Assembly: GCA_030530685.1 (NCBI GenBank)
Contig: JAUMUM010000001.1
Span: forward strand, 124,001-188,000
Direction: 5' to 3'
DNA from: Actinomycetaceae bacterium
GTDB taxonomy: Bacteria; Actinomycetota; Actinomycetes; Actinomycetales; Actinomycetaceae
Length of the DNA: 64,000 bases
Part shown: positions 1-64,000 of the stretch, one piece after another
Layout: the number at the start of each line of letters is the position of its first letter
How positions within the stretch are numbered: position 1 is the stretch's first letter
The notes under the pieces: model-generated
What the model saw: only the letters and a program-made list of their open reading frames with translations
Told to the model about the DNA's origin: nothing
The model's database searches: none
Program-made: the position numbers and the translations under genes

Positions 1-212
1 TCGTCCAGGCCCGAAAAGTAGTACGTCGTCGCGGAAAGGGAGCACCCGCACCGTCGGGCCACCGCTCGGTGCGTGACGGCCACCGGCCCCTCCTCACGGA
101 TTATCTGCGCCGCAGCCTCAACGATCGCGGCGCGCCTGAGTTCACCGCGCATGCGCCTGGTGGGCTGTGTGGATGACGCTGATTTCTGGGCCTGTTCCTG
201 GTCAATGGGCAT
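1..212 (-). CDS. TetR-family regulator, 5' part only (cut by window edge)
   Basis: The minus strand from ATG at 210-212 stays open to the window edge, giving about 70 residues. After about 20 polar residues comes a typical TetR DNA-binding start: RRAAIVEAAAQIIREEG, then AVTHRAVARRCGCSLSATTYYF, which matches helix 1 and the helix-turn-helix with the usual T-YYF ending. A strong ribosome site (GAGGAG, 8 bases before the ATG) fixes the start. The ligand-binding domain lies outside the window, so the target is unknown. It is on the same strand as the creatinine/arginine cluster and downstream of that cluster's terminator, so it is probably transcribed separately. Confidence 0.75.
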   Translation of the reverse strand, partial: MPIDQEQAQKSASSTQPTRRMRGELRRAAIVEAAAQIIREEGPVAVTHRAVARRCGCSLSATTYYFSGLD

Positions 213-399
213 TGGCCAACTCCTCGATTGCCTTTCGGCCTGCGTACTGCTCGACTGCGTGAGGTCGCCGCTCTCGTGACGGCGATTGCCACGCGCTCAC
301 GCTATCGCTCAAGCCTGGAAGCTTCAATCGTGCAATCGTCACAGGACGCCGCCGCGGTACTGGCGGTCGCTCGAACCGGCGGACCAGGGGCCAACAAGC

Positions 400-435
400 A
401 AAAGGCTGGCCGCGGATCGACGTCCGCGACCAGCC
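400..435 (-). terminator. Rho-independent terminator of the 458-9876 cluster
   Basis: A 13-base inverted repeat (404-416 with 423-435, one mismatch) is followed on the minus strand by TTTT at 400-403. It lies just after the stop of the BCCT transporter gene and is the only element in the cluster with a T-tract. The rest of the gap 213-457 shows no credible gene. Confidence 0.75.
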
Positions 436-457
436 CTTTGATACTTGCGGCCCCGCG

Positions 458-2164
458 TCAGACCTTTGCCTTAGGCGCGAACTTCTCGTCGCGCCCACCG
501 CCGGCCTGGTCGCTGCCCGCCTCACCCGGGCCTTCTTCGGCGGCGTCCACAGAACCAGCCTGCCCACCGTCCGGGCCTTCGGGCAGAGCCACGTCCAAGC
601 GAGCGGTGTCCGCCCGCAGCCTTCGCAGCAGGTTGGTCACCAGGATCATGACGACGATCGTGAACGGCAGGGCGCCGATGATCGTCCCCGTCTGGATCGT
701 TGACAGGGCCTCTTCTCCTCCAATGAGCAGGAGGTTCAGGGAGATGCCGACGATCATGGCGACCAGAATCGCGCGGAAGATGGCCGAGGGCCTCGCCCCC
801 ATCGTCACGAAGGACGACAGCGCATGCACGCCAGCGTCGAGCGACGTGATGAAGTAGGTGGCCACGAGCACCGTCGCCAGAATGACCACGAAACTTCCCA
901 CGAGCGGGATGTGCTCGGCCATGGCGAACAATCCCTTAGAGACGTCATCGTTCACGGCTTCGGAGATGGCTCCGTCGGTCTGGGGGTCGTACCTCAGGGC
1001 GGTTCCGCCAAGGATGGCAATCCACACGACGACGATGACCGAGGGGATGGCAATGACGCCCAGGATGAACTCGCGAAGCGAACGCCCGCGCGAGATCGAG
1101 GCGATGAAGGAGGCGACGAACGGCGAGAACGCGAACGTCCAGCACCAAATGAACACCGTCCACGTCCCATTCCACGTGTCACCCATCCCTGCCGTTGCGG
1201 GGTCAGTGTAGAAGGACATGTTGAGGAATCGGTCGATGTATTCCCCGAAGGACTGCGGCAGCAGGTGCAGCAGGTACACCGTCGGGCCAAAGACGAAGGC
1301 GACGACGATGAGCAGGATCGACAGGATCGAGTTGGCCTCCGATACCCGCTTCATCCCCTTGTTCACACCGTAGAACACGGAGACGCCCGTGATGAGACCG
1401 ATGACGGCGATGACCGTCGCCTGCACGGCTCTTGAGGACTCTATTCCGGTCGCTGCCTCCAGTCCGGACGTGAGCTGGAGGGAGGCGAATCCGAAGGACG
1501 TCGACAGCCCGAACACCGTCGTGATGATGGCGATGAACTCAATGACGACGCCGGCCGGACGGCGGGCCTTGTCACGGAAGAGGTCCTCGCACGCCCCGCG
1601 GAACGTCGGCTTCTGATTGCGATTGTGAGTCGAGTAGGCGATGCACACCGCCACGATGCAGTAGATGGCCCAGCCGGTGATGGCCCAGTGGAAGTAGGAC
1701 CACCCCAGCGCACCGTCATCGGTACTCCGGTCTGGCGTCAGCGGGTCGCCACCGTCTTTGATCATGATCGGCTCGGCGACCGACCAGAAGATGAGCGCCA
1801 CCCCCTGCCCGCAGGCAAAGAGCATCGAGTACCACGCGAACCGCGAGTACTGCGGCCGCGCACTCGGCCCGCCCAGCCGGACGCCACCAAAACGGCTGAA
1901 CGCGAAGTACAAGCAGAAGACCAGCGCAAGCAGGGCCATGACCACGAAGTACCACGTCGTGTACTGGTTGACCCACGCTCGCACACCCCTGATGATGTCA
2001 GCCGCGGTGCCGGAAAAGGCAAGCGCCAGGACGACGACCAGCGCGATGACGACGACGGCCGTCACGCGGATCAGGAGGTCGTCGGCCCGTCGATGCTCCG
2101 CAAGCGGATCATCGAGCTGCCTGACGTCGAGTTCGTCGTAACGCTGCTCGGTGTCAGAACTCAC
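458..2164 (-). CDS. BCCT-family transporter with altered aromatic box
   Basis: This is a 568-residue secondary transporter of the betaine/carnitine/choline family, with about 12 hydrophobic segments and the family signature (FSPFVASFIASISRGR, then SLREF). I place the start at GTG 2164, with GGAGG 9 bases upstream and an 11-base overlap with the creatininase gene; the frame stays open to 2233. In transmembrane segment 4 the aromatic residues HW-4x-W-2x-Y (about 159-168) are kept. In segment 8 the family pattern WAWWISWSPF reads WCWTFAFSPF (about 340-349), so two tryptophans that bind trimethylammonium groups in BetP are Thr and Phe here. That suggests a substrate other than glycine betaine; from the neighbours, creatine or creatinine is a reasonable guess. 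Cytoplasmic membrane protein, last gene of the cluster. Confidence 0.9.
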   Translation of the reverse strand: MSSDTEQRYDELDVRQLDDPLAEHRRADDLLIRVTAVVVIALVVVLALAFSGTAADIIRGVRAWVNQYTTWYFVVMALLALVFCLYFAFSRFGGVRLGGPSARPQYSRFAWYSMLFACGQGVALIFWSVAEPIMIKDGGDPLTPDRSTDDGALGWSYFHWAITGWAIYCIVAVCIAYSTHNRNQKPTFRGACEDLFRDKARRPAGVVIEFIAIITTVFGLSTSFGFASLQLTSGLEAATGIESSRAVQATVIAVIGLITGVSVFYGVNKGMKRVSEANSILSILLIVVAFVFGPTVYLLHLLPQSFGEYIDRFLNMSFYTDPATAGMGDTWNGTWTVFIWCWTFAFSPFVASFIASISRGRSLREFILGVIAIPSVIVVVWIAILGGTALRYDPQTDGAISEAVNDDVSKGLFAMAEHIPLVGSFVVILATVLVATYFITSLDAGVHALSSFVTMGARPSAIFRAILVAMIVGISLNLLLIGGEEALSTIQTGTIIGALPFTIVVMILVTNLLRRLRADTARLDVALPEGPDGGQAGSVDAAEEGPGEAGSDQAGGGRDEKFAPKAKV

Positions 2165-2918
2165 GCTCAATCGCCTCCACCATTCCATCGGAGGCAACCT
2201 GTAGGAGGATCTCCCCCTTCTCGCGCGTCGCATTCGCCGCGGAGGAAAGACAGCCAGACTCCGGCGTCAGATCCGGATTGATGGGCAGGATGTCGTAGTT
2301 AGGCATAACGGCGGGAGGAGCATCGATGACGGCGTCCATGTTCACCATTTCCGGATGCAGAAGGAGCATGAGCGACGTCTCCAGGACGCCCCCGTGCTCC
2401 AGGTCCCATCCGGTAAAGCCCTCGGGGTAGAGCTTTTCGATGGTGTCGTCGCCCACGAAATCCCAGTAGGACAGGAGCACCGCCTTGGCGTCGTCGATAC
2501 CCTGGAGCTTGAGCTCGCGCAGGGCTAGGTCGACGCCCTCGAATAGGAACTGGTAGTTCTCAAAATGGCCGTTGCAGAACACGAACTTGCGAACGCCGTG
2601 AGCGGCCAGCTCGAGGGTGATCTCCTTCGCGAGGCTAATGAACGTGGTGCCGGTGAGCGACGTGGTGCCGCCCAAGTGGTAGCCGCCGCCGGACCTTTGC
2701 TGAGACTTGTAGCCGAAGCCGATCTGCGGGCCGACGATGCCACCGACCTTCCTAGCGACGGCCTCAGCCATGTCCCCCGAGAGGAGCTCGTCCACGCACA
2801 GGGGCATGTGCGGGCCGTGCTGCTCGAGGGAACCGACTGGAATGATGACCACGGGATTCTCGGCGACGCGCTCACGGTACTGGAACGCGTCCATGTACTT
2901 CATTCTTACAGTGTCCAT
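2154..2918 (-). CDS. crnA: Creatininase (creatinine amidohydrolase)
   Basis: This 254-residue protein is very similar over its whole length to my recollection of Pseudomonas putida creatininase, including GYKSQQ-SGGG, LSYWDFV, YPEGF-GWD-EHGG and a C-terminal SREKGE-like stretch. The metal ligands are all present (numbering from ATG 2918): Glu32, His34, Asp43, His118 and Glu120. The active-site tryptophans of the SYWDF and GWD motifs are also kept (about 152 and 171). The enzyme interconverts creatinine and creatine in the cytoplasm. The close match makes a real creatininase more likely than other family members such as mycofactocin-type hydrolases. A GTG directly before the ATG (2921) is an alternative start; AGAGAGAG precedes both. 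No creatinase or sarcosine oxidase gene is nearby. Confidence 0.88.
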   Translation of the reverse strand: MDTVRMKYMDAFQYRERVAENPVVIIPVGSLEQHGPHMPLCVDELLSGDMAEAVARKVGGIVGPQIGFGYKSQQRSGGGYHLGGTTSLTGTTFISLAKEITLELAAHGVRKFVFCNGHFENYQFLFEGVDLALRELKLQGIDDAKAVLLSYWDFVGDDTIEKLYPEGFTGWDLEHGGVLETSLMLLLHPEMVNMDAVIDAPPAVMPNYDILPINPDLTPESGCLSSAANATREKGEILLQVASDGMVEAIEREF

Positions 2919-2952
2919 CACTTCACTCTCTCTTAGACAGACTCACTTATTT

Positions 2953-4029
2953 CTACACCTTCATTTTTTCGGCTTCCAGCGTGGGCTGTCCCCCGGGTGT
3001 TTCGTTTTCATTGGCCGCGTCGCCGCTTTTGATCTTTTTGCCGTTGCCTCTAGTCGAGAGGTAGACCTGAGAGACGCCTCCACCGATAATGAGGAGGCCA
3101 CCGAACATCTGCAGGAGCGTCAGGCTTTCCGAGAAGAGGAAGAAGCCGAGCAGCGAGGCCATGATGGTCTCCTGGTAGGAAATGGTCGCCAGTTCGCCAG
3201 CCAGGAGGATGCGGGCAGCGACCGTCAGGAAGTAGAAGGCGCCGAAGCCCGTGATGAGCGCCGCGATGACGAGCACGGTCCATGACTGCCCGTCCATGCT
3301 GGTAATGCTCCAAGCGTGGGTGACCTGCTGACCGTCGGCGTCCCTGACTGCTTCGGGAACCCCGTTGGCGTTCCTTTCGCGCAGCGGGTAGGTCAGGCCC
3401 GACCAGCGGAAGAGCAGCATGATCGCGATGGTTCCGGCAGCGAACATGAAGTTAAACCAGGAGCGGACGTTCGAGTCGAAGTCCGTGCGGTAGCGCGACA
3501 CGAACAGGTACAGGCCGTAGGCAACGCCAGAAAGCAGTGCAATGAGGTTTCCGGTCATGTACTGCGGATCCAGGTCGAGGCCGATGCCGTTTTCCGAAAT
3601 GACCTGAACGATGAGCAGAGTTCCGACGAGAACCGCCGCGAGGGAGCCGAGCATTGAGAGCTTGAACGGCTCCTTGAGGAATATCGTTGCGAGAATCGTC
3701 GAGTACACCGGCCCCGTGTAAATGAGGAACGAGGCATTGGCCAGCGTCGTGTACTGGGTCGAAATGACGTAGAGCGACGAAAGCAACCCTAGGAAGATAC
3801 CCGAGAACAGGATCGCGGGAGAGAACCTCTGCGCCCTAACCTTCTTGAAGCCGCCAATGAATACAAAGATGACGGTCATTCCGATGAAGCCGGTGAAACT
3901 ACGGCAGAAGGCGATGAAATCGCCCGGTGCATTGATGTAGCGCGCGAAAGCCCCAATGCCACCCATGAGGGATGACGATAGGAACATGAAGCCAAAGCCC
4001 TTGAGCTTTTGCACTGACTCGGAATTCAC
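2953..4029 (-). CDS. EamA/DMT-superfamily transporter (first paralogue)
   Basis: A 358-residue polytopic membrane protein with about ten transmembrane helices in two EamA repeats; FLIYTGPVYSTILA and a C-terminal LLIIGGG stretch are typical. The start is taken as GTG 4029, with AAGGA 8 bases upstream; the open frame extends to 4176, but the extension is polar and lacks a ribosome site. It is a clear paralogue of the protein at 4265-5329 (both share a NA-FLIYTGP segment and similar length). The cytoplasmic tail is polar. The substrate cannot be read from sequence. Its place among creatinine and arginine genes suggests movement of a pathway intermediate or end product such as sarcosine. Confidence 0.85.
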   Translation of the reverse strand: MNSESVQKLKGFGFMFLSSSLMGGIGAFARYINAPGDFIAFCRSFTGFIGMTVIFVFIGGFKKVRAQRFSPAILFSGIFLGLLSSLYVISTQYTTLANASFLIYTGPVYSTILATIFLKEPFKLSMLGSLAAVLVGTLLIVQVISENGIGLDLDPQYMTGNLIALLSGVAYGLYLFVSRYRTDFDSNVRSWFNFMFAAGTIAIMLLFRWSGLTYPLRERNANGVPEAVRDADGQQVTHAWSITSMDGQSWTVLVIAALITGFGAFYFLTVAARILLAGELATISYQETIMASLLGFFLFSESLTLLQMFGGLLIIGGGVSQVYLSTRGNGKKIKSGDAANENETPGGQPTLEAEKMKV

Positions 4030-4156
4030 TTGAATATTCCTTTCCACGACGGCACCAACGATGCTGGCTGCCGCAACCCGGCCCACCTTCCACGAAATCC
4101 GGTGTCCTGCCGGCAACGTGCTTCGGGCGCTGTGGTCGTTGTTTGTGTTATTCGCC

Positions 4157-4215
4157 GTGCGTTCAAGAGAACGCACCGGCTCGGCCGTCGGCAGTTACCA
4201 CTGACGGCCGAGCCG
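4157..4215 (-). other. Two tandem intercistronic hairpins
   Basis: Two abutting perfect inverted repeats lie between the transporter genes: 4157-4163 with 4170-4176 (7 base pairs, 6-base loop) and 4177-4189 with 4203-4215 (13 base pairs, 13-base loop). Neither is followed by a T-run on the minus strand, so they look more like processing or stability elements, or an attenuator, than a simple terminator. Confidence 0.55.
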
Positions 4216-4264
4216 TCTTCCCCGGCCTCGATCGAAGATCCAGGTCAGAGAAAGCTTGTATGCG

Positions 4265-5329
4265 CTATATACCGGCCGAGACCTTCTCGACGCTCTCTCG
4301 CTCCTCGACGTCCTCGCCTGCCGAAGCATTCTTTGCGTTCTTTCGCGAGGTCATATCGATGACGATCGGCGCGAGGCCTCCACCCACGATCAACAGTCCC
4401 CCGAGGATACCGGTGCGCGTAAGGGTCTCGCCCCACACGAGCAGACCGCAGAGGATCGCGACCGGGCATTCCCAGTAGGCAATGGTCGAGTACTCGACGG
4501 CAGGAAGATTCCGGCCGGCAACCACGAGGAAGCCGAGCGCGAAGAGCCCGCACACGAGGAAGAGCCCGACGGCCCACGCCCAATTCCTCCCCTCGAATGT
4601 CGACACACCGTGCCACGGCCTGAGTATGATCGACATGCTCAGGGTCGCGACCATCGCCCAGAAAAAGTTCCAGACTCCTCGCACGACCGAGTCGATGTCC
4701 TTGCGGTAGCCGTTAAAGAACATGGCCAGTCCGTAGAAGACACCGGACGCCAAACCGAACATGTCTCCCAGGCCCTTCTGCGGAAACTCGCTCGACGACG
4801 TCGAAAGATCCAGTCCAAAAAGGCGGTCGCCATCAAAGTCGATGACTCCGATCGTCAGCAACATTCCGATGAAAACGAGGAACAAGAAGAAGGCGGAAAG
4901 AGGCTTAATCTTCTCCTTACGGAAAATGGCCGCCAGAATCGTGCAGAAGAGCGGGCCGGTGTAGATGAGGAAGACCGCGTTGGTAATGGAGGTCATGAGG
5001 GTGGAGGAAATGTAGAAGCCCAGGGATAGGCCAATGCACACTCCACCGAAAATCACGGAGGGACTAATGCGAGTTGAGCGGAATAGGCCGGCCTTCTTCG
5101 TCAGCCACAAAATGAGGAGGAATCCAATAAGACCCGTTGTCATGCGGCCAAACGCGAGGAATGAGCCGATGACGGACTTGTCGTCTTCCGCCAGGCCCGA
5201 GGTAGCTCCACGGCTGAGGGTTCCCACCAGGCCCATACCCGTGGCGGAAAGGAGCATGGCGATAGCGCCAAGCTTTTTGTTCATACGGTAGTCACTGGAT
5301 GCGCGTGTTACGACGTCGGTGTCGGACAT
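4265..5329 (-). CDS. EamA/DMT-superfamily transporter (second paralogue)
   Basis: A 354-residue membrane protein with about ten hydrophobic segments and the EamA pattern (NAVFLIYTGPLFCTILAAIF near the middle). ATG at 5329 is chosen because it matches the family N-terminus; the frame runs up to 5509 only through the amidinotransferase gene. The ribosome site is weak (AAGAAAG). The pair of related transporters in one cluster could be two separate carriers or partners. There is no arginine-ornithine antiporter (arcD) in the cluster, so these proteins and the BCCT carrier are the only visible transport functions for the pathway. Confidence 0.85.
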   Translation of the reverse strand: MSDTDVVTRASSDYRMNKKLGAIAMLLSATGMGLVGTLSRGATSGLAEDDKSVIGSFLAFGRMTTGLIGFLLILWLTKKAGLFRSTRISPSVIFGGVCIGLSLGFYISSTLMTSITNAVFLIYTGPLFCTILAAIFRKEKIKPLSAFFLFLVFIGMLLTIGVIDFDGDRLFGLDLSTSSSEFPQKGLGDMFGLASGVFYGLAMFFNGYRKDIDSVVRGVWNFFWAMVATLSMSIILRPWHGVSTFEGRNWAWAVGLFLVCGLFALGFLVVAGRNLPAVEYSTIAYWECPVAILCGLLVWGETLTRTGILGGLLIVGGGLAPIVIDMTSRKNAKNASAGEDVEERESVEKVSAGI

Positions 5330-5355
5330 GGCGTTTCTGACTTTCTTTGCGGGGC

Positions 5356-5392
5356 TTTGGTGGCCCCGCAGCAAAGCTGCGAGGCCACCAAA
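5356..5392 (-). other. Strong intercistronic hairpin after the amidinotransferase gene
   Basis: A 10-base perfect outer stem (5356-5365 with 5383-5392) encloses a second perfect 6-base stem (5367-5372 with 5376-5381) and an AAA loop. There is no T-tract on the minus strand. It begins 8 bases past the stop codon of the amidinotransferase gene, a place where RNA 3' ends are often stabilised. Confidence 0.55.
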
Positions 5393-5399
5393 TCGACAC

Positions 5400-6527
5400 T
5401 CAGACGAGCGTCGGATCTTCGATCTGGTTCGGGAAGTAGTCCTCGCAAGTACCCTCGCGGTAGACGTCCGCGGTCGCACAGTGCAGACCGCCGCCGAAGG
5501 CGTAGGCATCGCGGAACGGAACCGGGATGACGTTCATTCCCAGTTTGTCCATCTGCTCCATCTGGTGGACCTCGCTGGCCTCGACACACACCGTCTTGTG
5601 GTCGATGACCAGGCAGTTCATGGACAGCCACACGGAGGAGTAGCACAGCGGAGGCGGCGTGTCGTGCGCCGGCATTGCCGCGTCGACGATCTGCCAATCG
5701 TTGGCCTCGAAGATCTTGCGCTGCTCCTCGGGCAGGCGGCGGTGCGGGTTGTTGATGATCAGGCCCGGACGCAGCGGCACGAAGGTCGCGTCGATGTGGA
5801 TCGGGTAGGGATCACCGGGGAAGTTCACCGCGTGTACCCGCAGCTCGGGGTAGTAGCGCTTGAACCACTCCATGGCCTTGCGGTTAGTGGTCAGGCCGTG
5901 CTGGATGAACAGGTCCTTGCCAACGCGCATGACGTCGGCCGCGTCCCACATGGGCTCAACTTCGGTCGTGACGAAGTCCTTGTTGGCCGTACGCTCGAGG
6001 CGCTCCTCAAGGGAGATCTTCTCGTCGTAGTAGTTGTGCTTGTAGGACTTGTCGGTCAGGCGCGGACGGGGTGCCTGGGTCCACTTGAACTCCGGATCCT
6101 CTTCGAAGTACTCGTTCATGAGGTCCCAGTAGGCCAGGTACTCGAAGTAGCGGCAGCGGAAGGAATTCGCCGAGGACATGATCTCGTTGCCGATGGTGAG
6201 CAGGATGTCACGCGGAGGCATCTGCGTGAATCCAGACTCCGTGCGGAAGTCAGGCGTCGTAATGGCCTGGTTCCACTGCAACGGCGTCGGACGATCCACC
6301 TTGACGCCCAGCCCCTCGAGGATCTTGACGTAGTTATCCAGCTGCTCATTGGCGGCCTCGACCGTGGCAGTGGGGCGCGGGCCCCACATGCCGCGCATCT
6401 CGGAATCGATCGGCACCTTCTCCGAGGTTGCGGGCTCCTCCGGCGGAATGACGGAGAAGTCTGCACGGCCGACGATGACGTGCTTGAGCGGGTCAAAGTC
6501 GTTCCATGAGTTGACAATTTTAGCCAT
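5400..6527 (-). CDS. Glycine amidinotransferase-family enzyme (AGAT-like)
   Basis: A 375-residue member of the guanidino-modifying superfamily, closest to arginine:glycine amidinotransferase. The catalytic triad seen in human AGAT is present: Asp in MWDAADVMR (195/198), His244 in HIDATFVPLRPG, and Cys350 in GGGLHCATADVYREG. AGAT moves an amidino group between arginine and glycine, giving ornithine and guanidinoacetate, through a covalent amidino-cysteine; the reaction is reversible. Here the gene sits between arcC and the transporters in a cluster that also holds creatininase. My inference is that it may run from creatine (or guanidinoacetate) to ornithine, making arginine for ArcA. Guanidinoacetate synthesis is the alternative. 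AAGGAG precedes ATG 6527. Confidence 0.88.
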   Translation of the reverse strand: MAKIVNSWNDFDPLKHVIVGRADFSVIPPEEPATSEKVPIDSEMRGMWGPRPTATVEAANEQLDNYVKILEGLGVKVDRPTPLQWNQAITTPDFRTESGFTQMPPRDILLTIGNEIMSSANSFRCRYFEYLAYWDLMNEYFEEDPEFKWTQAPRPRLTDKSYKHNYYDEKISLEERLERTANKDFVTTEVEPMWDAADVMRVGKDLFIQHGLTTNRKAMEWFKRYYPELRVHAVNFPGDPYPIHIDATFVPLRPGLIINNPHRRLPEEQRKIFEANDWQIVDAAMPAHDTPPPLCYSSVWLSMNCLVIDHKTVCVEASEVHQMEQMDKLGMNVIPVPFRDAYAFGGGLHCATADVYREGTCEDYFPNQIEDPTLV

Positions 6528-6548
6528 TTATCTAACTCCTTCTCATTT

Positions 6549-6673
6549 CCGGCAAGCTACTTCGCTTACCGGTTTGTGGACGTGTGAGCGTCCATCGGTT
6601 TCCTCCAAACAGCCGGTGTCGAAGGAAGTTGGGTCTCGTGGGGCCGTAGTCCGAAGGCCCACCGCCCCACGAG
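6549..6673 (-). other. Two hairpins between arcC and the amidinotransferase gene
   Basis: The 150-base gap holds two inverted repeats: 6635-6644 with 6664-6673 (10 of 10 bases, 19-base loop with a possible inner pairing) and 6549-6557 with 6564-6572 (8 of 9 bases, 6-base loop). The second ends shortly before the ribosome site of the amidinotransferase. No T-tract follows either one. Confidence 0.5.
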
Positions 6674-6679
6674 TGAATG

Positions 6680-7600
6680 TTACGCCGGGTACTTGCCGTC
6701 GCGAGTGATGATCGTTCCGGCCTGACCAGCGATGATCTTCTGGGCGTCCGCCAGGCGGCCGATGGCAGCGACGCCACCGGTAGCCTCAACGAACTGGCAG
6801 GCGGCCTCGACCTTGGGACCCATGGAACCGGCGGCAAAGCCCTTGCCACGCAACTCCTGCGGGGTCGCCCGGGTGATTTCACTCTGCTCGGGCGTACCGA
6901 AGTTCTCCATCACGGCGGGAACGTCCGTCAGGATGATGAACATGTCGGCTTCGAGCTCTTCGGAGAGCACGGCGCCCGAACGGTCCTTATCAATCACGGC
7001 CTCGACGCCGACGAGCTTACCGTCGACGCGCTTGACCGGAATACCGCCACCACCGGAGCAGATGACGGTCGTGCCATTGGAGACGAGCTCCTTGATGGTC
7101 TTGATCTCAACGATCGACTTGGGGATCGGCGAGCCCACCACGCGGCGGAAGTATTCGCCGTCGGCCTTCATGACCCAGCCGCGTTCGGCCTCGAACTCCT
7201 TGGCCTGCTCCTCGTTGTAGACCTCGCCGACGAACTTCGTCGGGTTGTCGAAGGCCGGGTCGTCGGCGTCGACCAGCGTCTGGTTGACCGTGCAGACGAC
7301 CTCGCGGTCCGGCAGCGCGTTGCCGAAGGCGTGCTGCAGCCAGTAGCCGATCATGCCCTGGGTCATGGCGCCGAGGGTGTCGAAGGGATAGGGCTCGGAG
7401 AGCTTCGCATCGTTGGCCGACTGGAGGGCGATGACGCCGACCTGCGGGCCATTGCCGTGCGTGACCACGAGCTCGTGCTCGGCCGCCAGGGGCGTGAGCG
7501 CGTCAACAGCGATGTTGACGTTCTCAATCTGGGCCCTAGCGTCGGGTTTCTGGCCGCGCTCCAAAAGAGCGTTGCCACCAAGTGCAACGACGATCCTCAT
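6680..7600 (-). CDS. arcC: Carbamate kinase
   Basis: 306 residues, the usual length, with the amino-acid kinase start VALGGNAL, the GNGPQVG motif near residue 53 and the CSGGGGIPV segment. It converts carbamoyl phosphate and ADP into ATP, CO2 and ammonia, the energy-yielding step of the arginine deiminase pathway. It starts 3 bases after the arcB stop, so the two are co-transcribed and probably translationally linked. A stem-loop region separates it from the next gene. Confidence 0.96.
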   Translation of the reverse strand: MRIVVALGGNALLERGQKPDARAQIENVNIAVDALTPLAAEHELVVTHGNGPQVGVIALQSANDAKLSEPYPFDTLGAMTQGMIGYWLQHAFGNALPDREVVCTVNQTLVDADDPAFDNPTKFVGEVYNEEQAKEFEAERGWVMKADGEYFRRVVGSPIPKSIVEIKTIKELVSNGTTVICSGGGGIPVKRVDGKLVGVEAVIDKDRSGAVLSEELEADMFIILTDVPAVMENFGTPEQSEITRATPQELRGKGFAAGSMGPKVEAACQFVEATGGVAAIGRLADAQKIIAGQAGTIITRDGKYPA

Positions 7601-7603
7601 CTC

Positions 7604-8605
7604 TCACTCCCCAAGGGTGGCGACCATGACCGCCTTGATCGTGTGCATGCGGTTCTCGGCCTGGTCGAAGACCACGGAAGCCTCGGACTCGAACACGTCG
7701 TTGGTCACTTCCATCGACTCCAGGCCCGTCTTCTCGTAGATGTCCTCGCCCACAACGGTGTTGCGGTCGTGGAACGCGGGCAGACAGTGCAGGAACTTGG
7801 CGTTCGGGTTGCCCGTGGCGTCCATGAGCTCCTGGTTGACCTGGTAGTCCTTGAGCAGGGCGATGCGCTCGTCCCAGACCTCCTTGGGCTCACCCATGGA
7901 GACCCACACGTCGGCGTAGAGGAAGTCGACTCCCTTGACACCTTCCTTGGGATCGGAGGTGTGCGTGATCTTGCCTCCGGTCTTTGCGGCGATCTCCTTG
8001 GCCTTGTCGATCCACCTCTGCTCATTCCACAGCGACTCAGGGCCGACAATGCGCACGTCCATGCCGAGCATGACGCCCATGATCATCAGCGAGTTGGAGA
8101 TGTTGTTGCGGCCGTCGCCGAGGTAGGCGAAGGAGATCTCGTTGTAGGGCTTGCCGGAGTGCTCCTTCATCGTGAGCGCGTCGCACAGCATCTGGGTCGG
8201 GTGCCAATCATCGGTCAGGCCATTCCAGACCGGAACCCCGGACAGCTCGGCGAGGGTCTCGACGTGCGCCTGGGCCTTGCCGCGGAACTCGATTCCGTCG
8301 TAGTAACGGCCGAGCACGCGAGCCGTGTCCTCAACCGACTCCTTGTGACCCATCTGCGAAGATACCGGATCCAGGTAGGTGATCTTCGCACCCTGGTCGT
8401 AGGCCGCAACCTCGAAAGAGCAGCGAGTACGGGTCGACGTCTTCTCGAAGATGAGCGCGATGTTCTTGCCCTTGAGGTGCTGCTCCTCCGTGCCGTTCTT
8501 CTTCGCGGCCTTCAGCTCCTCAGAGAGGTCGAGCAGCGAGAGCCACTCCTCGGGGGTGAAATCCAACTCCTTGAGGAAGTGACGACCGTATAGCTCGTGC
8601 TTCAT
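7604..8605 (-). CDS. arcB: Ornithine carbamoyltransferase (catabolic)
   Basis: 333 residues. The carbamoyl-phosphate site STRTR is at 57-61 and the ornithine-binding HCLP motif at 273-276. In this setting it runs phosphorolytically, from citrulline and phosphate to ornithine and carbamoyl phosphate, returning ornithine. That ornithine could serve as amidino acceptor for the enzyme at 5400-6527. AAGGAG precedes the ATG, in the 47-base gap after arcA. Confidence 0.96.
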
Positions 8606-8652
8606 TCAGTTCTCCTTATATCTGAGTAATTCACGAAATAGGATGGTTTTCC

Positions 8653-9876
8653 CTAGATCCCGACACGCTGCGTCGGGCAGGACATGCAACGCGGACCACC
8701 ACGTCCACGGCCGAGCTCGGAACCCGCGACCGATAGGACTTCGATGCCCTGGTCACGGAGGTAGGAGTTGGTTGCAACATTGCGCTCGTAGCCAACCAGC
8801 ACGCCCGGGCGAATAGTGAGGAAGTTGCATCCGTCATCCCACTGCTCACGTTCGGCGGCGATGGAGTTCTGCGGCGTCGTCAGCACGCGAATCTCCTTCA
8901 GGCCGAGGGCATCGGCGATGACATCGTGCATCTTGTCCGGTTCGTTGAATGTGACGTCCAGCTTACCCGACGACTCCCCGGGGCGAATCGTGTTGGAGGC
9001 CAGCATTCCGAGATTGCCATACTTGGTGAACGACTCTTCGTCGACCATCGTCATGACCGTGTCAAGGTGCATGAGCGCCCTTTCCGACGGCATGTGCAAC
9101 GCGATGACCTGATCGGCACGACCGGAATCAAAAAGCTGCCGAGCCAATCGCTCCACACCCTGCGGGGTCGTGCGCTCGGACATTCCGACCAGCACCTTCC
9201 CGCGTCCGATGACCAGGACGTCTCCGCCTTCGATGGAAGCGGGACCTTCCCCGTTACCGGTGCTCCAGCGATTGAACTCGGCATCTGCGAATCTGGGATT
9301 CCAGCGGTACATGGCTTCGAAGTTCACCGTTTCGGGACGACGAGCCGGCATTCGCATCGAGTTGATTGCCACGCCGTCGTACACCCAACAGGACGTGTCG
9401 CGCGTGAACAGATGGTTCGGCAGCGGCGGCAGAACGAAGTCATCCTGTCCGAGCATATCGAGTACCACCGATTTGGGATCTCCGACCTCGTCGAAGAGTT
9501 CCTGCTTCAGCAGGCCACCGACCAGAACCTCGGCGAGCCTGGACGACTCGAGGCGATCGGCGTAATTGCGAAGCGCGTCTGTGGCGGAAAGTCCGAATTT
9601 CCGCTCATCAATGATGTAGTCGAGGATGTACTTGCGTGCCTCCGGAATGTCGAGGGTCTCGGTGAGCAGATCCTGGAACAGGAGGACTTCAATCCCTTCG
9701 TCACGCAGCAACTGAGCGAAACCGTCATGCTCCTTCTGCGCCTCTTCCAGCCACACGATGTCATCGAAAAGAAGCTGATCCTTATTCGATGGAGTCAGCC
9801 TAGCAAGTTCGATCCCAGGACGATGAAGGATCACCTGGTCAAGTTTGCCGACCTCAGAATCGACGCGGTACGTCAT
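8653..9876 (-). CDS. arcA: Arginine deiminase
   Basis: 407 residues from ATG 9876 (a longer frame to 9927 lacks homology). Recognisable segments are the N-terminal [38 protein letters not shown], and the C-terminal GGPRCMSCP with nucleophile Cys397. It hydrolyses arginine to citrulline and ammonia. First gene of the cluster, so the promoter lies in 9877-10100. The weak ribosome site GTAGGAAC sits just upstream. Confidence 0.96.
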
Positions 9877-9945
9877 TGTTCCTACGCTTTCTCGTGCGTT
9901 CCACATCAGGTGCTTGCAGTCTGCCAATACTTAGTACTTACGTAC

Positions 9946-10000
9946 CAGGGCCTTTTGTCCTGGCGTCCCGAAACACCGGAATATTTGCGAATATTTCCGG
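9946..10000 (-). promoter_or_regulatory. Candidate control region of the arc/creatinine cluster
   Basis: Upstream of arcA, 9976-10000 is a 25-base element with 6-base inverted ends (CCGGAA and TTCCGG) enclosing two direct GAATATTT copies 10 bases apart, one helical turn. A second small inverted repeat (CCAGG...CCTGG) is at 9946-9964. Such helically phased repeats fit an operator. The regulator is unknown, as no regulatory gene adjoins the cluster. Confidence 0.35.
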
Positions 10001-10616
10001 TACAACCGTACCTGATTGGGTGCTCGCTGTCACGTTCACTCGGTATCGAACGCCACATTGCGTTTTCTCACCACGGCATTACCTCCGTCCAGAAATGACG
10101 GACCAATGAAGCGGCGCTCGCCTCAGACAATCTTCGCGCCAGCTTCACTCTACGAAACACATCGAATCGAAACGATTAGCCCATCTGGAACCGACGATTA
10201 GACCGGATCGGCCAACCTTACTGAAGTTCCTGCGGGTCACCTGTCTTTCCCCGCGGTTAACCTCTCCAGACGGGCGGGCCGAACTTTGTGGCTCCGTTCA
10301 CCTTTGCCCGTCAGCCTCGCTCGTGCCCCGACGGAAGCCACTGCGCAATGCGACAGTGCATGTGAAGCGCCTGGCGGGATATGCCGACAGGACAGGGACA
10401 GCCCACCAGCGCGAATCACGGGCACGAGTATCTCGACACCGTAGCAGAACGCCACGCCGGCATCCCAACCACCGCAAAACCAACTCGGCGGGGAAATCGG
10501 CACCGCGAGTGCCGCCGGGCTAAACTGAGCAGCGAAGTGTGCTGCGTTCGGCAGCACATCGTCTGCCTCGACCATTACGACATCAACGTCGACCACTTAC
10601 GACCCGAAGGAATGCC
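10001..10616. other. Long non-coding gap between arcA and deoD
   Basis: This is the remaining part of a 740-base divergent gap. Frames here are short and have no recognisable protein content. TAAACT at about 10518-10523 may be the -10 box for deoD, but no good -35 is visible. I see no riboswitch consensus or tRNA. Confidence 0.4.
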
Positions 10617-11324
10617 ATGGCAACCCCCCACATTGCCGCCGAACCAGGAGACTTCGCTCCCGCCGTCCTCATGCCGGGCGATCCCCGACGCGCGGAAAGG
10701 ATCGCATCGCTGCTCATGCCCGACGCCCGCAAGGTTTCCGACGTGCGCGGCATCGGCGGCTACACGGGCACGCATAACGGCAAGCCCCTGTCCGTCATGG
10801 CCTCCGGCATGGGCCAGCCGTCCCTGGCCATTTATGCGACCGAGTTGTACTCCTTCTACGGCGTCGAACGCATCGTGCGCGTGGGCACCTGTGGAGGCCT
10901 CTCCCCCGCGGTCACGGTTGGCGACGCCGTCATCGCGATTGGCGCGCATACGGACTCGACCCTGGTCGACGGCGTCTGCCCCGGCATCCGCTTTTCGGCA
11001 ACGGCATCCTGGAACCTTCTCAAAGCTGCGGCCGACGCCGCGGGCGACGACCCGGCGGTCAAGATCGGCCCGGTCGTCTCACGTGATCGCTTCTACGGCA
11101 ACGACGAGGCACAGACGAAGCGCCTCGCCGCGTTGGGAACGCTCGGCGTCGAAATGGAGGCCGCCGGCCTGTACGCCATCGCCGCCGATCTCGGCAAGCA
11201 GGCGCTGGCCGTGCTGACGGTCTCGGACCACCTATTCGACCCGTCCGGAGACATGGATGCCGAGCAGCGCGAGACCAACTTCCACAGAGCGCTGGAACTG
11301 GCCGTCGCCGCGGCCCTTTCCTGA
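10617..11324 (+). CDS. deoD: Purine-nucleoside phosphorylase, DeoD type
   Basis: 235 residues from ATG 10617, with GAAGGA 5 bases upstream; a longer frame exists but the family starts here. Key NP-I residues are in place: His5, LMPGDPRRAE with Arg24, Arg44, VRVGTCGGLS (phosphate site), GVEMEAAGLYAIA, and TVSDH with the catalytic Asp. It cleaves purine nucleosides with phosphate in salvage. The MntR-type regulator follows after 30 bases on the same strand and is probably co-transcribed by proximity only. Confidence 0.94.
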   Translation: MATPHIAAEPGDFAPAVLMPGDPRRAERIASLLMPDARKVSDVRGIGGYTGTHNGKPLSVMASGMGQPSLAIYATELYSFYGVERIVRVGTCGGLSPAVTVGDAVIAIGAHTDSTLVDGVCPGIRFSATASWNLLKAAADAAGDDPAVKIGPVVSRDRFYGNDEAQTKRLAALGTLGVEMEAAGLYAIAADLGKQALAVLTVSDHLFDPSGDMDAEQRETNFHRALELAVAAALS

Positions 11325-11354
11325 AGCCCTCGGCAATGGTTGGCTAGAGTCACC

Positions 11355-12041
11355 ATGGCACTGTCGGCTTCGCACGAGGACTATCTTCGAACCATATGGA
11401 AACTCGACGAGTGGCAGGATCACCCCGTCACGTCGGGCGAACTCGCACGCGCACTCGGCCTATCCCCCTCGACCGTGACGGAGGGCGTGCAACGGCTCGT
11501 CACCATGGGACTCGTACGCCACGCCAGATACGGCAAGATTTCCTTGACCGACCAGGGCCGAGTTGAGGCCGCGCGCATGGTGCGCATCCACAGGCTCATC
11601 GAGACGGCGCTCGTGACGTGCCTCGGATACTCCTGGGACGAGGTGCACGACGAGGCAGAGAAGCTGGAACACGCGGTCTCCGACGCATTCATCGCGCGCC
11701 TTGATGCCACCCTGGGGCATCCCACGCACGACCCTCATGGCGACCGGATACCCCAGCCCGACGACATGACATCCTCGACCTCCCCGCTCGTGACGCTGGC
11801 CGACCTCGGCGCCGGCTGCACGGCGACCATCGAGCGGGTAGCCGACGACGACCCGCAGATCCTCAAGGCCCTCTTCGAGCTCGGCCTGCTCCCCGGGGTG
11901 CGCGTCAGCGTGGTCAGCACGCAACGTGGCCTTGGCCTCATGACGATCGAGGTGCAGACCGAGAGCCCGAAGCCAAGGGCCGATATCGCCATGAATGTCG
12001 CCACCGCCATTGCCGTGATCAACGTCGCCGACCCCCAATGA
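11355..12041 (+). CDS. DtxR/MntR-family metal-dependent regulator with SH3-like domain
   Basis: 228 residues: winged helix (about 1-65), dimerisation and metal domain (66-140), a linker, then a C-terminal FeoA/SH3-like domain (about 155-225), as in DtxR/IdeR. Metal ligands align to DtxR numbering with His79, Glu83, His98, Glu105 and His106. Two selectivity positions are different: Asp9 stands where DtxR has Met10, and Glu102 stands where DtxR has Cys102. Both are the residues used by manganese sensor MntR. So this has the length of an iron regulator but a manganese-type site. ATG 11355 is preferred over TTG 11340. Its targets are not in the window as far as I can tell. Confidence 0.88.
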   Translation: MALSASHEDYLRTIWKLDEWQDHPVTSGELARALGLSPSTVTEGVQRLVTMGLVRHARYGKISLTDQGRVEAARMVRIHRLIETALVTCLGYSWDEVHDEAEKLEHAVSDAFIARLDATLGHPTHDPHGDRIPQPDDMTSSTSPLVTLADLGAGCTATIERVADDDPQILKALFELGLLPGVRVSVVSTQRGLGLMTIEVQTESPKPRADIAMNVATAIAVINVADPQ

Positions 12042-12357
12042 AGACGAAATCGACATAGGCCCGCGTCACGACGTCGGCCTCCTCGTCGAGCATCAGTTCG
12101 ACCACATCCTGGACGGTGTCGCCGCACCACCCACGCGGGCATTCGACGGCATGCTCCGCATCCCGCCCGACGGCAACGACTCGTACGCCCTCGATATTTC
12201 GTTCTAATGAAACATTGTCCATGCGCGCCAGTATCTCCCGGGGGTCCGACGAAAAAACGCCGCGTGAATGGGTTCGGTTGCCATGGCCTTGATAGTCCAG
12301 TTGCCTCGTCCCTGGCAGCACCGGCCCCGTGAGGCCAAACACAACGACGAAGCTCAC
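12019..12357 (-). CDS. Small hypothetical protein
   Basis: An open frame of up to 112 residues, convergent with the regulator gene and overlapping its end by 23 bases. The composition is protein-like, especially the last 66 residues (from ATG 12219, GGGAG upstream at long spacing). No domain is recognised. It may be a real small acidic protein or chance; both starts are uncertain. Confidence 0.35.
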   Translation of the reverse strand: MSFVVVFGLTGPVLPGTRQLDYQGHGNRTHSRGVFSSDPREILARMDNVSLERNIEGVRVVAVGRDAEHAVECPRGWCGDTVQDVVELMLDEEADVVTRAYVDFVFIGGRRR

Positions 12358-12406
12358 ACGTTCGACGACTTGTTCAAGTTTGTGCTGCCGTGTTTAACTC
12401 ATCCTG

Positions 12407-12491
12407 TTCATCAAGAGCAGCCGAAAGACGTGGCTTGACGACGCTGCAGCAACCCGGAACGCCGGGTGCTTCTGCCACGATCGATGGAGGA
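12407..12491 (+). promoter_or_regulatory. SAM-I (S-box) riboswitch controlling metNIQ translation
   Basis: The leader carries the S-box core in order: ATCAAGAG, a GA-rich internal loop, GCTGCAGCAACC, a P3 hairpin (ACCCGG-AACG-CCGGGT), and GGTGCTTCTGCC. Helix P1 can form between TTCATC (12407-12412) and GATGGA (12483-12488). The latter overlaps the ribosome site GGAGGA (12486-12491) of metN. Bound SAM should therefore hide the ribosome site and shut off methionine uptake. No terminator is seen, so control looks translational. Confidence 0.82.
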
Positions 12492-12494
12492 TTC

Positions 12495-13487
12495 ATGATT
12501 CAGTTAAAGAATGTGCGCAAGGTCTACCCGCGACGGGGAGCCGAACCCGTCGTCGCACTGAACGGAATCGATCTAACCATCCCCGCGGGCGACATCCACG
12601 GAATCGTCGGACAGTCGGGCGCGGGCAAATCGACGCTCATTCGCTGTCTGACCGCGCTCGAACGCCCAACGGAGGGCGAAATCCTCGTCGACGGCGACAA
12701 CCTCGCCGCACTCAGCCCGACGCAGCTCAGCCAAGCACGCCGTAAAATCGGAATGGTCTTCCAGGGAGGCAATCTCCTCGATTCCCGGACGGCCTCGCAG
12801 AACATCGCCTACCCGCTCAAGATCGCCGGCGTGCCCAAGTCGCAGATCCCCGGGCGGGTGGACGAACTGCTGGCCGTCGTCGGCCTGGCGGACCGCGGAT
12901 CCTCCTACCCCTCGCAGCTGTCGGGCGGGCAGCGCCAGCGCGTCGCCATCGCCCGGGCCCTGGCGACCAACCCCGCCGTGCTTCTGTGCGACGAACCCAC
13001 ATCTGCACTCGACACGGAAACCACCAACCAGATCCTCGACCTGCTGGCCTCGGTCCGTGAATCCTTCGGCGTCACCGTCCTCATCATCACTCACGAGATG
13101 AGCGTCGTGCGGCGAATCTGCCGGTCGGTGACCCTGCTCGATCACGGGTCGATCGCGGCCACCGGCTCGGTCGAAAGCGCTGTCTCCGATGTCGACTCGC
13201 TCCTGTCCAAGCAGATCGTTCCCAAACCCCACATCAGTGCCGACAGCGTCGGGTCAGCGACGGTCATCGACGTCGCCTTTACCTCCCGCCCCGGGGAGCC
13301 CACGGGAGCCAACGTGCTGAAGTTGGCCGCCGAGTTGAGGGCGGACGTCAGCGCCGGCACATTCGAGACGATCGGTTCGACCCAGGTGTCGCGCTTGGCC
13401 CTGACGATCGACAACTATGAGACGACCGCCGCCGATGCGCTCAAGCACTTCGGCGCCCATGGCATCGTTGCGGAGGTGCGCCAATGA
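12495..13487 (+). CDS. metN: Methionine ABC transporter ATP-binding protein
   Basis: 330 residues. Walker A is GQSGAGKST (about 36-44), the ABC signature LSGGQRQR, Walker B VLLCDEPTSALD and the H-loop ITHE follow in order. The C-terminal 90 residues form the NIL domain, which in MetN binds methionine and inhibits transport when the pool is full. The ATG at 12495 directly follows the SAM riboswitch. Its stop overlaps the start of metI by 4 bases. Confidence 0.95.
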   Translation: MIQLKNVRKVYPRRGAEPVVALNGIDLTIPAGDIHGIVGQSGAGKSTLIRCLTALERPTEGEILVDGDNLAALSPTQLSQARRKIGMVFQGGNLLDSRTASQNIAYPLKIAGVPKSQIPGRVDELLAVVGLADRGSSYPSQLSGGQRQRVAIARALATNPAVLLCDEPTSALDTETTNQILDLLASVRESFGVTVLIITHEMSVVRRICRSVTLLDHGSIAATGSVESAVSDVDSLLSKQIVPKPHISADSVGSATVIDVAFTSRPGEPTGANVLKLAAELRADVSAGTFETIGSTQVSRLALTIDNYETTAADALKHFGAHGIVAEVRQ

Positions 13488-14173
13488 CTCCCGAGATCCT
13501 CGCCGACGGCACCTGGTTCAATCATCCGGCGATTCAAAACGACCTCCTCAGTGCCACCACCGAAACATTGCTCATGGTCTCGATCGCCACCGCCGTGGCC
13601 ATCGTGTTCGGCGGCCTGCTAGGGGTCATCCTCACCGCCACGCGCAATGGCGGGGTCCTACCGTCGCTGGCGGTCAACGTGGTCATCGACTTCGTTGTCA
13701 ATGTCGGGCGTTCGATCCCCTTCGTCATTTTCATGTTCCTGCTCATCCCGTTCGCGCGCTTCCTCGTTAACACGGGAACGGGCTGGCTGGGGGCGACGGT
13801 TCCTCTGGCGGTAGCGGCCATCCCGTACTTCGCCAGGCTCGTCGAATCCAACCTGGACGGAGTGGACCATGGCAAGGTCGAGGCCTCCCAGATGATGGGC
13901 GCCTCTCGCAGCAGGATCCTCGCGGGCGTGCTCGTGCGCGAGGCGCTTCCCGCCCTCATCCAGTCGGCGACGATCCTCATCATCACGCTCATCAGTTATT
14001 CGGCCATGGCCGGTCTCATCGGAGGCGGCGGTCTTGGCTCGCTGGCACAGACCTACGGGTATTACAACAACGACTGGGACGTCGTCATCATCATCGTGGT
14101 CGTCATCGTAGCGATGGTCCAGATCGTCCAGTGGGTCGGCAACATGCTCAGCCGGCTGGTAGACCACCGCTGA
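13484..14173 (+). CDS. metI: Methionine ABC transporter permease
   Basis: 229 residues with about five transmembrane segments. The EAA loop reads EASQMMGASRSRILAGVLVR and contacts MetN. The start overlaps the metN stop (ATGA), indicating translational coupling. The C-terminal segment is unusually rich in Val/Ile. Inner-membrane channel of the importer. Confidence 0.94.
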   Translation: MTPEILADGTWFNHPAIQNDLLSATTETLLMVSIATAVAIVFGGLLGVILTATRNGGVLPSLAVNVVIDFVVNVGRSIPFVIFMFLLIPFARFLVNTGTGWLGATVPLAVAAIPYFARLVESNLDGVDHGKVEASQMMGASRSRILAGVLVREALPALIQSATILIITLISYSAMAGLIGGGGLGSLAQTYGYYNNDWDVVIIIVVVIVAMVQIVQWVGNMLSRLVDHR

Positions 14174-14309
14174 GGGACTACCCGCCGGGATCTCGCGCCG
14201 GGCACCCGCCCGCGCTACCTCCGCACCACAACGGGTCGCGGCGAGGCCGCCGCCCGCACACCTCGGCACGGCGCTAGCGCGTCCGTGCCCATACAAGCGA
14301 AGGAAAACC

Positions 14310-15131
14310 ATGAAGTCATTCAAAGCACTCGCGTCTCTCACCGCCGTGGCCGCCCTGGCGCTGTCCGCCTGCGGCTCATCTGATAGCTCTGACTCATCCG
14401 GCGGCTCGACCAAGATCGTCGTCGGAGCCTCCCCCGTTCCCCATGCCGAGCTCCTCGAGCACATCAAGGATCGCGCCGCCGAAGAGGGCATCGACTTGGA
14501 GATCAAGACCTACGAGGACTACGTGCAGCCCAATAGAGCCCTGAAGGACGGCGACATCGACGCCAACTTCTTCCAGCACCTTCCGTACCTCGAAGAGGAG
14601 CAGGCCTCCAAGGGCTACAAGTTCGAGCACGGCGAGGGCGTTCACATCGAGCCCTACGGCGTCTACTCGGAGAAGATCAAGGACATCAAGGACATTCCCG
14701 AAGGCGCGACCATCGCCGTCACCGACGATCCCTCCAACCAGGAGCGCGCCCTCAAGCTCCTCGAGGACAACAACCTCATCAAGCTGCCGAAGGACGAGAC
14801 CGCCACGATCCACAACATCGCGGACAACCCGAAGAATCTCAAGTTCACGTCCGTCGCTCCGCCGTCGATCCCGAAGGTCCTTCCCGATTACGACGCGGGA
14901 ATCATCAACGGCAACTACGCCCTGGAGAACAACCTGAAGCCTTCCGAGGACGCCATCTACCTCGAGCCCGGCGAGGGCAACCCCTACGCCAATATCCTCG
15001 TGTGGAGCTCGGATGCCAGCGGCGAAAAGCTGGAGGCCATCGAGAGGCTCGAGAAGCTCCTGCACAGCGATGAGCTGTCGAGCTACATCAAGGAACACTA
15101 CTCCGACGGCGAGATCATCCCGGCCTTCTGA
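14310..15131 (+). CDS. metQ: Methionine-binding lipoprotein
   Basis: 273 residues. A lipoprotein signal peptide ends in the lipobox LSAC with Cys21, then a serine-rich linker and an NlpA/MetQ fold (KIVVGASPVPHAELLEH and an NANFFQH-like segment). It captures methionine outside the membrane. GAAGGAA precedes the ATG; the 136-base gap after metI is GC-rich with no gene. The last gene of the riboswitch-controlled operon. Confidence 0.94.
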   Translation: MKSFKALASLTAVAALALSACGSSDSSDSSGGSTKIVVGASPVPHAELLEHIKDRAAEEGIDLEIKTYEDYVQPNRALKDGDIDANFFQHLPYLEEEQASKGYKFEHGEGVHIEPYGVYSEKIKDIKDIPEGATIAVTDDPSNQERALKLLEDNNLIKLPKDETATIHNIADNPKNLKFTSVAPPSIPKVLPDYDAGIINGNYALENNLKPSEDAIYLEPGEGNPYANILVWSSDASGEKLEAIERLEKLLHSDELSSYIKEHYSDGEIIPAF

Positions 15132-15311
15132 CGAGTCGCCGGTACAGCGTCTAGCTCGTGAGGGCAGGGCATCCCGCTGACCGGGAGCGAGGGTGACACT
15201 TGTCACCAGCGGGCCGACCGGAATGTGCTTCTCGCTGAGGGTGCTCCTCACGAGAGCGCCGGGCGGAAAGCGCTTGTCGCGAGCGGGGACCGGAAGGTCC
15301 GCGGATTGTCG

Positions 15312-15349
15312 CCGGGGCGGGTGGGCTTAGGCCTTCCCGCCCCGGTTTC
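15312..15349 (+). terminator. Terminator of metNIQ
   Basis: A perfect 10-base stem (15312-15321 with 15336-15345) with a 14-base loop is followed by TTTCT. It sits between the convergent metQ and nirK genes. The remaining gap (15132-15498) shows only GC-rich non-coding sequence. Confidence 0.75.
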
Positions 15350-15498
15350 TTGCGCGCGACTCGCGCCTTCCACGTCGCCCCTGTCCTTGCCGCCCGAGCC
15401 GCTTTGGCGCCTCGACCTTGCTGTCGCCCCTGCCCGAGCAGTCTTCGCCCCTGCCCCGGCTTTCGGGCCTGTTCTTGCTTTCGCCGGGCGGCCGTCGC

Positions 15499-17169
15499 TC
15501 AATCCTCGACCACGAGCGAGGCGGTGGCGCCGCGTTCGGCGAAGGTCACCGAGTGGTTGAGCGGCGTGTAAGTCCCGGCCTCGGTGGGCACGAATTCGAC
15601 GAAGCCTCCCTGTGCGACGGCCACGTCGATCCCCTGCGATCCCGCGCTCCCGACGGGGTCCTTGCCCGGGGCGAAGGGGTCGCAGTCGATGCCGCTCAGA
15701 GACGAGCCGTCGCATCCGCGGCGTATGCGATAGGCGCCCTCGTACCAGACCGTGTCGAACTGGGCGCCGACCACGTGGAAGGCGAGGTCCATGTTGGGAC
15801 CGGCGGACAGGACCCATATTCGCACGCGCTCGCCGGTCTTGGCCGTCAGGGGTTCGTGCACGTACTGGAAGGGGTAACCGTTGAAGACGACGGCGCTCGG
15901 CTGCACGTCGCGCAGGGCCTGCGGGCTCGTCCCCTGAGAGAGGTCGTCGGACCAGTACTGTTCGGCCTGGATGAGGTAGTACTCGCGGTCGACCGGCTGC
16001 AGGTCGGGCGGATCGATGATGACGGCGCCGTACATTCCGTTGGCCAGGTGCGCGGAGAACGGCTTGGTGCCGCAGTGGTAGAGCCAGATACCCGAGCGCT
16101 TGGCCGTGAACGTGTACGTCAGCGATTCGCCCGGTCCAATGGTGCGCATGGGTTCGTCGGGGGCGACGTCGCCGGCGTGGAAGTCGATGGAGTGGCCCAT
16201 CGTCCCCTTATTTGTCAGCGTGACGACGAAGGTGTCGCCGACCTTGCCTCGCAGCACCGGCCCGGGGGCCGTCCCGTTGAATGTCCACGTGCGCTGCGTG
16301 CGTCCGGGTGCGACCTCCCTGTCCACCTCGACGGCCTCGAGCGCGACGTGGTGCGTCGTCTCGTCGGGAGCGGGGTCGAGGCTCGCCTCCCTGGCAGCGA
16401 ATCCCTCGCCGGGCTTGGCGGAAAGCTCGGCGTAGCTCGGTTGGAGCGCGTCCGAGGAGGAGTCGTGGCCGGCGTGCCCACCGCCCGAGGCCGACGTTGC
16501 CGTATCGTCGACGACCACCGCGAGCGTCATGCCGGCCTGGCGGTGGCCCGCCACGGAACACCACCCCTCCATGTTCTGTGTGACGACGCCGACGTCGACG
16601 GTGCCGCTCTTGCCGGGGTCTATCATGCCGGTCGAGGCGCCGCCGGGAAAGACGAGGTCGTGCTGCTGTTCGCCCGTGTTGCGCAGTGTGACCCGCAGCC
16701 GGTTGCCCTGCGGGACGTCGATCGAGCTCGGTGTGAATGCGAGTCCCTCGACGGAGACCTCGACTTCGGTAACCGGGGCGTTGGCATCGGTCGCGTCGCC
16801 CGTTCCACCGCGGCCGGAGCCGAATCCTCCGCCTATGCCGATGGCGACGACGAGGATGAGTGCGGCGAGCGCCGCGCCGACACCGAAGCGGGTGCGTGGC
16901 AGGGCACGCGGGCCTGCCACGGGCTGCCTGGATCGGGCCGCGGCGTCGCCGACATTGCCGCTGGCACCTGCGGGACGTGCGGTCTCGGACCTGTTACTGG
17001 CTTTGCCTTTGCCGCAGGCTTCGGTCTTGCCTGCACCTTCGCTCTTGCCGCTGGCTTTCGCGCCGTCGGGCTCGAACGAGCCTTCGGCCGGCTTTCCTTT
17101 CGCTGCCGGCTCCTCACCGCTCGCCCGCTCACCAGCACCGCCGACTCGGTCCCTGCCACCGATCTCCAC
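15499..17169 (-). CDS. nirK: Membrane-anchored three-cupredoxin copper nitrite reductase
   Basis: 556 residues from GTG 17169 (AGGAGG 7 bases upstream). Layout: a low-complexity cytoplasmic tail (1-93), one transmembrane helix (95-115), an extra cupredoxin with a type 1 copper set (His170, Cys204, His209, Met214), a His/Gly linker, then the two NirK domains. In these, type 1 copper ligands are His326, Cys366, His374 and Met379; type 2 ligands are His331, His365 and His539; catalytic Asp329 and His465 are kept. It reduces nitrite to nitric oxide outside the membrane, the N-terminal cupredoxin presumably passing electrons. No other denitrification gene is nearby. The next gene upstream probably works with it. 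Confidence 0.9.
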   Translation of the reverse strand: MEIGGRDRVGGAGERASGEEPAAKGKPAEGSFEPDGAKASGKSEGAGKTEACGKGKASNRSETARPAGASGNVGDAAARSRQPVAGPRALPRTRFGVGAALAALILVVAIGIGGGFGSGRGGTGDATDANAPVTEVEVSVEGLAFTPSSIDVPQGNRLRVTLRNTGEQQHDLVFPGGASTGMIDPGKSGTVDVGVVTQNMEGWCSVAGHRQAGMTLAVVVDDTATSASGGGHAGHDSSSDALQPSYAELSAKPGEGFAAREASLDPAPDETTHHVALEAVEVDREVAPGRTQRTWTFNGTAPGPVLRGKVGDTFVVTLTNKGTMGHSIDFHAGDVAPDEPMRTIGPGESLTYTFTAKRSGIWLYHCGTKPFSAHLANGMYGAVIIDPPDLQPVDREYYLIQAEQYWSDDLSQGTSPQALRDVQPSAVVFNGYPFQYVHEPLTAKTGERVRIWVLSAGPNMDLAFHVVGAQFDTVWYEGAYRIRRGCDGSSLSGIDCDPFAPGKDPVGSAGSQGIDVAVAQGGFVEFVPTEAGTYTPLNHSVTFAERGATASLVVED

Positions 17170-17180
17170 TTGTTTGCCTC

Positions 17181-18599
17181 CTACCTGCTATTGCCCTGCT
17201 GACGATCTTTCCCGTTGGCCTCAGGTTGGCCGCCGTTGGCCCCGGGGCCGGCCCCGTTGGCCTCAGATCGGTCCAGGTTGACCCCAGATAGGCCACCGGC
17301 CAACCCGAGTCGGCGCGAAGCCCCGGAGTTTGCAGGATGGTCCGGCGAAGCCCTGCCGCCGTCGGCCCTTTGACGCAGTGAAAACACTGCCACCAGCGCG
17401 AAGCTAGCCGCGGCGGCCAAGACTACGACGACGAGCACGGCCCGCCGTACCCCGTCGGAGGGCGTGAGAACGGCGATGAGCATACCCCCGTTGATGACGA
17501 ACCACCGCCCGGCGGCCGAAGGTTCGATCCGCTCGAGCGTGACCCGCAACCTCGCCGGCCCGCCGCCCATGACAACGGGCAGAAGGAAGGTCAGGGCACC
17601 TAGGATCATCTGTACAGCACCCGCGCCTATCATCATCCCGAATCTCACGTTCGACACCGGCGAGGCGCCCCTCGTCCCGCTCGCCACGAGCTGGTAGCCC
17701 CACGTCCCCGCGGCGGCGAGAATCCAGGACATCGCGGCGCCCATGAACCATCCGTCGCCGACCGACAGCATGGAACCGCGCCACGACTGCGCCACGGGAA
17801 CGAGGACGAGCAGGCTCGCGAGCATCCACGCGAAGACGAAGACACCGGAAAGGCGCCCCATGCCAACAATGGCCGCGATCGCGCCCGCCAGGACAGAGCC
17901 CGCCAGCAACGGCAGAGCCCGCGTGGACAGCTCAACCGCCCGCGGGGCCATGCGCGCCCGGGCCACCGTCGGCCCGAATGTGACAAGGGTACCGAGGATG
18001 GTCAGGCCGACAAAGCCGAGCGTCATGCACATCGAGTGCGCGAGGGCGACGCTGTCGTGCTCCAGGTTGATCACCCGGCGCCACAGCGAGGCCATGGACA
18101 CCGACGTCGCGTCGACGGCGAGGAGCATGCCGAAGGTCGCGCCGAGGATGAGGAAGGCGGCACCCGTCGCGTGGAAGCGCAGCGTGACGGCCGCCCGTCC
18201 GAGGAATCCTCCGCTCAAGGCCTTCCGCAGCGCCGCCAGGTGCCAGGACATGGCGGCCATGATCGTCGTCGGGCCGGTCAGGGAAAGAACTTCACTGGCG
18301 CGGCCCACGCCCGCCATCGCGACACCGAGCTGCACCGCTCCCGCGCCCATGAGTGCAAGCCTGGCCAGCTGCGCCTTCTGCGACTGACGCCGGCGCGTGA
18401 GAGCGTCCGCGAAATGCCACGTCCACACGAGGATGGCGCTGCCAATCAGGCCCAGGCCGGCCGTATGGATCATGTACCACCGCGCATCCGGAAGCACCGC
18501 ATTCAAGGCGAGCACCGCAACGAGCACCAATGCCCAAGCCGCCTGAATGCTGAGCGTCAACCGGTGCCATATCGAGCGCGGGCGCAGCGCAGATGTCAT
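17181..18599 (-). CDS. Polytopic membrane protein paired with NirK
   Basis: 472 residues from ATG 18599 (GGAG upstream) with about twelve hydrophobic segments and several in-membrane histidines (WTWHFADAL, MSWHLAAL, LEHDSVALAHSMCMT), a pattern that may bind haem. The last 60 residues are hydrophilic and Gly/Asn-rich. It ends 11 bases before the nirK start on the same strand, so the two are an operon. I do not recognise the family with certainty; a role as electron carrier or NO-response protein like NnrS is possible. Confidence 0.7.
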   Translation of the reverse strand: MTSALRPRSIWHRLTLSIQAAWALVLVAVLALNAVLPDARWYMIHTAGLGLIGSAILVWTWHFADALTRRRQSQKAQLARLALMGAGAVQLGVAMAGVGRASEVLSLTGPTTIMAAMSWHLAALRKALSGGFLGRAAVTLRFHATGAAFLILGATFGMLLAVDATSVSMASLWRRVINLEHDSVALAHSMCMTLGFVGLTILGTLVTFGPTVARARMAPRAVELSTRALPLLAGSVLAGAIAAIVGMGRLSGVFVFAWMLASLLVLVPVAQSWRGSMLSVGDGWFMGAAMSWILAAAGTWGYQLVASGTRGASPVSNVRFGMMIGAGAVQMILGALTFLLPVVMGGGPARLRVTLERIEPSAAGRWFVINGGMLIAVLTPSDGVRRAVLVVVVLAAAASFALVAVFSLRQRADGGRASPDHPANSGASRRLGLAGGLSGVNLDRSEANGAGPGANGGQPEANGKDRQQGNSR

Positions 18600-18832
18600 G
18601 TCTCCATCGTAGGGACATCCGGGGCTAGCGCACCACGGCCGACAGCAGGCGCAGCGGACCTGCAATAGCGCCAGGCCAAGCCGAAAATTCGGAGAGGTAC
18701 TTTTTTGGTATCCCTTGACCCATGCTCCCAGGCAAAGGATGATGAAGGCGTCGGAGAACATTGAATTTTCGCCATTCGAAAACGTTCTACGTCCGGCGCT
18801 ACCCATTGCATCATCAACCGGAAGGAACCGAC

Positions 18833-20305
18833 TTGTTCACTACAGCACACCCAGATTCGACGTTAGCCACGTCGCCGTACGCTCCCTCCTACGACCGCTC
18901 GAAGCTCCGGACGGGCATCGTCCACTTCGGCCTCGGCAATTTCCACCGCGCCCACGAGGCGATGTACCTCGATCAGCTCATGAGCAGGGGCCTGGCCATG
19001 GACTGGGCCATCTGCGGCGTCGGCGTCATGCCCCAGGACGCGAAGATGCGCGACGCCCTGGTCGCCCAGGACGGCCTGTACACGCTCGTTCTCAAGCATC
19101 CCGACGGCACTCGCGAACCGAAGGTCATCGGGTCGATCGCCAACTACCTCTTCGCCCCGGACGACCCTTCGGCCGTGCTCGACGCCATGTCGGACCCGGC
19201 CACGCGAATCGTCTCGCTGACGGTCACGGAGGGCGGTTACAACATCGACGACGAGACCGGCGAGTTCAAGACCTCCTCCCCCGGCGCGGTGCACGATGCC
19301 GAGCACCGCGACAGCCCGCAGACCACGTTCGGCTTCATCGTCGAGGCCCTGGATCGCAGGCGGCAGGCGGGAACCCCACCGTTCACCGTCATGTCCTGCG
19401 ATAACCTCCCAGGCAATGGCAATATCGCCCGCACGGCGGTGCTCTCGCAGGCCCGCATGACCGACGCCGATCTTGCCGACTGGATCGAGGCCAACGTTGC
19501 CTTCCCCAACTGCATGGTCGACCGCATCACCCCTGTCACGACCGCCGAGGACATCGAGTTCGTCTCCAAGGAGTTCGGCATCGATGACGCCTGGCCCGTC
19601 ACGGCCGAGCCCTTCGAGCAGTGGGTGCTGGAAGACCACTTCACCGACGGCCGCCCGCCCTTCGAGGAGGTCGGCGTGCAGATGGTCGAGGACGTCGTGC
19701 CCTACGAGCTCATGAAGCTGCGGCTGCTCAACGCCTCGCACCAGTCCCTGGCGCATTGGGGCCGCCTGCTGCCTCAGGAGTTCGCGCACGAGTCCGCCGC
19801 CGACGAGGACATCCAGGCCTTCACCCGTGCCTACGTGGGCCGGGAGGCCCTGCCGACCCTGCGGCCGGTGCCGGGCATCGATCTGCCGTCCTACGTCGAC
19901 ACGCTCTTCGAGCGCTTCACGAACGCGAGCATCGCCGATACCCTGGCACGCCTGGCGCAGGATGCCTCCGACCGAATGCCGAAGTTCGTGCTGCCGACCG
20001 TGCGTGACAATGTCTCGGCCGGCCGCTCGGTGGAGCTGGGCGCGGCCATGTGCGCCGCCTGGGCGCTCGGGTGCGAAGGCACGGCAGAGGACGGCTCGCA
20101 GATCATCATTGACGACCAGCAGGGCGAGGCGCTCAAGGAGGGCGCAGCCAAGCAGAAGGCCGGCGACGACACGGCATTCATCGCCAACGAGCTGATCTTC
20201 GGCACGCTCGGCCAGGAGCCGGCCTTCGCGCAGGCCTTCACCAAGCACCTGGCGTACCTGCGCGAGAACGGGGCGCGCGCCCTCATGCGCAGCCTCATCG
20301 AATAG
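18833..20305 (+). CDS. Mannitol 2-dehydrogenase family oxidoreductase
   Basis: 490 residues of the polyol-specific long-chain dehydrogenase family. The N-terminal nucleotide site is GIVHFGLGNFHRAH, and the active site KLRLLNASHQS carries the Lys-4x-Asn-2x-His pattern. It oxidises a sugar alcohol such as mannitol (or arabinitol) to the ketose with NAD. TTG 18833 is taken as the start because GAAGGAA lies 5 bases before it; an upstream ATG at 18761 has no ribosome site. It precedes other sugar genes on the same strand after a long gap. Confidence 0.88.
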   Translation: MFTTAHPDSTLATSPYAPSYDRSKLRTGIVHFGLGNFHRAHEAMYLDQLMSRGLAMDWAICGVGVMPQDAKMRDALVAQDGLYTLVLKHPDGTREPKVIGSIANYLFAPDDPSAVLDAMSDPATRIVSLTVTEGGYNIDDETGEFKTSSPGAVHDAEHRDSPQTTFGFIVEALDRRRQAGTPPFTVMSCDNLPGNGNIARTAVLSQARMTDADLADWIEANVAFPNCMVDRITPVTTAEDIEFVSKEFGIDDAWPVTAEPFEQWVLEDHFTDGRPPFEEVGVQMVEDVVPYELMKLRLLNASHQSLAHWGRLLPQEFAHESAADEDIQAFTRAYVGREALPTLRPVPGIDLPSYVDTLFERFTNASIADTLARLAQDASDRMPKFVLPTVRDNVSAGRSVELGAAMCAAWALGCEGTAEDGSQIIIDDQQGEALKEGAAKQKAGDDTAFIANELIFGTLGQEPAFAQAFTKHLAYLRENGARALMRSLIE

Positions 20306-20713
20306 GCGCATCGGGCGCCAGGCGGTACGCGCCGAAGGCGCCCGGCAAGCGCACTCCCCCGCGGCGGGATGGGGCAGGTTAGCTGTCGCGTCCCGCCGAG
20401 GGCACCGGCCCGGGAAGGGTATGGCCGAGCGGCATCGCCAACATCGGCCACCCTTTCCGGGCCGCGCTCTGTCTGATCGCGATGCTTGAGTCGCCGGCGG
20501 ATGGGGTGTTTTACTGGTTGAGGCGGCCGCAGTGTTGCGGGCGCCTTTGAGATCCATCCTGACGGACCACGGCGTCGCCGGCGGGCACGCCCAGCGTCGA
20601 GGCCGACGCAGAGGGCCGGCTGCCAGCCGATCCACCCATACGTCGCCCGATGCCGTGCCCGCCCGTCCCCGTCCAAGCCCGCCCAGCCCGTCATCACGCA
20701 GACAAGGACGAAT
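20306..20713 (+). other. 408-base gap with a long near-perfect hairpin
   Basis: The gap holds no credible gene. Its main feature is a 20-base-pair stem, 20407-20428 with 20444-20463, with one mismatch and a 2-base bulge, around a 15-base loop. There is no T-run after it on either strand. A smaller inverted repeat (GGGCGCC...GGCGCCC) lies just after the dehydrogenase stop. Confidence 0.6.
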
Positions 20714-21751
20714 ATGAGAGCGTACATGTTCTACGGTCCGGGCGACCTGCGCCTGGAAGACGTACCCGAAGGCAAGCCCGGCCCGGGCGAGGTCGCGGTC
20801 GAGATCAAGGCCGCCGCCACCTGCGGCACGGACCTGAAGTCCTATCGGCGAGGCCACCCGACCCTCTTCCCGACGCTGCCGGCGCGCTTCGGCCACGAGT
20901 TCGCCGGTATCGTCACCGAGGTCGGCGAGGGCGTGACCGACTTCGAGCCTGGCCAGCGCGTCGTCGCCGCCAATACCGCACCGTGCGGGCACTGCTGGGC
21001 CTGCACCATCGGCCGCGAGTCGCTGTGCGAGAACCTGCAGTACCTCAACGGGGCCTTCGCCGAGCAGATCGTCATTCCCAAAGCCATCGTCGAGCGCAAC
21101 ACGTACGTCATCCCGGACACGCTCGCCTTCGAGGCGGCCGCCCCGCTCGAGCCGCTGTCGACGGTGGTCCACGGCATGCACGAGTCGGGCATCGCCCTGG
21201 GTGACACCGTCGTCATCAACGGGGCGGGGCCCATCGGGCAGATGTTCCTGCGGCTCGCCCAGCTGCGCGGCGCCACCGTCGTCGTCGCTGACCGTTCCGA
21301 GGGGCGGCTGGAACAGGCCAGGCAGGCCGGGGCGGCCGTGACCGTCGACCTGACCGGCCTTGAGGGGCCCGAAGAGTGCGCCGCCGCCATTCGACCCCAC
21401 ACGCCCGGCGGACGCGGTGCCGACGTCGCCATTGAGGCAGTCGGCCTGCCCCAGGTGTGGGAGCAGACGGTGCTGTGCCTGCGCCCCGGCGGCACGGCCG
21501 TGCTCTTTGGTGGCACGCCGAAGGACGCGCCGTTCCAGGTCAACTCTTCGGCCATGCACTACCAGGAGTACACGCTCAAGGGCGTCTACCACCACCAGCC
21601 TCGCTTCGTGCAGATCGCGGTCGAGCTGCTGTCTTCCGGGAAGTTCGACGGCATGACGCTGTGCACCGAGATCCGCCCGCTCGAAGCGCTGGTCGACAGC
21701 CTCGAAGACATGTCGCGCGGCGTCGGCTCGAAGTACATTCTCCAGCCCTGA
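20714..21751 (+). CDS. Zinc-dependent alcohol/polyol dehydrogenase
   Basis: 345 residues of the medium-chain dehydrogenase family. Catalytic zinc ligands are Cys37 (AATCGTD), His61 and Glu62 (FGHEFAG). Structural zinc is held by Cys91, Cys94, Cys97 and Cys105. The NAD site is INGAGPIGQ. It probably oxidises a sugar or sugar alcohol. It is followed after 14 bases by a class II aldolase, so a short pathway from a deoxy sugar or pentitol is likely. L-fucose or an L-threonine-like substrate are alternatives. Confidence 0.9.
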   Translation: MRAYMFYGPGDLRLEDVPEGKPGPGEVAVEIKAAATCGTDLKSYRRGHPTLFPTLPARFGHEFAGIVTEVGEGVTDFEPGQRVVAANTAPCGHCWACTIGRESLCENLQYLNGAFAEQIVIPKAIVERNTYVIPDTLAFEAAAPLEPLSTVVHGMHESGIALGDTVVINGAGPIGQMFLRLAQLRGATVVVADRSEGRLEQARQAGAAVTVDLTGLEGPEECAAAIRPHTPGGRGADVAIEAVGLPQVWEQTVLCLRPGGTAVLFGGTPKDAPFQVNSSAMHYQEYTLKGVYHHQPRFVQIAVELLSSGKFDGMTLCTEIRPLEALVDSLEDMSRGVGSKYILQP

Positions 21752-21765
21752 GGAAAGGAACGGCG

Positions 21766-22419
21766 ATGCTCTTGCCAGACGAACGCGCCGAAGTCGTGCG
21801 CGTGTGCCAGGACATGCAGAAGCAGGGTCTCGTGGTCGGCACGGCCGGCAATGTTTCGGTGCGGGTCGACGATCTCGTCGTCATCTCGCCCTCCGGCCTG
21901 GATTACGAGACGATGCAGCCCGAGGACGTGGGCGTGCACGACCTGTCCGGGAAGGCGGTGGAAGCCGCGTACAAGCCGTCCAGCGAGCTGCCGCTGCACC
22001 TGGCGGTCTACGCCGCCACGGATGCCGGGGCGATCACGCACAACCACGCGCCGGCGTCGACGGCGCTCGGCCTGCTGGTCGACGTCATTCCCGGCACCCA
22101 CTACTATTCCGCGATGTTCGGCGGGCTCGTGCGGGTGGCGCCGTATGCGACCTTCGGCACCGACGAGCTGGCGGCCAATGTCGCGGCGGCGCTCGACGGG
22201 CGCACAGGGGCGCTCATGGCCAACCACGGCGCCATCACCATCGGGCCGAACCTCGCCAAGGCCTTCAGCCTCCTGCCCTACCTCGAGTACATCTGCGAGG
22301 TGCAGCTGCGGGCCATGGCCGCCGCGCCGGGCGCGCCCGGCCCCGTCAAGCTTGTGTCCTCCGAGCAGATGGACGAGGCCCTGCGCGGCCTGAGTAGCTA
22401 CGGGCAGACGAAGAAGTAG
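21766..22419 (+). CDS. Class II aldolase (L-fuculose-phosphate aldolase-like)
   Basis: 217 residues, close to E. coli FucA in length. Zinc ligands His92, His94 and His154 and the catalytic Glu74 (SSELPLHLAVY, THNHAPAST, MANHG) align almost position for position with FucA. GNVSVR and SPSGLDY bind phosphate. It would cleave a ketose 1-phosphate to a lactaldehyde or glycolaldehyde and dihydroxyacetone phosphate. A 4-epimerase role is less likely given the length. AGGAAAGGAA precedes the ATG. Confidence 0.85.
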   Translation: MLLPDERAEVVRVCQDMQKQGLVVGTAGNVSVRVDDLVVISPSGLDYETMQPEDVGVHDLSGKAVEAAYKPSSELPLHLAVYAATDAGAITHNHAPASTALGLLVDVIPGTHYYSAMFGGLVRVAPYATFGTDELAANVAAALDGRTGALMANHGAITIGPNLAKAFSLLPYLEYICEVQLRAMAAAPGAPGPVKLVSSEQMDEALRGLSSYGQTKK

Positions 22420-22472
22420 AGGCGGCTGCCGGCCGGGTGCGCGGCTGCGGGCCTATGCTCCCGCGCGTGCCG

Positions 22473-22571
22473 ATGCACCCGGCCGACGTGGCGAGTGCGC
22501 CGTGTCAGCCCGGTGGGCCGGCCAAGCTCATGCACCCGGCCGGCTTGACGAGTGCGCCGTGTCGGCCCGGT
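22473..22571. repeat. GC-rich direct repeat, 57-base period
   Basis: Two copies of a 42-base sequence starting ATGCACCCGGCCG (22473-22514 and 22530-22571) differ at five positions. They lie in the convergent gap between the aldolase and the RNA-repair gene. Confidence 0.7.
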
Positions 22572-22617
22572 TCATGCCCGGGCACGGCGCGCATCCGCGT
22601 CGCCCTTGCGCATACCG

Positions 22618-24837
22618 TTACTCTTGGGCGCTGCCGCCTTTCACGGAACCGCCGTCGTCCTGCTCTGCGTCGCCCTTGCGCGCCTGCCACCGGCGACGCA
22701 CGTCGATGATCGACGCCCCGGCCAGCTCCTCGGCGGGCAGCGAACACATGAAGGCCACGACGCGTTCGGCCAGCTCGGGGAATTCGCACTCGCCCGGCAC
22801 GCGCGGCGCCCGCCCGTCCGTTATCGCGGCGAGCACGCCACGCATCTGCTTCCAGAAGACGTAGAAGTCGAGCTTGGCCTTGACCATGCGCCCCGAGGCG
22901 TCCTCAATGACGAAGCCCTCGACCGGCTGGCCGTCGAACTCGTAGTCCATGCCGCGCACGGACTCGTACCACGCGGCGAAGTCCTCCCAGCCACCGAACT
23001 CGGCCGCGCAGGTCTTGACGCGAAGGCCGATCCGCTCACCGAAGGCCTCCCTCTCCTGCTGACCGGCCGCCTCGAACTCGGCCCTGCGGCGGACGATGTC
23101 CAGCAGCACGATATCGTCGCCCGGGTACTCGATGATATGCGGGTCGAAGTCGGGCAAGATGACCTCGGTCACGAGGCACGAGTTGGCATCGCGCAGGTAC
23201 TCCTTGATGCAGTCGAGCCGATCGCCGTGGCGCGCCGTGAACAGGCGCTTGAACTCGCGGGCGTAGTCGCTTTCCGTCGTCGACTTCGAGGCGAAGATGA
23301 GCCGGTCGGTCACGGAGTCGTAGCCGACCAGCCCGAGGAAGCCGTTTTCCTTCAGCCACGCCCGCGCCGGGAAGGTCATGGTGTCCTTCAGGCTGGCCAG
23401 CTCGGTCTCGCGCCGCTCGCCGATGTTGAAGAACTTGTCGTAGGCGCGGATGACGAACTCGTTCGTCAGGGAGTTGATGAACAGCCCGCGCGCCGTCATG
23501 GTCTGACGCGTCCACTGCTTCTTGTAGAAGACCTGCGGCTTGAAATTGTAGGAGTTGATGCCATCGGGCAGCGTCTTTTCGGCGATCAGCCGGTTGCGGC
23601 GCAGGGAGTGGACCAGCGGTGCGTTCTCGGGGAAGAGCTTGAGGCCGGGCACCGTATTGGCGACTTCGACCACCTCGAAGCCCTCGGGCGTCAGCTGCAC
23701 CGCGCGCAGGTGCCCGCCGAATTCGACCTTGCCTTCGAGGTTGAAGCAGCGCTCGTTGTAGGCGCTCGGGACGTTGTGGGGGTTGCGGTGTCCGTGGATC
23801 TGGTAGACGTCGTTCGGTGTCGTGTCCACGAAGGTGTCGTCGATGGCACCGACGTCGCCGTAGGCGCCGGTGCCACGTATGAATTGCGCGCTCGAGATGA
23901 GGGCGAGGCTGGCCGGCAGGGTGGATAGCCCGGCGTGGGTGACGAGCACGCGCCGGCCGTGGTAGGCGTAGTAGAAGACGTCGCGCAAGGCGTAGGTCAG
24001 GCGGCGCACGGCCTTCATGTCGAGGTCGGCGCGCTCGAGCTGCGGACGCGTGCGGCCGTTGAACTCCTGCGAGGCGACAGGTTGGCCGCTAGCCCACTGG
24101 CGAAGGTAAAGGTCGTGGTTGCCCTCGACGAAGACGACGTTGGGCCGATCGACCAGGTGCTCGCACACGTAGGCGAGTACCTCGTCGTTCTCGGTGCCGC
24201 GGTCGAGCAGGTCGCCGACAAAGACGTAGAACTCGTCGGCGCACACAGGATGCCGCTCGAAGTACTCGCGCAGCGGCGTGAAGCAGCCCTGGATGTCGCC
24301 GATGTGGTGGATGCGGCGGTACTGCGACAGGTCGCGTGGCTCGACGGTCAGCTCCCGGGCCACGTCTTCCTGGGTCGTCAGGACGGTGTAGTACTTGGGG
24401 ACCACGCAGGTCGCGAGCCGCTCGTGCATCGTCACCAGCACGGAGTCGTCGACGATCTTGTACTCCTCGCGCCCGACGTTACGCTCGCGGCAGACCTCCA
24501 GCGGCACGTCGGCCAGGTCGATGAGGTAGCACCGGTAGCGGTACTTCTTCGCCAGTTTGCCGAAGTCGGTCAGGGAGCGCGACGTCGTGTTCGTTGCGTC
24601 GATGACGACGAGTTCGCCGCGGCCAAGGCGCGCCTCGAGCGTCTCGTAGAGCGTGCGCCACACGAGGCGGTCGTTGCGCGGCGAGATTCCGATCCTGCCG
24701 TGCTCGTCCATCTCCGGGCTGGCCACGGCCAGGCGCAGGGTATCCGGCGAAAGCGAGTACGGCTCCAGGCCCGCCTCGCGCAGGAAGGTGGACTTGCCGG
24801 AGCCGGGGATGCCGCGGGTGACGAAGAGTTTTCTCAT
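22618..24837 (-). CDS. Polynucleotide kinase-phosphatase-ligase (RNA repair)
   Basis: 739 residues with three catalytic modules. An N-terminal 5' kinase has the P-loop RGIPGSGKST (8-17). A calcineurin-like phosphatase follows with GDIQGCF, GDLLDRG, EGNHD, THAG and IHGHRNPH (about 185-380). The C-terminal half looks like a T4 Rnl1-type ligase, with a motif I candidate KENGFLG and later EGFVIED and KAKLDFY as motifs IV and V. Together these would heal and seal cleaved RNA such as nicked tRNA. No Hen1 methylase or RtcB is nearby. The ATG at 24837 has no ribosome site; TATCAT lies 7 bases before it, so the mRNA is probably leaderless. Cytoplasmic. Confidence 0.82.
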   Translation of the reverse strand: MRKLFVTRGIPGSGKSTFLREAGLEPYSLSPDTLRLAVASPEMDEHGRIGISPRNDRLVWRTLYETLEARLGRGELVVIDATNTTSRSLTDFGKLAKKYRYRCYLIDLADVPLEVCRERNVGREEYKIVDDSVLVTMHERLATCVVPKYYTVLTTQEDVARELTVEPRDLSQYRRIHHIGDIQGCFTPLREYFERHPVCADEFYVFVGDLLDRGTENDEVLAYVCEHLVDRPNVVFVEGNHDLYLRQWASGQPVASQEFNGRTRPQLERADLDMKAVRRLTYALRDVFYYAYHGRRVLVTHAGLSTLPASLALISSAQFIRGTGAYGDVGAIDDTFVDTTPNDVYQIHGHRNPHNVPSAYNERCFNLEGKVEFGGHLRAVQLTPEGFEVVEVANTVPGLKLFPENAPLVHSLRRNRLIAEKTLPDGINSYNFKPQVFYKKQWTRQTMTARGLFINSLTNEFVIRAYDKFFNIGERRETELASLKDTMTFPARAWLKENGFLGLVGYDSVTDRLIFASKSTTESDYAREFKRLFTARHGDRLDCIKEYLRDANSCLVTEVILPDFDPHIIEYPGDDIVLLDIVRRRAEFEAAGQQEREAFGERIGLRVKTCAAEFGGWEDFAAWYESVRGMDYEFDGQPVEGFVIEDASGRMVKAKLDFYVFWKQMRGVLAAITDGRAPRVPGECEFPELAERVVAFMCSLPAEELAGASIIDVRRRWQARKGDAEQDDGGSVKGGSAQE

Positions 24838-24893
24838 AGAGGCAATGATAGGCGGGCAGGCGACTGCGGGCGGGCCGCAATGGTGGGCAGGCA

Positions 24894-24961
24894 CGCTTGC
24901 CGGACTGGCGACGGCGGGTGAGAAAGCGACGGCGCGCTTGCCGGACTGACGACAGCGGGCG
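24894..24961. repeat. GC-rich direct repeat, 41-base period
   Basis: A 27-base unit beginning CGCTTGCCGGACTG is repeated at 24894-24920 and 24935-24961 with three changes, flanked by further GCGGGCGGGCC-type partial copies. It lies upstream of the RNA-repair gene. Confidence 0.65.
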
Positions 24962-25043
24962 GGCCCGCAAACGGTGGCGGGTGGGCGGACTCATGGCCGG
25001 ATGCTACTGGACGCGTCGGCTGCTGGTCGGGGCTGGCTGGGCG

Positions 25044-25664
25044 TCAGGCTTCGCGCCACATGCCGAACATTGCGGGCGAGCCGGGCGGCACGGCGATCTC
25101 CTTGATCACCTCGAAGCCGTAACTTTCGTACAGGCCGATGAGGGCGCGCTCGCATTCGAGGTAGGCGGGCAGGCAGTCATGGGCCGCGCGGTCGAGGCCG
25201 GCGCGCATGAGCGGCGCGGCCAGGCGCCTGCCCCGGTAGTCGGGCCGACAGCCGAAGAGCGCGAGGTACCAGTGAGGCTCGCGCGGGTGTGCCTCGGCGA
25301 GCGCATGCTCGAAGGCCTCGCCACGCTCGAAGAACTCGCGGCGCCTGCGCCTGTCGCCGAGGCGCATCTGCCGGGGCAGGAAGGCGAGCGAGCGCCAGGC
25401 GGGCACCTGCCAGCGGTCGGGCCCCTGCCACAGCGCGCCGGCCACCAGCCTCTCTCCGTCCTCGGCGACCGGCAGGAGACAGCCCGGCGACGCCAGGTTG
25501 TGCGCAATCTCGGGGGCGAAGGCGACCACGAGCGCGTCCGCCCTGCCATTGCCCTCGGGATGCATCCACTCGAAGTACGACGCCGTTGCAAAGGACTCGG
25601 CGAATAGGTCCTCGGCCTCGCCGCGGTCGGCCCGAGTCGCGAAACGATACGTGATTGCGCCCAT
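25044..25664 (-). CDS. GNAT-family N-acetyltransferase
   Basis: 206 residues. A GNAT core is seen with LALFGCRPDYRGRRLAAPLM (acetyl-CoA loop, about 132-151) and the C-terminal LIGLYESYGFE. The substrate is unknown. The ATG at 25664 has no clear ribosome site. CTATAG lies about 9 bases before the ATG, so a leaderless message is possible. Stand-alone gene between repeat-rich gaps. Confidence 0.85.
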   Translation of the reverse strand: MGAITYRFATRADRGEAEDLFAESFATASYFEWMHPEGNGRADALVVAFAPEIAHNLASPGCLLPVAEDGERLVAGALWQGPDRWQVPAWRSLAFLPRQMRLGDRRRRREFFERGEAFEHALAEAHPREPHWYLALFGCRPDYRGRRLAAPLMRAGLDRAAHDCLPAYLECERALIGLYESYGFEVIKEIAVPPGSPAMFGMWREA

Positions 25665-25856
25665 GTGACCAAGCTATAGGAGCGGCCGCGCGCCAACAAG
25701 CGAGCTTGACGCGCCGCGCACGCCACATGCTCTGCGGCGCTCGCCGCGCGCTTGACTCGCCGCGCTTGGCGCGGCTGATACTCTGCGCGGCACGCCCGGG
25801 CGTCGCTGCTGCCGGATCGGCCTGACCGTCGGCGAGCCGAGGCGGGCCCTCGTGCA

Positions 25857-26492
25857 TCACATCCCGGGGCGCCTCATCTCGAAGCGCCAGGCGGCGTCGA
25901 GCGCGAAGTAGGTGCTCGGCCCTCCGGCTCGCAGGACGGGGTCGGCCAGTGCCGTATCGAAGACCCCGTCCACGAGCAGGCCGCGATCGATGTGCACGCC
26001 GACGACCTCGCCGAGCACCATGTGGCTCGCCGTGTCCGATCCGGCGGCGTCCTTCAGCCTGACAATCTGCGTGACTCGGCATTCGAACGCCGCCCGCGCC
26101 TGCGCCACGTGAGGCACATCGACCACTCGCGAGCGCGCCGGTGTCAGGCCTGCCAACTCGAACTCGTCGACGCTTTCATCGACGTCGGCCGAGGTCTCGT
26201 TCATCGCCTCCGCCAACTTGCCGCTGACGAGGTTCCAGCAGAACTGCCCCGTGGCCCTGGCGTTAGCCAGCGTGTCTTTGGGGCTGTTGCTGGCAAATCC
26301 GATGATGGGTGGTTGTTCGCACAGGAGGCTGAAGAAGCTGTACGGGGCCAGGTTGAGGGTGCCATCGGCCGAGCGGCTGGAGATCCATCCGATCGGGCGC
26401 GGTCCGATCATCGCCTTGATCGGCGAATGCGGTAGGTCCGTGCCCTTCGCCGGCTCGTAGAAGTATGTGTTATCGCCTGTCAGTCCGGCCAT
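25857..26492 (-). CDS. Flavin reductase-like FMN-binding protein
   Basis: 211 residues from ATG 26492 (GGAAGG 9 bases upstream); ATG 26510 is the alternative. The split-barrel flavin reductase fold is indicated by MIGPRPIGWISS, NLAPYSFF, PIIGFASNSPKDTLANA and FCWNLV. Such proteins use NAD(P)H to reduce FMN or act as nitroreductase-like enzymes. The substrate is unclear. The neighbours give no firm hint. Confidence 0.85.
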   Translation of the reverse strand: MAGLTGDNTYFYEPAKGTDLPHSPIKAMIGPRPIGWISSRSADGTLNLAPYSFFSLLCEQPPIIGFASNSPKDTLANARATGQFCWNLVSGKLAEAMNETSADVDESVDEFELAGLTPARSRVVDVPHVAQARAAFECRVTQIVRLKDAAGSDTASHMVLGEVVGVHIDRGLLVDGVFDTALADPVLRAGGPSTYFALDAAWRFEMRRPGM

Positions 26493-26790
26493 CGCCGCCA
26501 CCCTTCCCATGAGATCCGCGCTCCCCTATTGCCGGGCCTTGCCGTCGCCCGGCCTCATTGCCTACGCTATCGCCGATTGCCTCGCATCGAAAACGGTAGG
26601 CGGCCGGGCCGCGCGGGTGGGCACACGGCAACGTCGGCACGCTCCCATCGCTCGGCGAGGCCGCGCGGGTCGGCGGAGCTTCTTGAGTGGATGGTCGGCA
26701 CCGCCCATGATCGGAGAGGGTGGCCGGATGCTACCGACGGGGCTATCGCGAACGGGTCGCGGCGGTGGGTGCCTGGCAACGCCGCGGCGG

Positions 26791-28320
26791 TCAGCCGATC
26801 GCGCGTACGAGCACGTCGGCGACCTCCGGCGCGCGCCCGACGTCGAGGCCTCCGTACTGCATGACAAAGCGCGCCACGCCCTTGTCCCGACGGCTCGCCG
26901 CAGGCTCCGCATGACCGCCACATTCGGAAAGCGGGGCCAGCCGCACACCCCGGCGCAGCGCGAGGGCCGCGATCTCCCGCTCACTCCTATGCGTCATAGC
27001 CGCGAGCACGAAGTGCAGCCCGGCGTCCTCGTTCTCCACGCGCATCCGGCCGGCCGTGTCGCGGGATCGGAGCGCGGCGAGCAACCCGTCGCGAACGGCA
27101 CGGTGCCTCGTCTTGATGCGGCTGATGTGCCGCTCGTAGGCGCCGGTTTCCAGGATGCGCGCGAGCGTCAGCTGGGTTGGCGTGGCGACGGTGTTGGAGT
27201 AGAAGCCGAACTCGCGATCGAAACGTTCGGCCAGCGCGCCGGGCAGCACGAGGTAGGCGACGCGCAGGGCCGGACTCAGGCTCTTGGAAAATGTGTTGAG
27301 GTACAGGACTGCGCCGAGCGCGTCGATGCTCTGCAGCGAGGGTACCGGCCTGCCGGCGAGCCGGAACTCGCAGTCGTAGTCGTCCTCAATGATGAAGCCC
27401 CCGTTGCCCGCGGCCCAGCCAAGTAATTCGTGGCGCCGGGCCGCACTCGTGACAATGCCCGTGGGGAATTGGTGCGAGGGCATGACATGTGCAACGCCCG
27501 CTCCACTTCGCCCGAGTTCGGCGACGTCCATGCCCCGCCCGTCGAGCCTGACGCGGCGCACCCTCGCGCCGTTGGCCTCGTAGATGCTAACCAGGCGCGG
27601 ATAGCCCGGGTCTTCAATGGCGTAGCCGCGCTCGCGGCCGAGGATTTGGACGATGAGGCTGTAGAGGTATTCGGCGCCGGCGCCGACGACGATGCGCGAG
27701 GGGTCGACGGCCATGCCTCGCAGTCCGCGCAGGTGCGCCGCGATCGCCTCCCGCAGTCGCCTCGACCCCTTCGGCGGGAGCTGGGCGAATAGGCTCTTCT
27801 CGCTCTCCTGCGCCAGCGTCGCGCGCACGGCTCGGGACCAGAGGCGGAAGGCGCCGTCGTCACCTGCGGCCGCTGCCTGCGTGAAGTCGGCGACCAGTTC
27901 GCCTCCGGGCTGCCCTTCCCCGACCACCGGCCCGCCGAGCGCACGCACCCCGTCTTGCCCCGCCACCTGGTCAAGCACACACAACTGCCCGTCCTGCCCC
28001 ATCACGCCACGCGCACCCCGCACCTCACTGACCGCACGCACCCCGTCAGCGGAACGCGCCTCGCCGATCGCCCTGTCCGGAAGCTCGTTGACGTAGTGGC
28101 CGCGCCGCCGCTCCGAGCGTACGTAGCCTTCGGCCAGCAGCTGCGCATAGGCACCCTCGATCGTAATGACGCTCACGCCCAGGTGCTCGGCCAGCGCGCG
28201 CTTGGAAGGAAGCCGCTCGTGCGGCGCCAGCACGCCGGACTCGACGTCGTCGCGAATGCGCCGGTAGATGTACTCGTAGAGACTGAGCGTCCCGCGCTGT
28301 CCGACGTCGTACGTGAGCAC
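26791..28320 (-). CDS. pdxR: MocR-type PLP-dependent regulator of vitamin B6 synthesis
   Basis: 509 residues from GTG 28320. An N-terminal GntR winged helix (about 10-78, RLPSKRALAEHLGVS) is joined by an Ala/Gly-rich linker to an aminotransferase-like domain with the PLP lysine Lys346 in NTFSKSLSP and an aspartate in IEDDYD (313-316). It lies divergent from pdxST, which is typical of PdxR: the aminotransferase domain senses PLP and the regulator activates pdxST when PLP is short. The linker (about 85-145) is longer than usual and low in complexity. Confidence 0.9.
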   Translation of the reverse strand: MLTYDVGQRGTLSLYEYIYRRIRDDVESGVLAPHERLPSKRALAEHLGVSVITIEGAYAQLLAEGYVRSERRRGHYVNELPDRAIGEARSADGVRAVSEVRGARGVMGQDGQLCVLDQVAGQDGVRALGGPVVGEGQPGGELVADFTQAAAAGDDGAFRLWSRAVRATLAQESEKSLFAQLPPKGSRRLREAIAAHLRGLRGMAVDPSRIVVGAGAEYLYSLIVQILGRERGYAIEDPGYPRLVSIYEANGARVRRVRLDGRGMDVAELGRSGAGVAHVMPSHQFPTGIVTSAARRHELLGWAAGNGGFIIEDDYDCEFRLAGRPVPSLQSIDALGAVLYLNTFSKSLSPALRVAYLVLPGALAERFDREFGFYSNTVATPTQLTLARILETGAYERHISRIKTRHRAVRDGLLAALRSRDTAGRMRVENEDAGLHFVLAAMTHRSEREIAALALRRGVRLAPLSECGGHAEPAASRRDKGVARFVMQYGGLDVGRAPEVADVLVRAIG

Positions 28321-28355
28321 TGCTCCTGCCCTCCGGCTTGTTCCTTTTCACCGAT

Positions 28356-28449
28356 GCCGTGGCCTTCCACCCGTGTCCGTCCCGTGGCGCAGGGCGGCGA
28401 CCGCGGAAGCTGTGGCCGCTTCGGCGCCGCGGTCTTCCACCTGTGTTCG
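28356..28449. repeat. Degenerate direct repeat between pdxR and pdxS
   Basis: A 24-base unit (GCCGTGGCCTTCCACCCGTG...) occurs at 28356-28379 and 28426-28449, 70 bases apart, with four transitions; a partial third copy is near 28485. Confidence 0.5.
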
Positions 28450-28507
28450 CAGCTTTACCCGTTGATCGGGTCTGCCGCTCGTGGTCCACGGTCTTCCGCC
28501 CGATCAT

Positions 28508-28534
28508 AAACTGACCTTATCGATTAGTCACTTT
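28508..28534. promoter_or_regulatory. Candidate PdxR operator
   Basis: AAACTGACCTTATC (28508-28521) and, on the other strand, AAAGTGACTAATCG (28534-28521) are two related half-sites upstream of pdxS. They resemble the AAAGTGG-containing sites I recall for PdxR of corynebacteria. A precise match could not be verified. Confidence 0.4.
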
Positions 28535-28601
28535 CTGGACCTACAGACATGGCCAGCAACTCCGTACGATCGCCGAGTCACGAACGAACGAGGTGAGGAC
28601 A

Positions 28602-29486
28602 ATGGCACAGTCACAGGAGGAGCGCGCCAAGCTCAACCGCGAGCTCGCGCAGATGCTCAAGGGTGGCGTCATTATGGACGTCACAACGCCCGAGCAGGCG
28701 AAGATCGCCGAGGAGGCCGGGGCCTGCGCGGTCATGGCGCTCGAACGCATCCCGGCGGATATCCGCGCGGCCGGCGGCGTCAGCCGGATGAGCGACCCGA
28801 AGATGATCAAGGGCATCCAGGATGCGGTGTCGATCCCAGTCATGGCAAAGGCACGGATCGGCCACATTGCCGAGGCGCAGATCCTTCAGGCACTCCAGAT
28901 CGACTACGTTGACGAAAGCGAGGTCCTTTCCCCCGCCGACGACGTCTTCCACATCGACAAGACGGCCTTCGACGTGCCCTTCGTGTGCGGCGCGCGCAAT
29001 CTTGGCGAGGCGCTGCGCCGGATTGCCGAGGGCGCGGCCATGATCCGCACCAAGGGCGAGCCGGGCACGGGCGACATCGTCCAGGCTGTCAGCCACATGC
29101 GGCTGATCAACTCCGAGATCCGCCACGTGGCCTCCCTGCGCGCCGACGAACTCGTCCACGAGGCCAAGCGCCTGGGCGTGCCGGTCGAGCTGCTGGGCTT
29201 TGTGCACGAGAACGGTAAGCTGCCAGTGGTCAACTTCGCCGCTGGTGGCGTGGCGACGCCGGCCGATGCAGCGCTGATGATGCAGCTCGGTGCCGAAGGC
29301 GTCTTCGTGGGTTCCGGGATCTTTAGCTCGGGCGATCCGGCCAGGCGCGCCCGCGCGATCGTGGGCGCCGTGACGAACTACGAGGACGCGGCCGTGCTTG
29401 CCGAGCTTTCCGAGGATCTGGGCGAGCCGATGGTCGGCATCAACAAGGACGAGATTGACGTCCTCATGGCCGACAGGAGCAGTTGA
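28602..29486 (+). CDS. pdxS: Pyridoxal 5'-phosphate synthase, synthase subunit
   Basis: 294 residues from ATG 28602, the same length as B. subtilis PdxS, with AGGTGAGG just upstream. The barrel carries Asp26 (GGVIMDV) and the Schiff-base lysine Lys83 ([10 protein letters not shown]). The phosphate site [16 protein letters not shown] is complete. It makes PLP from ribose 5-phosphate, glyceraldehyde 3-phosphate and ammonia delivered by PdxT. Its stop overlaps the pdxT start. Confidence 0.96.
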
Positions 29487-30058
29487 TGACCACGGCTGTG
29501 CTCGCGCTGCAGGGGGCTTTTGCCGAGCATCGCCGCGTGCTCGAGGTGCTCGGGGAGCAAACCGTCGAGTTGAGGCAGGCCGAGGATCTGCGGCGCGACT
29601 TTGACAGGCTTGTCTTGCCCGGTGGCGAGAGCACCGTGCAGGGCAAGCTCCTGCGTGAGTTGGGGATGCTCGGGCCGCTGCGCGAGCGCGTCGAGGCAGG
29701 GATGCCCGTCCTCGGCACGTGCGCCGGGCTCATTTTGATGGCGGCCCGGATCGAGGGCGACCACCGCGGCGCGGGCGCCCCCACTCTGGGCACCCTGCCC
29801 GTGACCGTCAGGCGCAATGCCTACGGCCGGCAGCTGGCGAGCTTCCACACCACTGCCGCCTTCGCCGGGCTCGGGGACGTGCCGATGACGTTCATCCGCG
29901 CCCCGCAGATCGTCGAGGTCGGCGATGGCGTCGAGGTGCTGGCCGAGGTCGACGACGTGGTTGTGGCGGCGCGCTACGGCAGCCAGGTCGCCACCGCCTT
30001 CCACCCGGAACTCGATGGCGACACCCGCATCCACGAGCTGTTCCTCGGCCTGGGCTGA
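29486..30058 (+). CDS. pdxT: Pyridoxal 5'-phosphate synthase, glutaminase subunit
   Basis: 190 residues. Glutaminase triad: Cys79 (GTCAGL), His173 and Glu175 (FHPELDGD). The substrate motif PGGEST is at 46-51. It releases ammonia from glutamine and channels it to PdxS. ATG 29486 overlaps the pdxS TGA by one base, which couples translation. Confidence 0.96.
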   Translation: MTTAVLALQGAFAEHRRVLEVLGEQTVELRQAEDLRRDFDRLVLPGGESTVQGKLLRELGMLGPLRERVEAGMPVLGTCAGLILMAARIEGDHRGAGAPTLGTLPVTVRRNAYGRQLASFHTTAAFAGLGDVPMTFIRAPQIVEVGDGVEVLAEVDDVVVAARYGSQVATAFHPELDGDTRIHELFLGLG

Positions 30059-30414
30059 GGCCACGGCTGCGGCGGCCCGGCTACGGAGCCCCAGAGCCGC
30101 CTCCGGGCCGCCGAGGCTGGCCAAGTCCTCAGGCGCGGCGGCCCGGCACGTGACATCCTGCGCGACGTCACGCGTGGCATGCGGACCTCGCGGACGCAGC
30201 GGCCGGGCCTGCCAAGCTGTAGCCACGGTGGCCGGGCCTCGCCCAATAAGTCGCCGTAGCCCTGGCCTGCCAAGCTGTAGCCACGGTGGCCGGGCCCGCC
30301 AAATCGCAGCCGCGGCAACCCGGGCCTGCGCTCCGAGCCGCTGCGGCCACCCCTCGCTTCCGGGAATCACCTCAACTCGCGCGATTCCCTGCCGAAACGT
30401 CGGCCCGCGAACGG
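30059..30414. repeat. Intergenic repeat array with a perfect 33-base direct repeat
   Basis: Copies at 30206-30238 and 30264-30296 are identical over 33 bases (58-base period; unit begins GGCCTGCCAAGCTGTAGCC). Degenerate relatives precede (about 30116) and follow (about 30293-30326). No gene is visible in this convergent gap. Confidence 0.75.
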
Positions 30415-31083
30415 TCAGCCCGCGTTCTTGACCTTCTGCCAGTCGGCCTCGAACTTCTCAAGCCCCTCCTTGGTCAGCGGGTGCTTGACGCAGTTCTTCA
30501 GCGCGCCGAAGGGCACGGTGGCGATGTCGGCCGCCATGAGCGCCGAGGCCGTCACATGGTAGGGGCTGCGCACGGAGGCTGCGATGATCTCGACTTCGTG
30601 GCCGAAGTCGTAGTTCTTGATGCAGCGGACGATTTCCTCGAGGGAGGCGACGCCGTCGTAGCCGATGTCGTCGATGCGGCCGATGAAGGGGCTGATGTAG
30701 CGCGCCCCTGCGCGGGCCGCCAGCAAGGCCTGAGGCGCCGAGAAAACGAGCGTCATGTTGACCTTGATGCCCTCAGCCGCCAGGACGTGCGTGGCCGCCA
30801 GGCTCTCCGGGCAGATGGGCAGCTTGACGACGATGTTCGGCGCGAGCGCGGCCAGCCGGCGCCCTTCCTCAATCATCCCCTCGGTTGTTTCCGCCGTGGA
30901 CTCGGCCGAGACCGGCAGGCCTTCGCACAGCTCGGCGATCTTGACCATGTGCCCCTCGAAGTCGGCAAGCTTTCCGCCCGTCTTGGCGTACAGGCTCGGA
31001 TTCGTCGTCACACCCGACAGGGCGCCCCAACTCATCGCCTCGCGGATCTCGTCGAGGTCGGCGGTATCGATGAAGAACTTCAT
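30415..31083 (-). CDS. fsa: Fructose-6-phosphate aldolase / small transaldolase
   Basis: 222 residues. The class I aldolase barrel of the MipB/TalC type: FIDTADL, SGVTTNPSL, and the Schiff-base lysine Lys87 in NIVVKLPI, with FIGRIDDI later. Members cleave fructose 6-phosphate or act as transaldolase; which applies cannot be said. GAAGGAG lies 7 bases before ATG 31083. Confidence 0.9.
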   Translation of the reverse strand: MKFFIDTADLDEIREAMSWGALSGVTTNPSLYAKTGGKLADFEGHMVKIAELCEGLPVSAESTAETTEGMIEEGRRLAALAPNIVVKLPICPESLAATHVLAAEGIKVNMTLVFSAPQALLAARAGARYISPFIGRIDDIGYDGVASLEEIVRCIKNYDFGHEVEIIAASVRSPYHVTASALMAADIATVPFGALKNCVKHPLTKEGLEKFEADWQKVKNAG

Positions 31084-31683
31084 CTTCTCACTCCTTCGTA
31101 TATCGCGTTGCGGCTCGGCGTCGAGCCGCCCGGGACCGGCCGCCCTGACCTGCCCCGATCGTTGGAAACAGCTTAATGCCCTCCTCCGACAAAAACGGAC
31201 GCTATGAAGCCCGGGCACACCTTCGCGTCGGCATCTGTGCGGCGTGAGCCAGACGTGCACGGCGGGTTTGAAGCGACGCGCCTCGGATTCATAGAGCGAG
31301 CCCTCACCGATGATCCCGGCATCGCACAAAGCCGGGCCCGGCGCCAGCGAACCTTGCACCGTACAAAGCAAGCCCTGCGGCCTTCGGACACGAGCCGACA
31401 TCGCAGCGAGTCCAACCGAGCGCGGTCTCGTGCCTCATCCGTCGGGCACCGGCATCCACCACGACTACCGACCGCGCAGCCGCACGTACCGCGACCTCCG
31501 GGCACTTTACCACCGCGATGCCTGTTCATCGTTTGGAGAGTTTTCCACATGACGCACCCATTCCCGGCGGGCACCGCTTTCGATAGCCTGGCCAAAGAAT
31601 GCCGCCCGTCGGACCGCGCCGGACAACCGATGCGTCGCCCTGAGCCTCATGCCCGACGGCAACAATCGCGACGAGGGAGAACA
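31084..31683. other. 600-base gap without a convincing gene
   Basis: Both strands hold only Arg/Cys-rich frames that look like shadows. It must contain the promoters of the flanking divergent genes. In-frame upstream ATGs at 31204 and 31550 could extend the next gene, but the sequence they would add lacks a fold or a good ribosome site. Confidence 0.4.
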
Positions 31684-32658
31684 ATGACCCTGCCCCCACA
31701 TGACAACTCACTCACGCCCTGGCAGCAAGACGGCCAGCACCCCCACGGCCACCAGTCACAGCCGGGCGGGGCGCCCGCGGGCGATTCGCAGTACGATCCC
31801 TACGCCCAGCAAGGCGGGGGTCCCTATTACCCGGGTCAACAGGGCCAGGCGCAACCAGGCCAACCGCAAGGCCAGTTCGGTGCTGGCCAACTCGGCGACA
31901 GTCAACCTTACGGCCAGCAGTACGACCAGTTCGGCGCCAGCCAGCAGTACGGCCTGCACGGCCAACTCCAGCAGCCATATGGCCAGTTCCAGCAGGCCGC
32001 CCCTCCCCCGCAGCAGGCGGCGTCGTCCAACTGGGACGACGGCGGCTACAAGCCAGGAGGGCAGGACCCCATACCGCTGTCGAAGAGCTCGATCACGCTG
32101 CGACCGGCCATGACCAGCTCGTCGCTTGTCTCTTATCTGGTCGTCGGGGGTTTCGGCGCTGCGTGCCTCTACGGCGCCGTGTGGAATATCGTGCGGGACG
32201 AAGGAACGATCGCGGCGGCCATCGCTCTCTTCGTCATCGGCGTTCTCATTTCACTCGCGCTTCTCTACATGATGTCTGTACGGACGGTCCTCGACGCCCA
32301 GGGGATTCACCTGCGCGCCTATAAGCGCAGTCGCAGTTTCCCGTGGCCGACCTCGCGCACGAGCTTCTTCGTCCGCATCACCCAGGGAGGAGGCAGCGCC
32401 CGTAACGTCAACAATGGCGCCGATGCCTATTTCGTGACGGAGGACGGCCAGCCGATAGCTCTCAGCGGCCTGTCGTGGCGTGGCCCCAGCGCCACCGAGC
32501 TGGAGGTCAAGGGCGTCAGGGAGTGCACGCGCATCTGGCAGTGGGCGGTGGCCCGAGGCTACACGCGAGAGACCGGCCAGTATGTCCCGATCAAGGGAGG
32601 CCTGGGGATCAAGCAGGCGCTGCGCGACGCGCAGGAGGGCAAGTTCGGGCTGCGGTGA
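31684..32658 (+). CDS. Membrane protein with Gln/Gly/Pro-rich N-terminus and PH-like domain
   Basis: 324 residues from ATG 31684 (GAGGGAG upstream). The first 130 residues are a tandem Gln/Tyr/Gly-rich repeat region (GQFGA, SQPYGQQYDQ). Two transmembrane helices (about 145-200) follow, then a bacterial PH-like domain starting RTVLDAQGIHLRAY with a WPTSRTSFFVRI strand. Such proteins are envelope components of unknown task in actinobacteria. The last native gene before the defence island. Confidence 0.7.
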   Translation: MTLPPHDNSLTPWQQDGQHPHGHQSQPGGAPAGDSQYDPYAQQGGGPYYPGQQGQAQPGQPQGQFGAGQLGDSQPYGQQYDQFGASQQYGLHGQLQQPYGQFQQAAPPPQQAASSNWDDGGYKPGGQDPIPLSKSSITLRPAMTSSSLVSYLVVGGFGAACLYGAVWNIVRDEGTIAAAIALFVIGVLISLALLYMMSVRTVLDAQGIHLRAYKRSRSFPWPTSRTSFFVRITQGGGSARNVNNGADAYFVTEDGQPIALSGLSWRGPSATELEVKGVRECTRIWQWAVARGYTRETGQYVPIKGGLGIKQALRDAQEGKFGLR

Positions 32659-32827
32659 GGGGCGGCGGATGCCGGCGAGCTGCTGCGGCGCTGAGGGACG
32701 AGGCCGGCACGTCACTGCAGCCTGCGTCGATCCGGCAAGCCGCGGCCAACCTGCGCGAGGCCGGTAAACCGCCACGAGCCCACCTCCGCACTTCACCCAC
32801 TCCACGCAGCGCCGATTAGCGCACCAA

Positions 32828-35800
32828 CTAGTTGCTCTCCTCTTTCGCGATCAATCCATGGAAGCGATCAAAGAAGACGAGAAGCCTCTGGATCACCCGC
32901 CGTTTCTTCTCACTGCGATTGCCTTCCGATGTAAAGCGAGAGACGGGCGGCAGCACACCGGTGATATCCATGCCGACGGTACGAAGATGGCCGTCGCGGA
33001 AAGCGATCTCAATGAAGGCGCGAGTCTCCTCGGGGCGGAGCCGTTCTTCCGCGATGATTGCTTCGAGTTCGGCATTGCACCTGGCCGCGACGAAGTCACG
33101 CCACTCGACATCGATCTCCCCGTCCATGGAAACCGACTCAACGAAGTCTTCGACAAGGTCCTTCTTGTTACGCAACGTCGGACTGGCGAGAACGGCGCGA
33201 CTGATCTCTTCGCGGATTTCTTTGTCGTCGCCGTCACCGTGCTGCTCACGATACTTCTCAACGAGCATGAGAATGTAGGCGACATTGATGTCCACCTGTT
33301 TGATCAACTCGATTTCGAAGACCACATCGTCGTTGATGACCTCTTTGTCCGTCTCCCTTTCCTGTCGAAATTCTGCGTAGAGGTCTAGGTAGATGCTGCG
33401 GTAGTCCTGCTTTTGGCGTTCGGTCAGGATCTCGTCGTTCGCAAAGTCATCAAACGAGGTAAGGATGTTCTCCAACCGCAGAATCTGGCCGAAAAGCTGA
33501 ATGAATTCCCTCTGCAAGTCCTCCCCTATGATCGGTTCGTCGAGAGGGAAGGAAGAAAGTAGCTCGCTCACCTTAGCGGTGTATTCCTCAAGGTAGTCAC
33601 CGTATGGCTTAAGCATGACAACGCCGTGTGCGTCCTTGTTCCCGAACAACTCGAGCGCGGCATTCGTCTCCTCTGACAGGTCTCGGAAGGTGACGATGTT
33701 GCCGTAGGTTTTCACCCGGTTCAATATGCGGTTCGTGCGCGAGTAGGCCTGGATCAAGCCGTGTGCTCTAAGGCTCTTATCGACGAATAGGGTGTTGAGG
33801 GTGGTCGCATCGAAACCGGTAAGGAACATGTTCACCACGATGACCATATCCAGTTCGCGGTTCTTCAGACGCTGGGATAGATCCTTGTAGTAGTTCTGGA
33901 ATTTGTCGGCGCTAGTGTCGTAGCTGGTATCGAATAGATCGTTGTAGTCCTGAATCGCGTCCTCCAAGAATGCGCGTGCATCTTGAGAGAGCGCGTCGGT
34001 ATCGAAGGCCTCGTCGTCAAGTATCCCGTCGTCACTGGCGTCGTTGGCACCATATGAGTATATGAGACCAATCTTCAGTCGCTGCTCGGCAGGCACGATT
34101 TCCTGGTTTACCTGGAAGCACGTGTAGTAACGTCGCGCGGCGTCAATGGACGCGGTGGCGAAGATAGCGTTGAATCCCTTGATGCGCCTACGCTCCTGAA
34201 TGGCCTCGATTCGACTGCGACTTCGAGCGGTCTCAGTGACGTTCGCAATGACGGAGTGTTCATAGCTGGAACTGCGTTTAGTCTTCTGAGCGAAGTGCTC
34301 AAGCGTGTATTTCACGATCTTCTCGATGCGATCGGACGCGAGCAGCGCTCTTTCCGTGTCGATCGCGGAGACTTTCTTGTCGACCACCTCGCCGACTTGG
34401 ACGGTGTTGACGTAGTCGACGCGGAAAGGCAGCACGTTCTTATCGGTGATGGCGTCGACGATCGTGTACGTGTGGAGCTTATCTCCGAATGCCTGTTCCG
34501 TGGTTTTAAGCCTCGGATTTCCACCAGAACCAGCGTTTCTTGAGAATATCGGCGTTCCCGTGAACCCAAAGAGGTTGTATCGTTTGAAGGCTTTGGTAAT
34601 GGCCGTGTGCATATCGCCGAATTGCGAGCGGTGACACTCGTCGAAGACGATCACCATATGGCCGCCAAAGATCTCATGGCCCTTGTGCGCCTTGATGAAC
34701 GTGGAAAGCTTCTGAATCGTCGTAATGATGATCCGGGCTTGTGGGTCTTCCAGTTGCCGCTTGAGCACATTGGTAGAGGTGTTGGAGTTAGCGGCCCCTT
34801 TCTCAAACCGGTCATACTCTCGCATCGTTTGGTAGTCGAGGTCCTTACGGTCGACGACGAATAGCACTTTGTCCACACCTGGAAGCCTCGACGCGAGTTG
34901 AGCTGTCTTGAACGAGGTCAGGGTTTTTCCCGAACCGGTCGTGTGCCACACATATCCACCGGCTTTGATGGTGCCAAGTTGCTTGTAGTTCGTGGAAGTG
35001 TTGATCTTCTGTAGGATTCGCTCGGTAGCGACGATTTGGTAGGGCCGCATGACCAGCAGCATCCGATCGGTCGTGAGAACGCAGTACTTCGTGAGGATGT
35101 TCAGCAGCGAGTGTTTTGCGAAGAACGTCTTGGTGAAGGCTGGCAGGTCACGGATCGGCCTATTCTCCGCATCTGCCCACCATGACGTGAACTCGAAGCT
35201 GTGCGATGTTTTGCGAGTTCTGTTGGCCTTGCGAGTGCCTTCGGTTTCTTTGAGATGCTGGCTGCGGGTGGTGTTCGAGTAGTACTTCGTCAACGTCCCG
35301 TTCGATATGACGAATAGCTGAACGTATTCGAACAGACCGGTGCCGGACCAGAAGCTGTCCCTCTGGTAGCGGTTGATCTGGTTGAACGCCTCGCGAATAT
35401 CGACACCTCGCCGCTTGAGTTCAACATGGACCATAGGCAGTCCATTGACCAGGATTGTCACGTCATAGCGATTGGCGTACTTCGCGCCTCCTTGGCCCTG
35501 TGCAACCTCGTACTGGTTGATGACTTGAAGACGATTGTTGTGAACGTTCTGCTTGTCCAAAAGCGCGATATTCTTGGTGGATCCGTCATCACGCCTGAGA
35601 AGCTGAACATGGTCTTCTTGAATGCGTTCCGTTTTCTTGACGATGCCGTCCTTCTTCCCGGCTATGCTGCTTTCAAAGAAGCGTTTCCATTCGGCATCCG
35701 AGAACGTAATGCGGTTCAAGGCTTCGAGTTGCTTGCGGAGATTGGCAGTCAGTTCGTTTTCTGACGTGATGGGTAGGTATTCATAGGCCTGGGACTGAAG

Positions 35801-35944
35801 CAACCGGATGAACTCGCGCTCAAGTTCAGCTTCCGATTGGTATGAGGTCGCCGCTTGCTCTTCCGGGATGTACTTGGCGACAACGGTGCTCTCTCCGCTC
35901 ATCGCCACAACATCGTATTTGACTGCTTCTCCATGCTCACTCAT
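32828..35944 (-). CDS. hsdR: Type I restriction endonuclease, R subunit
   Basis: 1038 residues. The N-terminal nuclease is PD-(D/E)XK, NRYDVTILVNGLPMVHVELK (about 158-177). The translocase has Walker A WHTTGSGKTL, the DECH box (FDECHRSQFGD), GFTGTPIF, and motif VI AYSRTNRILN. It cuts DNA lacking HsdM/HsdS methylation after ATP-driven translocation. GGAGGGG precedes ATG 35944, and the gene overlaps the GIY-YIG gene by 8 bases, so it is the last gene of the operon. Confidence 0.95.
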   Translation of the reverse strand: MSEHGEAVKYDVVAMSGESTVVAKYIPEEQAATSYQSEAELEREFIRLLQSQAYEYLPITSENELTANLRKQLEALNRITFSDAEWKRFFESSIAGKKDGIVKKTERIQEDHVQLLRRDDGSTKNIALLDKQNVHNNRLQVINQYEVAQGQGGAKYANRYDVTILVNGLPMVHVELKRRGVDIREAFNQINRYQRDSFWSGTGLFEYVQLFVISNGTLTKYYSNTTRSQHLKETEGTRKANRTRKTSHSFEFTSWWADAENRPIRDLPAFTKTFFAKHSLLNILTKYCVLTTDRMLLVMRPYQIVATERILQKINTSTNYKQLGTIKAGGYVWHTTGSGKTLTSFKTAQLASRLPGVDKVLFVVDRKDLDYQTMREYDRFEKGAANSNTSTNVLKRQLEDPQARIIITTIQKLSTFIKAHKGHEIFGGHMVIVFDECHRSQFGDMHTAITKAFKRYNLFGFTGTPIFSRNAGSGGNPRLKTTEQAFGDKLHTYTIVDAITDKNVLPFRVDYVNTVQVGEVVDKKVSAIDTERALLASDRIEKIVKYTLEHFAQKTKRSSSYEHSVIANVTETARSRSRIEAIQERRRIKGFNAIFATASIDAARRYYTCFQVNQEIVPAEQRLKIGLIYSYGANDASDDGILDDEAFDTDALSQDARAFLEDAIQDYNDLFDTSYDTSADKFQNYYKDLSQRLKNRELDMVIVVNMFLTGFDATTLNTLFVDKSLRAHGLIQAYSRTNRILNRVKTYGNIVTFRDLSEETNAALELFGNKDAHGVVMLKPYGDYLEEYTAKVSELLSSFPLDEPIIGEDLQREFIQLFGQILRLENILTSFDDFANDEILTERQKQDYRSIYLDLYAEFRQERETDKEVINDDVVFEIELIKQVDINVAYILMLVEKYREQHGDGDDKEIREEISRAVLASPTLRNKKDLVEDFVESVSMDGEIDVEWRDFVAARCNAELEAIIAEERLRPEETRAFIEIAFRDGHLRTVGMDITGVLPPVSRFTSEGNRSEKKRRVIQRLLVFFDRFHGLIAKEESN

Positions 35945-36944
35945 TGCCGCGCCCCTCCGCTTCGGCGCTCATTGAAGATTCGTCGCTACTCCCGTTCTCG
36001 ACAAGGCCATCCTGTTCGGCACCAGCCCAGTCGGCGTCAATATCGTCGATGCCCCTATTCTCCCAGTCGGCGTAGGTCCCACCTTCCCAGGTCCAACTTG
36101 TTCGGCCGTTGCAGCTGCGCCCACAGGCAATCGCACCCGCGGTGGAGGGAGATGAGAAAGGAATGTCGCGGGCAACGATTCCGGTCTTCCCATCAACGAC
36201 TATGGAGCCGTCCGCAACGAGTTTGTCATGCTGCGCCTTATACGAGGCATAGGAACGGCGTGTCTGTTCGCTGCCACCAGGACGAGTCCATGAACCGACC
36301 ACATGGGAGTCTTTAAGCATGACGAACTCGTCACCGACAACACGGGCACGAGCGTCGACCCCATTCCGCCGATTCACAAGCGTGAAAATGGGAGACTCAC
36401 GCGGAGCAGTTGGCGTGAAGACCTCACCACTTGTATCGGTGGTCCGCAGAACGTTAACGCCTAGTACCGGCAGAACGCCGCGCACCTGGTCAAGGAAGGT
36501 TTCCGCGTCGGATTCCTGCGCTTCGGAAAGTTTGCGTGGCTGTGGGCTTTGCTTGTTGTCACAGAGTGTGCATCGCTCTGCTTTTGTCGCAATTTCAAGA
36601 AGGCGAGCCTCGAGATAACCCCAGTGCCCTTCATTGAAAGAGTCCTCGCGGGATGAAATGAGGACTGCCCTATTCCACCAGTCTTTTTTACGTTGGTGGT
36701 CGGAGAACCTATGGGAGAAGTCCTCTGTACGACCTATGTAGCAGAGCGTGCTCTTGATCGCATCTGGGTCGTCACCGAGTAGGAAATAGACGCCGTTAGT
36801 CTGGGCGTCGGGGCGCGAGAGCAACCGTTGCAAGTCCTTTCGCGGCCCAACGAGGACATGACCGGTCCAGCCAGACACGTTGGCAGTAGTAATCCCGCCA
36901 GGTTCGCCGTCGACGAGGAAGAGCTCGATATGTTTACCCCTCAT
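35937..36944 (-). CDS. GIY-YIG nuclease with DUF4357-like domain
   Basis: 335 residues. The N-terminal half is a GIY-YIG nuclease: GVYFLLG (GVY for GIY), CYIGRTEDFSHRF (YIG and the Arg helix) and a downstream Glu (YLEARLLE). The C-terminal half resembles DUF4357 (FTLVNRRNGVDARARVVGDEFVML, ending GRTSWTWEGG). The gene is packed between hsdS and hsdR (4-base gap and 8-base overlap). Such proteins recur in type I systems, where their job is unclear; restriction of modified DNA is possible. Confidence 0.85.
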   Translation of the reverse strand: MRGKHIELFLVDGEPGGITTANVSGWTGHVLVGPRKDLQRLLSRPDAQTNGVYFLLGDDPDAIKSTLCYIGRTEDFSHRFSDHQRKKDWWNRAVLISSREDSFNEGHWGYLEARLLEIATKAERCTLCDNKQSPQPRKLSEAQESDAETFLDQVRGVLPVLGVNVLRTTDTSGEVFTPTAPRESPIFTLVNRRNGVDARARVVGDEFVMLKDSHVVGSWTRPGGSEQTRRSYASYKAQHDKLVADGSIVVDGKTGIVARDIPFSSPSTAGAIACGRSCNGRTSWTWEGGTYADWENRGIDDIDADWAGAEQDGLVENGSSDESSMSAEAEGRGNE

Positions 36945-36948
36945 GTGC

Positions 36949-38169
36949 TTACTTCCTTTCGGGGAATGTCAAAAGTCGGTCACGGTAGTACTCGTATTGC
37001 TTACGTCGCGCGGCGATCTCGGCCGGCAAGCCGGAGGTGAGGTCATTGACGAGAGCGTCGAATTTGTCTAGGACTTCAGCTATACGGCGTTGTTCAGACA
37101 AAGAAGGAAGGGGAATCGGGAACCTTCTAATCAATCTTGCATTGAGGTCTAAGCGCGCTCCACGACCAAGCGCCTTGAGTTGCCGATATCTATGACTCAC
37201 CCAATGGAAAACGTAACGATAATCGGCCTGCATATGATTAATCTCTATATTGCAGCAATGCTGGTTGGTCGTCAAAGGAACCTTATTGATGGCGCAACGC
37301 CCTGCAGTTGCGCCTGAAATTGCCACGATCACGCAATTTGCTGGAATCCAGGAAACTCCGGTTTCCCGCAGAGCCCTGTCAGTTATGAAAACTTTGGTCT
37401 TCCATATGTCGTGGAACTGGATTTCATTCGTTCGGAGCCAGGGAATAGTACCTTCGTTGTAATACTCCGGGGCACCAGCCTTTGGGGTAGCACCAGAGGA
37501 TACTCGTGTCGAGATAGCCTCCAAAGTTGTCCACTCCGCTTCTTGCACACGGTCGTCCTCAAATATCCTCGCGCGGTAATAGTCGTATTGCTTGCGACGA
37601 GCCTCCAGCTCGGCCTCCAGCTCGGCCTCCAGCTCAGTGAACTGATCCAGTATTCTCACGATCTCATGTTGCACCTCAAGCGGCGGCACCGGAACACGGA
37701 TCTTTGCAAGATTCTTGGCAGAAAGCTCAATAACCTTGGTCCCAAAGGCATACTTCCTCTTTTCTATCGCGAACTCTGCTGAGCGAAAATAGTAGGAAAG
37801 AAACTTGGTATCCTGCGCTGAGTGTAAAACAGTCGCATGTCCGCCAGTTACGACCTCGGTCTTGCCACACCAAGCGACGGCTTTACCCACGTCTTCCATA
37901 TTCTCACTAGTGTTCGCCACAACGAGGGCACCCGGAGGAACGATGGTCAGTTTCGCAGCGTAGTCGGGTTCAACGTACGCGCACGTTCTTGAGGTATGAA
38001 TTCCGTAACGTGTGTAAATGTGCCCGTAATGGATGGCGCCAACACCATGCTCTCGAAATGTTGATTTTGGCATACCACTTCCTCGCACGAGTTTGGCGAT
38101 ATCTCCAATTGCCCGGTACTCCACCCCGTCCGGACACAGATCACGGAGCATGTCTTCTATCCGGCTCAC
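36949..38169 (-). CDS. hsdS: Type I specificity subunit
   Basis: 406 residues. Two target recognition domains (about 15-165 and 215-370) are each followed by a conserved helix of the form RRKQYDYYRARIF and RRKQYEYYRDRLL. The DNA target cannot be read. The first conserved helix contains three 4-residue repeats (ELEA), comparable to the TAEL repeats of the EcoR124 family. The gene overlaps hsdM by 4 bases. Confidence 0.93.
   Translation of the reverse strand: MSRIEDMLRDLCPDGVEYRAIGDIAKLVRGSGMPKSTFREHGVGAIHYGHIYTRYGIHTSRTCAYVEPDYAAKLTIVPPGALVVANTSENMEDVGKAVAWCGKTEVVTGGHATVLHSAQDTKFLSYYFRSAEFAIEKRKYAFGTKVIELSAKNLAKIRVPVPPLEVQHEIVRILDQFTELEAELEAELEARRKQYDYYRARIFEDDRVQEAEWTTLEAISTRVSSGATPKAGAPEYYNEGTIPWLRTNEIQFHDIWKTKVFITDRALRETGVSWIPANCVIVAISGATAGRCAINKVPLTTNQHCCNIEINHMQADYRYVFHWVSHRYRQLKALGRGARLDLNARLIRRFPIPLPSLSEQRRIAEVLDKFDALVNDLTSGLPAEIAARRKQYEYYRDRLLTFPERK
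37600..37635 (-). repeat. Three 12-base tandem repeats in the hsdS spacer
   Basis: Three units (37600-37611, 37612-37623, 37624-37635) encode ELEA three times; two are identical and one differs by one base. In EcoR124-type HsdS a gain or loss of one 12-base unit changes the spacing of the bipartite target. Confidence 0.85.
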
Positions 38170-39734
38170 TTTGTGCCCTCCAGCTCTGCGACGATCTCGT
38201 CAATCGACGAGCGAAGCTCAACTTGGCGCGCAACGATCCTTTGGATCTCTGCATTGAGCTCCGATATATCCACCACTTCTTGCGTGTTCTCTTGCTCCAC
38301 GAAGCTCGACACCGAGAGCGTGTAGCCGTCCTCGGCAATCGACTCATTGTCAACCAACGCAGCAACGTGATCCACGCTGACACGGGCCTCCAACACATCG
38401 AGAATCCTCTGTTGATGTTTCGGCAGAAGCTTGTTCTTATTCCCCTCGCGACTGAACTGGTCCGAAGCATCCACGAACAGCACAGCACTGTCAGCCTTCG
38501 ATTTCTTGAGCACGATAATGCAGGTCGCGATAGTCGTGCCAAAGAACATGTCCGGTGGAAGCTGAATGACCGCGTCGACATAGTTATTGTCGACAAGGTA
38601 CTTGCGGATCTTCTGCTCGGCACCACTGCGGTAGAGCACGCCGGGAAACTCGACAATAGCGGCAGTGCCATCGACAGCGAGACTCGAAAGAATGTGCATG
38701 GTGAACGCCAAGTCCGCTTTCGACTTGGGCGCGAGCACTCCCGCAGGAGCAAAACGTTCATCGTTGATGAGCAGCGGGTTTGCGTTACCCTCCCACTTAA
38801 TCGAATAGGGAGGATTGGAGACGATCGCTTCGAACGGTTCTTCGTGTCGGTGCTGCGGGTCCGTGAGGGTGTCCCCGTGGGCGATGTCAAACTTCTCGTA
38901 GTTCACGTCGTGCAGGAACATGTTGATGCGAGCCAGGTTGTAGGTGGTCAGGTTAATTTCCTGACCGAAAAAGCCTTGGAGCACGTTCTCTTTGCCGAGC
39001 ACTTTGGCAAACTTCAGCAGCAGCGAACCCGATCCAGCCGCAGGATCGTACACTTTGTTCACTCGGTTCTTTCCTATCACCGTAATGCGCGCGAGCAATT
39101 CGGAGACCTCCTGGGGCGTGTAGTACTCACCTCCAGACTTACCGGCACTTGAGGCGTACATCTGCATGAGGTACTCATACGCGTCGCCAAACAAGTCGAT
39201 CGAGTTATCCTCGAAGCTTCCAAGCGGGAGGTCACCCACCGCGTTAAGAATCTTGACGAGCTTCTCGTTACGTTTGGCAACGCTCGATCCGAGTCTGGAA
39301 CTATTGGGGTCAAGATCGTCGAATAGTCCCTTGAGATCACCTTCTGCCGCGGTGCCTACAGCCGAACCCTCAATGTTCTTGAAGACGCGGGCAAGAGTCT
39401 CATTGAGGTTGACGTCCTGGGCCGCCTTGGCCCGGACATTGCAAAAGAGTTCGGACGGGAGGATGTAAAAGCCCTTCTCTTCAACCGTCTGCTCGCGTCC
39501 ATACTCTGCGACCGAATCGTCCAGTTGCGCGTAGTCGAAATCGAGAGCGCCGGCCTCGCGCTCGCCCCTGTTGACGTATGCGGTGAGATTCTCGGATATG
39601 AAGCGATAGAACAGCGTTCCAAGCACGTATGCCTTGAAGTCCCAACCATCAACGGCGCCTCGTAGGTCGTTGGCAATGCGCCAGATCGTACTGTGCAGCT
39701 CCTCGCGCTGTCTTTCCTTTGAGGTCGGTGTCAT
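38166..39734 (-). CDS. hsdM: Type I N6-adenine methyltransferase
   Basis: 522 residues from ATG 39734 (AGGA upstream); the frame extends to 39872, but the family starts with MTPTSKERQREELH as here. The SAM motif is YDPAAGSGSLL and the catalytic motif SNPPYS. The N-terminal helical domain is of the EcoR124 (type IC) kind. First gene of the hsdMS-GIY-hsdR operon. Confidence 0.95.
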   Translation of the reverse strand: MTPTSKERQREELHSTIWRIANDLRGAVDGWDFKAYVLGTLFYRFISENLTAYVNRGEREAGALDFDYAQLDDSVAEYGREQTVEEKGFYILPSELFCNVRAKAAQDVNLNETLARVFKNIEGSAVGTAAEGDLKGLFDDLDPNSSRLGSSVAKRNEKLVKILNAVGDLPLGSFEDNSIDLFGDAYEYLMQMYASSAGKSGGEYYTPQEVSELLARITVIGKNRVNKVYDPAAGSGSLLLKFAKVLGKENVLQGFFGQEINLTTYNLARINMFLHDVNYEKFDIAHGDTLTDPQHRHEEPFEAIVSNPPYSIKWEGNANPLLINDERFAPAGVLAPKSKADLAFTMHILSSLAVDGTAAIVEFPGVLYRSGAEQKIRKYLVDNNYVDAVIQLPPDMFFGTTIATCIIVLKKSKADSAVLFVDASDQFSREGNKNKLLPKHQQRILDVLEARVSVDHVAALVDNESIAEDGYTLSVSSFVEQENTQEVVDISELNAEIQRIVARQVELRSSIDEIVAELEGTK

Positions 39735-40060
39735 GTCGCTCTTTTCCTGTGCCTGAGGCGCATTCTTCACTTGTTCGAGAAGGTCGGTCCTAGCGTACAA
39801 CCAGCCGCCGACACTTTTCGCGGTTGCGTTCTTTAGGCAGGGTCGCACGATGGCTGCGTTCCGGTTGTACATGTGAGCAAGTAAGTCTCTCGCAGGTCAC
39901 CAGTGACTGACGATGGGCTATCTCATAGATCGCGTAGTTCTCAAGTCGTTCGGGAAAACACACCGACTCGACCCATACGCGGTCACATCGACCATCACGT
40001 ACCCCAATTCAGGTCGGTCAACAGCACAGGTAGATTCGCGAGCTGATGCCGCGCTTCCCT
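39735..40060. other. 326-base gap between hsdM and the helicase gene
   Basis: No gene is evident. The in-frame extension of hsdM (to 39872) contains no ribosome site or known fold. The hsd promoter must lie here, as both flanking genes are on the minus strand. Confidence 0.4.
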
Positions 40061-41230
40061 TTACATCCCTACTTTCAAGAGATGCTCGTTGCCGTCAAAA
40101 AGTGATGGGCAATAGTGGGCCGACCACACTTCCACGTTAGTAATCGCAGGTGCCAGACAGTTACTTCGCACGGCTTTGACAACGACAGCCACGGAATACT
40201 TAGCACGCGTAACTGCTACATAAAAGGCGCAGGCAGCCTTGCCTTTGAGAGGCCGACCCTTGCAGATAAAGTCACGTATTGGCTCTGTAGCCAATACGGC
40301 CACACGTTCGTAGGTACGGCCTTTTGAAACACCAAAGTTGATTGGATCGAAAGAGTCACATTCCTTCCACGAGTCTTTGGAACGGCGGAGCACGATTGGT
40401 TTGAACTCCTTGTAATAGGCATCAAGGTCATCCTCTGAGATGAGGAACACTCCATCATGGCCAGTGCGTTCATTCATCCGCGAAGTAGTTCGCGTAAACC
40501 CATATTCATCAGGAAAGATGGAATCAGAAAAGTCGGCTATTGTCTGATTGAACCTGTACGTTTCCGCCTTTTCGCAGATGTCGAGCACGCTCAAGTCTAG
40601 CTGCCGATACCAATCCAGGAGGTTCAGCCGATCAGCCTTCTTGTTCTTCGGGGACTTCAGACTGCTGTCTAAGAGGGATTGTCGGCTGTCGCCAACGAGC
40701 AAGCATGGCACGTGGCCTTGTTGCAAGAGCTTCTTTATGACCTCCAAACCATAGCGGCTGATGTCTTGAGCCTCGTCAACGACGATCTCATCGTAGATCC
40801 TCTGGAGCCGGTACTCGACACGCCCTTCGGCCTTGACTAAGACCTGGTAAGCAAGCTCTTCTATGTTGTCTCTGTAGACCAATCCGGTATCTGTGAAGTA
40901 TCGCCTTGGATCTTGCTGCTTCTTGTAGAGAAGATCTTCTTTCTCCTCACCGGCTTCGAACAAAAAGCCTGTGATCGTCACATCCGGGAACAACAGCGGG
41001 AGGTAGGGGCGTATGACGTGGTTAAGAAGGAAGGCATACCATCCCATTACTTCAGGAATCCCAGATGCTGAGTGGACAGAATTCGCAAGTCTCCCCTCTA
41101 GCTCGTCTTGCCCAGACTGGGTCAGCGTTATAACAAGTCTACGTTTATCCGATGACGCACTTGCACAATACGCAACGATGTGTTCAGTCTTTCCGGAACC
41201 TGCGCAAGCATGGATGAACCTATGTTTCAC
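40061..41230 (-). CDS. gajB: UvrD-like helicase, GajB-like
   Basis: 389 residues of superfamily 1. Walker A ACAGSGKTE (9-17), motif II VDEAQDIS, motif III LLVGDSRQSLLD, and motif VI VAVTRAKYSVAVVV are all intact. It is shorter than known GajB proteins (about 490 residues). The gene overlaps the OLD-family nuclease gene by 4 bases, a Gabija arrangement. In Gabija, GajB senses DNA ends and activates GajA. Here the helicase may have a reduced accessory domain. Confidence 0.85.
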   Translation of the reverse strand: MKHRFIHACAGSGKTEHIVAYCASASSDKRRLVITLTQSGQDELEGRLANSVHSASGIPEVMGWYAFLLNHVIRPYLPLLFPDVTITGFLFEAGEEKEDLLYKKQQDPRRYFTDTGLVYRDNIEELAYQVLVKAEGRVEYRLQRIYDEIVVDEAQDISRYGLEVIKKLLQQGHVPCLLVGDSRQSLLDSSLKSPKNKKADRLNLLDWYRQLDLSVLDICEKAETYRFNQTIADFSDSIFPDEYGFTRTTSRMNERTGHDGVFLISEDDLDAYYKEFKPIVLRRSKDSWKECDSFDPINFGVSKGRTYERVAVLATEPIRDFICKGRPLKGKAACAFYVAVTRAKYSVAVVVKAVRSNCLAPAITNVEVWSAHYCPSLFDGNEHLLKVGM

Positions 41231-42846
41231 GACTCCGCCTTTATGAAGGGCTCCAACGCAGAAAATGCACGCCTAAAGTAGTCAGGAGGTGTCAGACTTT
41301 TGGAGGATTCTGCTATGGTCAATGCAGTTCCGGTCTTGTCCTTCATCATCCAATCTTGAATGGGACAAGTAGCTTTTGGAAACACCTGACGCAGTTGCTG
41401 TTCATCATTGAAATAGCGGATCTGCGACTCCAACGTGTTGCCCTGCTCTTCCTTCCCGACATACATGTCGCGGACACCGTCCTTCCGGTAACGTTTCACT
41501 CTGTCCACCCAGTGGTTCACCGACTTGCCATCATTGTCTCGTAAGGCAAATAGCTGTCTGTCAAGCATGTTTGCCAACTCGAAGCACCTCTCGAAAGAGA
41601 CACCGTTGATCGCCATCACGTCTATCCCATAATCCATGGGCTCACATCCATAGCGATCCTTGAAGAAACGATTGAATACGATCTCGTCAGAAGGACCTTC
41701 AACGACAACGATTTTGTCTGCCAGAATCAGGCGCATCGTGTCAAATCCGGATAGGCGTTTGAAGTAGTTGATCGTATTCGGCTCCAGTCCACCAAACCTC
41801 GAAGACTGTCCATTGCTCAAAAAAGTGACTTGGTTCAGTCCAAGTCTATTGAGAACGTAGGAGCTATGGGTCGTGATATAGATTTGCCGTCCTTTAGCTG
41901 CGTCTTGAATGTATGAGATGAGCTCACGGAGACGAGTATGGCTGAGGTGGTTCTCTGGTTCCTCAATAAAGATCAGGTTGCTCGTGTCCTGACTTCGACT
42001 CAACGCGAGGCTAGTCTTGGCTCTGGCTTGGTTCCCTTGGCCCGACATTGACAGTGGTATTGCGTTGATATCAGGGATGAGCGTGTTTTCCCATGATGCG
42101 GATCTGGACTGATCAACCTGAAGTCCGACTACGACTCCAGGCATTCCGCCTCTTTCGCCCTGCAACTCCTTGTTAAGGGCACTAAGGACATCTTGGCCAA
42201 GGGTTCCTCGAAGCTTGCGGTGTTTAACGGAGACAAGGCTTCGGTCTTTTGGGTCAAGACGTGATTCCAGGAGCTGCCGAGTGTAGTAGTCGACACCTCG
42301 TTCGGAGCGGATGGTGCGACTATCGATGAGTGATATGCCAAGCTCTTTCGGTCGTTTAAGAACGGGGTCCCCTGCGAAGTTCCGCCATTCGAAAGCATAG
42401 TACTCCACCGGTAGAACACGTGGACAGTCCTCCTGCGCAAAGTACTGTTCAAGCTCTTCCACGAAATCAGGGTCGGGATGAGCCCATACTGATAATCCAG
42501 CAGAGTCTTCCTTAGCTAAGTTGTGGATACCCCTGAGCTTTTCAAGTTCTCCTCGTTCTACGTCAAGATGTACATCAATCTGGAACTCTGGTGGAGAGCA
42601 TGCTTTGTTCCCAGACTCACGCTGGTCGAAGAAATGGTCGATGTCGTCTTTGTTAAACCAGTAAGGATTGAGGTATTCCGCGGCGCGCACGCCACCGACT
42701 CGGCCGGTGAGAGCTAGAGTTATGGCTTCGAGCAGAGTCGACTTCCCAGCCTCGTTGCCTCCGACAATGATGTTCATCCTGGGCTCCGGTTCGAAGACGA
42801 AGTCACGGAACTTGCGGTAACCGCGGATTTGGACCTTTGTGATCAT
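41227..42846 (-). CDS. gajA: OLD-family ATPase/Toprim nuclease, GajA-like
   Basis: 539 residues from ATG 42846 (GTG just upstream is possible). Walker A GGNEAGKST (29-37), an ABC-like signature LSMSGQGNQ (265-273), and Walker B LIFIEEPENHLS (291-302) form the ATPase. The Toprim nuclease has VVVEGPSDE with Glu383 and LRDNDGK with Asp437 and Asp439. With the helicase it forms a class 2 OLD (Gabija-like) system that would nick phage DNA when nucleotides are depleted. Confidence 0.87.
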   Translation of the reverse strand: MITKVQIRGYRKFRDFVFEPEPRMNIIVGGNEAGKSTLLEAITLALTGRVGGVRAAEYLNPYWFNKDDIDHFFDQRESGNKACSPPEFQIDVHLDVERGELEKLRGIHNLAKEDSAGLSVWAHPDPDFVEELEQYFAQEDCPRVLPVEYYAFEWRNFAGDPVLKRPKELGISLIDSRTIRSERGVDYYTRQLLESRLDPKDRSLVSVKHRKLRGTLGQDVLSALNKELQGERGGMPGVVVGLQVDQSRSASWENTLIPDINAIPLSMSGQGNQARAKTSLALSRSQDTSNLIFIEEPENHLSHTRLRELISYIQDAAKGRQIYITTHSSYVLNRLGLNQVTFLSNGQSSRFGGLEPNTINYFKRLSGFDTMRLILADKIVVVEGPSDEIVFNRFFKDRYGCEPMDYGIDVMAINGVSFERCFELANMLDRQLFALRDNDGKSVNHWVDRVKRYRKDGVRDMYVGKEEQGNTLESQIRYFNDEQQLRQVFPKATCPIQDWMMKDKTGTALTIAESSKSLTPPDYFRRAFSALEPFIKAES

Positions 42847-43063
42847 CACGCCACCAACCTGCCTAATCGTCGTGACAACATCGTATCGTTTAGGCTGTGG
42901 AACGAACTGAGTAGTGATGCCTTCGTCACTTATGGACTCGAGGAGTGTTGGATGCGGAACCGTTCGATCTCGCGTAGATCTGTCTCAATGTTGATGTTAA
43001 TGGCTTCGATGAGGAAGGTTAGCAGACGTTCGCACATACGAACCCTCAGCCGTCGACTTGGTG

Positions 43064-43231
43064 ATGACCGTTCAGGACAGTATCGCCATCGACTGGGATC
43101 GGAAAGAGAGCGTGCGCGCCGAGATTCGCTCGCGGGTCCGGCGTCAGCTCGCGCGCCATGGTTATCCGGTTGAGGCGGAAGGCAAGGCCATTGAGCTAGT
43201 CCTAGAACAGGCAAGGGTACTGGCGTGGTAG
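43064..43231 (+). pseudogene. Relic of the C-terminus of another HsdR
   Basis: Reading from about 43061 to TAG at 43229-43231 gives SIAIDWDRKESVRAEIRSRV, then RRQLARHGYP and LVLEQARVL. This is the usual end of type I restriction R subunits (DW-RESVRA-LR..., KYGYP, VLEQAE). Nothing HsdR-like precedes it. GC is about 65% (39 of 60), unlike the genes on both sides. It is on the opposite strand from the present hsdR, which has a different end. I take it as a leftover of a lost system; a 55-residue protein could still be made. Confidence 0.65.
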
Positions 43232-43354
43232 CCAGCAAACGAATGTGGCCGCCACCAACATTCGTTCGCACAAACCGAAGGAGTCAGAAGAGCATGGCAT
43301 GTGTAGTATGTTGGCACCACATATCGGGAAAATTTGTCGGAGGGAGCACAGACG

Positions 43355-44062
43355 GTGAATACAGACGTCAACATCTATTGTGATGAGAGCACACACCTCC
43401 CCAATGACGGGCACCCCTTCATGGTGCTTGGTGCCATCGTCTGTCCTGTGGACAGAGCAAAGAAGGCAAATGATAGGTTGACTGAACTGCGTCACAAGTA
43501 CGATTTGCCCAAGTCCTTTGAGATCAAATGGACAAAAGTGTCTCCCGCAAAATACTCTTTCTATCTTGATGTTCTTGACTACTTCTTCGACAACGACGCT
43601 CTTGAGTTTCGTTCCGTCGTTGCGTCAAAGAAAAACTTGAATCACGCAGCTTACGGACAGACACATGATGACTGGTACTACAAGATGATGTTCTACCTGA
43701 TCCGAAATGTCCTCCCTTCTGGCCAAAAGTCATACATTTATCTTGATAAGAAAGACACCAGAGGAAGTATTAAAGTAAGAAAGCTCCACGAGGTAATCTC
43801 AACGGCTGCCTATGACTTTAGACGCGATAATATTCGCAGAGTTCAAGTCGTCGAATCCCACCATGTAGGACTGATGCAGCTCGCTGATCTGCTTATTGGC
43901 GCAGTCAACTATGCCAACCGCAACCTCAACACCAGTAGCGCCAAAGACATGCTGGTGGAACGGATTCGCAAACGGGCAGGCGTTACTCTCACTCGAACAA
44001 CTCTGCTGAAAGAGACTAAGTTCAACGTATTTCATTGGACCCCAAGGGAGCGTCCATCGTGA
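43355..44062 (+). CDS. DUF3800 protein
   Basis: 235 residues from GTG 43355 (GGAGGG upstream). The DUF3800 hallmark is near the N-terminus, YCDEST (Asp10-Glu11), and a later conserved LMQLADLLIGAVN. This family is thought to have an RNase H-like fold and is common in defence and mobile DNA. It ends in a GTGA overlap with the next gene, so the two form an operon. GC is about 42%, well under the genome. Function unknown. Confidence 0.82.
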   Translation: MNTDVNIYCDESTHLPNDGHPFMVLGAIVCPVDRAKKANDRLTELRHKYDLPKSFEIKWTKVSPAKYSFYLDVLDYFFDNDALEFRSVVASKKNLNHAAYGQTHDDWYYKMMFYLIRNVLPSGQKSYIYLDKKDTRGSIKVRKLHEVISTAAYDFRRDNIRRVQVVESHHVGLMQLADLLIGAVNYANRNLNTSSAKDMLVERIRKRAGVTLTRTTLLKETKFNVFHWTPRERPS

Positions 44063-44583
44063 ACTCTCTCGATCCAGATCCAAAGTTTGATCCCGCATCA
44101 ATGTCGGAGGATGCTTACCTGGAAAGACTGTACTCCAAGTTTCGTCAAGACTTAATTGAGCGAAGCATACGGTGGAAGCGCAACAATGCGTATGTACGCC
44201 TCCGCCGAGAGCCGGAGATCAAGGGCCGACACGCGATCTTTTGGCACATTGTTAGCGGCGGAAGCAACAACGAACCTGACCGCACTCTAGATCCCGAGCG
44301 GTGCAGGCGCATTCACTGGATACGCCTACTAGTTGAACAGTTCAATATTGACCATCCACAGAAATCTACGGAACTCCACTGGTGGATCAGCGATGATCCA
44401 AGATGGCAGAAAGAGCCACGTTATGTTCTCGCAACCCTCGACTACGACTATGTAGTCATTATTCAAGAAAAGAGAACATATGCTCTTCTAGTTACAGCCT
44501 ATTATGTTGAGACCCCTCGCAGGAGGGCGAAGTTTCGTGAGCAGCATGACCGATACTGGCAAAAGCAAGAGCCGCTCGCTTAG
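44059..44583 (+). CDS. Possible PBECR-type nuclease, partner of DUF3800 protein
   Basis: 174 residues from GTG 44059 (AAGGGAG 8 bases before). The core pattern HAIFWHIVSGG (58-68), RCRRIHWIR (81-89) and a C-terminal beta unit DYDYVVIIQEKRTYALLVTA resemble the PBECR (phage-Barnase-EndoU-ColicinE5/RelE-like) RNase proteins, which often end with a YxLxTAYYV-like strand. That assignment rests on motif memory only. Together with DUF3800 it may be a toxin-antitoxin or abortive unit. Confidence 0.6.
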   Translation: MNSLDPDPKFDPASMSEDAYLERLYSKFRQDLIERSIRWKRNNAYVRLRREPEIKGRHAIFWHIVSGGSNNEPDRTLDPERCRRIHWIRLLVEQFNIDHPQKSTELHWWISDDPRWQKEPRYVLATLDYDYVVIIQEKRTYALLVTAYYVETPRRRAKFREQHDRYWQKQEPLA

Positions 44584-44759
44584 CGAACGGCTCCAGATAC
44601 TCCTTCAACTCATGGTTGATGAGCTATTTCAATGCTAGCATCATCTGGGCGCTGATGGAACAGCTTGGATTTCAAAGCGCCAACGCTCGACATGGCCGCC
44701 CTCAACATCCCGCTTAAGCCTCGGAGCCTCAGATGCCACATCACGCCTTTATGCCACCA

Positions 44760-45206
44760 TCACCGCTGACTGAATCGGATGACCAGGAGCTCGTCCTCCT
44801 CCAGACCACGCAGCAACTTCTCGTCCGCCTCGTGCAGCGGAACGCTCGTCACCATCTGCGGCTCGACCCTTTTCCCCGGAGTCCACGTTCGAATCAGGCC
44901 GATCCTCGACTTCCGGCCGAGGCATCCCAGCAGATAGTCGAGCCAGGCCTTGATCTGAGCAGGCTCTCCCCTGCCCCAATTCGCGGTCCCCGCTTCCCCT
45001 CGCCATTGCTCGGGGTTGCCGATGAAACTCCCGCAGTCGCACATGCCCCGCGTGATCGAATAGGCCAAAGGCATCCACTGCGCCCTGGTCGAGTCGACCC
45101 TGACCTTCTCAGCAAACGGCTCAATCCCGAGGATCTCCTTGGACTCGCGCAAAAACTGCTCCCCCTTACACGAGTCGGGAAGCAACCAGATGTTCATAAA
45201 GCACAT
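44760..45206 (-). CDS. Unrecognised 148-residue protein
   Basis: The ATG at 45206 has GGAGG 6 bases upstream, and the frame reads as a soluble protein (MCFMNIWLLPDSCKG, then QWMPLAYSITRGMCDCG and IGLIRTWTPGKR, acidic end). I know no family. It lies in the island between the DUF3800 operon and AbiF but on the other strand. Its GC is higher than that of the neighbours, so it may be a separate arrival. Confidence 0.6.
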   Translation of the reverse strand: MCFMNIWLLPDSCKGEQFLRESKEILGIEPFAEKVRVDSTRAQWMPLAYSITRGMCDCGSFIGNPEQWRGEAGTANWGRGEPAQIKAWLDYLLGCLGRKSRIGLIRTWTPGKRVEPQMVTSVPLHEADEKLLRGLEEDELLVIRFSQR

Positions 45207-45500
45207 GCGAATCCTCCGTCGTTGACCTCAGCGTATGGTACCTGGCCGGCCCGACATTTCCGCATTCGTCAACGCGAACGGGAACAAGCACCGAGGTGCA
45301 TACGCCCGAGTTGCAAAGTGAACCGCGTGGACTCGCAATACAGGTGGAAGCGGGCAAATGTCCTGCGTTCGTCGCCCGCGGTCGCGCACCCAGCGAAGCT
45401 CGTGCCGCAACATCCGCGACCTTTCACCCACCGGCTCGGCGGCCACTGCGCTCGGCATACGACCATTTACCATAGCCCTGTGCCCAACCCGGCCACCACG

Positions 45501-45526
45501 TTGGTGTCTATCCAAGTAGACACCAA
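45501..45526 (+). promoter_or_regulatory. Perfect 10-base palindrome upstream of AbiF leader
   Basis: TTGGTGTCTA (45501-45510) and TAGACACCAA (45517-45526) are exact inverted repeats with a 6-base centre. TTGGTG and AATAAA (45525-45530) could be -35 and -10 boxes about 18 bases apart. An operator over a promoter is likely. Confidence 0.5.
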
Positions 45527-45559
45527 TAAAGAAAGGCACTAGTCTCAAAGCTAACCGTT

Positions 45560-45780
45560 CAGCCCGCTTCGGCTTTCAGCCGAGAGTGGGCTGGATCTCT
45601 TTGGAGGCAGGAGCAAAGAGTGACGAGGACACTCAAAAACGCCACCCTATTTGGGTACCTGAGTTTTCACGACTACCTAAATTGATCTTCGTTGGTTCTT
45701 GTCTCAAAGAAACTGACACTGTAGACTACAGTCAACATGACCGGTTCCGCTACCCGCTTCGGTGGGAGTCCAGGGCCGGT
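45560..45780 (+). ncRNA. Structured leader of AbiF, possible abiF-type RNA
   Basis: Three hairpins are visible: 45560-45593 (CAGCCC with GGGCTG around TCGGCT-TTC-AGCCGA); 45718-45732 (ACTGTAG and CTACAGT); and about 45738-45781 (GACCGG with CCGGTC around ACCCGCTTCGGT). CCCGCTTCGG occurs in the first and the third. The reading frame upstream of AbiF is open but has no protein features. A conserved RNA upstream of abiF genes is known; I cannot confirm a match. Confidence 0.45.
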
Positions 45781-45810
45781 CCTCACTTTTCTAGAAAGAA
45801 AGCCACGTAC

Positions 45811-46728
45811 ATGACTCATGCGAAGCAGTTCAAGACCTACACAGAGCAGGTCGACCTTCTTCGCACGCGTGGGATGCACATTGATGACCAAGATCGAGCT
45901 GAACGCTTGCTCGCGCGCCTAAACTACTACCGACTCTCTGGCTATTGGTACCCGATGCGGCTTCCCACCCCGGGAGTCAGAGTGCGCCGAGACGAGTTCA
46001 TAGACGGTGCATCATTTGACGTAGTTGTTGCCCTCTACGAGTTTGATGAGCGACTACGGCACGCTGTGTTCATCGAGTTGGACCGCATCGAAATGGCGGT
46101 TCGTGCCATGCTCGGCTACGAACTTGGCCGTATCGACCCGCTAGCCTACCTGGACGCAAAGCACTTAGGCGCTCGTGCCCATCATCCACACAAATCTGGT
46201 CGCAGCATGCACGATATGTGGCTGAGCAAATACGAAGCTGCCTTGAAGTTATCCAAGGAGGATTTCGTCACCCACCACAAAACGAACTACGGTGGCGCTA
46301 TACCTATCTGGGCTGCAGTCGAAATCATGGACTGGGGAATGCTGTCTTACTTGTACGGCATGTCTTCAGATATCGTTCGTAACAGCATCGCGTGTCAGTG
46401 CAAACTCAGCGCCCCGCAACTAGAATCGTGGCTAAAATCCCTGAATATTGTTCGCAACTATGCTGCGCATCATGCCCGATTGTTCAACCGCGTTTACACT
46501 ATCAAACCCAAGCTGAATGACGATAAACGACTGGTGTCAGTAAAGGAAAGAACGAACCGAACTTTCGGTCAACTCACACTGATCCAGTACTTGCATCGCC
46601 AGCTCGACCTGTCTCCAGCAGATCGCCTGCCGGAGCTTATGGACACGTATCCGCACAATCCGTTCGTCCCTCTGGAGCGAACGGGAGCGCCCGACAACTG
46701 GCATGACCTTTCCCTCTGGGCGCGTTAG
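45811..46728 (+). CDS. AbiF/AbiD-family abortive infection protein (HEPN)
   Basis: 305 residues from ATG 45811. Abi_2 family signature: QVDLLRTRGM, RLLARLNYYRLSGYWYPMR (33-50), FDERLRHAVFIELDRIEMAVR (78-98). The HEPN motif R-N-x3-H is at 215-220 (RNYAAHHAR), predicting a metal-independent RNase. Members stop phage growth by cutting host or phage RNA and are often held in check by an RNA next to the gene. The ribosome site is weak (AAAG-rich), so translation may depend on the leader. Confidence 0.88.
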   Translation: MTHAKQFKTYTEQVDLLRTRGMHIDDQDRAERLLARLNYYRLSGYWYPMRLPTPGVRVRRDEFIDGASFDVVVALYEFDERLRHAVFIELDRIEMAVRAMLGYELGRIDPLAYLDAKHLGARAHHPHKSGRSMHDMWLSKYEAALKLSKEDFVTHHKTNYGGAIPIWAAVEIMDWGMLSYLYGMSSDIVRNSIACQCKLSAPQLESWLKSLNIVRNYAAHHARLFNRVYTIKPKLNDDKRLVSVKERTNRTFGQLTLIQYLHRQLDLSPADRLPELMDTYPHNPFVPLERTGAPDNWHDLSLWAR

Positions 46729-46990
46729 CTGTACTTTCCTACGGGCCTGTCCCCGCGGCCCAAAGGGAACGACTACTGAAACACTGAGTGCGACGATAAC
46801 CTCAGCGGGCTATGCATATGGCCAATCGCTTGGCCTTCAAGGACCGAGGCACCGACCCGCCTCGCCAATCGATCGACCTGTCGCCCCGCCAACGCGCCTC
46901 ACCGACCGGTCACCTCGTCGATCCGCGGCCTCACCAGGCCCACGCATCACCGAGTCCGCGCCAGCCAAGGCGCCGCCTCCCTTCTGACCG

Positions 46991-48040
46991 TCACGCCGCG
47001 AACTCTTCCTTCATCGCTTCGGCCAGCAGTCGATAGGAGCGGTCTCTGTCCTCTTGGTCGTATATGAGGCTATTGACCATGATCTCATCGAAATGGACAC
47101 TGCCCCTCAGCTCCCGCAACTGCCGAATGAAGCTATCAGGGCTTCCGATTAGCGACACGGCCGTCATCTGCTCGACGATGGCGCGCTCGCGATTGGCGAT
47201 GTCCTCGTACTGGAGTGCCACCGGCCCGAAGTGCGGCGCCTTGGCTGCCGCGATGTAGTCGTGCCATACCTCCTCTTCGTTTTCTTTCGGGGGAAGGAGG
47301 CCCTTGGGGTTGTTGGTGACGACGCCCAGGATCGCCTGAGTGTGCGACGTGGCCAGGCGCCGGGCTTGCTGATCCGTATCGGCCACGGTGGCGTTGAGGG
47401 CGAGAATGACATACGGTTCGGGCACGCGTTTCGATGGCTGGAACTCGGCCCGGTAGATCCCGATGGCGTCCCTCATCGCGGCAGGAGCGAAGTGGGCCGC
47501 GAAGGCGTACGGGAGCCCGAGCCTCGCCGCCAAGTGGGCACTATCCGTGCTGGAACCCAGGATGTAGCGAGGAATGTACAACCCGGGTGCCGGATAGGCG
47601 TTCACGATGCCCTCCGATTGAAAGTAACCGTCCAGTTCGGCCAACTCGTTGTCGAAGTCGGGGTTCAGGCTTCCCGACCGCCTCAGCGCTCGAGCCGTGC
47701 GCATATCCGTGCCCGGCGCTCGCCCCAGTCCCAGGTCGAGACGCCCGGGGTGCAGGGTTTCAATGGTGGCGTACTGTTCTGCCACGAGATAGGGGTTGTG
47801 GTTGGGAAGCATGACGCCTCCCGAACCCACGCGAATGGTCGTCGTGTGGGACAGAGCGTGCAAGATGAGCAACTGGGTGGCGCTACTTCCTATCGCCTTG
47901 CTGTTGTGATGCTCGGCCACCCAGTAACGCTCGTATCCGTACTCCTCGGCCTTGTTGACCATGCGGGTGAAATCGTCGTAGGCCTCGCCGAAGGACTGCC
48001 CTTCTTTGAGGTATACCAGGTCCAGTATCGAAAACTTCAT
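46991..48040 (-). CDS. Luciferase-like (LLM class) flavin oxidoreductase
   Basis: 349 residues from ATG 48040 (GAAGGAG 8 bases before). Bacterial luciferase-like barrel: ERYWVAEHHN (42-51), VGSGGVMLPNHNP and GRLDLGLGRAPGTD. It uses reduced FMN, perhaps from the flavin reductase at 25.9 kb, though that is not linked. The substrate is unknown. The 262-base gap on its 3' side (46729-46990) has no gene and marks the right edge of the defence island. Confidence 0.9.
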   Translation of the reverse strand: MKFSILDLVYLKEGQSFGEAYDDFTRMVNKAEEYGYERYWVAEHHNSKAIGSSATQLLILHALSHTTTIRVGSGGVMLPNHNPYLVAEQYATIETLHPGRLDLGLGRAPGTDMRTARALRRSGSLNPDFDNELAELDGYFQSEGIVNAYPAPGLYIPRYILGSSTDSAHLAARLGLPYAFAAHFAPAAMRDAIGIYRAEFQPSKRVPEPYVILALNATVADTDQQARRLATSHTQAILGVVTNNPKGLLPPKENEEEVWHDYIAAAKAPHFGPVALQYEDIANRERAIVEQMTAVSLIGSPDSFIRQLRELRGSVHFDEIMVNSLIYDQEDRDRSYRLLAEAMKEEFAA

Positions 48041-48306
48041 GTGGCATGCTCCTTCTTCAGTTCCAACCGCAGAGGGCGACGCCGAGGCCCGGCAAGTTCT
48101 TCGCCAAGCCACTCGGCCTGGCGTTCAGAACTCGAGGCCGGGCATCGCACCCGCGGGCTCCTCGGCACTAACGTCACCGTCACCGGAGAAATTTCATCCG
48201 GAGGTACCTCAGACCGATGGAGCAAGGAGGCCGACTCCGCTGAGGAGGCCGACACTGCTGCCTGCGGTGCCGGCCGTCTCGCGAGTTCAGACTCACGACG
48301 CAAGAT

Positions 48307-49086
48307 CTATGCGAGCGCCTCGGTGGCGGCCTTCTTGACGCCGCGCCACATGGCCATGCCCCAGACCGGGGTCTTCTCCAGCATCTCGAGCCGCCCCGCC
48401 GATAGGTCGTAGGAGCACGCCAGCGTGAAGGCCGCGAAGCGAGTCTCGGGCTTTTCCTTGGTGTAGGCGACCACCTCGGGGTTCGCCGTGGTCTGGCACA
48501 TCACCGGGTAGACCGCCACGCCCTTCTGCATGCCGCGGACCATGCCCTGGTAGTTGCGAAGTGCCCAGTCCACGCATGCATTCGTGAACTGGCCCATGGT
48601 TGCCCTGTCGCACATGTCGTTGCGCGTGAGCACGAAGAATTGATGCATGTTGGCGAGCGCGGCAGATAGGCGCTTGGTCACGATGACGTAACTCCACAAC
48701 TCGGGCACGTACGTGGGCGCCTGCCCGAGGCGAGCGGCAACCATTGACAGGTAGGAATCGAAGGGCGCACCAAACGACGGCGCCCCAGCGGGCTGTTGGC
48801 CGGCGGCTTGTGGTTGCTGACCGACGGCGGGTACTTGCTGACCGGCAGAGGGTGGCTGTTGGCCGACGACGGGCGGCTGCGCCTGGGCCGTGGGGAACCC
48901 CTCCTCGCCGAGACTGGGACCGCCAATGGGGGCAGGTCCGCCCATCGGAGCATTCCCACCGACGGGTGCATTCCCTCCAAACTGAGCACTACCGCCAAGC
49001 TGTGCACCCCCACCGATAGGCGCGCCACAGGTGAAGCATACATTGGCACCGTCCACGAGCGAGGCGCCGCAGTTGACACAGGACAT
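48307..49086 (-). CDS. Zinc-ribbon protein with Gly/Gln-rich repeats
   Basis: 259 residues. An N-terminal zinc ribbon has Cys3, Cys6, Cys17 and Cys20. A repeat-rich linker (Gly-Gly-Asn/Ala and GQQP units, about 25-100) follows, then a 150-residue soluble domain of unknown family (SYVIVTKRLSAALANMHQFF, CDRATMGQFTN). No membrane segment. No function can be given. Confidence 0.75.
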   Translation of the reverse strand: MSCVNCGASLVDGANVCFTCGAPIGGGAQLGGSAQFGGNAPVGGNAPMGGPAPIGGPSLGEEGFPTAQAQPPVVGQQPPSAGQQVPAVGQQPQAAGQQPAGAPSFGAPFDSYLSMVAARLGQAPTYVPELWSYVIVTKRLSAALANMHQFFVLTRNDMCDRATMGQFTNACVDWALRNYQGMVRGMQKGVAVYPVMCQTTANPEVVAYTKEKPETRFAAFTLACSYDLSAGRLEMLEKTPVWGMAMWRGVKKAATEALA

Positions 49087-49418
49087 GAGTATCTCCCTAC
49101 GTTGTCGTCCGGGTCACAGCCACCCTACACCCGCGGGCAGACTGGTCGAGCGCCGTGGTCACATCGTGCCATCGGCAGGCATGACCAAAGAGAGATGACC
49201 GACGGCGCCACTCGTGCCCATGTCCTCCCGGCACCGGTGTGTGGGGCGGCACCTTGCCGGGCCCGGCCCTGTCTGGATCACCAACAGGCCGGGCCCGAGC
49301 GTCGCCGTCGTCGCGTCAGGCGGCCGTCACCGCGTCACGCAGCCGGTCGCGGGCCTGACGAACGGCATCAGTGGCAGACCTAGCCGCGTCACGCAGCGGT
49401 CACCGCATCACGCCGCAT
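49087..49418. other. 332-base gap: hairpin and direct repeats
   Basis: A 13-base-pair hairpin (49259-49272 with 49284-49296, one bulge) lies past the MFS gene stop and may terminate it, though without a T-tract. A 14-base repeat (CCGCGTCACGCAGC) occurs at 49330-49343 and 49384-49397, 54 bases apart, with weaker copies around. No gene. Confidence 0.6.
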
Positions 49419-50714
49419 TCACTGTGTCACGACTCCGGCCCTTCCCGCTCGGGCGGGAAGCCGCACGAGCGCGGCCAACCCGAGCACGAGGAAGCCCACC
49501 GCACACACGGTCAGCGCCGACGCGAAACTCATGCGTTGCACGCCATTGCCCGTCAGGAGCGGCCCGGCGGCCAGACCCGCGGCGTAAGCCAGGTTATACA
49601 GTGCGAACGACCCTCCGAGTGTGGGCGGGCGCGCAAGGAAGCCCTGCTCGCTGATAAGAGTCGTCGCCGGGGCGAGCAGCAGCGCCGACGAGACGCCGAG
49701 CGCAGCCATCCCCAGGCCGGTCTGCCACATGCGGTCGGCCCATGCGATCACCAGGAACGATGCCGCGGCGCACGCCAGCCCCAGTCCGATGAGCAGCCTC
49801 GGCGAGGCCTTCGTGACACAGGCGCCGACGATTGGATTGGCGACGATCGCGGTCAGCGACGTCAGGCCGAAGAGCAACCCGATGGCCAGGGCCGAAACCC
49901 GCAGGTGCACGGGAAGCACGGGTTCTATCCCCGAGAGCACTCCCGCGCCGATGGCGATGGCCACGACGATCGACGCCGAGCCTGGCACGCGCAAGACGGC
50001 CAGAGGACCGGCGGTGTCGTCCGTGACCCGCGGAGCTCCCTTGACGAGGAGGATCCGCAAGAGGCCGTCGACGAGCGCCACACCCGCGGCCAGCAGGAAC
50101 GGCGAAGCCGTCGATTCGAAGTGCTCGACCATGAACCCGGCGAGCGGAGGGCCGACGAGCACGCCCAGCGTGATGGTCGACATCGCGATTCCCATCGCCT
50201 GGCCGCGCCGCTCGAAGTCCGTGGTGGCAGCGATGAGGGACAGTGACGCCACCCAGGACATGCCGCCGGCGATACCCTGGGCGAGCCGGGCCACCAGCAA
50301 TAGCCAGTACGGCCCGCCGGTGGCGAACAGCAGCGTGGCGGCCGCTAGGCCGACCAGACCGATGAGGAGCGGAGTCTTCGGGCCGTGCCTGTCGACGATG
50401 CGGCCCGCAAAGAGCGTCGCGATGATCATCGCGATCGCGTACGAGGCGAAGAGAATTCCGGTGGCTGCCGAGCCTCGCTCGACGACCGCCGGGAGCATCG
50501 GGAGCACCGGAACGGCCAGGCCGTGGACGAGCATGTCGGTAAATAGCGCCGCCGATCCGACGACGAGTGCGCGGGTGGGCGTCGTCGACGGTTGCGCGGG
50601 AGTGGAGCCGGAGGCTTGCGCCCAGGCGGAGCCGGCCGCATCCGGAGTTTCCGTGGGTGAGTGCGCCGCGTCGTCTGCGCGCCGCGAGGGCTCAGAAGAG
50701 TCAATTGTTGTCAA
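49419..50714 (-). CDS. MFS exporter regulated by TetR
   Basis: 431 residues, about twelve helices after a polar 45-residue N-terminus; DHA-like motif GRIVDRHGPKTPLL after helix 2. The first codon is TTG at 50714, overlapping the TetR stop (TTGA). This start is plausible but lacks a strong ribosome site. Probably a drug or metabolite exporter released when the repressor binds its ligand. Confidence 0.85.
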   Translation of the reverse strand: MTTIDSSEPSRRADDAAHSPTETPDAAGSAWAQASGSTPAQPSTTPTRALVVGSAALFTDMLVHGLAVPVLPMLPAVVERGSAATGILFASYAIAMIIATLFAGRIVDRHGPKTPLLIGLVGLAAATLLFATGGPYWLLLVARLAQGIAGGMSWVASLSLIAATTDFERRGQAMGIAMSTITLGVLVGPPLAGFMVEHFESTASPFLLAAGVALVDGLLRILLVKGAPRVTDDTAGPLAVLRVPGSASIVVAIAIGAGVLSGIEPVLPVHLRVSALAIGLLFGLTSLTAIVANPIVGACVTKASPRLLIGLGLACAAASFLVIAWADRMWQTGLGMAALGVSSALLLAPATTLISEQGFLARPPTLGGSFALYNLAYAAGLAAGPLLTGNGVQRMSFASALTVCAVGFLVLGLAALVRLPARAGRAGVVTQ

Positions 50715-51310
50715 GATGAGTAACTTTCTATCCGGGTGGCAACCCCCCTTGCCAGCGCCGCGATGGTGGCGCCGAGTTCGCTGGGTTGCGGAAGGTCATC
50801 GGGTCGGGTTGCCGCCGTGACGGTCAGCCCTTGGAAGAGCACCAGCACGAGACCCGCGACCGCGTCGGCCGAGGCACCGGCTGTGCCTTCAATGCCGGCG
50901 GCGATCTGCGCGCGCCAAGCATCGATGGTCGCGTTCTTCTCCGAGGTGTCGTCCAATGCGCGCGGTGCCACGAGGACCGTGCACGCGGCCAGCGCGCGGA
51001 AGCGTTCCTCCTCACGCAGCAGGGTGACGAAGTTCGTCAGCAGGCTCGAAAGCGTGCCGTCAGCCCCGTCTTCCCCGCCGTCCGTGGCGAAAATCCGCGC
51101 GCCGTATTCCTCCCAGCCCCACGCGAGCGCCTGCTCCAGCAGAGCGACTTTGGACCGGAAATGATGGTGCACGGCACCTCGTGTCACTCCGGCACGCCTG
51201 GCGACGTGCTCGAAGGTTGCCCCCCTCCACCCTTTTTCATCGAAGGCCATGAGCGCCGCCTTCAGTAGCGCCAGACGCGTTCGCTCCGCGTCCTCAGCAG
51301 TTCGTCTCAT
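50711..51310 (-). CDS. TetR-family repressor of the adjacent MFS gene
   Basis: 199 residues. The helix-turn-helix is GATFEHVARRAGVTRGAVHHHFRSK (about 30-54), with a ligand domain behind. It is translationally coupled to the exporter gene. Its ATG (51310) touches a palindrome (51310-51333), so it should repress its own operon. Confidence 0.9.
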   Translation of the reverse strand: MRRTAEDAERTRLALLKAALMAFDEKGWRGATFEHVARRAGVTRGAVHHHFRSKVALLEQALAWGWEEYGARIFATDGGEDGADGTLSSLLTNFVTLLREEERFRALAACTVLVAPRALDDTSEKNATIDAWRAQIAAGIEGTAGASADAVAGLVLVLFQGLTVTAATRPDDLPQPSELGATIAALARGVATRIESYSS

Positions 51311-51333
51311 ACATACAAGCTAACACGTATGTA
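51310..51333. promoter_or_regulatory. TetR/AcrR-like operator
   Basis: TACATAC (51310-51316) and GTATGTA (51327-51333) form a 24-base palindrome with a 10-base spacer. It has the same half-sites and total length as the AcrR operator as I recall it. It overlaps the likely promoter of the TetR-MFS operon. Confidence 0.65.
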
Positions 51334-51432
51334 AATCGAGGGCTACTGCCCGTCCTCGCTATCGAAGACATACACAACGGCCCCGTCCACACCCCGGCCC
51401 CGCCCGGAGCCGTCTCCGCCGGCGCCAGCCGC

Positions 51433-51768
51433 TTAGGCACCCACTTCCTCCCACTGACCCCGGCCCGGCGGCAGCCCCACCGAGTCGAGCAATCCCGGAA
51501 AAAGCTCGTCAATGACGCCATCGCGCCGCGTGATGCGCCGGTGTCGCCCAATCGCCTCGGTGTGCATCAGCCCCGACTCGCGCAGCACCTTGAAGTGGTA
51601 CGACATGGTCGACTTGGCGATGCCGTATTCGAAGTCTCCGCAAAACTGCGGCCCGTCGGAGGCGATCTTATCGAGGATGTCGCGGCGAACCGGGTCCGCG
51701 AGCGCAAAGAGCAGACGATCGAGGGTGATGTCCCCTGGCTTCGGGTGGTACAAACGCTCTTCCGCCAT
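51433..51768 (-). CDS. ArsR-type winged-helix regulator
   Basis: 111 residues from ATG 51768 (AAAGG upstream; ATG 51795 is possible). Core: LLFALADPVRRDILDKIASD and AKSTMSYHFKVLRESGLM, an ArsR DNA-binding helix. No metal-binding cysteine pair is visible, so a non-metal or redox signal (Cys43) is possible. Divergent from the MFS gene at 52098, its likely target. Confidence 0.88.
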   Translation of the reverse strand: MAEERLYHPKPGDITLDRLLFALADPVRRDILDKIASDGPQFCGDFEYGIAKSTMSYHFKVLRESGLMHTEAIGRHRRITRRDGVIDELFPGLLDSVGLPPGRGQWEEVGA

Positions 51769-52097
51769 GGCTCGCCTTTCGCCGTCTGCGCTCATCGTAC
51801 GCCCCGCGGCACGACGAAGGCCGGCCCATTCGCTTTGACACTCGACGTGCCCCGGAACTTCGCGGACGGTGCGGCTGCCGCAATCTACTCGGGCACCACC
51901 CACCGCCGGCGCGGGTCGCAACAGGAACGCGCAACCACCTCTTGACACTGACCGACGCGCGGGAGGATTCTTATTTCGTCAATCATCGAACTATTGAGAT
52001 GAGGTCCGAGCACAGCGTCTCGTTCGCCGTCGGCCACACCCGTCGCTCAACTCCACTACCAAACCGTCCCTCAACTCCATTCCGGAAAGGTACCACC

Positions 52098-53417
52098 ATG
52101 AGCACAGATCGGCCCGGCCCACCGCAGGGCGCCGCCCCGCACCGCGGAGGCCAGTCACGCCGCTTCGAGCCTTCGACCTCTCCGGCCGCAGGCAGCCCGT
52201 CGGCGTCGGCCCGCCGCGAGGTGCCACCTGACCGCACGCCCTCCCCGCCCCGCACGGCCAACGAACGAACGATGGGCCTCGTCTCCTTCTCCACGATGTT
52301 CGTCATCGGCACGGACACGCTCCTCGTCGCCCCTCTCCTGCCGCTCCTCCAGCACGAACTGGGTGTGAGCGTCTCCCGCTCCGGGTGGCTCGTCTCGGCC
52401 TACGCCCTCGGGTACGCGGTATGCGCCCTCGTCGCCGGCCCGCTCTCCGACCGCCGCGACCGCCGACGCGTTCTTCTGCCGGGCCTGGCCGCCTTCGCCC
52501 TCATGACTGCCGCCTGCGGCTGCACCTGGGATTTTTGGTCGCTGCTTGCCGCGCGCCTGCTCGCTGGCGTGGCCGGCGCCTTCGTGACACCGCAAATCTG
52601 GGCAGCCATCCCCGTGACAGTGCCGCCGTCGTCCATCGTCAAAACGATGGGCTACGCGACAGCGGGCCTGGCCACAGCCCAAGTGGCGGGAATCCCCATC
52701 GGTTCCTTCCTTTCATCGCTTGGCTGGCGCATCCCCTTCTTTGCCATCGCCGGCGTGAGCGTCCTGCTGTGGTTCCTCCTGCACGCACGTTTCCCGAATG
52801 TGCCTCCGGCTGGCGCCGCGCGGCAGGGCGCCCTCTTCGCCCCGTATCGCCAAGTGGTCCGCTCGCGCCCGCTCATGCTATCTCTGACGGCGTATCTCAT
52901 CTTCCAAACCGGCACCTACGCGGCGATATCCTTCATCGGCTCGTGGTTCGCGGCCGACTTCGGTGCCAGCCAGAACGCGATCGGCACAGCGATGATCGTC
53001 ATCGGCATGGGCAACGCTGTCGGCTCGTTCACGGGATCCCGCCTGGTCGCCAGACTCGGCATGCAGCGGTCGCACCTCTTCGGCATCGTCGCCATTTCGG
53101 CGGTCTACCTGCTCGCCATCGTCTCGCACGCCATGTGGCTTGCCGCGGCCGTCTTCTGCCTGGCCATGCTGGTGGCCGGCTTCCTCTTTCCCGTGCTCAT
53201 GACCCAGCTGCAAAGCCTCACCGATCTGGCGCGAGGAACCGTTTCCTCGCTGGCGAATGCGGCCATGTACACCGGATCGACGATCAGCGGGGCGATCGGT
53301 GGCTACCTGCTCACCCGCTTCACCGGTTTCAGCGGCATCGCGCTCTTCACCGTGGCCGCATATATGGTCTCGCTCGGCCTGTACGCGCTGGGCGGCGCGT
53401 TCACGAGCGGCAAATAG
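52098..53417 (+). CDS. MFS transporter (drug/sugar efflux type)
   Basis: 439 residues from ATG 52098 (GGAAAGG upstream). A disordered 55-residue N-terminus leads to twelve helices. MFS motif A reads AGPLSDRRDRRRVLLPG. The sequence resembles the AraJ/Bcr-type exporters. Probably controlled by the ArsR protein encoded on the other strand. Confidence 0.87.
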   Translation: MSTDRPGPPQGAAPHRGGQSRRFEPSTSPAAGSPSASARREVPPDRTPSPPRTANERTMGLVSFSTMFVIGTDTLLVAPLLPLLQHELGVSVSRSGWLVSAYALGYAVCALVAGPLSDRRDRRRVLLPGLAAFALMTAACGCTWDFWSLLAARLLAGVAGAFVTPQIWAAIPVTVPPSSIVKTMGYATAGLATAQVAGIPIGSFLSSLGWRIPFFAIAGVSVLLWFLLHARFPNVPPAGAARQGALFAPYRQVVRSRPLMLSLTAYLIFQTGTYAAISFIGSWFAADFGASQNAIGTAMIVIGMGNAVGSFTGSRLVARLGMQRSHLFGIVAISAVYLLAIVSHAMWLAAAVFCLAMLVAGFLFPVLMTQLQSLTDLARGTVSSLANAAMYTGSTISGAIGGYLLTRFTGFSGIALFTVAAYMVSLGLYALGGAFTSGK

Positions 53418-53623
53418 GCAGCGAATAGGGTGGCTTGTTCGACCGCGCGGCGACGAAGCCCGGCGCGCCCGGCAGCGTCCACGGGTGCGTTCGAGCTAAG
53501 AGGATATGCCCGGCACTCGATGCTAGCCAGGTGCCAGCGGCCGCGATTGGGCCGTTGCCCGACGGCGCTCACCGCTCCGACCGCCCAACGCTACGCACCC
53601 CTCGATTGCTCCCGCCCGCTCCC

Positions 53624-54568
53624 CTACCTCGTGAACCGCGCGCGGTAGGACGTCGGCGTGGTGCCGTAGCGGGCGGAGAAGTTCTGCCGCATGGTCACCG
53701 CACTGCCAAAGCCGCACGAGCGCGCGACCTTGTCGATGCTCCATGCGGTCGTCTCCAGGAGCCTCCTGGCCTCGTCCAACCTGCGCGCCAGGACCCAGCG
53801 CGCCGGAGTCTGGCCGGTCGACTCGGCGAACCTGCGCGCAAAGGTCCTCACGCTCATGTGGGCGCGGGCTGCGAGCGCCGGTACGCTCAGCTCCCCGTCG
53901 AGGTTCGCCAGCGCCCAGTCGGCGACCCGGCCCACGGTGTCGTGCTCATGTTCAGCCACGGGCCTCTCCACGTACTGCGCCCGATTGCCTTCCCGGTGCG
54001 GGGCGAGGACCGCCCTCCGAGCAATGGTCGCAGCCGCCTCGGCTCCAAGCCGCCCGCGCACGAGGTGCAGGCACGCGTCGAGCGCGGAAGCTGTGCCGGC
54101 AGACGTCAGCACGTGGCCGGAGTCGACATACAAATCCCCCGGTCGCACCTCGACGGCAGGATAGCGCCTGGCGAGCGCGTCGGCGTGCATCCAGTGCGTC
54201 GTCGCTCCTCGCCCATCAAGCAGTCCGCTGGCAGCCACGGGAAAGGCGCCGAGGCACAGGCCGACGACGCACCCTCCGCGGTCGTGGACCGCACCCATCG
54301 CCGCCGTCAGGGCGCCGGCCGGCTCGGGCAGGTCCGGCGGCCACGAGGGCACGACGAGCATGTCGGCCTCGGCCGCCGCCCGCTCAGGCCCGGCGACCTC
54401 GGTCAAGCCGATGTCCTCGGCAGTGTGCACCGCGCCGCCGTCGTCGCTCCACAGGAAGGTGGCCCACCCGCTCGCCAGACCCAGCCGCGTCACCTCGCCG
54501 AACACCAGCAGCGGCGAGGCGAGGTGGAACAGGGAGATGCCTTCGAAGACGTGGACGGCTATGCGCAT
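53624..54568 (-). CDS. GlxA/FtrA-type AraC-family regulator
   Basis: 314 residues. A DJ-1/PfpI domain (1-180, with GGCVVGLCLGAF nucleophile-elbow-like segment) is followed by a two-part AraC helix-turn-helix (LSVPALAARAHMSVRTFARR and VARSCGFGSAVTMRQNF). Divergent from the cysteine hydrolase, with 186 bases between, it is the likely regulator. Confidence 0.9.
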   Translation of the reverse strand: MRIAVHVFEGISLFHLASPLLVFGEVTRLGLASGWATFLWSDDGGAVHTAEDIGLTEVAGPERAAAEADMLVVPSWPPDLPEPAGALTAAMGAVHDRGGCVVGLCLGAFPVAASGLLDGRGATTHWMHADALARRYPAVEVRPGDLYVDSGHVLTSAGTASALDACLHLVRGRLGAEAAATIARRAVLAPHREGNRAQYVERPVAEHEHDTVGRVADWALANLDGELSVPALAARAHMSVRTFARRFAESTGQTPARWVLARRLDEARRLLETTAWSIDKVARSCGFGSAVTMRQNFSARYGTTPTSYRARFTR

Positions 54569-54754
54569 CGTTGTCCTTATTCCATCGAATGAGTGCCTTT
54601 CTGCCTCTCACTGTACTGCCGTCCCGACCCGAATAATCAAGATGCGGTGGCCTGGGACCACGCGAACGGTTGCCCTCGCGGCCGGACTTCGAGGATCGGA
54701 CGCGAGCACCGGCGCCCCGCCACCCAGATGCACTCGAGCGGGAGGAGAACGCCC

Positions 54755-56577
<1,823 letters not shown>

Positions 56578-56892
56578 GCAGCGTGTCGCGGCCTGCTTGA
56601 CCGGTGAGCCCGGGCCGCTCCCGGCGTGGCGTGGCCAACTCAACCGGGAGGCGAGGCAGGCGAGCGGCAGTCCGTGCTCGACCGGAAGGCGAGGCAGGCG
56701 CCAGAGGGCAGCGGCCGGCGGTGGAGGCCGCTGCCCAAACGGCCACGTCCGTGGCCCCTCGCTACCCTCTCTGCGCGCCTTTGAGCGCGGGTGGAAGACC
56801 GCCCGGCCACGGATGCAGGCCGGCCGGCCCAGCCCCGACCACGGGTGCCGGCCCAGCCCGGGCGACGGGTACAGGCCCGCCCGGCGCATCGT
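56578..56892. repeat. 315-base gap with GC-rich direct repeats
   Basis: A 20-base unit, ACCGG(G/A)AGGCGAGGCAGGCG, is at 56643-56662 and 56681-56700, period 38. Further CGGCCCAGCCC-type copies lie near 56824-56880. No gene is visible between the convergent genes. Confidence 0.6.
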
Positions 56893-57675
56893 CTATGGTG
56901 CCTCGCTGCCCTCCCTGCGCGCACGCCACAGCATTTGACCGGCCACGAAGAGCAGGTAGATCGACAGCAGCACATTGCCCTGGAATGGCGTGAAGACACC
57001 GGCCAGGTGGGAGCTGAAGGGTACGCACGCCGAGGCGGCCAGGCCTACAATAAGCCCCGCCCGCACGTCGACATTACCGCGTTTGGCGTTCGCCGCCGTA
57101 CCCGAGATCGACCCCGGGATCATCATCAACAGGGACGAGCCACGCGCCACCAAGTCGCCGATGCCGAAGAAGAACATCATCGCCGGCACGACGATGGCTC
57201 CGCCTCCCACGCCAATGGGACCGGCGATGACACCGGTGAGCAATCCGGTCACCGCGAGCAGAAGAAAGGACACCCACGTCGTGTGAAACTGCGAATCGCG
57301 CACCGGGATCACGATCCACAGCGTGATGACAACAACGATCAGGAAGACGACGAAGGCACCTTTCACGACATTCAGAGGCAAACGGTCAAGGAGGCGACTG
57401 CCGAGCTGCGCGCCCACTGTGATGCCTAGCGCGAGGGCCAGCGCAACCAACCAGTTAATATTGCCGCGCAGCGCATAGCTCGCCACGCCCACCAGCGCCG
57501 TGGGCAACATCGCCGCAATCGACGTGCCCGCAGCAGTCTTGTGGCCCATGCCGACCCACATGGTCAGAAGCGGGACGATAACGGTCCCGCCGCCGATTCC
57601 GAACAATCCCGATAGCACACCGGCAGCCAGTCCGGTGACGATGAGCCGCGAAACATGTCCGTCAATCGCTTTCAC
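56893..57675 (-). CDS. TauE/SafE-family permease
   Basis: 260 residues, about eight transmembrane helices. Signatures GLFGIGGGTVIVPLL and GPIGVGGGAIVVPAMM, one per half, mark the family (sulfite or organosulfonate export). GTG 57675 is chosen: TATACT lies 6 bases before it with no ribosome site, which fits a leaderless message. The frame runs to 57801 without a start signal. Confidence 0.88.
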   Translation of the reverse strand: MKAIDGHVSRLIVTGLAAGVLSGLFGIGGGTVIVPLLTMWVGMGHKTAAGTSIAAMLPTALVGVASYALRGNINWLVALALALGITVGAQLGSRLLDRLPLNVVKGAFVVFLIVVVITLWIVIPVRDSQFHTTWVSFLLLAVTGLLTGVIAGPIGVGGGAIVVPAMMFFFGIGDLVARGSSLLMMIPGSISGTAANAKRGNVDVRAGLIVGLAASACVPFSSHLAGVFTPFQGNVLLSIYLLFVAGQMLWRARREGSEAP

Positions 57676-57963
57676 GCGGCCAGTATAGGTCTCCGGCAAG
57701 TGAGATCCTGGAAGCCATCGACGAACACCGGCGCGACTCGGCCGCCGGCGCGGTCGCCGCGCCGGGGCAACGCAGCAGTCATCGCCACCGCGGTGCGGCA
57801 AACGATCCTGCCGGGCAATCCGTCAATCTCGCGGGGCCGTCCGGCAATCCTGCCGGGAGTGTCGTCGATCCACCGCCCCATCCATCGATCTCGCCAATCC
57901 TGCCCCACACCTCGCCGCACTGCATGCTTGCGCCCCAGGAGTGTGGGCGCGGACAACGGAACT

Positions 57964-58767
57964 TCAGGTGCGCACGGGTGTCCTCGGCTCACGCTCGTAG
58001 GCGCTATGGAGCATCCTGACGAGGTCGTCACCGGCGTCGAGCTCGCGGTCCCCCAGGCGACTGACGGCCACGGCGGGCGTCCACGAGTTCATGACCACGG
58101 CCTGGAGGGATGTATTGATGTCCTGAAGGCCGATGGCTCGTGTCTGCTGGTCAATGCCAGCGCGGTCGAGTTGACGTTGGACGACCTGCATCGTGACTCC
58201 CGGCAGAAGAGCGGCGTCGGGCCACAGGACCCTCCGCCCATCCCAGAATGCGAGGTTCCAGATCGATGCCTCACTGAGGCGGCCTCGAGCGTCGAGGAAA
58301 GCGACGTCGTCGAAACCCCGACGGGATGCGCATCGAAGGAGGTGGGTCTTGGCGGCTTCTCCAACGTGCTTGATCCGCGGCAGGTAGCGCTCATGCCGGA
58401 CGACATCGAGCGCCAGCGGACCTTCGGGAGCAGATGCAGGGGCGTCGATCTTGACCAGAATGTCCAGGTCGGGGGTCTGCGGTGAATGCGTGAACTCCCC
58501 CGGGCGCGACGAAATGTAGCAGGCTAGCGAGGCATCGGCCGGCCCCGCGTCAATCGCAGCGGCGAGTGCTGCGCGAACTTCGCCGTCGGGCAGGTGGGTG
58601 CCGAACAGTTCGTCGCTCGCCGAGCGCAGGCGGGCCAGATGCAGCTCCAATCCGCGCACGGCACGGCCGCGTGTCTGCATCGCGGTGAAGTGAGCGAATC
58701 CCGCAAACGCCAGTGGTGCGAGATCGGCAATGGTGGCAGGCTTGTGGTTGTAGTGGACGCGTAGCAT
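57964..58767 (-). CDS. Aminotransferase class IV (PabC/DAAT-like)
   Basis: 267 residues. Class IV PLP fold: RIKHVGEAAK holds the likely PLP lysine (about 137), and DVAFLDARGRLSEASIWNLAF is the conserved phosphate and glutamate loop. Could be 4-amino-4-deoxychorismate lyase or a branched-chain or D-amino-acid enzyme. It sits 25 bases from a divergent MerR gene. The ATG has no clear ribosome site. Confidence 0.85.
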   Translation of the reverse strand: MLRVHYNHKPATIADLAPLAFAGFAHFTAMQTRGRAVRGLELHLARLRSASDELFGTHLPDGEVRAALAAAIDAGPADASLACYISSRPGEFTHSPQTPDLDILVKIDAPASAPEGPLALDVVRHERYLPRIKHVGEAAKTHLLRCASRRGFDDVAFLDARGRLSEASIWNLAFWDGRRVLWPDAALLPGVTMQVVQRQLDRAGIDQQTRAIGLQDINTSLQAVVMNSWTPAVAVSRLGDRELDAGDDLVRMLHSAYEREPRTPVRT

Positions 58768-58792
58768 GCGATGAGCCTAGAAGGTGACACCA

Positions 58793-59161
58793 GTGGCAGA
58801 GGCAAGCCCGACCGGATCCCACCTTCGCATCGGGCAGCTTTCGGCTCAAACCGGAGTCTCCCCGCGAATGTTGCGCTATTACGAAAACAAAGGGGTCCTC
58901 GCGGCCTCACGCTCTGCCTCGGGCCAACGGCTCTTCGACGCCGACGCCGTAGAGCAGGTTCGTTACATTCGTGAACTGCTGGACGCCGGCCTCCCGCTGC
59001 GTGCCGTCCGTGAACTCATCGACTGCATTCACGAACCGGGAAGGATCGAGCCCTGCGCCGTGCCACTGCTGCTGGAGCATCTCGACGGCTACAACCGCGA
59101 GATCGCTAAGTTGACCTCCACTAGGGCGACTCTTCAAGGCCTCATCGATGCCTCAGGTTGA
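58793..59161 (+). CDS. MerR-family regulator
   Basis: 122 residues from GTG 58793 (AGAAGG upstream; GTG 58784 is an alternative). HTH: LRIGQLSAQTGVSPRMLRYY, then QRLFDADAVEQVRYI and a coiled helix. One Cys pair (Cys in DCIHEP and PCAV) could sense oxidation or metal. Divergent from the class IV PLP enzyme. Confidence 0.9.
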   Translation: MAEASPTGSHLRIGQLSAQTGVSPRMLRYYENKGVLAASRSASGQRLFDADAVEQVRYIRELLDAGLPLRAVRELIDCIHEPGRIEPCAVPLLLEHLDGYNREIAKLTSTRATLQGLIDASG

Positions 59162-59301
59162 GAGTCGGCGATGCCTCGAGCTCAGCCCGGATAGTCAGCA
59201 ACTCATCGGCGTCATGGCGACGGCAGGACCCGCTCCTTCCTGCTCAAAACGCCCCGCTGCCCGGCTCAACCTTCGCAGGCCAACCGGGCGGCCCGCTCAC
59301 A

Positions 59302-62300
59302 TCAACTCTTCTCAAACCCGGAACCGGAATCGAATCTTAGAACCTGCGCGTTCTCACTGATCGTGCGAATCTCGGCATCGTTGAAACCCTCGGGCTTAAT
59401 CGCCTGGATGTCAATAGTGATATCAAGCCTAGCTCCGGCCCCGGCGAGTCGGTCGATGACCTCACGAGTGATGTTACCAATGTCGCGGTTGTAACGGTTT
59501 GGGTCAACCTTCACCGATCCGAAGAAACGGGCAAGTACGTTCTCCAATGTCGATTCGACCTCGGAGTGGACGTCACTGTCGTTAACGGGGCGTTCTCCAC
59601 ACAGGACGCCATTACCCGACGCAACCGCGGGTGACTCTGCACCACTTCGATTCACAGCGGAATCTGACTCCAGGTCGGCGGAGACAGAACGATCGGCTTC
59701 GATCTGCTTTCGCGCGCGCTCGAACTCAACGAGTATGGTTCCGTTTGTGATTCCAAGACCCGCACTGCCATCCGGTGGAAGGATGACTTCCCGGTACCGG
59801 CCGGATTCTTTGTCTTTACCTGTGGCGATCGCGAAGCGTTCATTCTCGACGAGCACGGCGGTCAGTGACTGCTCGATGGCGTTGTCGAGCACGTCCCGGC
59901 TGGCCAGCCTCGGCATGTAGGTGTACCGGGTGAAGTAGCCCCACAGTTCCTCGGCCGTGATCTCGCCCCTGTCCTGCCACAGCGCCCCCAGTTCCCGGTG
60001 CAGCGCGTCCCCCAGGCTGGCCGCGCCCAGCTGGGTGATCAGCTGTTCCTCGCGTACGAGTTTCGTGCTCACCCGTTCGGCGAGGGAGCGTGTGCCGGAG
60101 TCGAGGATCCTGCTCGACACCACGTCGAAGGGTTTGGTCGGGTCGAATTGCTCGGGGTACAGCGCCCACACGAAGGTGTCGCGGATCCGGTCGGTGATGG
60201 TCTGGTCCAGACGACTCACCCACTCGTCGGCCTGTTTGTGCTGCTGGGCCGTGAGGTTCAAGGTCTCGCTGGTCGCCTGCACCTGCTTCCAGCCCAGGTA
60301 GGTGCGTGTCGCGGACTCCAGGCTCTCCAGCTGGCCCGAATCGGCCAGCAGGAAGATCAGCGTGTTGCGGTGGATGCGCTGGCTTGCGCCCTTCGTCTCG
60401 ACCGCCTCGTGCACCCACCGGAAGGCCTCCGAGTCGGGTCCGTCCTGCCTGCGGACGCTGTGCCTGGGGTGCGCGATCACCAGCCGCGTGTCCTCCAGGT
60501 CGGGGATGTCGGCGCTGGATTCAGGGGCCACGTGCACCCGGTCGAACTCGGCGCGGCTGCGTTCCTCGCCGCGGAGCCGTCTGGTGATCTCGTTCCACAC
60601 CGTCTCGACGTCCTCGCGCAGCCTCTCGGCGTAGTCGCTGGCGGTCTTGGTGACGGACGGCTGGGTGTCGAACCAGTAGTGGCCCTGCTCCTCGTAGAAG
60701 TACGTGGAGCGCTGGGCCAGCTGCTCGATGGCGCTGCCGAAGTTGCCCAGCACGTCGCCGGGCACGGCGGTGCCGAGCCACACGTACTGCTTGTCCAGTC
60801 CCTTGCGGGCGCTCCGGCTGCGGGGTGCCGCGCCCATGAAGATGGTGCGGGCGATGCGCTGTGTCACGAACCGCTGCCCCAGACTGGGACGGTCCAGGTC
60901 GATCCGCTGGGCCGTCGAGCTGGCGCCGTCGATGTCGGAGTCGATTATCGGCTTCCACTGGTCCTCCAGGTACTGGGTCAAATCGGTGTTGACCGTTGTG
61001 GCGTTCAATGGCACATTGCCGGGCAGGATAAGCGGGGATGCATCGTGCGATGCCCACAATTCGTGCACGACGGACGACACTAGTTTCAGCACACCTCGGG
61101 TGCGCTGAAACCTTTCCAGCGCCGACCAGTCCTCGTACAGCCGGTCCAATAGTTCGGGGTGCAGGGGGTACGATGCGCGGATGCGTTTCTCGTAGTCATC
61201 GTTCGGCGAAGCCGCGGCCCGCGGAAATAGCTTCGATTCGCTCCGGTACATGTTGGCGAAGTTGCGGGCCACTACCGAGATGTCGGTGAGTCCTGCGGCG
61301 TCCGGTGCCTGGAACAGGCGCCGACGGACGATCTCGAAGGACTCGTCCCGGCTTGAGGGGCGCCACTGGTCGGCCACCCTGCGAATGACGTTCTGGAGGC
61401 GGTCGAGGGCCAGTTGTCCGTTGACCCCGCCGATCTCGATGTCACTGCCTCGGTCACCACTGTCGGAGGCGGGAATGGATACCACGAGCATGGCCCCTGG
61501 AACAGATCTCACCACCTCGGTCAGGGACTGGGCGAAGGTGAACTGGGTGTCGAATGAGCCCGCCGGGAGTTCCTTATCGGTCACCAATTGCCGGGCATAG
61601 GCCACCCATTCGTCAATGAGGATGAGCGCCGGGGCGTAGGTCTGGATCAGCCTCCACAGCGCCTCGCCGGGGCTGGTGCCCGCCCTGTCGTCGTCGGCGA
61701 CGATGTCGTAGGCCTCTCGCCCGCCGAGCTGCCATGCCAGCTCGCCCCACAGGGTGTGCACCTGGGTGCCGTCCGGTTTGACCTGCGGCGATCCCGCCTT
61801 CAGGTATGTGCCGACCAGGGCGACCCGCCTGACGTTGAGCGTCTCCAGATCAGGATTGCCGACCTCGGCGACGAGTTCTTGCACGTCCTGCGGGAAGCGC
61901 TTCGCGGGGGTGCCGGAGAACAGATGGTAGAGGGCTAGCATGGAGTGGGTCTTGCCGCCGCCGAAGTTGGTCTGAAGGTTGACCACAGGGCTGGCGTTGC
62001 CGTCACCTTTCAGGCGGCGCAGAGCACGTGACAGCAGGTCGTTCAGCCCCTCGGTGAGGTAGGTTCGAGAGAAGAACTCCACGGGATTGCCGTACTCCGG
62101 GCTGGTAGCCTGCCCGGTGTGGACTAGGTGCAGGTCGGCGGCGAACTCCGAAGCGGTGAACTCGCCGCGGGCAACGTCGTCGTGGGGCTGAATCACCTCA
62201 CGCCAAGGTTTCAAGCCGTCTCCTGGCTCGAGAGATACCTTCGTAGTTTTCTTCACCTGTTGACGGGTCTGACGTTCATAAACGGTGCGCTGCAAGTCCA

Positions 62301-62706
62301 AGCGAAGCTTGCGCACATCCGCGGCAGAGTCAGGAGAATCGACGGCGAGTAACAGACGTTCAATCGTATCGAGGGCACGGATAGTGTCCTCAGAACTGAA
62401 CGGCTCATTGTGCGCCCACTTATTTCGGGTCTCGCGCAGCTCGGAGGCGAAGCTCTGCTGCGCCCTAGACAGCACATCCTTGAACTCGTAGCCCTGTTCG
62501 GTGATGGCGCGCAACTGGACCTGTACGTCGTGCTTAGTCAGAATCCTCGGAGAGCCTCCATAGCGCCGAGCGTCCTCCTCCGCCCACTTATTGGGCCAGT
62601 CGGGCGAGTCGTAGAACTTTGTCATTTCCACATCGACTACGTCGTACAGGCCCTCGGAAAGTAAAGTGAATGCTCTATCTACACGGTCCCGGTTATTCAT
62701 TTCCAT
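59302..62706 (-). CDS. Swt1-HEPN/DUF499 ATPase (defence)
   Basis: 1134 residues. Residues 1-115 are a Swt1-type HEPN domain with the RNase motif R94-N95-x3-H99. Then comes a DUF499 (COG1483) AAA-like ATPase with Walker A QTNFGGGKTHS (about 245-255) and LILIDEWVAYARQL as Walker B. DUF499 proteins go with DUF1156 DNA methylases (COG1743) and other nucleases in phage-defence operons. Here the upstream genes lie outside the window. GC is mosaic: about 48% and 53% in samples at the two ends, 65% in the middle. GGAG is 6 bases before the ATG. Confidence 0.85.
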   Translation of the reverse strand: MEMNNRDRVDRAFTLLSEGLYDVVDVEMTKFYDSPDWPNKWAEEDARRYGGSPRILTKHDVQVQLRAITEQGYEFKDVLSRAQQSFASELRETRNKWAHNEPFSSEDTIRALDTIERLLLAVDSPDSAADVRKLRLDLQRTVYERQTRQQVKKTTKVSLEPGDGLKPWREVIQPHDDVARGEFTASEFAADLHLVHTGQATSPEYGNPVEFFSRTYLTEGLNDLLSRALRRLKGDGNASPVVNLQTNFGGGKTHSMLALYHLFSGTPAKRFPQDVQELVAEVGNPDLETLNVRRVALVGTYLKAGSPQVKPDGTQVHTLWGELAWQLGGREAYDIVADDDRAGTSPGEALWRLIQTYAPALILIDEWVAYARQLVTDKELPAGSFDTQFTFAQSLTEVVRSVPGAMLVVSIPASDSGDRGSDIEIGGVNGQLALDRLQNVIRRVADQWRPSSRDESFEIVRRRLFQAPDAAGLTDISVVARNFANMYRSESKLFPRAAASPNDDYEKRIRASYPLHPELLDRLYEDWSALERFQRTRGVLKLVSSVVHELWASHDASPLILPGNVPLNATTVNTDLTQYLEDQWKPIIDSDIDGASSTAQRIDLDRPSLGQRFVTQRIARTIFMGAAPRSRSARKGLDKQYVWLGTAVPGDVLGNFGSAIEQLAQRSTYFYEEQGHYWFDTQPSVTKTASDYAERLREDVETVWNEITRRLRGEERSRAEFDRVHVAPESSADIPDLEDTRLVIAHPRHSVRRQDGPDSEAFRWVHEAVETKGASQRIHRNTLIFLLADSGQLESLESATRTYLGWKQVQATSETLNLTAQQHKQADEWVSRLDQTITDRIRDTFVWALYPEQFDPTKPFDVVSSRILDSGTRSLAERVSTKLVREEQLITQLGAASLGDALHRELGALWQDRGEITAEELWGYFTRYTYMPRLASRDVLDNAIEQSLTAVLVENERFAIATGKDKESGRYREVILPPDGSAGLGITNGTILVEFERARKQIEADRSVSADLESDSAVNRSGAESPAVASGNGVLCGERPVNDSDVHSEVESTLENVLARFFGSVKVDPNRYNRDIGNITREVIDRLAGAGARLDITIDIQAIKPEGFNDAEIRTISENAQVLRFDSGSGFEKS

Positions 62707-62741
62707 CGTGATCTCCTAGAAGGTGTTGTCTTCAGTCCCGG
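62690..62741 (-). repeat. Junction repeat, copy A (start of DUF499 gene)
   Basis: The sequence around the DUF499 start, including the end of a reading frame (VVTGTEDNTF then TAG at 62716-62718), is about 70% like copy B at 63937-63989. Both contain AATGAATAACC with the same placement relative to the ATG. Confidence 0.65.
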
Positions 62742-62836
62742 TGACGACCCGGGGTGATGCCGTAGCATTGCCTGCGTAAGCCCCGGACGAGGCCGCTCCA
62801 GCGGTCGCCGCGCCGGGGCAATCGTTGTACGTGGGG

Positions 62837-63952
62837 TTACCCATCGCTGGCCTCCGGCGCAGTGAGCTGCCGCCGGGCGATCCGCTCCTGGGCCTCCCGG
62901 TAGATCTGGGCGATCCGGGCCTGGAGCTCGGCTTTGGGTGGCAGCGTCGTCCAGTACTCGGCGACGACGATGCCGTCCTTGTGCGACTCCAGCAGCTCGA
63001 TCTGGTCTCGGCTCGCCTCGGTGCACAGGATCAGGCCAATGGGCGGGTTCTCGTCAGCCTGCCGTTCGTACCTGTCGAGCCACTTCAGATAGAAGTTCAT
63101 CTGCCCTTGATAGCTGGGCTTGAATTTTCCGACCTTCAGCTCAACCGCGATCAACCGATGCAGTGGCCTTGAGTAGAACAGCAGGTCGAGGAAGTAGTCA
63201 TCGCCGTCGAAGGTCATGCGCTTCTGCCGTTCAACGAACGCCCACCCGCGGCCGGCTTCCAGCAGGAACGCCTCCATGTCATGGCGCAGGGCGGCTTCGA
63301 GGTCGCGCTCCAAGAAGGTGTCGTCCAGTCCCAGCATGTCCAGCAACATCAGGTCGCGGAAGGCATCGAGCGGAACCGCCGAGCCCTCAGGGATCTGGGA
63401 GTCAGCGATCTCGCGGCGCTCGAACGCCTTGCGTTCGATGGCGTGCCGCAGCTCACGAACGCTGAGTCTGCGGTCGATGGTCTCCTTCACGTAGAACGCT
63501 CGGGCCTCAGCGCTGGGCACAGGAAGCAGCGCCTTGAAGTGTGTCCAGCTAACTTGTTGCCCCAGTGAGGCGACAAGTTCGACACCAGGGAACGTCTGGG
63601 AGAATTGCACCATGCGGTAGAGGTTCGCCCTCTCGAAACCTCGTCCGTACCGGGCGGTCAATTGTCGCCCCAGTGAAGCGACAAGTTCCTGGTCGTGCCC
63701 CGCACGGCCCTCTCGGAGCACGCCCACGTCGATCAGGCGCCCGATGTACCAGTTCCGCAGAGTGAGCGTCGCGTTCACCTGAGTGGCCGCGAACGACTGT
63801 GCCCGCTCAATTAGAGCCGCTACCTGCTCTACGAGCTCGCCGCCCTCCGCGCTGACTGATTCAGCGACGGCCAGGAACGGCGTCAAATCTGAGGCAGAGT
63901 GGCGACTTGCTGCGCCATCATGCCGCGCTTGATCTCGGTTATTCATAGCCAT
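62837..63952 (-). CDS. DUF1016 (YhcG-like) PD-(D/E)XK nuclease
   Basis: 371 residues. An N-terminal DUF1016 winged-helix part (TLRNWYIGRLI, and two ELVASLG repeats at about 88 and 125) precedes a PD-(D/E)XK nuclease (DGDDYFLDLLFYS..., LIAVELKVGKF). It probably cuts DNA and is a common part of restriction-type islands. GGGGGA lies before the ATG at 63952. A gap of 130 bases separates it from the DUF499 gene and holds a relic of an upstream gene's end. Confidence 0.88.
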   Translation of the reverse strand: MAMNNRDQARHDGAASRHSASDLTPFLAVAESVSAEGGELVEQVAALIERAQSFAATQVNATLTLRNWYIGRLIDVGVLREGRAGHDQELVASLGRQLTARYGRGFERANLYRMVQFSQTFPGVELVASLGQQVSWTHFKALLPVPSAEARAFYVKETIDRRLSVRELRHAIERKAFERREIADSQIPEGSAVPLDAFRDLMLLDMLGLDDTFLERDLEAALRHDMEAFLLEAGRGWAFVERQKRMTFDGDDYFLDLLFYSRPLHRLIAVELKVGKFKPSYQGQMNFYLKWLDRYERQADENPPIGLILCTEASRDQIELLESHKDGIVVAEYWTTLPPKAELQARIAQIYREAQERIARRQLTAPEASDG

Positions 63953-63989
63953 CGTTATCCCCCAAGAAGGTGGTGGTGTCGGAGCCTGA
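63937..63989 (-). repeat. Junction repeat, copy B (start of DUF1016 gene)
   Basis: Second copy of the gene-junction repeat, including GAATAACCG and a frame ending FLGDNDGYE. See copy A (62690-62741). Confidence 0.65.
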
Positions 63990-64000
63990 GATGATTTGGG
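63939..64000 (-). CDS. Possible 3' end of an upstream operon gene
   Basis: A frame entering from the right edge gives QIISGSDTTTFLGDNDGYE and a TAA (63939-63941), overlapping the DUF1016 start by 14 bases. The end resembles the VVTGTEDNTF relic before the DUF499 gene. The missing gene may be the COG1743 methylase expected in this type of operon. Confidence 0.4.
   Translation of the reverse strand, partial: QIISGSDTTTFLGDNDGYE

Follow-up and report, generated by a model that had tools for sequence, protein, structure and literature searches.

What does a bacterium of the human mouth gain from an operon in which the arginine deiminase genes stand beside a creatininase and an amidinotransferase? 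We examined this question in a stretch of 64,000 nucleotides from an Actinomycetaceae genome, hereafter the window. Its open reading frames and profile searches showed an operon of eight intact genes, all on the minus strand: arcA, arcB, arcC, an AGAT-like amidinotransferase, two EamA carriers (EamA1 and EamA2), a creatininase and a BCCT-family carrier. The earlier note had described the same cluster, and the description held for eight of the eight genes. A TetR-family regulator gene, next after the BCCT gene on the same strand, was found to be a further member, beyond the span 458–9876 of that note; its start lies at 1–212 (PF00440 and PF17940) and the gene extends outside the window (L023:9613-10212). 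The intergenic gaps were mostly short. The start codon of the BCCT gene is uncertain, since the reading frame opens at 2233 and a GTG start at 2164 is possible, which would make the gene overlap with the creatininase gene. A chance neighbourhood is excluded because the arrangement is conserved over dozens of genomes.

Very probably, the operon is a cassette for the fermentation of creatinine and creatine, in which the amidino group is transferred to ornithine and then enters the arginine deiminase pathway. Creatinine or creatine would be imported by the BCCT carrier (458–2164, PF02028, 462 bits), or by an MHS/ProP-type symporter in the relatives, and the creatininase would open the ring of creatinine to give creatine. 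The amidinotransferase would convert creatine and ornithine to sarcosine and arginine, which is AGAT chemistry in the arginine-forming direction. ArcA would then convert arginine to citrulline and NH3, ArcB citrulline to ornithine and carbamoyl phosphate, and ArcC carbamoyl phosphate to ATP, CO2 and NH3. Ornithine would be recycled, and an arginine/ornithine antiporter would not be needed. Sarcosine would probably leave through an EamA carrier; EamA1 (4265–5329, PF00892) is proposed for sarcosine export or sarcosine/creatine exchange, and EamA2 (2953–4029, PF00892) belongs to the creatininase module. The net reaction would be creatinine + 2 H2O + ADP + Pi -> sarcosine + 2 NH3 + CO2 + ATP.

The creatininase (creatinine amidohydrolase, 2154–2918) was 55% identical to the Pseudomonas enzyme and passed the equivalog model TIGR04448 with 330 bits (cut-off 235). 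It contained conserved E34, H36, D45, H120, E122, W154, W174, H178 and E183, the metal ligands and the two tryptophans of the substrate pocket. The alignment bears out the earlier claim that all metal and tryptophan residues are present. By sequence the protein is a true creatininase, with a predicted activity from creatinine to creatine.

Profile searches placed the three arc genes together in the operon. The arginine deiminase ArcA (8653–9876) scored 481 bits, below the TIGR01078 cut-off of 489, and passed NF002381 (526 bits, cut-off 414) as the sole match in the genome. The ornithine carbamoyltransferase ArcB (7604–8605), proposed to run catabolically, contained the HCLPAF motif and matched TIGR00658 (424 bits) and NF003286 (525 bits). 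The carbamate kinase ArcC (6680–7600), proposed for the ATP-yielding step, matched NF009008 (434 bits) and TIGR00746 (378 bits). No arcD arginine/ornithine antiporter was found in the profile search of the operon. An arcD-like antiporter gene (TIGR00905, above the cut-off) sits 128 kb away in the same genome, and with this gene present the genome's one arcABC set is probably used for free arginine as well.

The amidinotransferase (5400–6527) is the proposed creatine:ornithine amidinotransferase, and its best solved relative was human GATM (7.8e-80, 42% identity). The catalytic Cys407, His303 and Asp254 of AGAT and its guanidino-binding Asp170 and Asp305 are kept as C350, H244, D195, D107 and D246; these five residues and Arg263 were invariant in 161 rows of the clade alignment. 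The pocket residues differ from those of GATM. The flap residues Asn300 and Met302 of the human glycine-type AGAT are replaced by Tyr241 and Ile243, and Y241, I243, C295 and Y296 were invariant in the 161 rows, whether or not the enzyme was linked to a creatininase. According to the earlier note classical AGAT works poorly with creatine, a point against creatine as the donor. We infer that the clade enzyme takes creatine as the donor and works in the arginine-forming direction. For related amidinotransferases reversibility has been stated or shown (PMC4887976, PMC3684758), and one of them is reversible (PMC4887976). Amidinotransferase identity was 82–97%. Recent transfer as its sole cause was rejected, and strong constraint is the better account, since fourfold sites differed by 0.34–0.55, close to or somewhat below the divergence of the arc genes.

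Of 200 Actinomycetaceae genomes surveyed, 66 contained the amidinotransferase and 22 a true creatininase. Nineteen of these 22 also contained the amidinotransferase (Fisher p about 6e-8), and the two genes were less than 3 kb apart in 18 of the 19, the exception having broken contigs; a genome search for such co-occurrence had been suggested as a check in the earlier note. The tree of the amidinotransferase showed a minimum of 18 changes in the creatininase-linked state, and a single inherited event therefore does not account for the association. EamA1 follows the amidinotransferase in most clusters, EamA2 immediately precedes the creatininase in nearly all creatininase clusters, BCCT pairs with the creatininase in several genera, and the clusters of the relatives mostly end 3' in a TetR gene. 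The amidinotransferase-EamA-MHS core was commoner without the creatininase than with it, and for this reason the general substrate is probably creatine and not creatinine. The creatinine available to oral Actinomycetaceae is probably modest. The amidinotransferase clade (at least 81% identity) extends to Eggerthellaceae of the gut and to some proteobacteria, where arc or creatininase genes often accompany it once more. Clusters of arc genes with the amidinotransferase were found in Actinomycetaceae, Adlercreutzia, a dolphin-oral deltaproteobacterium and Crenobacter. Bacteria of the mouth, the urinary tract and the gut widely share the cassette, Eggerthella lenta among them.

Upstream of arcA, a palindrome near TGGTAC-N4-GTACCA was present at 9932–9947 (one mismatch) as a candidate operator, with a second copy at 9998–10013 (two mismatches). 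There were 64 such sites in 75 loci against 3 in shuffled sequence, and 31 of the 66 genomes with the amidinotransferase contained the palindrome against 10 of the 134 others. It also precedes valyl-tRNA synthetase-like and proteasome-ATPase-like genes and an amino-acid permease gene. The palindrome was therefore rejected as proof of a creatine-specific regulon, and its regulator is not specific to creatine. The TetR protein of the cluster is only a candidate for this regulator.

Two published organisms bear on the reading. E. lenta DSM 2243 contains two amidinotransferase copies, one adjoining a creatininase, in the loci amidinotransferase-EamA2-creatininase-BCCT-MHS and amidinotransferase-EamA1-MHS-TetR. 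E. lenta lowered colonic creatine of gnotobiotic mice across diets, and the authors found no creatine-degrading gene in it beyond the creatininase (PMC11149096). In mice E. lenta lowered sarcosine as well, and a simple build-up of this product may therefore not occur. An E. lenta M24 protein considered as a creatinase proved to be of the Xaa-Pro peptidase type. Actinobaculum massiliense FC3 (L151) contains arcABC-amidinotransferase-EamA1-MHS-TetR and no creatininase. ArcA, ArcB, ArcC and the amidinotransferase of A. massiliense (loci 01647–01650) were each more than 8-fold up in catheter biofilm against culture, a comparison of mixed biofilm with rich medium in which the induction is not ascribable to creatine (PMC6314084). 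Both the biofilm induction and the creatine loss agree with the creatine cycle.

Creatine might also be the substrate of a creatinase encoded at another locus, the arc genes and the amidinotransferase forming an unrelated arginine cluster. Creatininase with creatinase is the textbook route, and it was found in the Georgenia group, where a Creatinase_N gene lies 1–4 kb from creatininases without the amidinotransferase (G128, G140 and the second locus of G154); those of G128 and G154 matched the creatinase 1chm with 563–567 bits. In the genome of the window no Creatinase_N protein (PF01321 and M24) was found with a model that matched 13 of 14 controls. This rules out a hidden creatinase and closes the textbook urea route there. 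Of the 19 genomes that contain creatininase and amidinotransferase together, 16 likewise lacked Creatinase_N, and together with the tight linkage in 18 of 19 this leaves the explanation almost no probability, contradicted as it already is for this genome. The creatine cycle predicts just such a contrast, and creatininases lacking the amidinotransferase were indeed found next to either a creatinase gene (three loci of the Georgenia group) or a cytosine-deaminase-like gene. It is also improbable that creatine serves mainly as an arginine or nitrogen source, with the arc genes in separate arginine catabolism. The same reaction does make arginine, and the arcD-like antiporter fits such a use, but in many genera arcABC shares an operon with the amidinotransferase, so that the arginine would be turned over, and the difference from the main reading is one of emphasis only.

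The amidinotransferase could instead work forward, from arginine and glycine or sarcosine to guanidinoacetate or creatine, as an osmolyte or a polyketide-linked precursor. Osmolytes are a frequent cargo of BCCT and ProP-like carriers, which favours this. The A. massiliense enzyme was so named, and its arcABC-amidinotransferase proteins were interpreted as polyketide genes (PMC6314084). However, neither polyketide nor methyltransferase genes belong to the conserved set of the clusters, and we rejected the polyketide link. ArcA of the same operon would destroy the arginine donor, the co-selection with the creatininase would be unexplained, and E. lenta removes creatine and does not make it; forward synthesis is very improbable. 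A less remote but still unlikely alternative keeps the pathway and makes guanidinoacetate or another guanidino acid the donor in most carriers, with glycine or another amine as the product and creatine minor except with the creatininase. Most clusters do lack the creatininase, and the nearest relative of the enzyme is AGAT of the glycine type. Against this, linked and unlinked enzymes share the same pocket, which makes one substrate likelier for the whole clade, and creatine is depleted by E. lenta, which has loci of both types (PMC11149096).

The creatine cycle to sarcosine and ATP, as first put forward in the earlier note, is supported by the creatininase-amidinotransferase linkage, the absence of creatinase and the arcABC-amidinotransferase operons of unrelated genomes. 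Its statement that no described pathway of this type was known to its author agrees with our search of the open-access literature (subscription papers and preprints lay outside it), where no creatine amidino-transfer/arginine deiminase pathway was found. We think it likely that bacteria of the human mouth, urinary tract and gut break down much of their creatine and creatinine by an undescribed, horizontally spread energy pathway, in which a creatine:ornithine amidinotransferase feeds the arginine deiminase pathway, and that it explains creatine consumption by E. lenta, for which an enzyme had been lacking. Kidney function is assessed clinically by creatinine, and creatine is a common supplement and a metabolite of brain and muscle. 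If true, microbes would gain ATP from both with release of two ammonia. This would matter for gut creatinine loss in kidney disease, for what becomes of creatine supplements, and perhaps for the ammonia of urease-negative urinary Actinomycetaceae; for an Actinotignum schaalii ammonia case there is no agreed mechanism (PMC11747242). Proteins filed as arginine:glycine amidinotransferase would receive a testable function, and the amidinotransferase becomes a candidate gene for the creatine loss by E. lenta.

Among the known systems, GATM, CyrA/AoaA, SxtG, HsvA, AmtA and StrB belong to the same family as the window amidinotransferase and have the same catalytic residues. The window clade differs from GATM in Asn300/Met302 to Tyr/Ile, Trp408 to Ala/Ser and Trp352-Met353 to Cys-Tyr, and its gene context, unlike that of arginine:glycine-type enzymes, is catabolic. 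The textbook route of creatininase, creatinase and sarcosine oxidase shares the creatininase, the intermediate creatine and the product sarcosine, whereas its creatinase, absent here, hydrolyses creatine to urea without ATP. For sarcosine itself, the genome of the window gave no TIGR01373 match to soxB, the beta subunit of heterotetrameric sarcosine oxidase, and no match to the glycine/sarcosine reductase GrdB (PF07355), which was not matched in the control genomes either. Tissierella creatinophila likewise uses creatinine anaerobically through creatine and sarcosine, but degrades sarcosine further by sarcosine and glycine reductases; it has, among others, genes for cytosine deaminase and N-carbamoylsarcosine amidase, and no creatine amidinohydrolase was detected in the genome (PMC5364220). 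The agmatine deiminase pathway, which E. lenta uses (PMC10234575), also brings a guanidino compound into a carbamoyltransferase and a carbamate kinase, whereas its own enzyme deiminates agmatine directly, with no amidino transfer. The arginine deiminase pathway, arcABC(D), shares all three Arc enzymes and the step that yields ATP, whereas the window operon has no arcD, its amidino group is proposed to come from creatine through the amidinotransferase, and its ornithine would be recycled and not exported.

The operon arcA, arcB, arcC, amidinotransferase, EamA, EamA, creatininase and BCCT was found on the minus strand from position 9876 down to 458 of the window, followed by a TetR gene, which begins at position 212 and runs out of the window. 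The source genome, probably that of a human oral bacterium of the Actinomycetaceae, measures 2.43 Mb in 34 contigs, and the window covers 64 kb of it. The creatininase gave a full equivalog-level match and kept all the metal and tryptophan residues. The operon contained the single arcA of the genome and no arginine/ornithine antiporter, which fits a cycle where ornithine, regenerated by the enzymes of the arginine deiminase (ADI) pathway, would again serve as the amidino acceptor. An arcD-like gene was located 128 kb from the operon. Imported arginine may be a further substrate of the shared ADI enzymes. Elsewhere in the window, ARAGORN predicted a tRNA-like gene at 22497-22592 whose anticodon has four bases (catg); this is probably either artefactual or a degenerate tRNA.

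The amidinotransferase (5400-6527) had no Pfam or NCBIfam match, and its top phmmer match was human GATM (7.8e-80; 42% identity). The catalytic residues were invariant across 161 rows of the clade of its close relatives. The flap residues Asn300 and Met302 of GATM were substituted by Tyr241 and Ile243, respectively, and the position of Trp408 contained Ala, Ser or Cys. The Asn300 and Met302 positions have a role in substrate binding of AGAT and in the specificity of CyrA (PMC4887976, PMC3684758). We infer that these replacements would widen the pocket to fit the N-methyl group of creatine. The clade was sharply bounded, because amidinotransferases from elsewhere in the actinobacteria, sampled across the phylum, were at most 44% identical and all five inspected loci of these were devoid of arc neighbours. 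Relatives of 82-97% identity were found in Actinomyces (oris, naeslundii, israelii, gerencseriae, bovis), Schaalia, Mobiluncus, Actinobaculum massiliense, Georgenia and Cutibacterium namnetense, in gut Eggerthellaceae (Gordonibacter, Raoultibacter, Rubneribacter, Enteroscipio, Slackia, Adlercreutzia, Parvibacter), in the betaproteobacteria Crenobacter and Craterilacuibacter, and in a dolphin-oral deltaproteobacterium. Between genera, the amidinotransferase was 82-97% identical, whereas the arc, creatininase and carrier genes were about 40-80% identical; its silent divergence was only slightly below theirs, which points to constraint on the amidinotransferase.

Among 200 Actinomycetaceae genomes, the amidinotransferase was present in 66 (a 67th match, in genome G071, was weak), a true creatininase in 22 and both in 19 (Fisher p about 6e-8). 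The two genes were at most 3 kb apart in 18 of the 19; in G067 they lay on separate broken contigs. Our neighbourhood annotation showed a modular order: arcABC and the amidinotransferase came first, followed by one or both of two modules, and TetR closed the cluster. Module 1 consisted of EamA1 and a symporter of the MHS/ProP type (TIGR00883), and module 2 of EamA2 and creatininase, frequently with BCCT added. Actinomyces bovis (locus L150) contained both modules with one amidinotransferase per module. The creatininase-linked state changed at least 18 times on the tree of 108 distinct amidinotransferases; therefore, the linkage was made or kept repeatedly. In 105 of 160 clade rows, at least one arc gene was encoded on the same strand at a distance of up to 6 kb, and in 75 all three were; rows overlap between collections and are not counts of independent genomes. 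One locus of genus g22 (L087, G074) contained a tandem pair of amidinotransferases between arcC and creatininase, and G115 contained two separate amidinotransferase-creatininase loci.

A TGGTAC-N4-GTACCA palindrome was found upstream of arcA in many clusters (including L015, L059 and L065-L078). The 75 loci contained 64 such sites, compared with 3 after shuffling of the sequence, and 54 of the 64 were directly before arcA. The window contained two degenerate copies (9932-9947 and 9998-10013). In some genomes the palindrome also preceded unrelated genes, valyl-tRNA synthetase-like and proteasome-ATPase-like (L277-L280, L285); the palindrome was therefore rejected as evidence for a creatine-specific regulon. 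In Actinomyces sp. S6-Spd3, the cluster was closely followed downstream by an amino-acid permease gene (L079:12637-14196), which had a copy of its own.

Creatinase is the textbook enzyme next after creatininase. No Creatinase_N domain protein was found in the window genome by a search that was positive in 13 of 14 control genomes, and none in 16 of the 19 two-gene genomes; the other three all belonged to genus g22 (Georgenia group). Three genomes contained creatininase without amidinotransferase. In G128 and G140 a Creatinase_N gene was located 1-4 kb from creatininase, that of G128 being confirmed as creatinase (563 bits to structure 1chm), and in G093 the creatininase adjoined a cytosine-deaminase-family gene. 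G154 contained two loci, one pairing creatininase with amidinotransferase and the other with creatinase (566 bits). Creatininases of Actinomycetaceae are partnered with creatinase, a deaminase-like gene or the amidinotransferase, as expected if the last is an alternative creatine-using enzyme. At L119:7174-9227, a creatininase (39% identical) had an MHS carrier and a gene of the cytosine-deaminase family as neighbours, an arrangement that possibly represents a creatinine deaminase route.

The Eggerthella lenta type strain (G564) contained two amidinotransferase copies, in the orders amidinotransferase-EamA2-creatininase-BCCT-MHS and amidinotransferase-EamA1-MHS-TetR, respectively. Colonic creatine decreased across diets once E. 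lenta joined a defined mouse community; the authors noted its creatininase and did not find the enzyme of the next step (PMC11149096). E. lenta contained two Creatinase_N genes, and the one tested was of the peptidase type. Creatinine and creatine are present in urine. In A. massiliense, loci 01647-01650 (ArcA, ArcB, ArcC and amidinotransferase) were each more than 8-fold higher in urethral catheter biofilms than in culture, and the amidinotransferase ranked with the most abundant proteins on the list; polyketide synthesis was the role proposed by the authors (PMC6314084).

The earlier note had proposed that creatinine is converted to creatine, whose amidino group passes to ornithine and through the ADI pathway to ATP. 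This proposal was upheld as the best explanation, with high probability, by the linkage, the absent creatinase and the arc context. No report of creatine and ornithine being offered to an amidinotransferase of this clade was found in the open literature. The genome of the creatinine fermenter Tissierella creatinophila was reported without a creatine amidinohydrolase gene (PMC5364220). The proposed pathway would be a new entry branch into the arginine deiminase pathway, assembled from known reaction types.

Follow-up and report, generated by a model that had tools for sequence, protein, structure and literature searches.

A DUF3800 gene pair in an Actinomycetaceae defence island belongs to the phage P1 RlfAB/PDC-M04 family and is a candidate two-gene nuclease module

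Phage P1 carries an adjacent gene pair with a 1-base overlap, rlfA-rlfB, directly after repL/oriL, and the P1 record annotates the two products as "possibly associated with lytic replication"; their counterparts in phage P7 are named RapA and RapB. A C1-repressor operator (Orlf) precedes rlfA in the same record, so the P1 copy is expected to be silent in the lysogen and switched on in lytic growth. Both genes were scored as nonessential in a genome-wide CRISPRi study (PMC10695390) and some P1-like plasmids have lost them or carry other genes in their place (PMC6906374). A survey of 5426 complete E. coli genomes found P1-type rlfAB in 121 of them, at 127 places of which 123 were on plasmids. 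The second described relative is PDC-M04, a computational phage defence candidate listed in PADLOC-DB 2.0.0 (2023) with the two subunits PDC-M04A and PDC-M04B. In the literature searched, neither an experimental report on PDC-M04 nor a paper joining P1 rlfAB with PDC-M04 or giving the function of the pair was found.

More distant likenesses are offered by accessory systems that accompany type I R-M genes or CRISPR effectors. The prrC gene occupies the slot between hsdS and hsdR. PrrC is an RNase effector whose gene accompanies a type I R-M system; the type Ic R-M enzyme to which it is genetically linked keeps it silent, and T4 Stp releases it (PMC2610378). The two-gene module DarTG2 lies between hsdS and hsdR in a type I R-M island of EPEC, where it is active (PMC12255303). 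DUF3800 proteins have been described as RNase H-fold nucleases with rearranged catalysis (PMC10910872, PMC12669027), and accessory nucleases of this kind are associated with Cas12a2/type VI-F and V-A2 loci.

The window pair and its described relatives

In the window (the whole 64,000-nt stretch of Actinomycetaceae DNA that was analysed), two overlapping genes, hereafter A and B (Table 1), correspond to both described pairs. Gene A matches PDC-M04A (model PDLC04353; E 4.7e-89, positions 1-230 of 232) and gene B matches PDC-M04B (model PDLC04367; E 4.6e-69, positions 1-170 of 173). Both subunits match over their full length with no difference detected, and the locus, an A homologue with an adjoining and overlapping B homologue, is thereby a member of PDC-M04. 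Comparison with phage records by tblastn gave 46% identity over 96% between A and P1 RlfA (E 1e-58) and 33% identity over 83% between B and P1 RlfB (E 5e-10), and B additionally matched phrog_16230 (E 6e-16). The window pair thus resembles P1 RlfAB in the nearly full-length homology of both proteins, in the gene order and in the overlap of the genes, whereas the settings differ: the P1 copy lies in a lytic replication region under C1 control, and the window copy belongs to a chromosomal defence island in which phage replication genes are absent, its neighbours being gajAB, the relic of an hsdR gene and a gene of the Abi_2 family instead of a repL/oriL lytic replicon.

An earlier sequence-only reading of this DNA had proposed the pair as a new unit and knew of no description of it. 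The claim of novelty has to be withdrawn, as the pair is already known twice over, as PDC-M04 in a database of 2023 and as P1 rlfA-rlfB, annotated as an adjacent pair for years. P1 rlfAB, the DUF3800 pair of R-M operons and PDC-M04 are one family. The pair is widespread across bacterial phyla and present in a standard laboratory phage, and recognition of the family makes E. coli available at once as a test system for a large class of DUF3800 nucleases that await characterisation. In Bifidobacterium phage Bbif-1 (GQ141189, L009), an unannotated rlfB homologue was observed at 3699-4217 on the plus strand, directly after the 'RlfA phagic protein'.

Layout of the locus

The overlap of the two genes, their low GC content and their position between Gabija-like genes and an AbiF-like gene, all noted earlier from the letters alone, were confirmed. 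The junction is a GTGA motif, and the GC content is 0.47 for A and 0.50 for B against 0.63 for the 64,000-nt window taken as reference; GajAB is encoded upstream and an Abi_2/AbiD-type protein downstream. Both genes are enclosed in a low-GC stretch of about 33-47 kb that also contains the type I R-M operon, gajA-gajB and the Abi_2 gene.

Table 1. Features of the window around genes A and B
Feature	Position	Strand	Description and basis
Type I R-M operon hsdM-hsdS-(GIY-YIG/DUF4357, PDC-S14)-hsdR	32828..39872	-	Pfam and PADLOC profile matches
GajB (Gabija)	40061..41230	-	PADLOC GajB, E 4e-90
GajA (Gabija)	41227..42849	-	PADLOC GajA, E 4e-159
hsdR C-terminal relic (type I)	43058..43231	+	PF11867 T1RH-like_C, E 1.7e-16, profile 273-327/329
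Gene A	43355..44062	+	DUF3800 protein, RlfA / PDC-M04A homologue; GTG start, 235 aa; predicted RNase HII-fold nuclease
GTGA overlap, 4 bases	44059..44062	+	B start within A stop; from the sequence
Gene B	44059..44583	+	RlfB / PDC-M04B homologue; GTG start, 174 aa; predicted RNA-binding or RNase partner
GC-rich hairpin, 12 pairs	44568..44594	.	Spans B stop; possible transcription-unit end
Abi_2 family (AbiD/AbiF-type) gene	45586..46728	+	PF07751, E 1e-49; PADLOC AbiD, E 1e-66

The hairpin at the end of B has a T-tail for the minus strand only, and GC-rich hairpin sites numbered 2 against 1.5 expected, which is near chance. Upstream of A, no Rfam family, including the DUF3800-linked RNA motifs, was matched in the window and 16 loci, no conserved regulatory element was seen among relatives, and the RNA fold was no better than that of shuffled sequences.

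Between gajA and A, about 120 bp upstream of A and on the same strand, a 57-codon ORF was recognised as a relic of hsdR. Its domain, PF11867, marks an R-M family other than that of the intact HsdR (32828-35944), which carries EcoR124_C. Because this relic adjoins A, the window pair is likely to have been part or a neighbour of a type I R-M operon in the past. The arrangement is much like that of rloC, which lies beside an hsdR relic in the paper on PrrC and RloC (PMC2610378). In the intact R-M operon of the window, a gene for a GIY-YIG-like/DUF4357 protein (35937-36944, minus strand; PADLOC PDC-S14, E 4e-107) is embedded between hsdS and hsdR, the slot used by the A-B pair elsewhere.

Recurrence and genomic context of the pair

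The sample, obtained with a profile built from six A proteins, comprised 69 viral contigs and 80 GTDB loci spread over many phyla; B was sought in it with an HMM grown from six seeds. B was located directly downstream of A on the same strand in all 80 GTDB loci, which had been fetched by A alone; scanning the GTDB contigs for B by itself at the protein level gave no match, and the A alignment was used instead. Where viral contigs lacked B after A, the A gene belonged to a distant DUF3800 subfamily, or an insertion or the end of the contig intervened, and the distant group without B (27% identity, Mannheimia-phage-like, L147-L162) was excluded as another subfamily. In nearly all of 134 homologous pairs the A-B junction was overlapping or near-touching, with an exact mode that is approximate owing to a start picker biased towards -4. 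The pairwise distances of A and B in 83 loci were strongly correlated (Mantel r 0.81; maximum 0.28 in 1000 shuffles), and no A-B gene fusions were found. A-B is a genuine two-gene unit that is widely conserved and recurrent across phyla, and the anticipated recurrence in other genomes is thereby established. That two unrelated genes overlap here by chance is refuted by the pairing in 80 of 80 loci together with the strong co-divergence; no observation in its favour was found, and it merits virtually no credence.

With respect to genomic context, hsd-like genes lay within 6 kb of the pair in 42 of 80 GTDB loci, mostly adjacent and on the same strand, as counted with Hsd-subunit HMMs that are broad and also pick up related helicases and methylases; a stricter phmmer count gave 28 of 80. 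HsdS was encoded immediately upstream of A in 17 of 78 loci and HsdR immediately downstream of B in 12 of 71, the commonest arrangement being hsdS-A-B-hsdR, with hsdM-hsdS-A-B-hsdR as the recurring order, and on a Phyllobacterium plasmid the order was hsdM-GIY-YIG-hsdS-A-B-hsdR. No recognised R-M gene was present within 6 kb in roughly half of the 80 loci, where many contigs were short. The tight operon position between hsdS and hsdR would suit an accessory modulator that tunes the type I R-M complex without acting on the phage itself; however, many copies have no nearby R-M gene and the phage-borne copies travel without R-M genes, and such a role is regarded as very improbable.

In the window's own family, Actinomycetaceae, the A subfamily is patchy, with strong matches in 7 of 151 genomes and in neither of the two congeners listed. 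Three of these copies are in prophage-like regions, near antirepressor or integrase genes; of the others, one is beside a tRNA gene, one is decayed in an island and one is a fragment. Across the loci sampled, the pair shows a preference for type I R-M operons or defence islands, and for prophages.

In one relative (G428; L179, 6984-8396) the pair is alone beside a tRNA gene among apparent housekeeping genes, which suggests insertion at a tRNA. In another (G442; L183, 7673-8620, minus strand) an HTH-like tail stands in place of the whole of B and the final third of A; this decayed copy lies next to hsdRMS and gajAB, as the scar of a deletion in a comparable island.

Predicted folds and possible functions

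Gene A matches DUF3800 (PF12686) with 59 bits against a cut-off of 21. The AlphaFold model of A (pLDDT 95.1, pTM 0.92) had RNase HII as its best PDB match (E 4.8e-6, probability 1.00, TM about 0.5) and retrieved 20 RNase H2/H3 chains at E <= 0.001. A PDB sequence search with the A and B profiles returned nothing usable. The acidic pattern sought in such a nuclease, D-E on the first strand, D on a core strand and D on a helix, is conserved: E56, K58, D131, K133 and D178 are invariant (83 of 83), and D10 and E11 are present in 82 of 83. The model and this conservation predict that A is a metal-dependent nuclease of RNase HII fold whose putative acidic active site is intact. The DUF3800 acidic motif reported earlier in one of the genes is therefore real, whereas the accompanying remark on the lack of a settled function for DUF3800 is out of date in part, as the domain has been described as an RNase H-fold nuclease and the A model agrees. 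The accessory nucleases of the Cas12a2/type VI-F and V-A2 loci share with A a DUF3800 RNase H fold near a defence effector, but belong to TPR-DUF3800 or other DUF3800 branches for which no B partner is described.

The model of B was likewise confident (pLDDT 93.6, pTM 0.89), and RelE/HigB/Cami1-type chains recurred among its PDB matches, none of them at E <= 0.001 (TM 0.16-0.47). Among 110 homologues, H63 and R81 are invariant, R84 and W87 are nearly invariant, and position 146 is T or S in all 110, with T146 near-invariant; the conserved His, Arg and Thr/Ser are candidate catalytic residues of the kind expected for a BECR/PBECR RNase. B is predicted to be most like a BECR/RelE-type RNA-binding or RNA-cleaving subunit. 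Membership of a PBECR family was explored separately: window B had no Pfam PBECR match, PBECR2 (PF18810) was matched marginally by 2 of 110 B homologues (best E 8e-4), and hhalign detected no profile-profile similarity between B and PBECR2, the latter represented in this comparison by only 3 sequences. On these three counts PBECR2 membership is unsupported. Given the weak RelE/HigB resemblance and the negative PBECR2 comparison, B can reasonably be taken for an RNase partner, but its place in the PBECR family is not established; of the earlier characterisation, the RNase-like motifs keep a plausible meaning and the PBECR-like label is unproven.

The small size and overlap of the two genes, the His/Arg/Thr conservation of B with its weak RelE/HigB fold resemblance, and the presence of TA systems such as DarTG2 in the same hsdS-hsdR slot would all fit a toxin-antitoxin system, in which B would be a toxic BECR-type RNase and A, translated first, would neutralise it. 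However, A keeps an invariant acidic putative active site, which is unusual for an antitoxin, and the nonessentiality of P1 rlfA and rlfB (PMC10695390) also speaks against this reading. A full-length rlfB at 99-100% identity accompanies a frameshifted rlfA in phage vB_EcoM-813R1 (L185) and in two plasmids of E. coli (L186, L008), although a sequencing error or an unexpressed B is possible there. The converse also occurs: A is kept where B is truncated, in L187, or interrupted by an insertion, in L180. Because P1-like elements carry a frameshifted A with an intact B, the view of B as a simple toxin and A as its antitoxin is disfavoured and is taken as unlikely.

Another proposal starts from the phage copies: the pair might help temperate phages in lytic replication or host takeover by processing RNA or R-loops, and would be a passenger in defence islands. 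The location of P1 rlfAB after repL/oriL under the C1 operator and the own-family copies beside antirepressor or integrase genes are in line with this role, and an RNase HII fold suits RNA-DNA hybrids. Yet the P1 genes are nonessential (PMC10695390) and lost or replaced in some P1-like plasmids (PMC6906374), and the repeated placement between hsdS and hsdR is left unexplained, so that this proposal too is held to be rather unlikely.

The explanation towards which the analysis leans, with slightly more confidence than doubt, is that RlfAB = PDC-M04 is a mobile two-gene nuclease module that functions as a single unit to counter phages or rival mobile elements. The PDC-M04A/B matches, the pairing in all GTDB loci, the co-divergence, the hsdS/hsdR adjacency, the hsdR relic of the window, the RNase HII fold and invariant acidic residues of A, and the confident B model with its weak RelE/HigB/Cami1 matches argue for this explanation. 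Further support comes from the activity of other type I R-M-linked accessory systems (DarTG2, PrrC) and from the DUF3800 nucleases that accompany CRISPR effectors. Conversely, the C1-controlled P1 copy misfits a classic prophage-expressed exclusion system, and the loci without a nearby R-M gene, about half of the total, together with the lack of a PDB match for B at E 0.001, count against this explanation. The literature searched contained no demonstration of activity, toxicity or protection by the pair. The two-gene defence unit of the sequence-only reading thus survives as a genuine, recurrent unit with defence-associated context and conserved acidic residues, and loses its novelty.

As a defence module, A and B would act together on RNA or RNA-DNA hybrids once infection is sensed, and this action would shut down phage or host expression; the pair may serve as a second line behind the restriction system, as PrrC or DarTG2 do inside type I R-M loci. 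We infer complex formation by A and B, RNA as the target, the trigger and the defence outcome. The parts would be unlike those of either known system: PrrC is a single ABC-ATPase anticodon nuclease, whereas neither A nor B has an ATPase domain or is related to it in sequence, and DarTG is an ADP-ribosylating TA system with folds unrelated to A-B. A more specific and doubtful version is that A-B is a latent two-component RNase silenced by the type I R-M complex in whose operon it lies and freed when phage anti-restriction proteins disable that complex. It would then be a PrrC-like guard assembled from unrelated parts, an RNase HII-fold protein and a RelE-like partner. Temperate phages, P1 among them, would have taken this guard over and would switch it on in lytic growth.

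Several minor observations were made in the source genome. Two further DUF3800 genes are present on other contigs (C6:23344-23991 and C26:84980-85579), and the B profile matched nothing in the genome other than the window copy. A high-GC ORF of 148 aa (44760-45206, minus strand) lies between B and the Abi_2 gene, and a SAM riboswitch (RF00162; 12405-12490, plus strand) was matched elsewhere in the window with 46 bits, barely over the gathering score.
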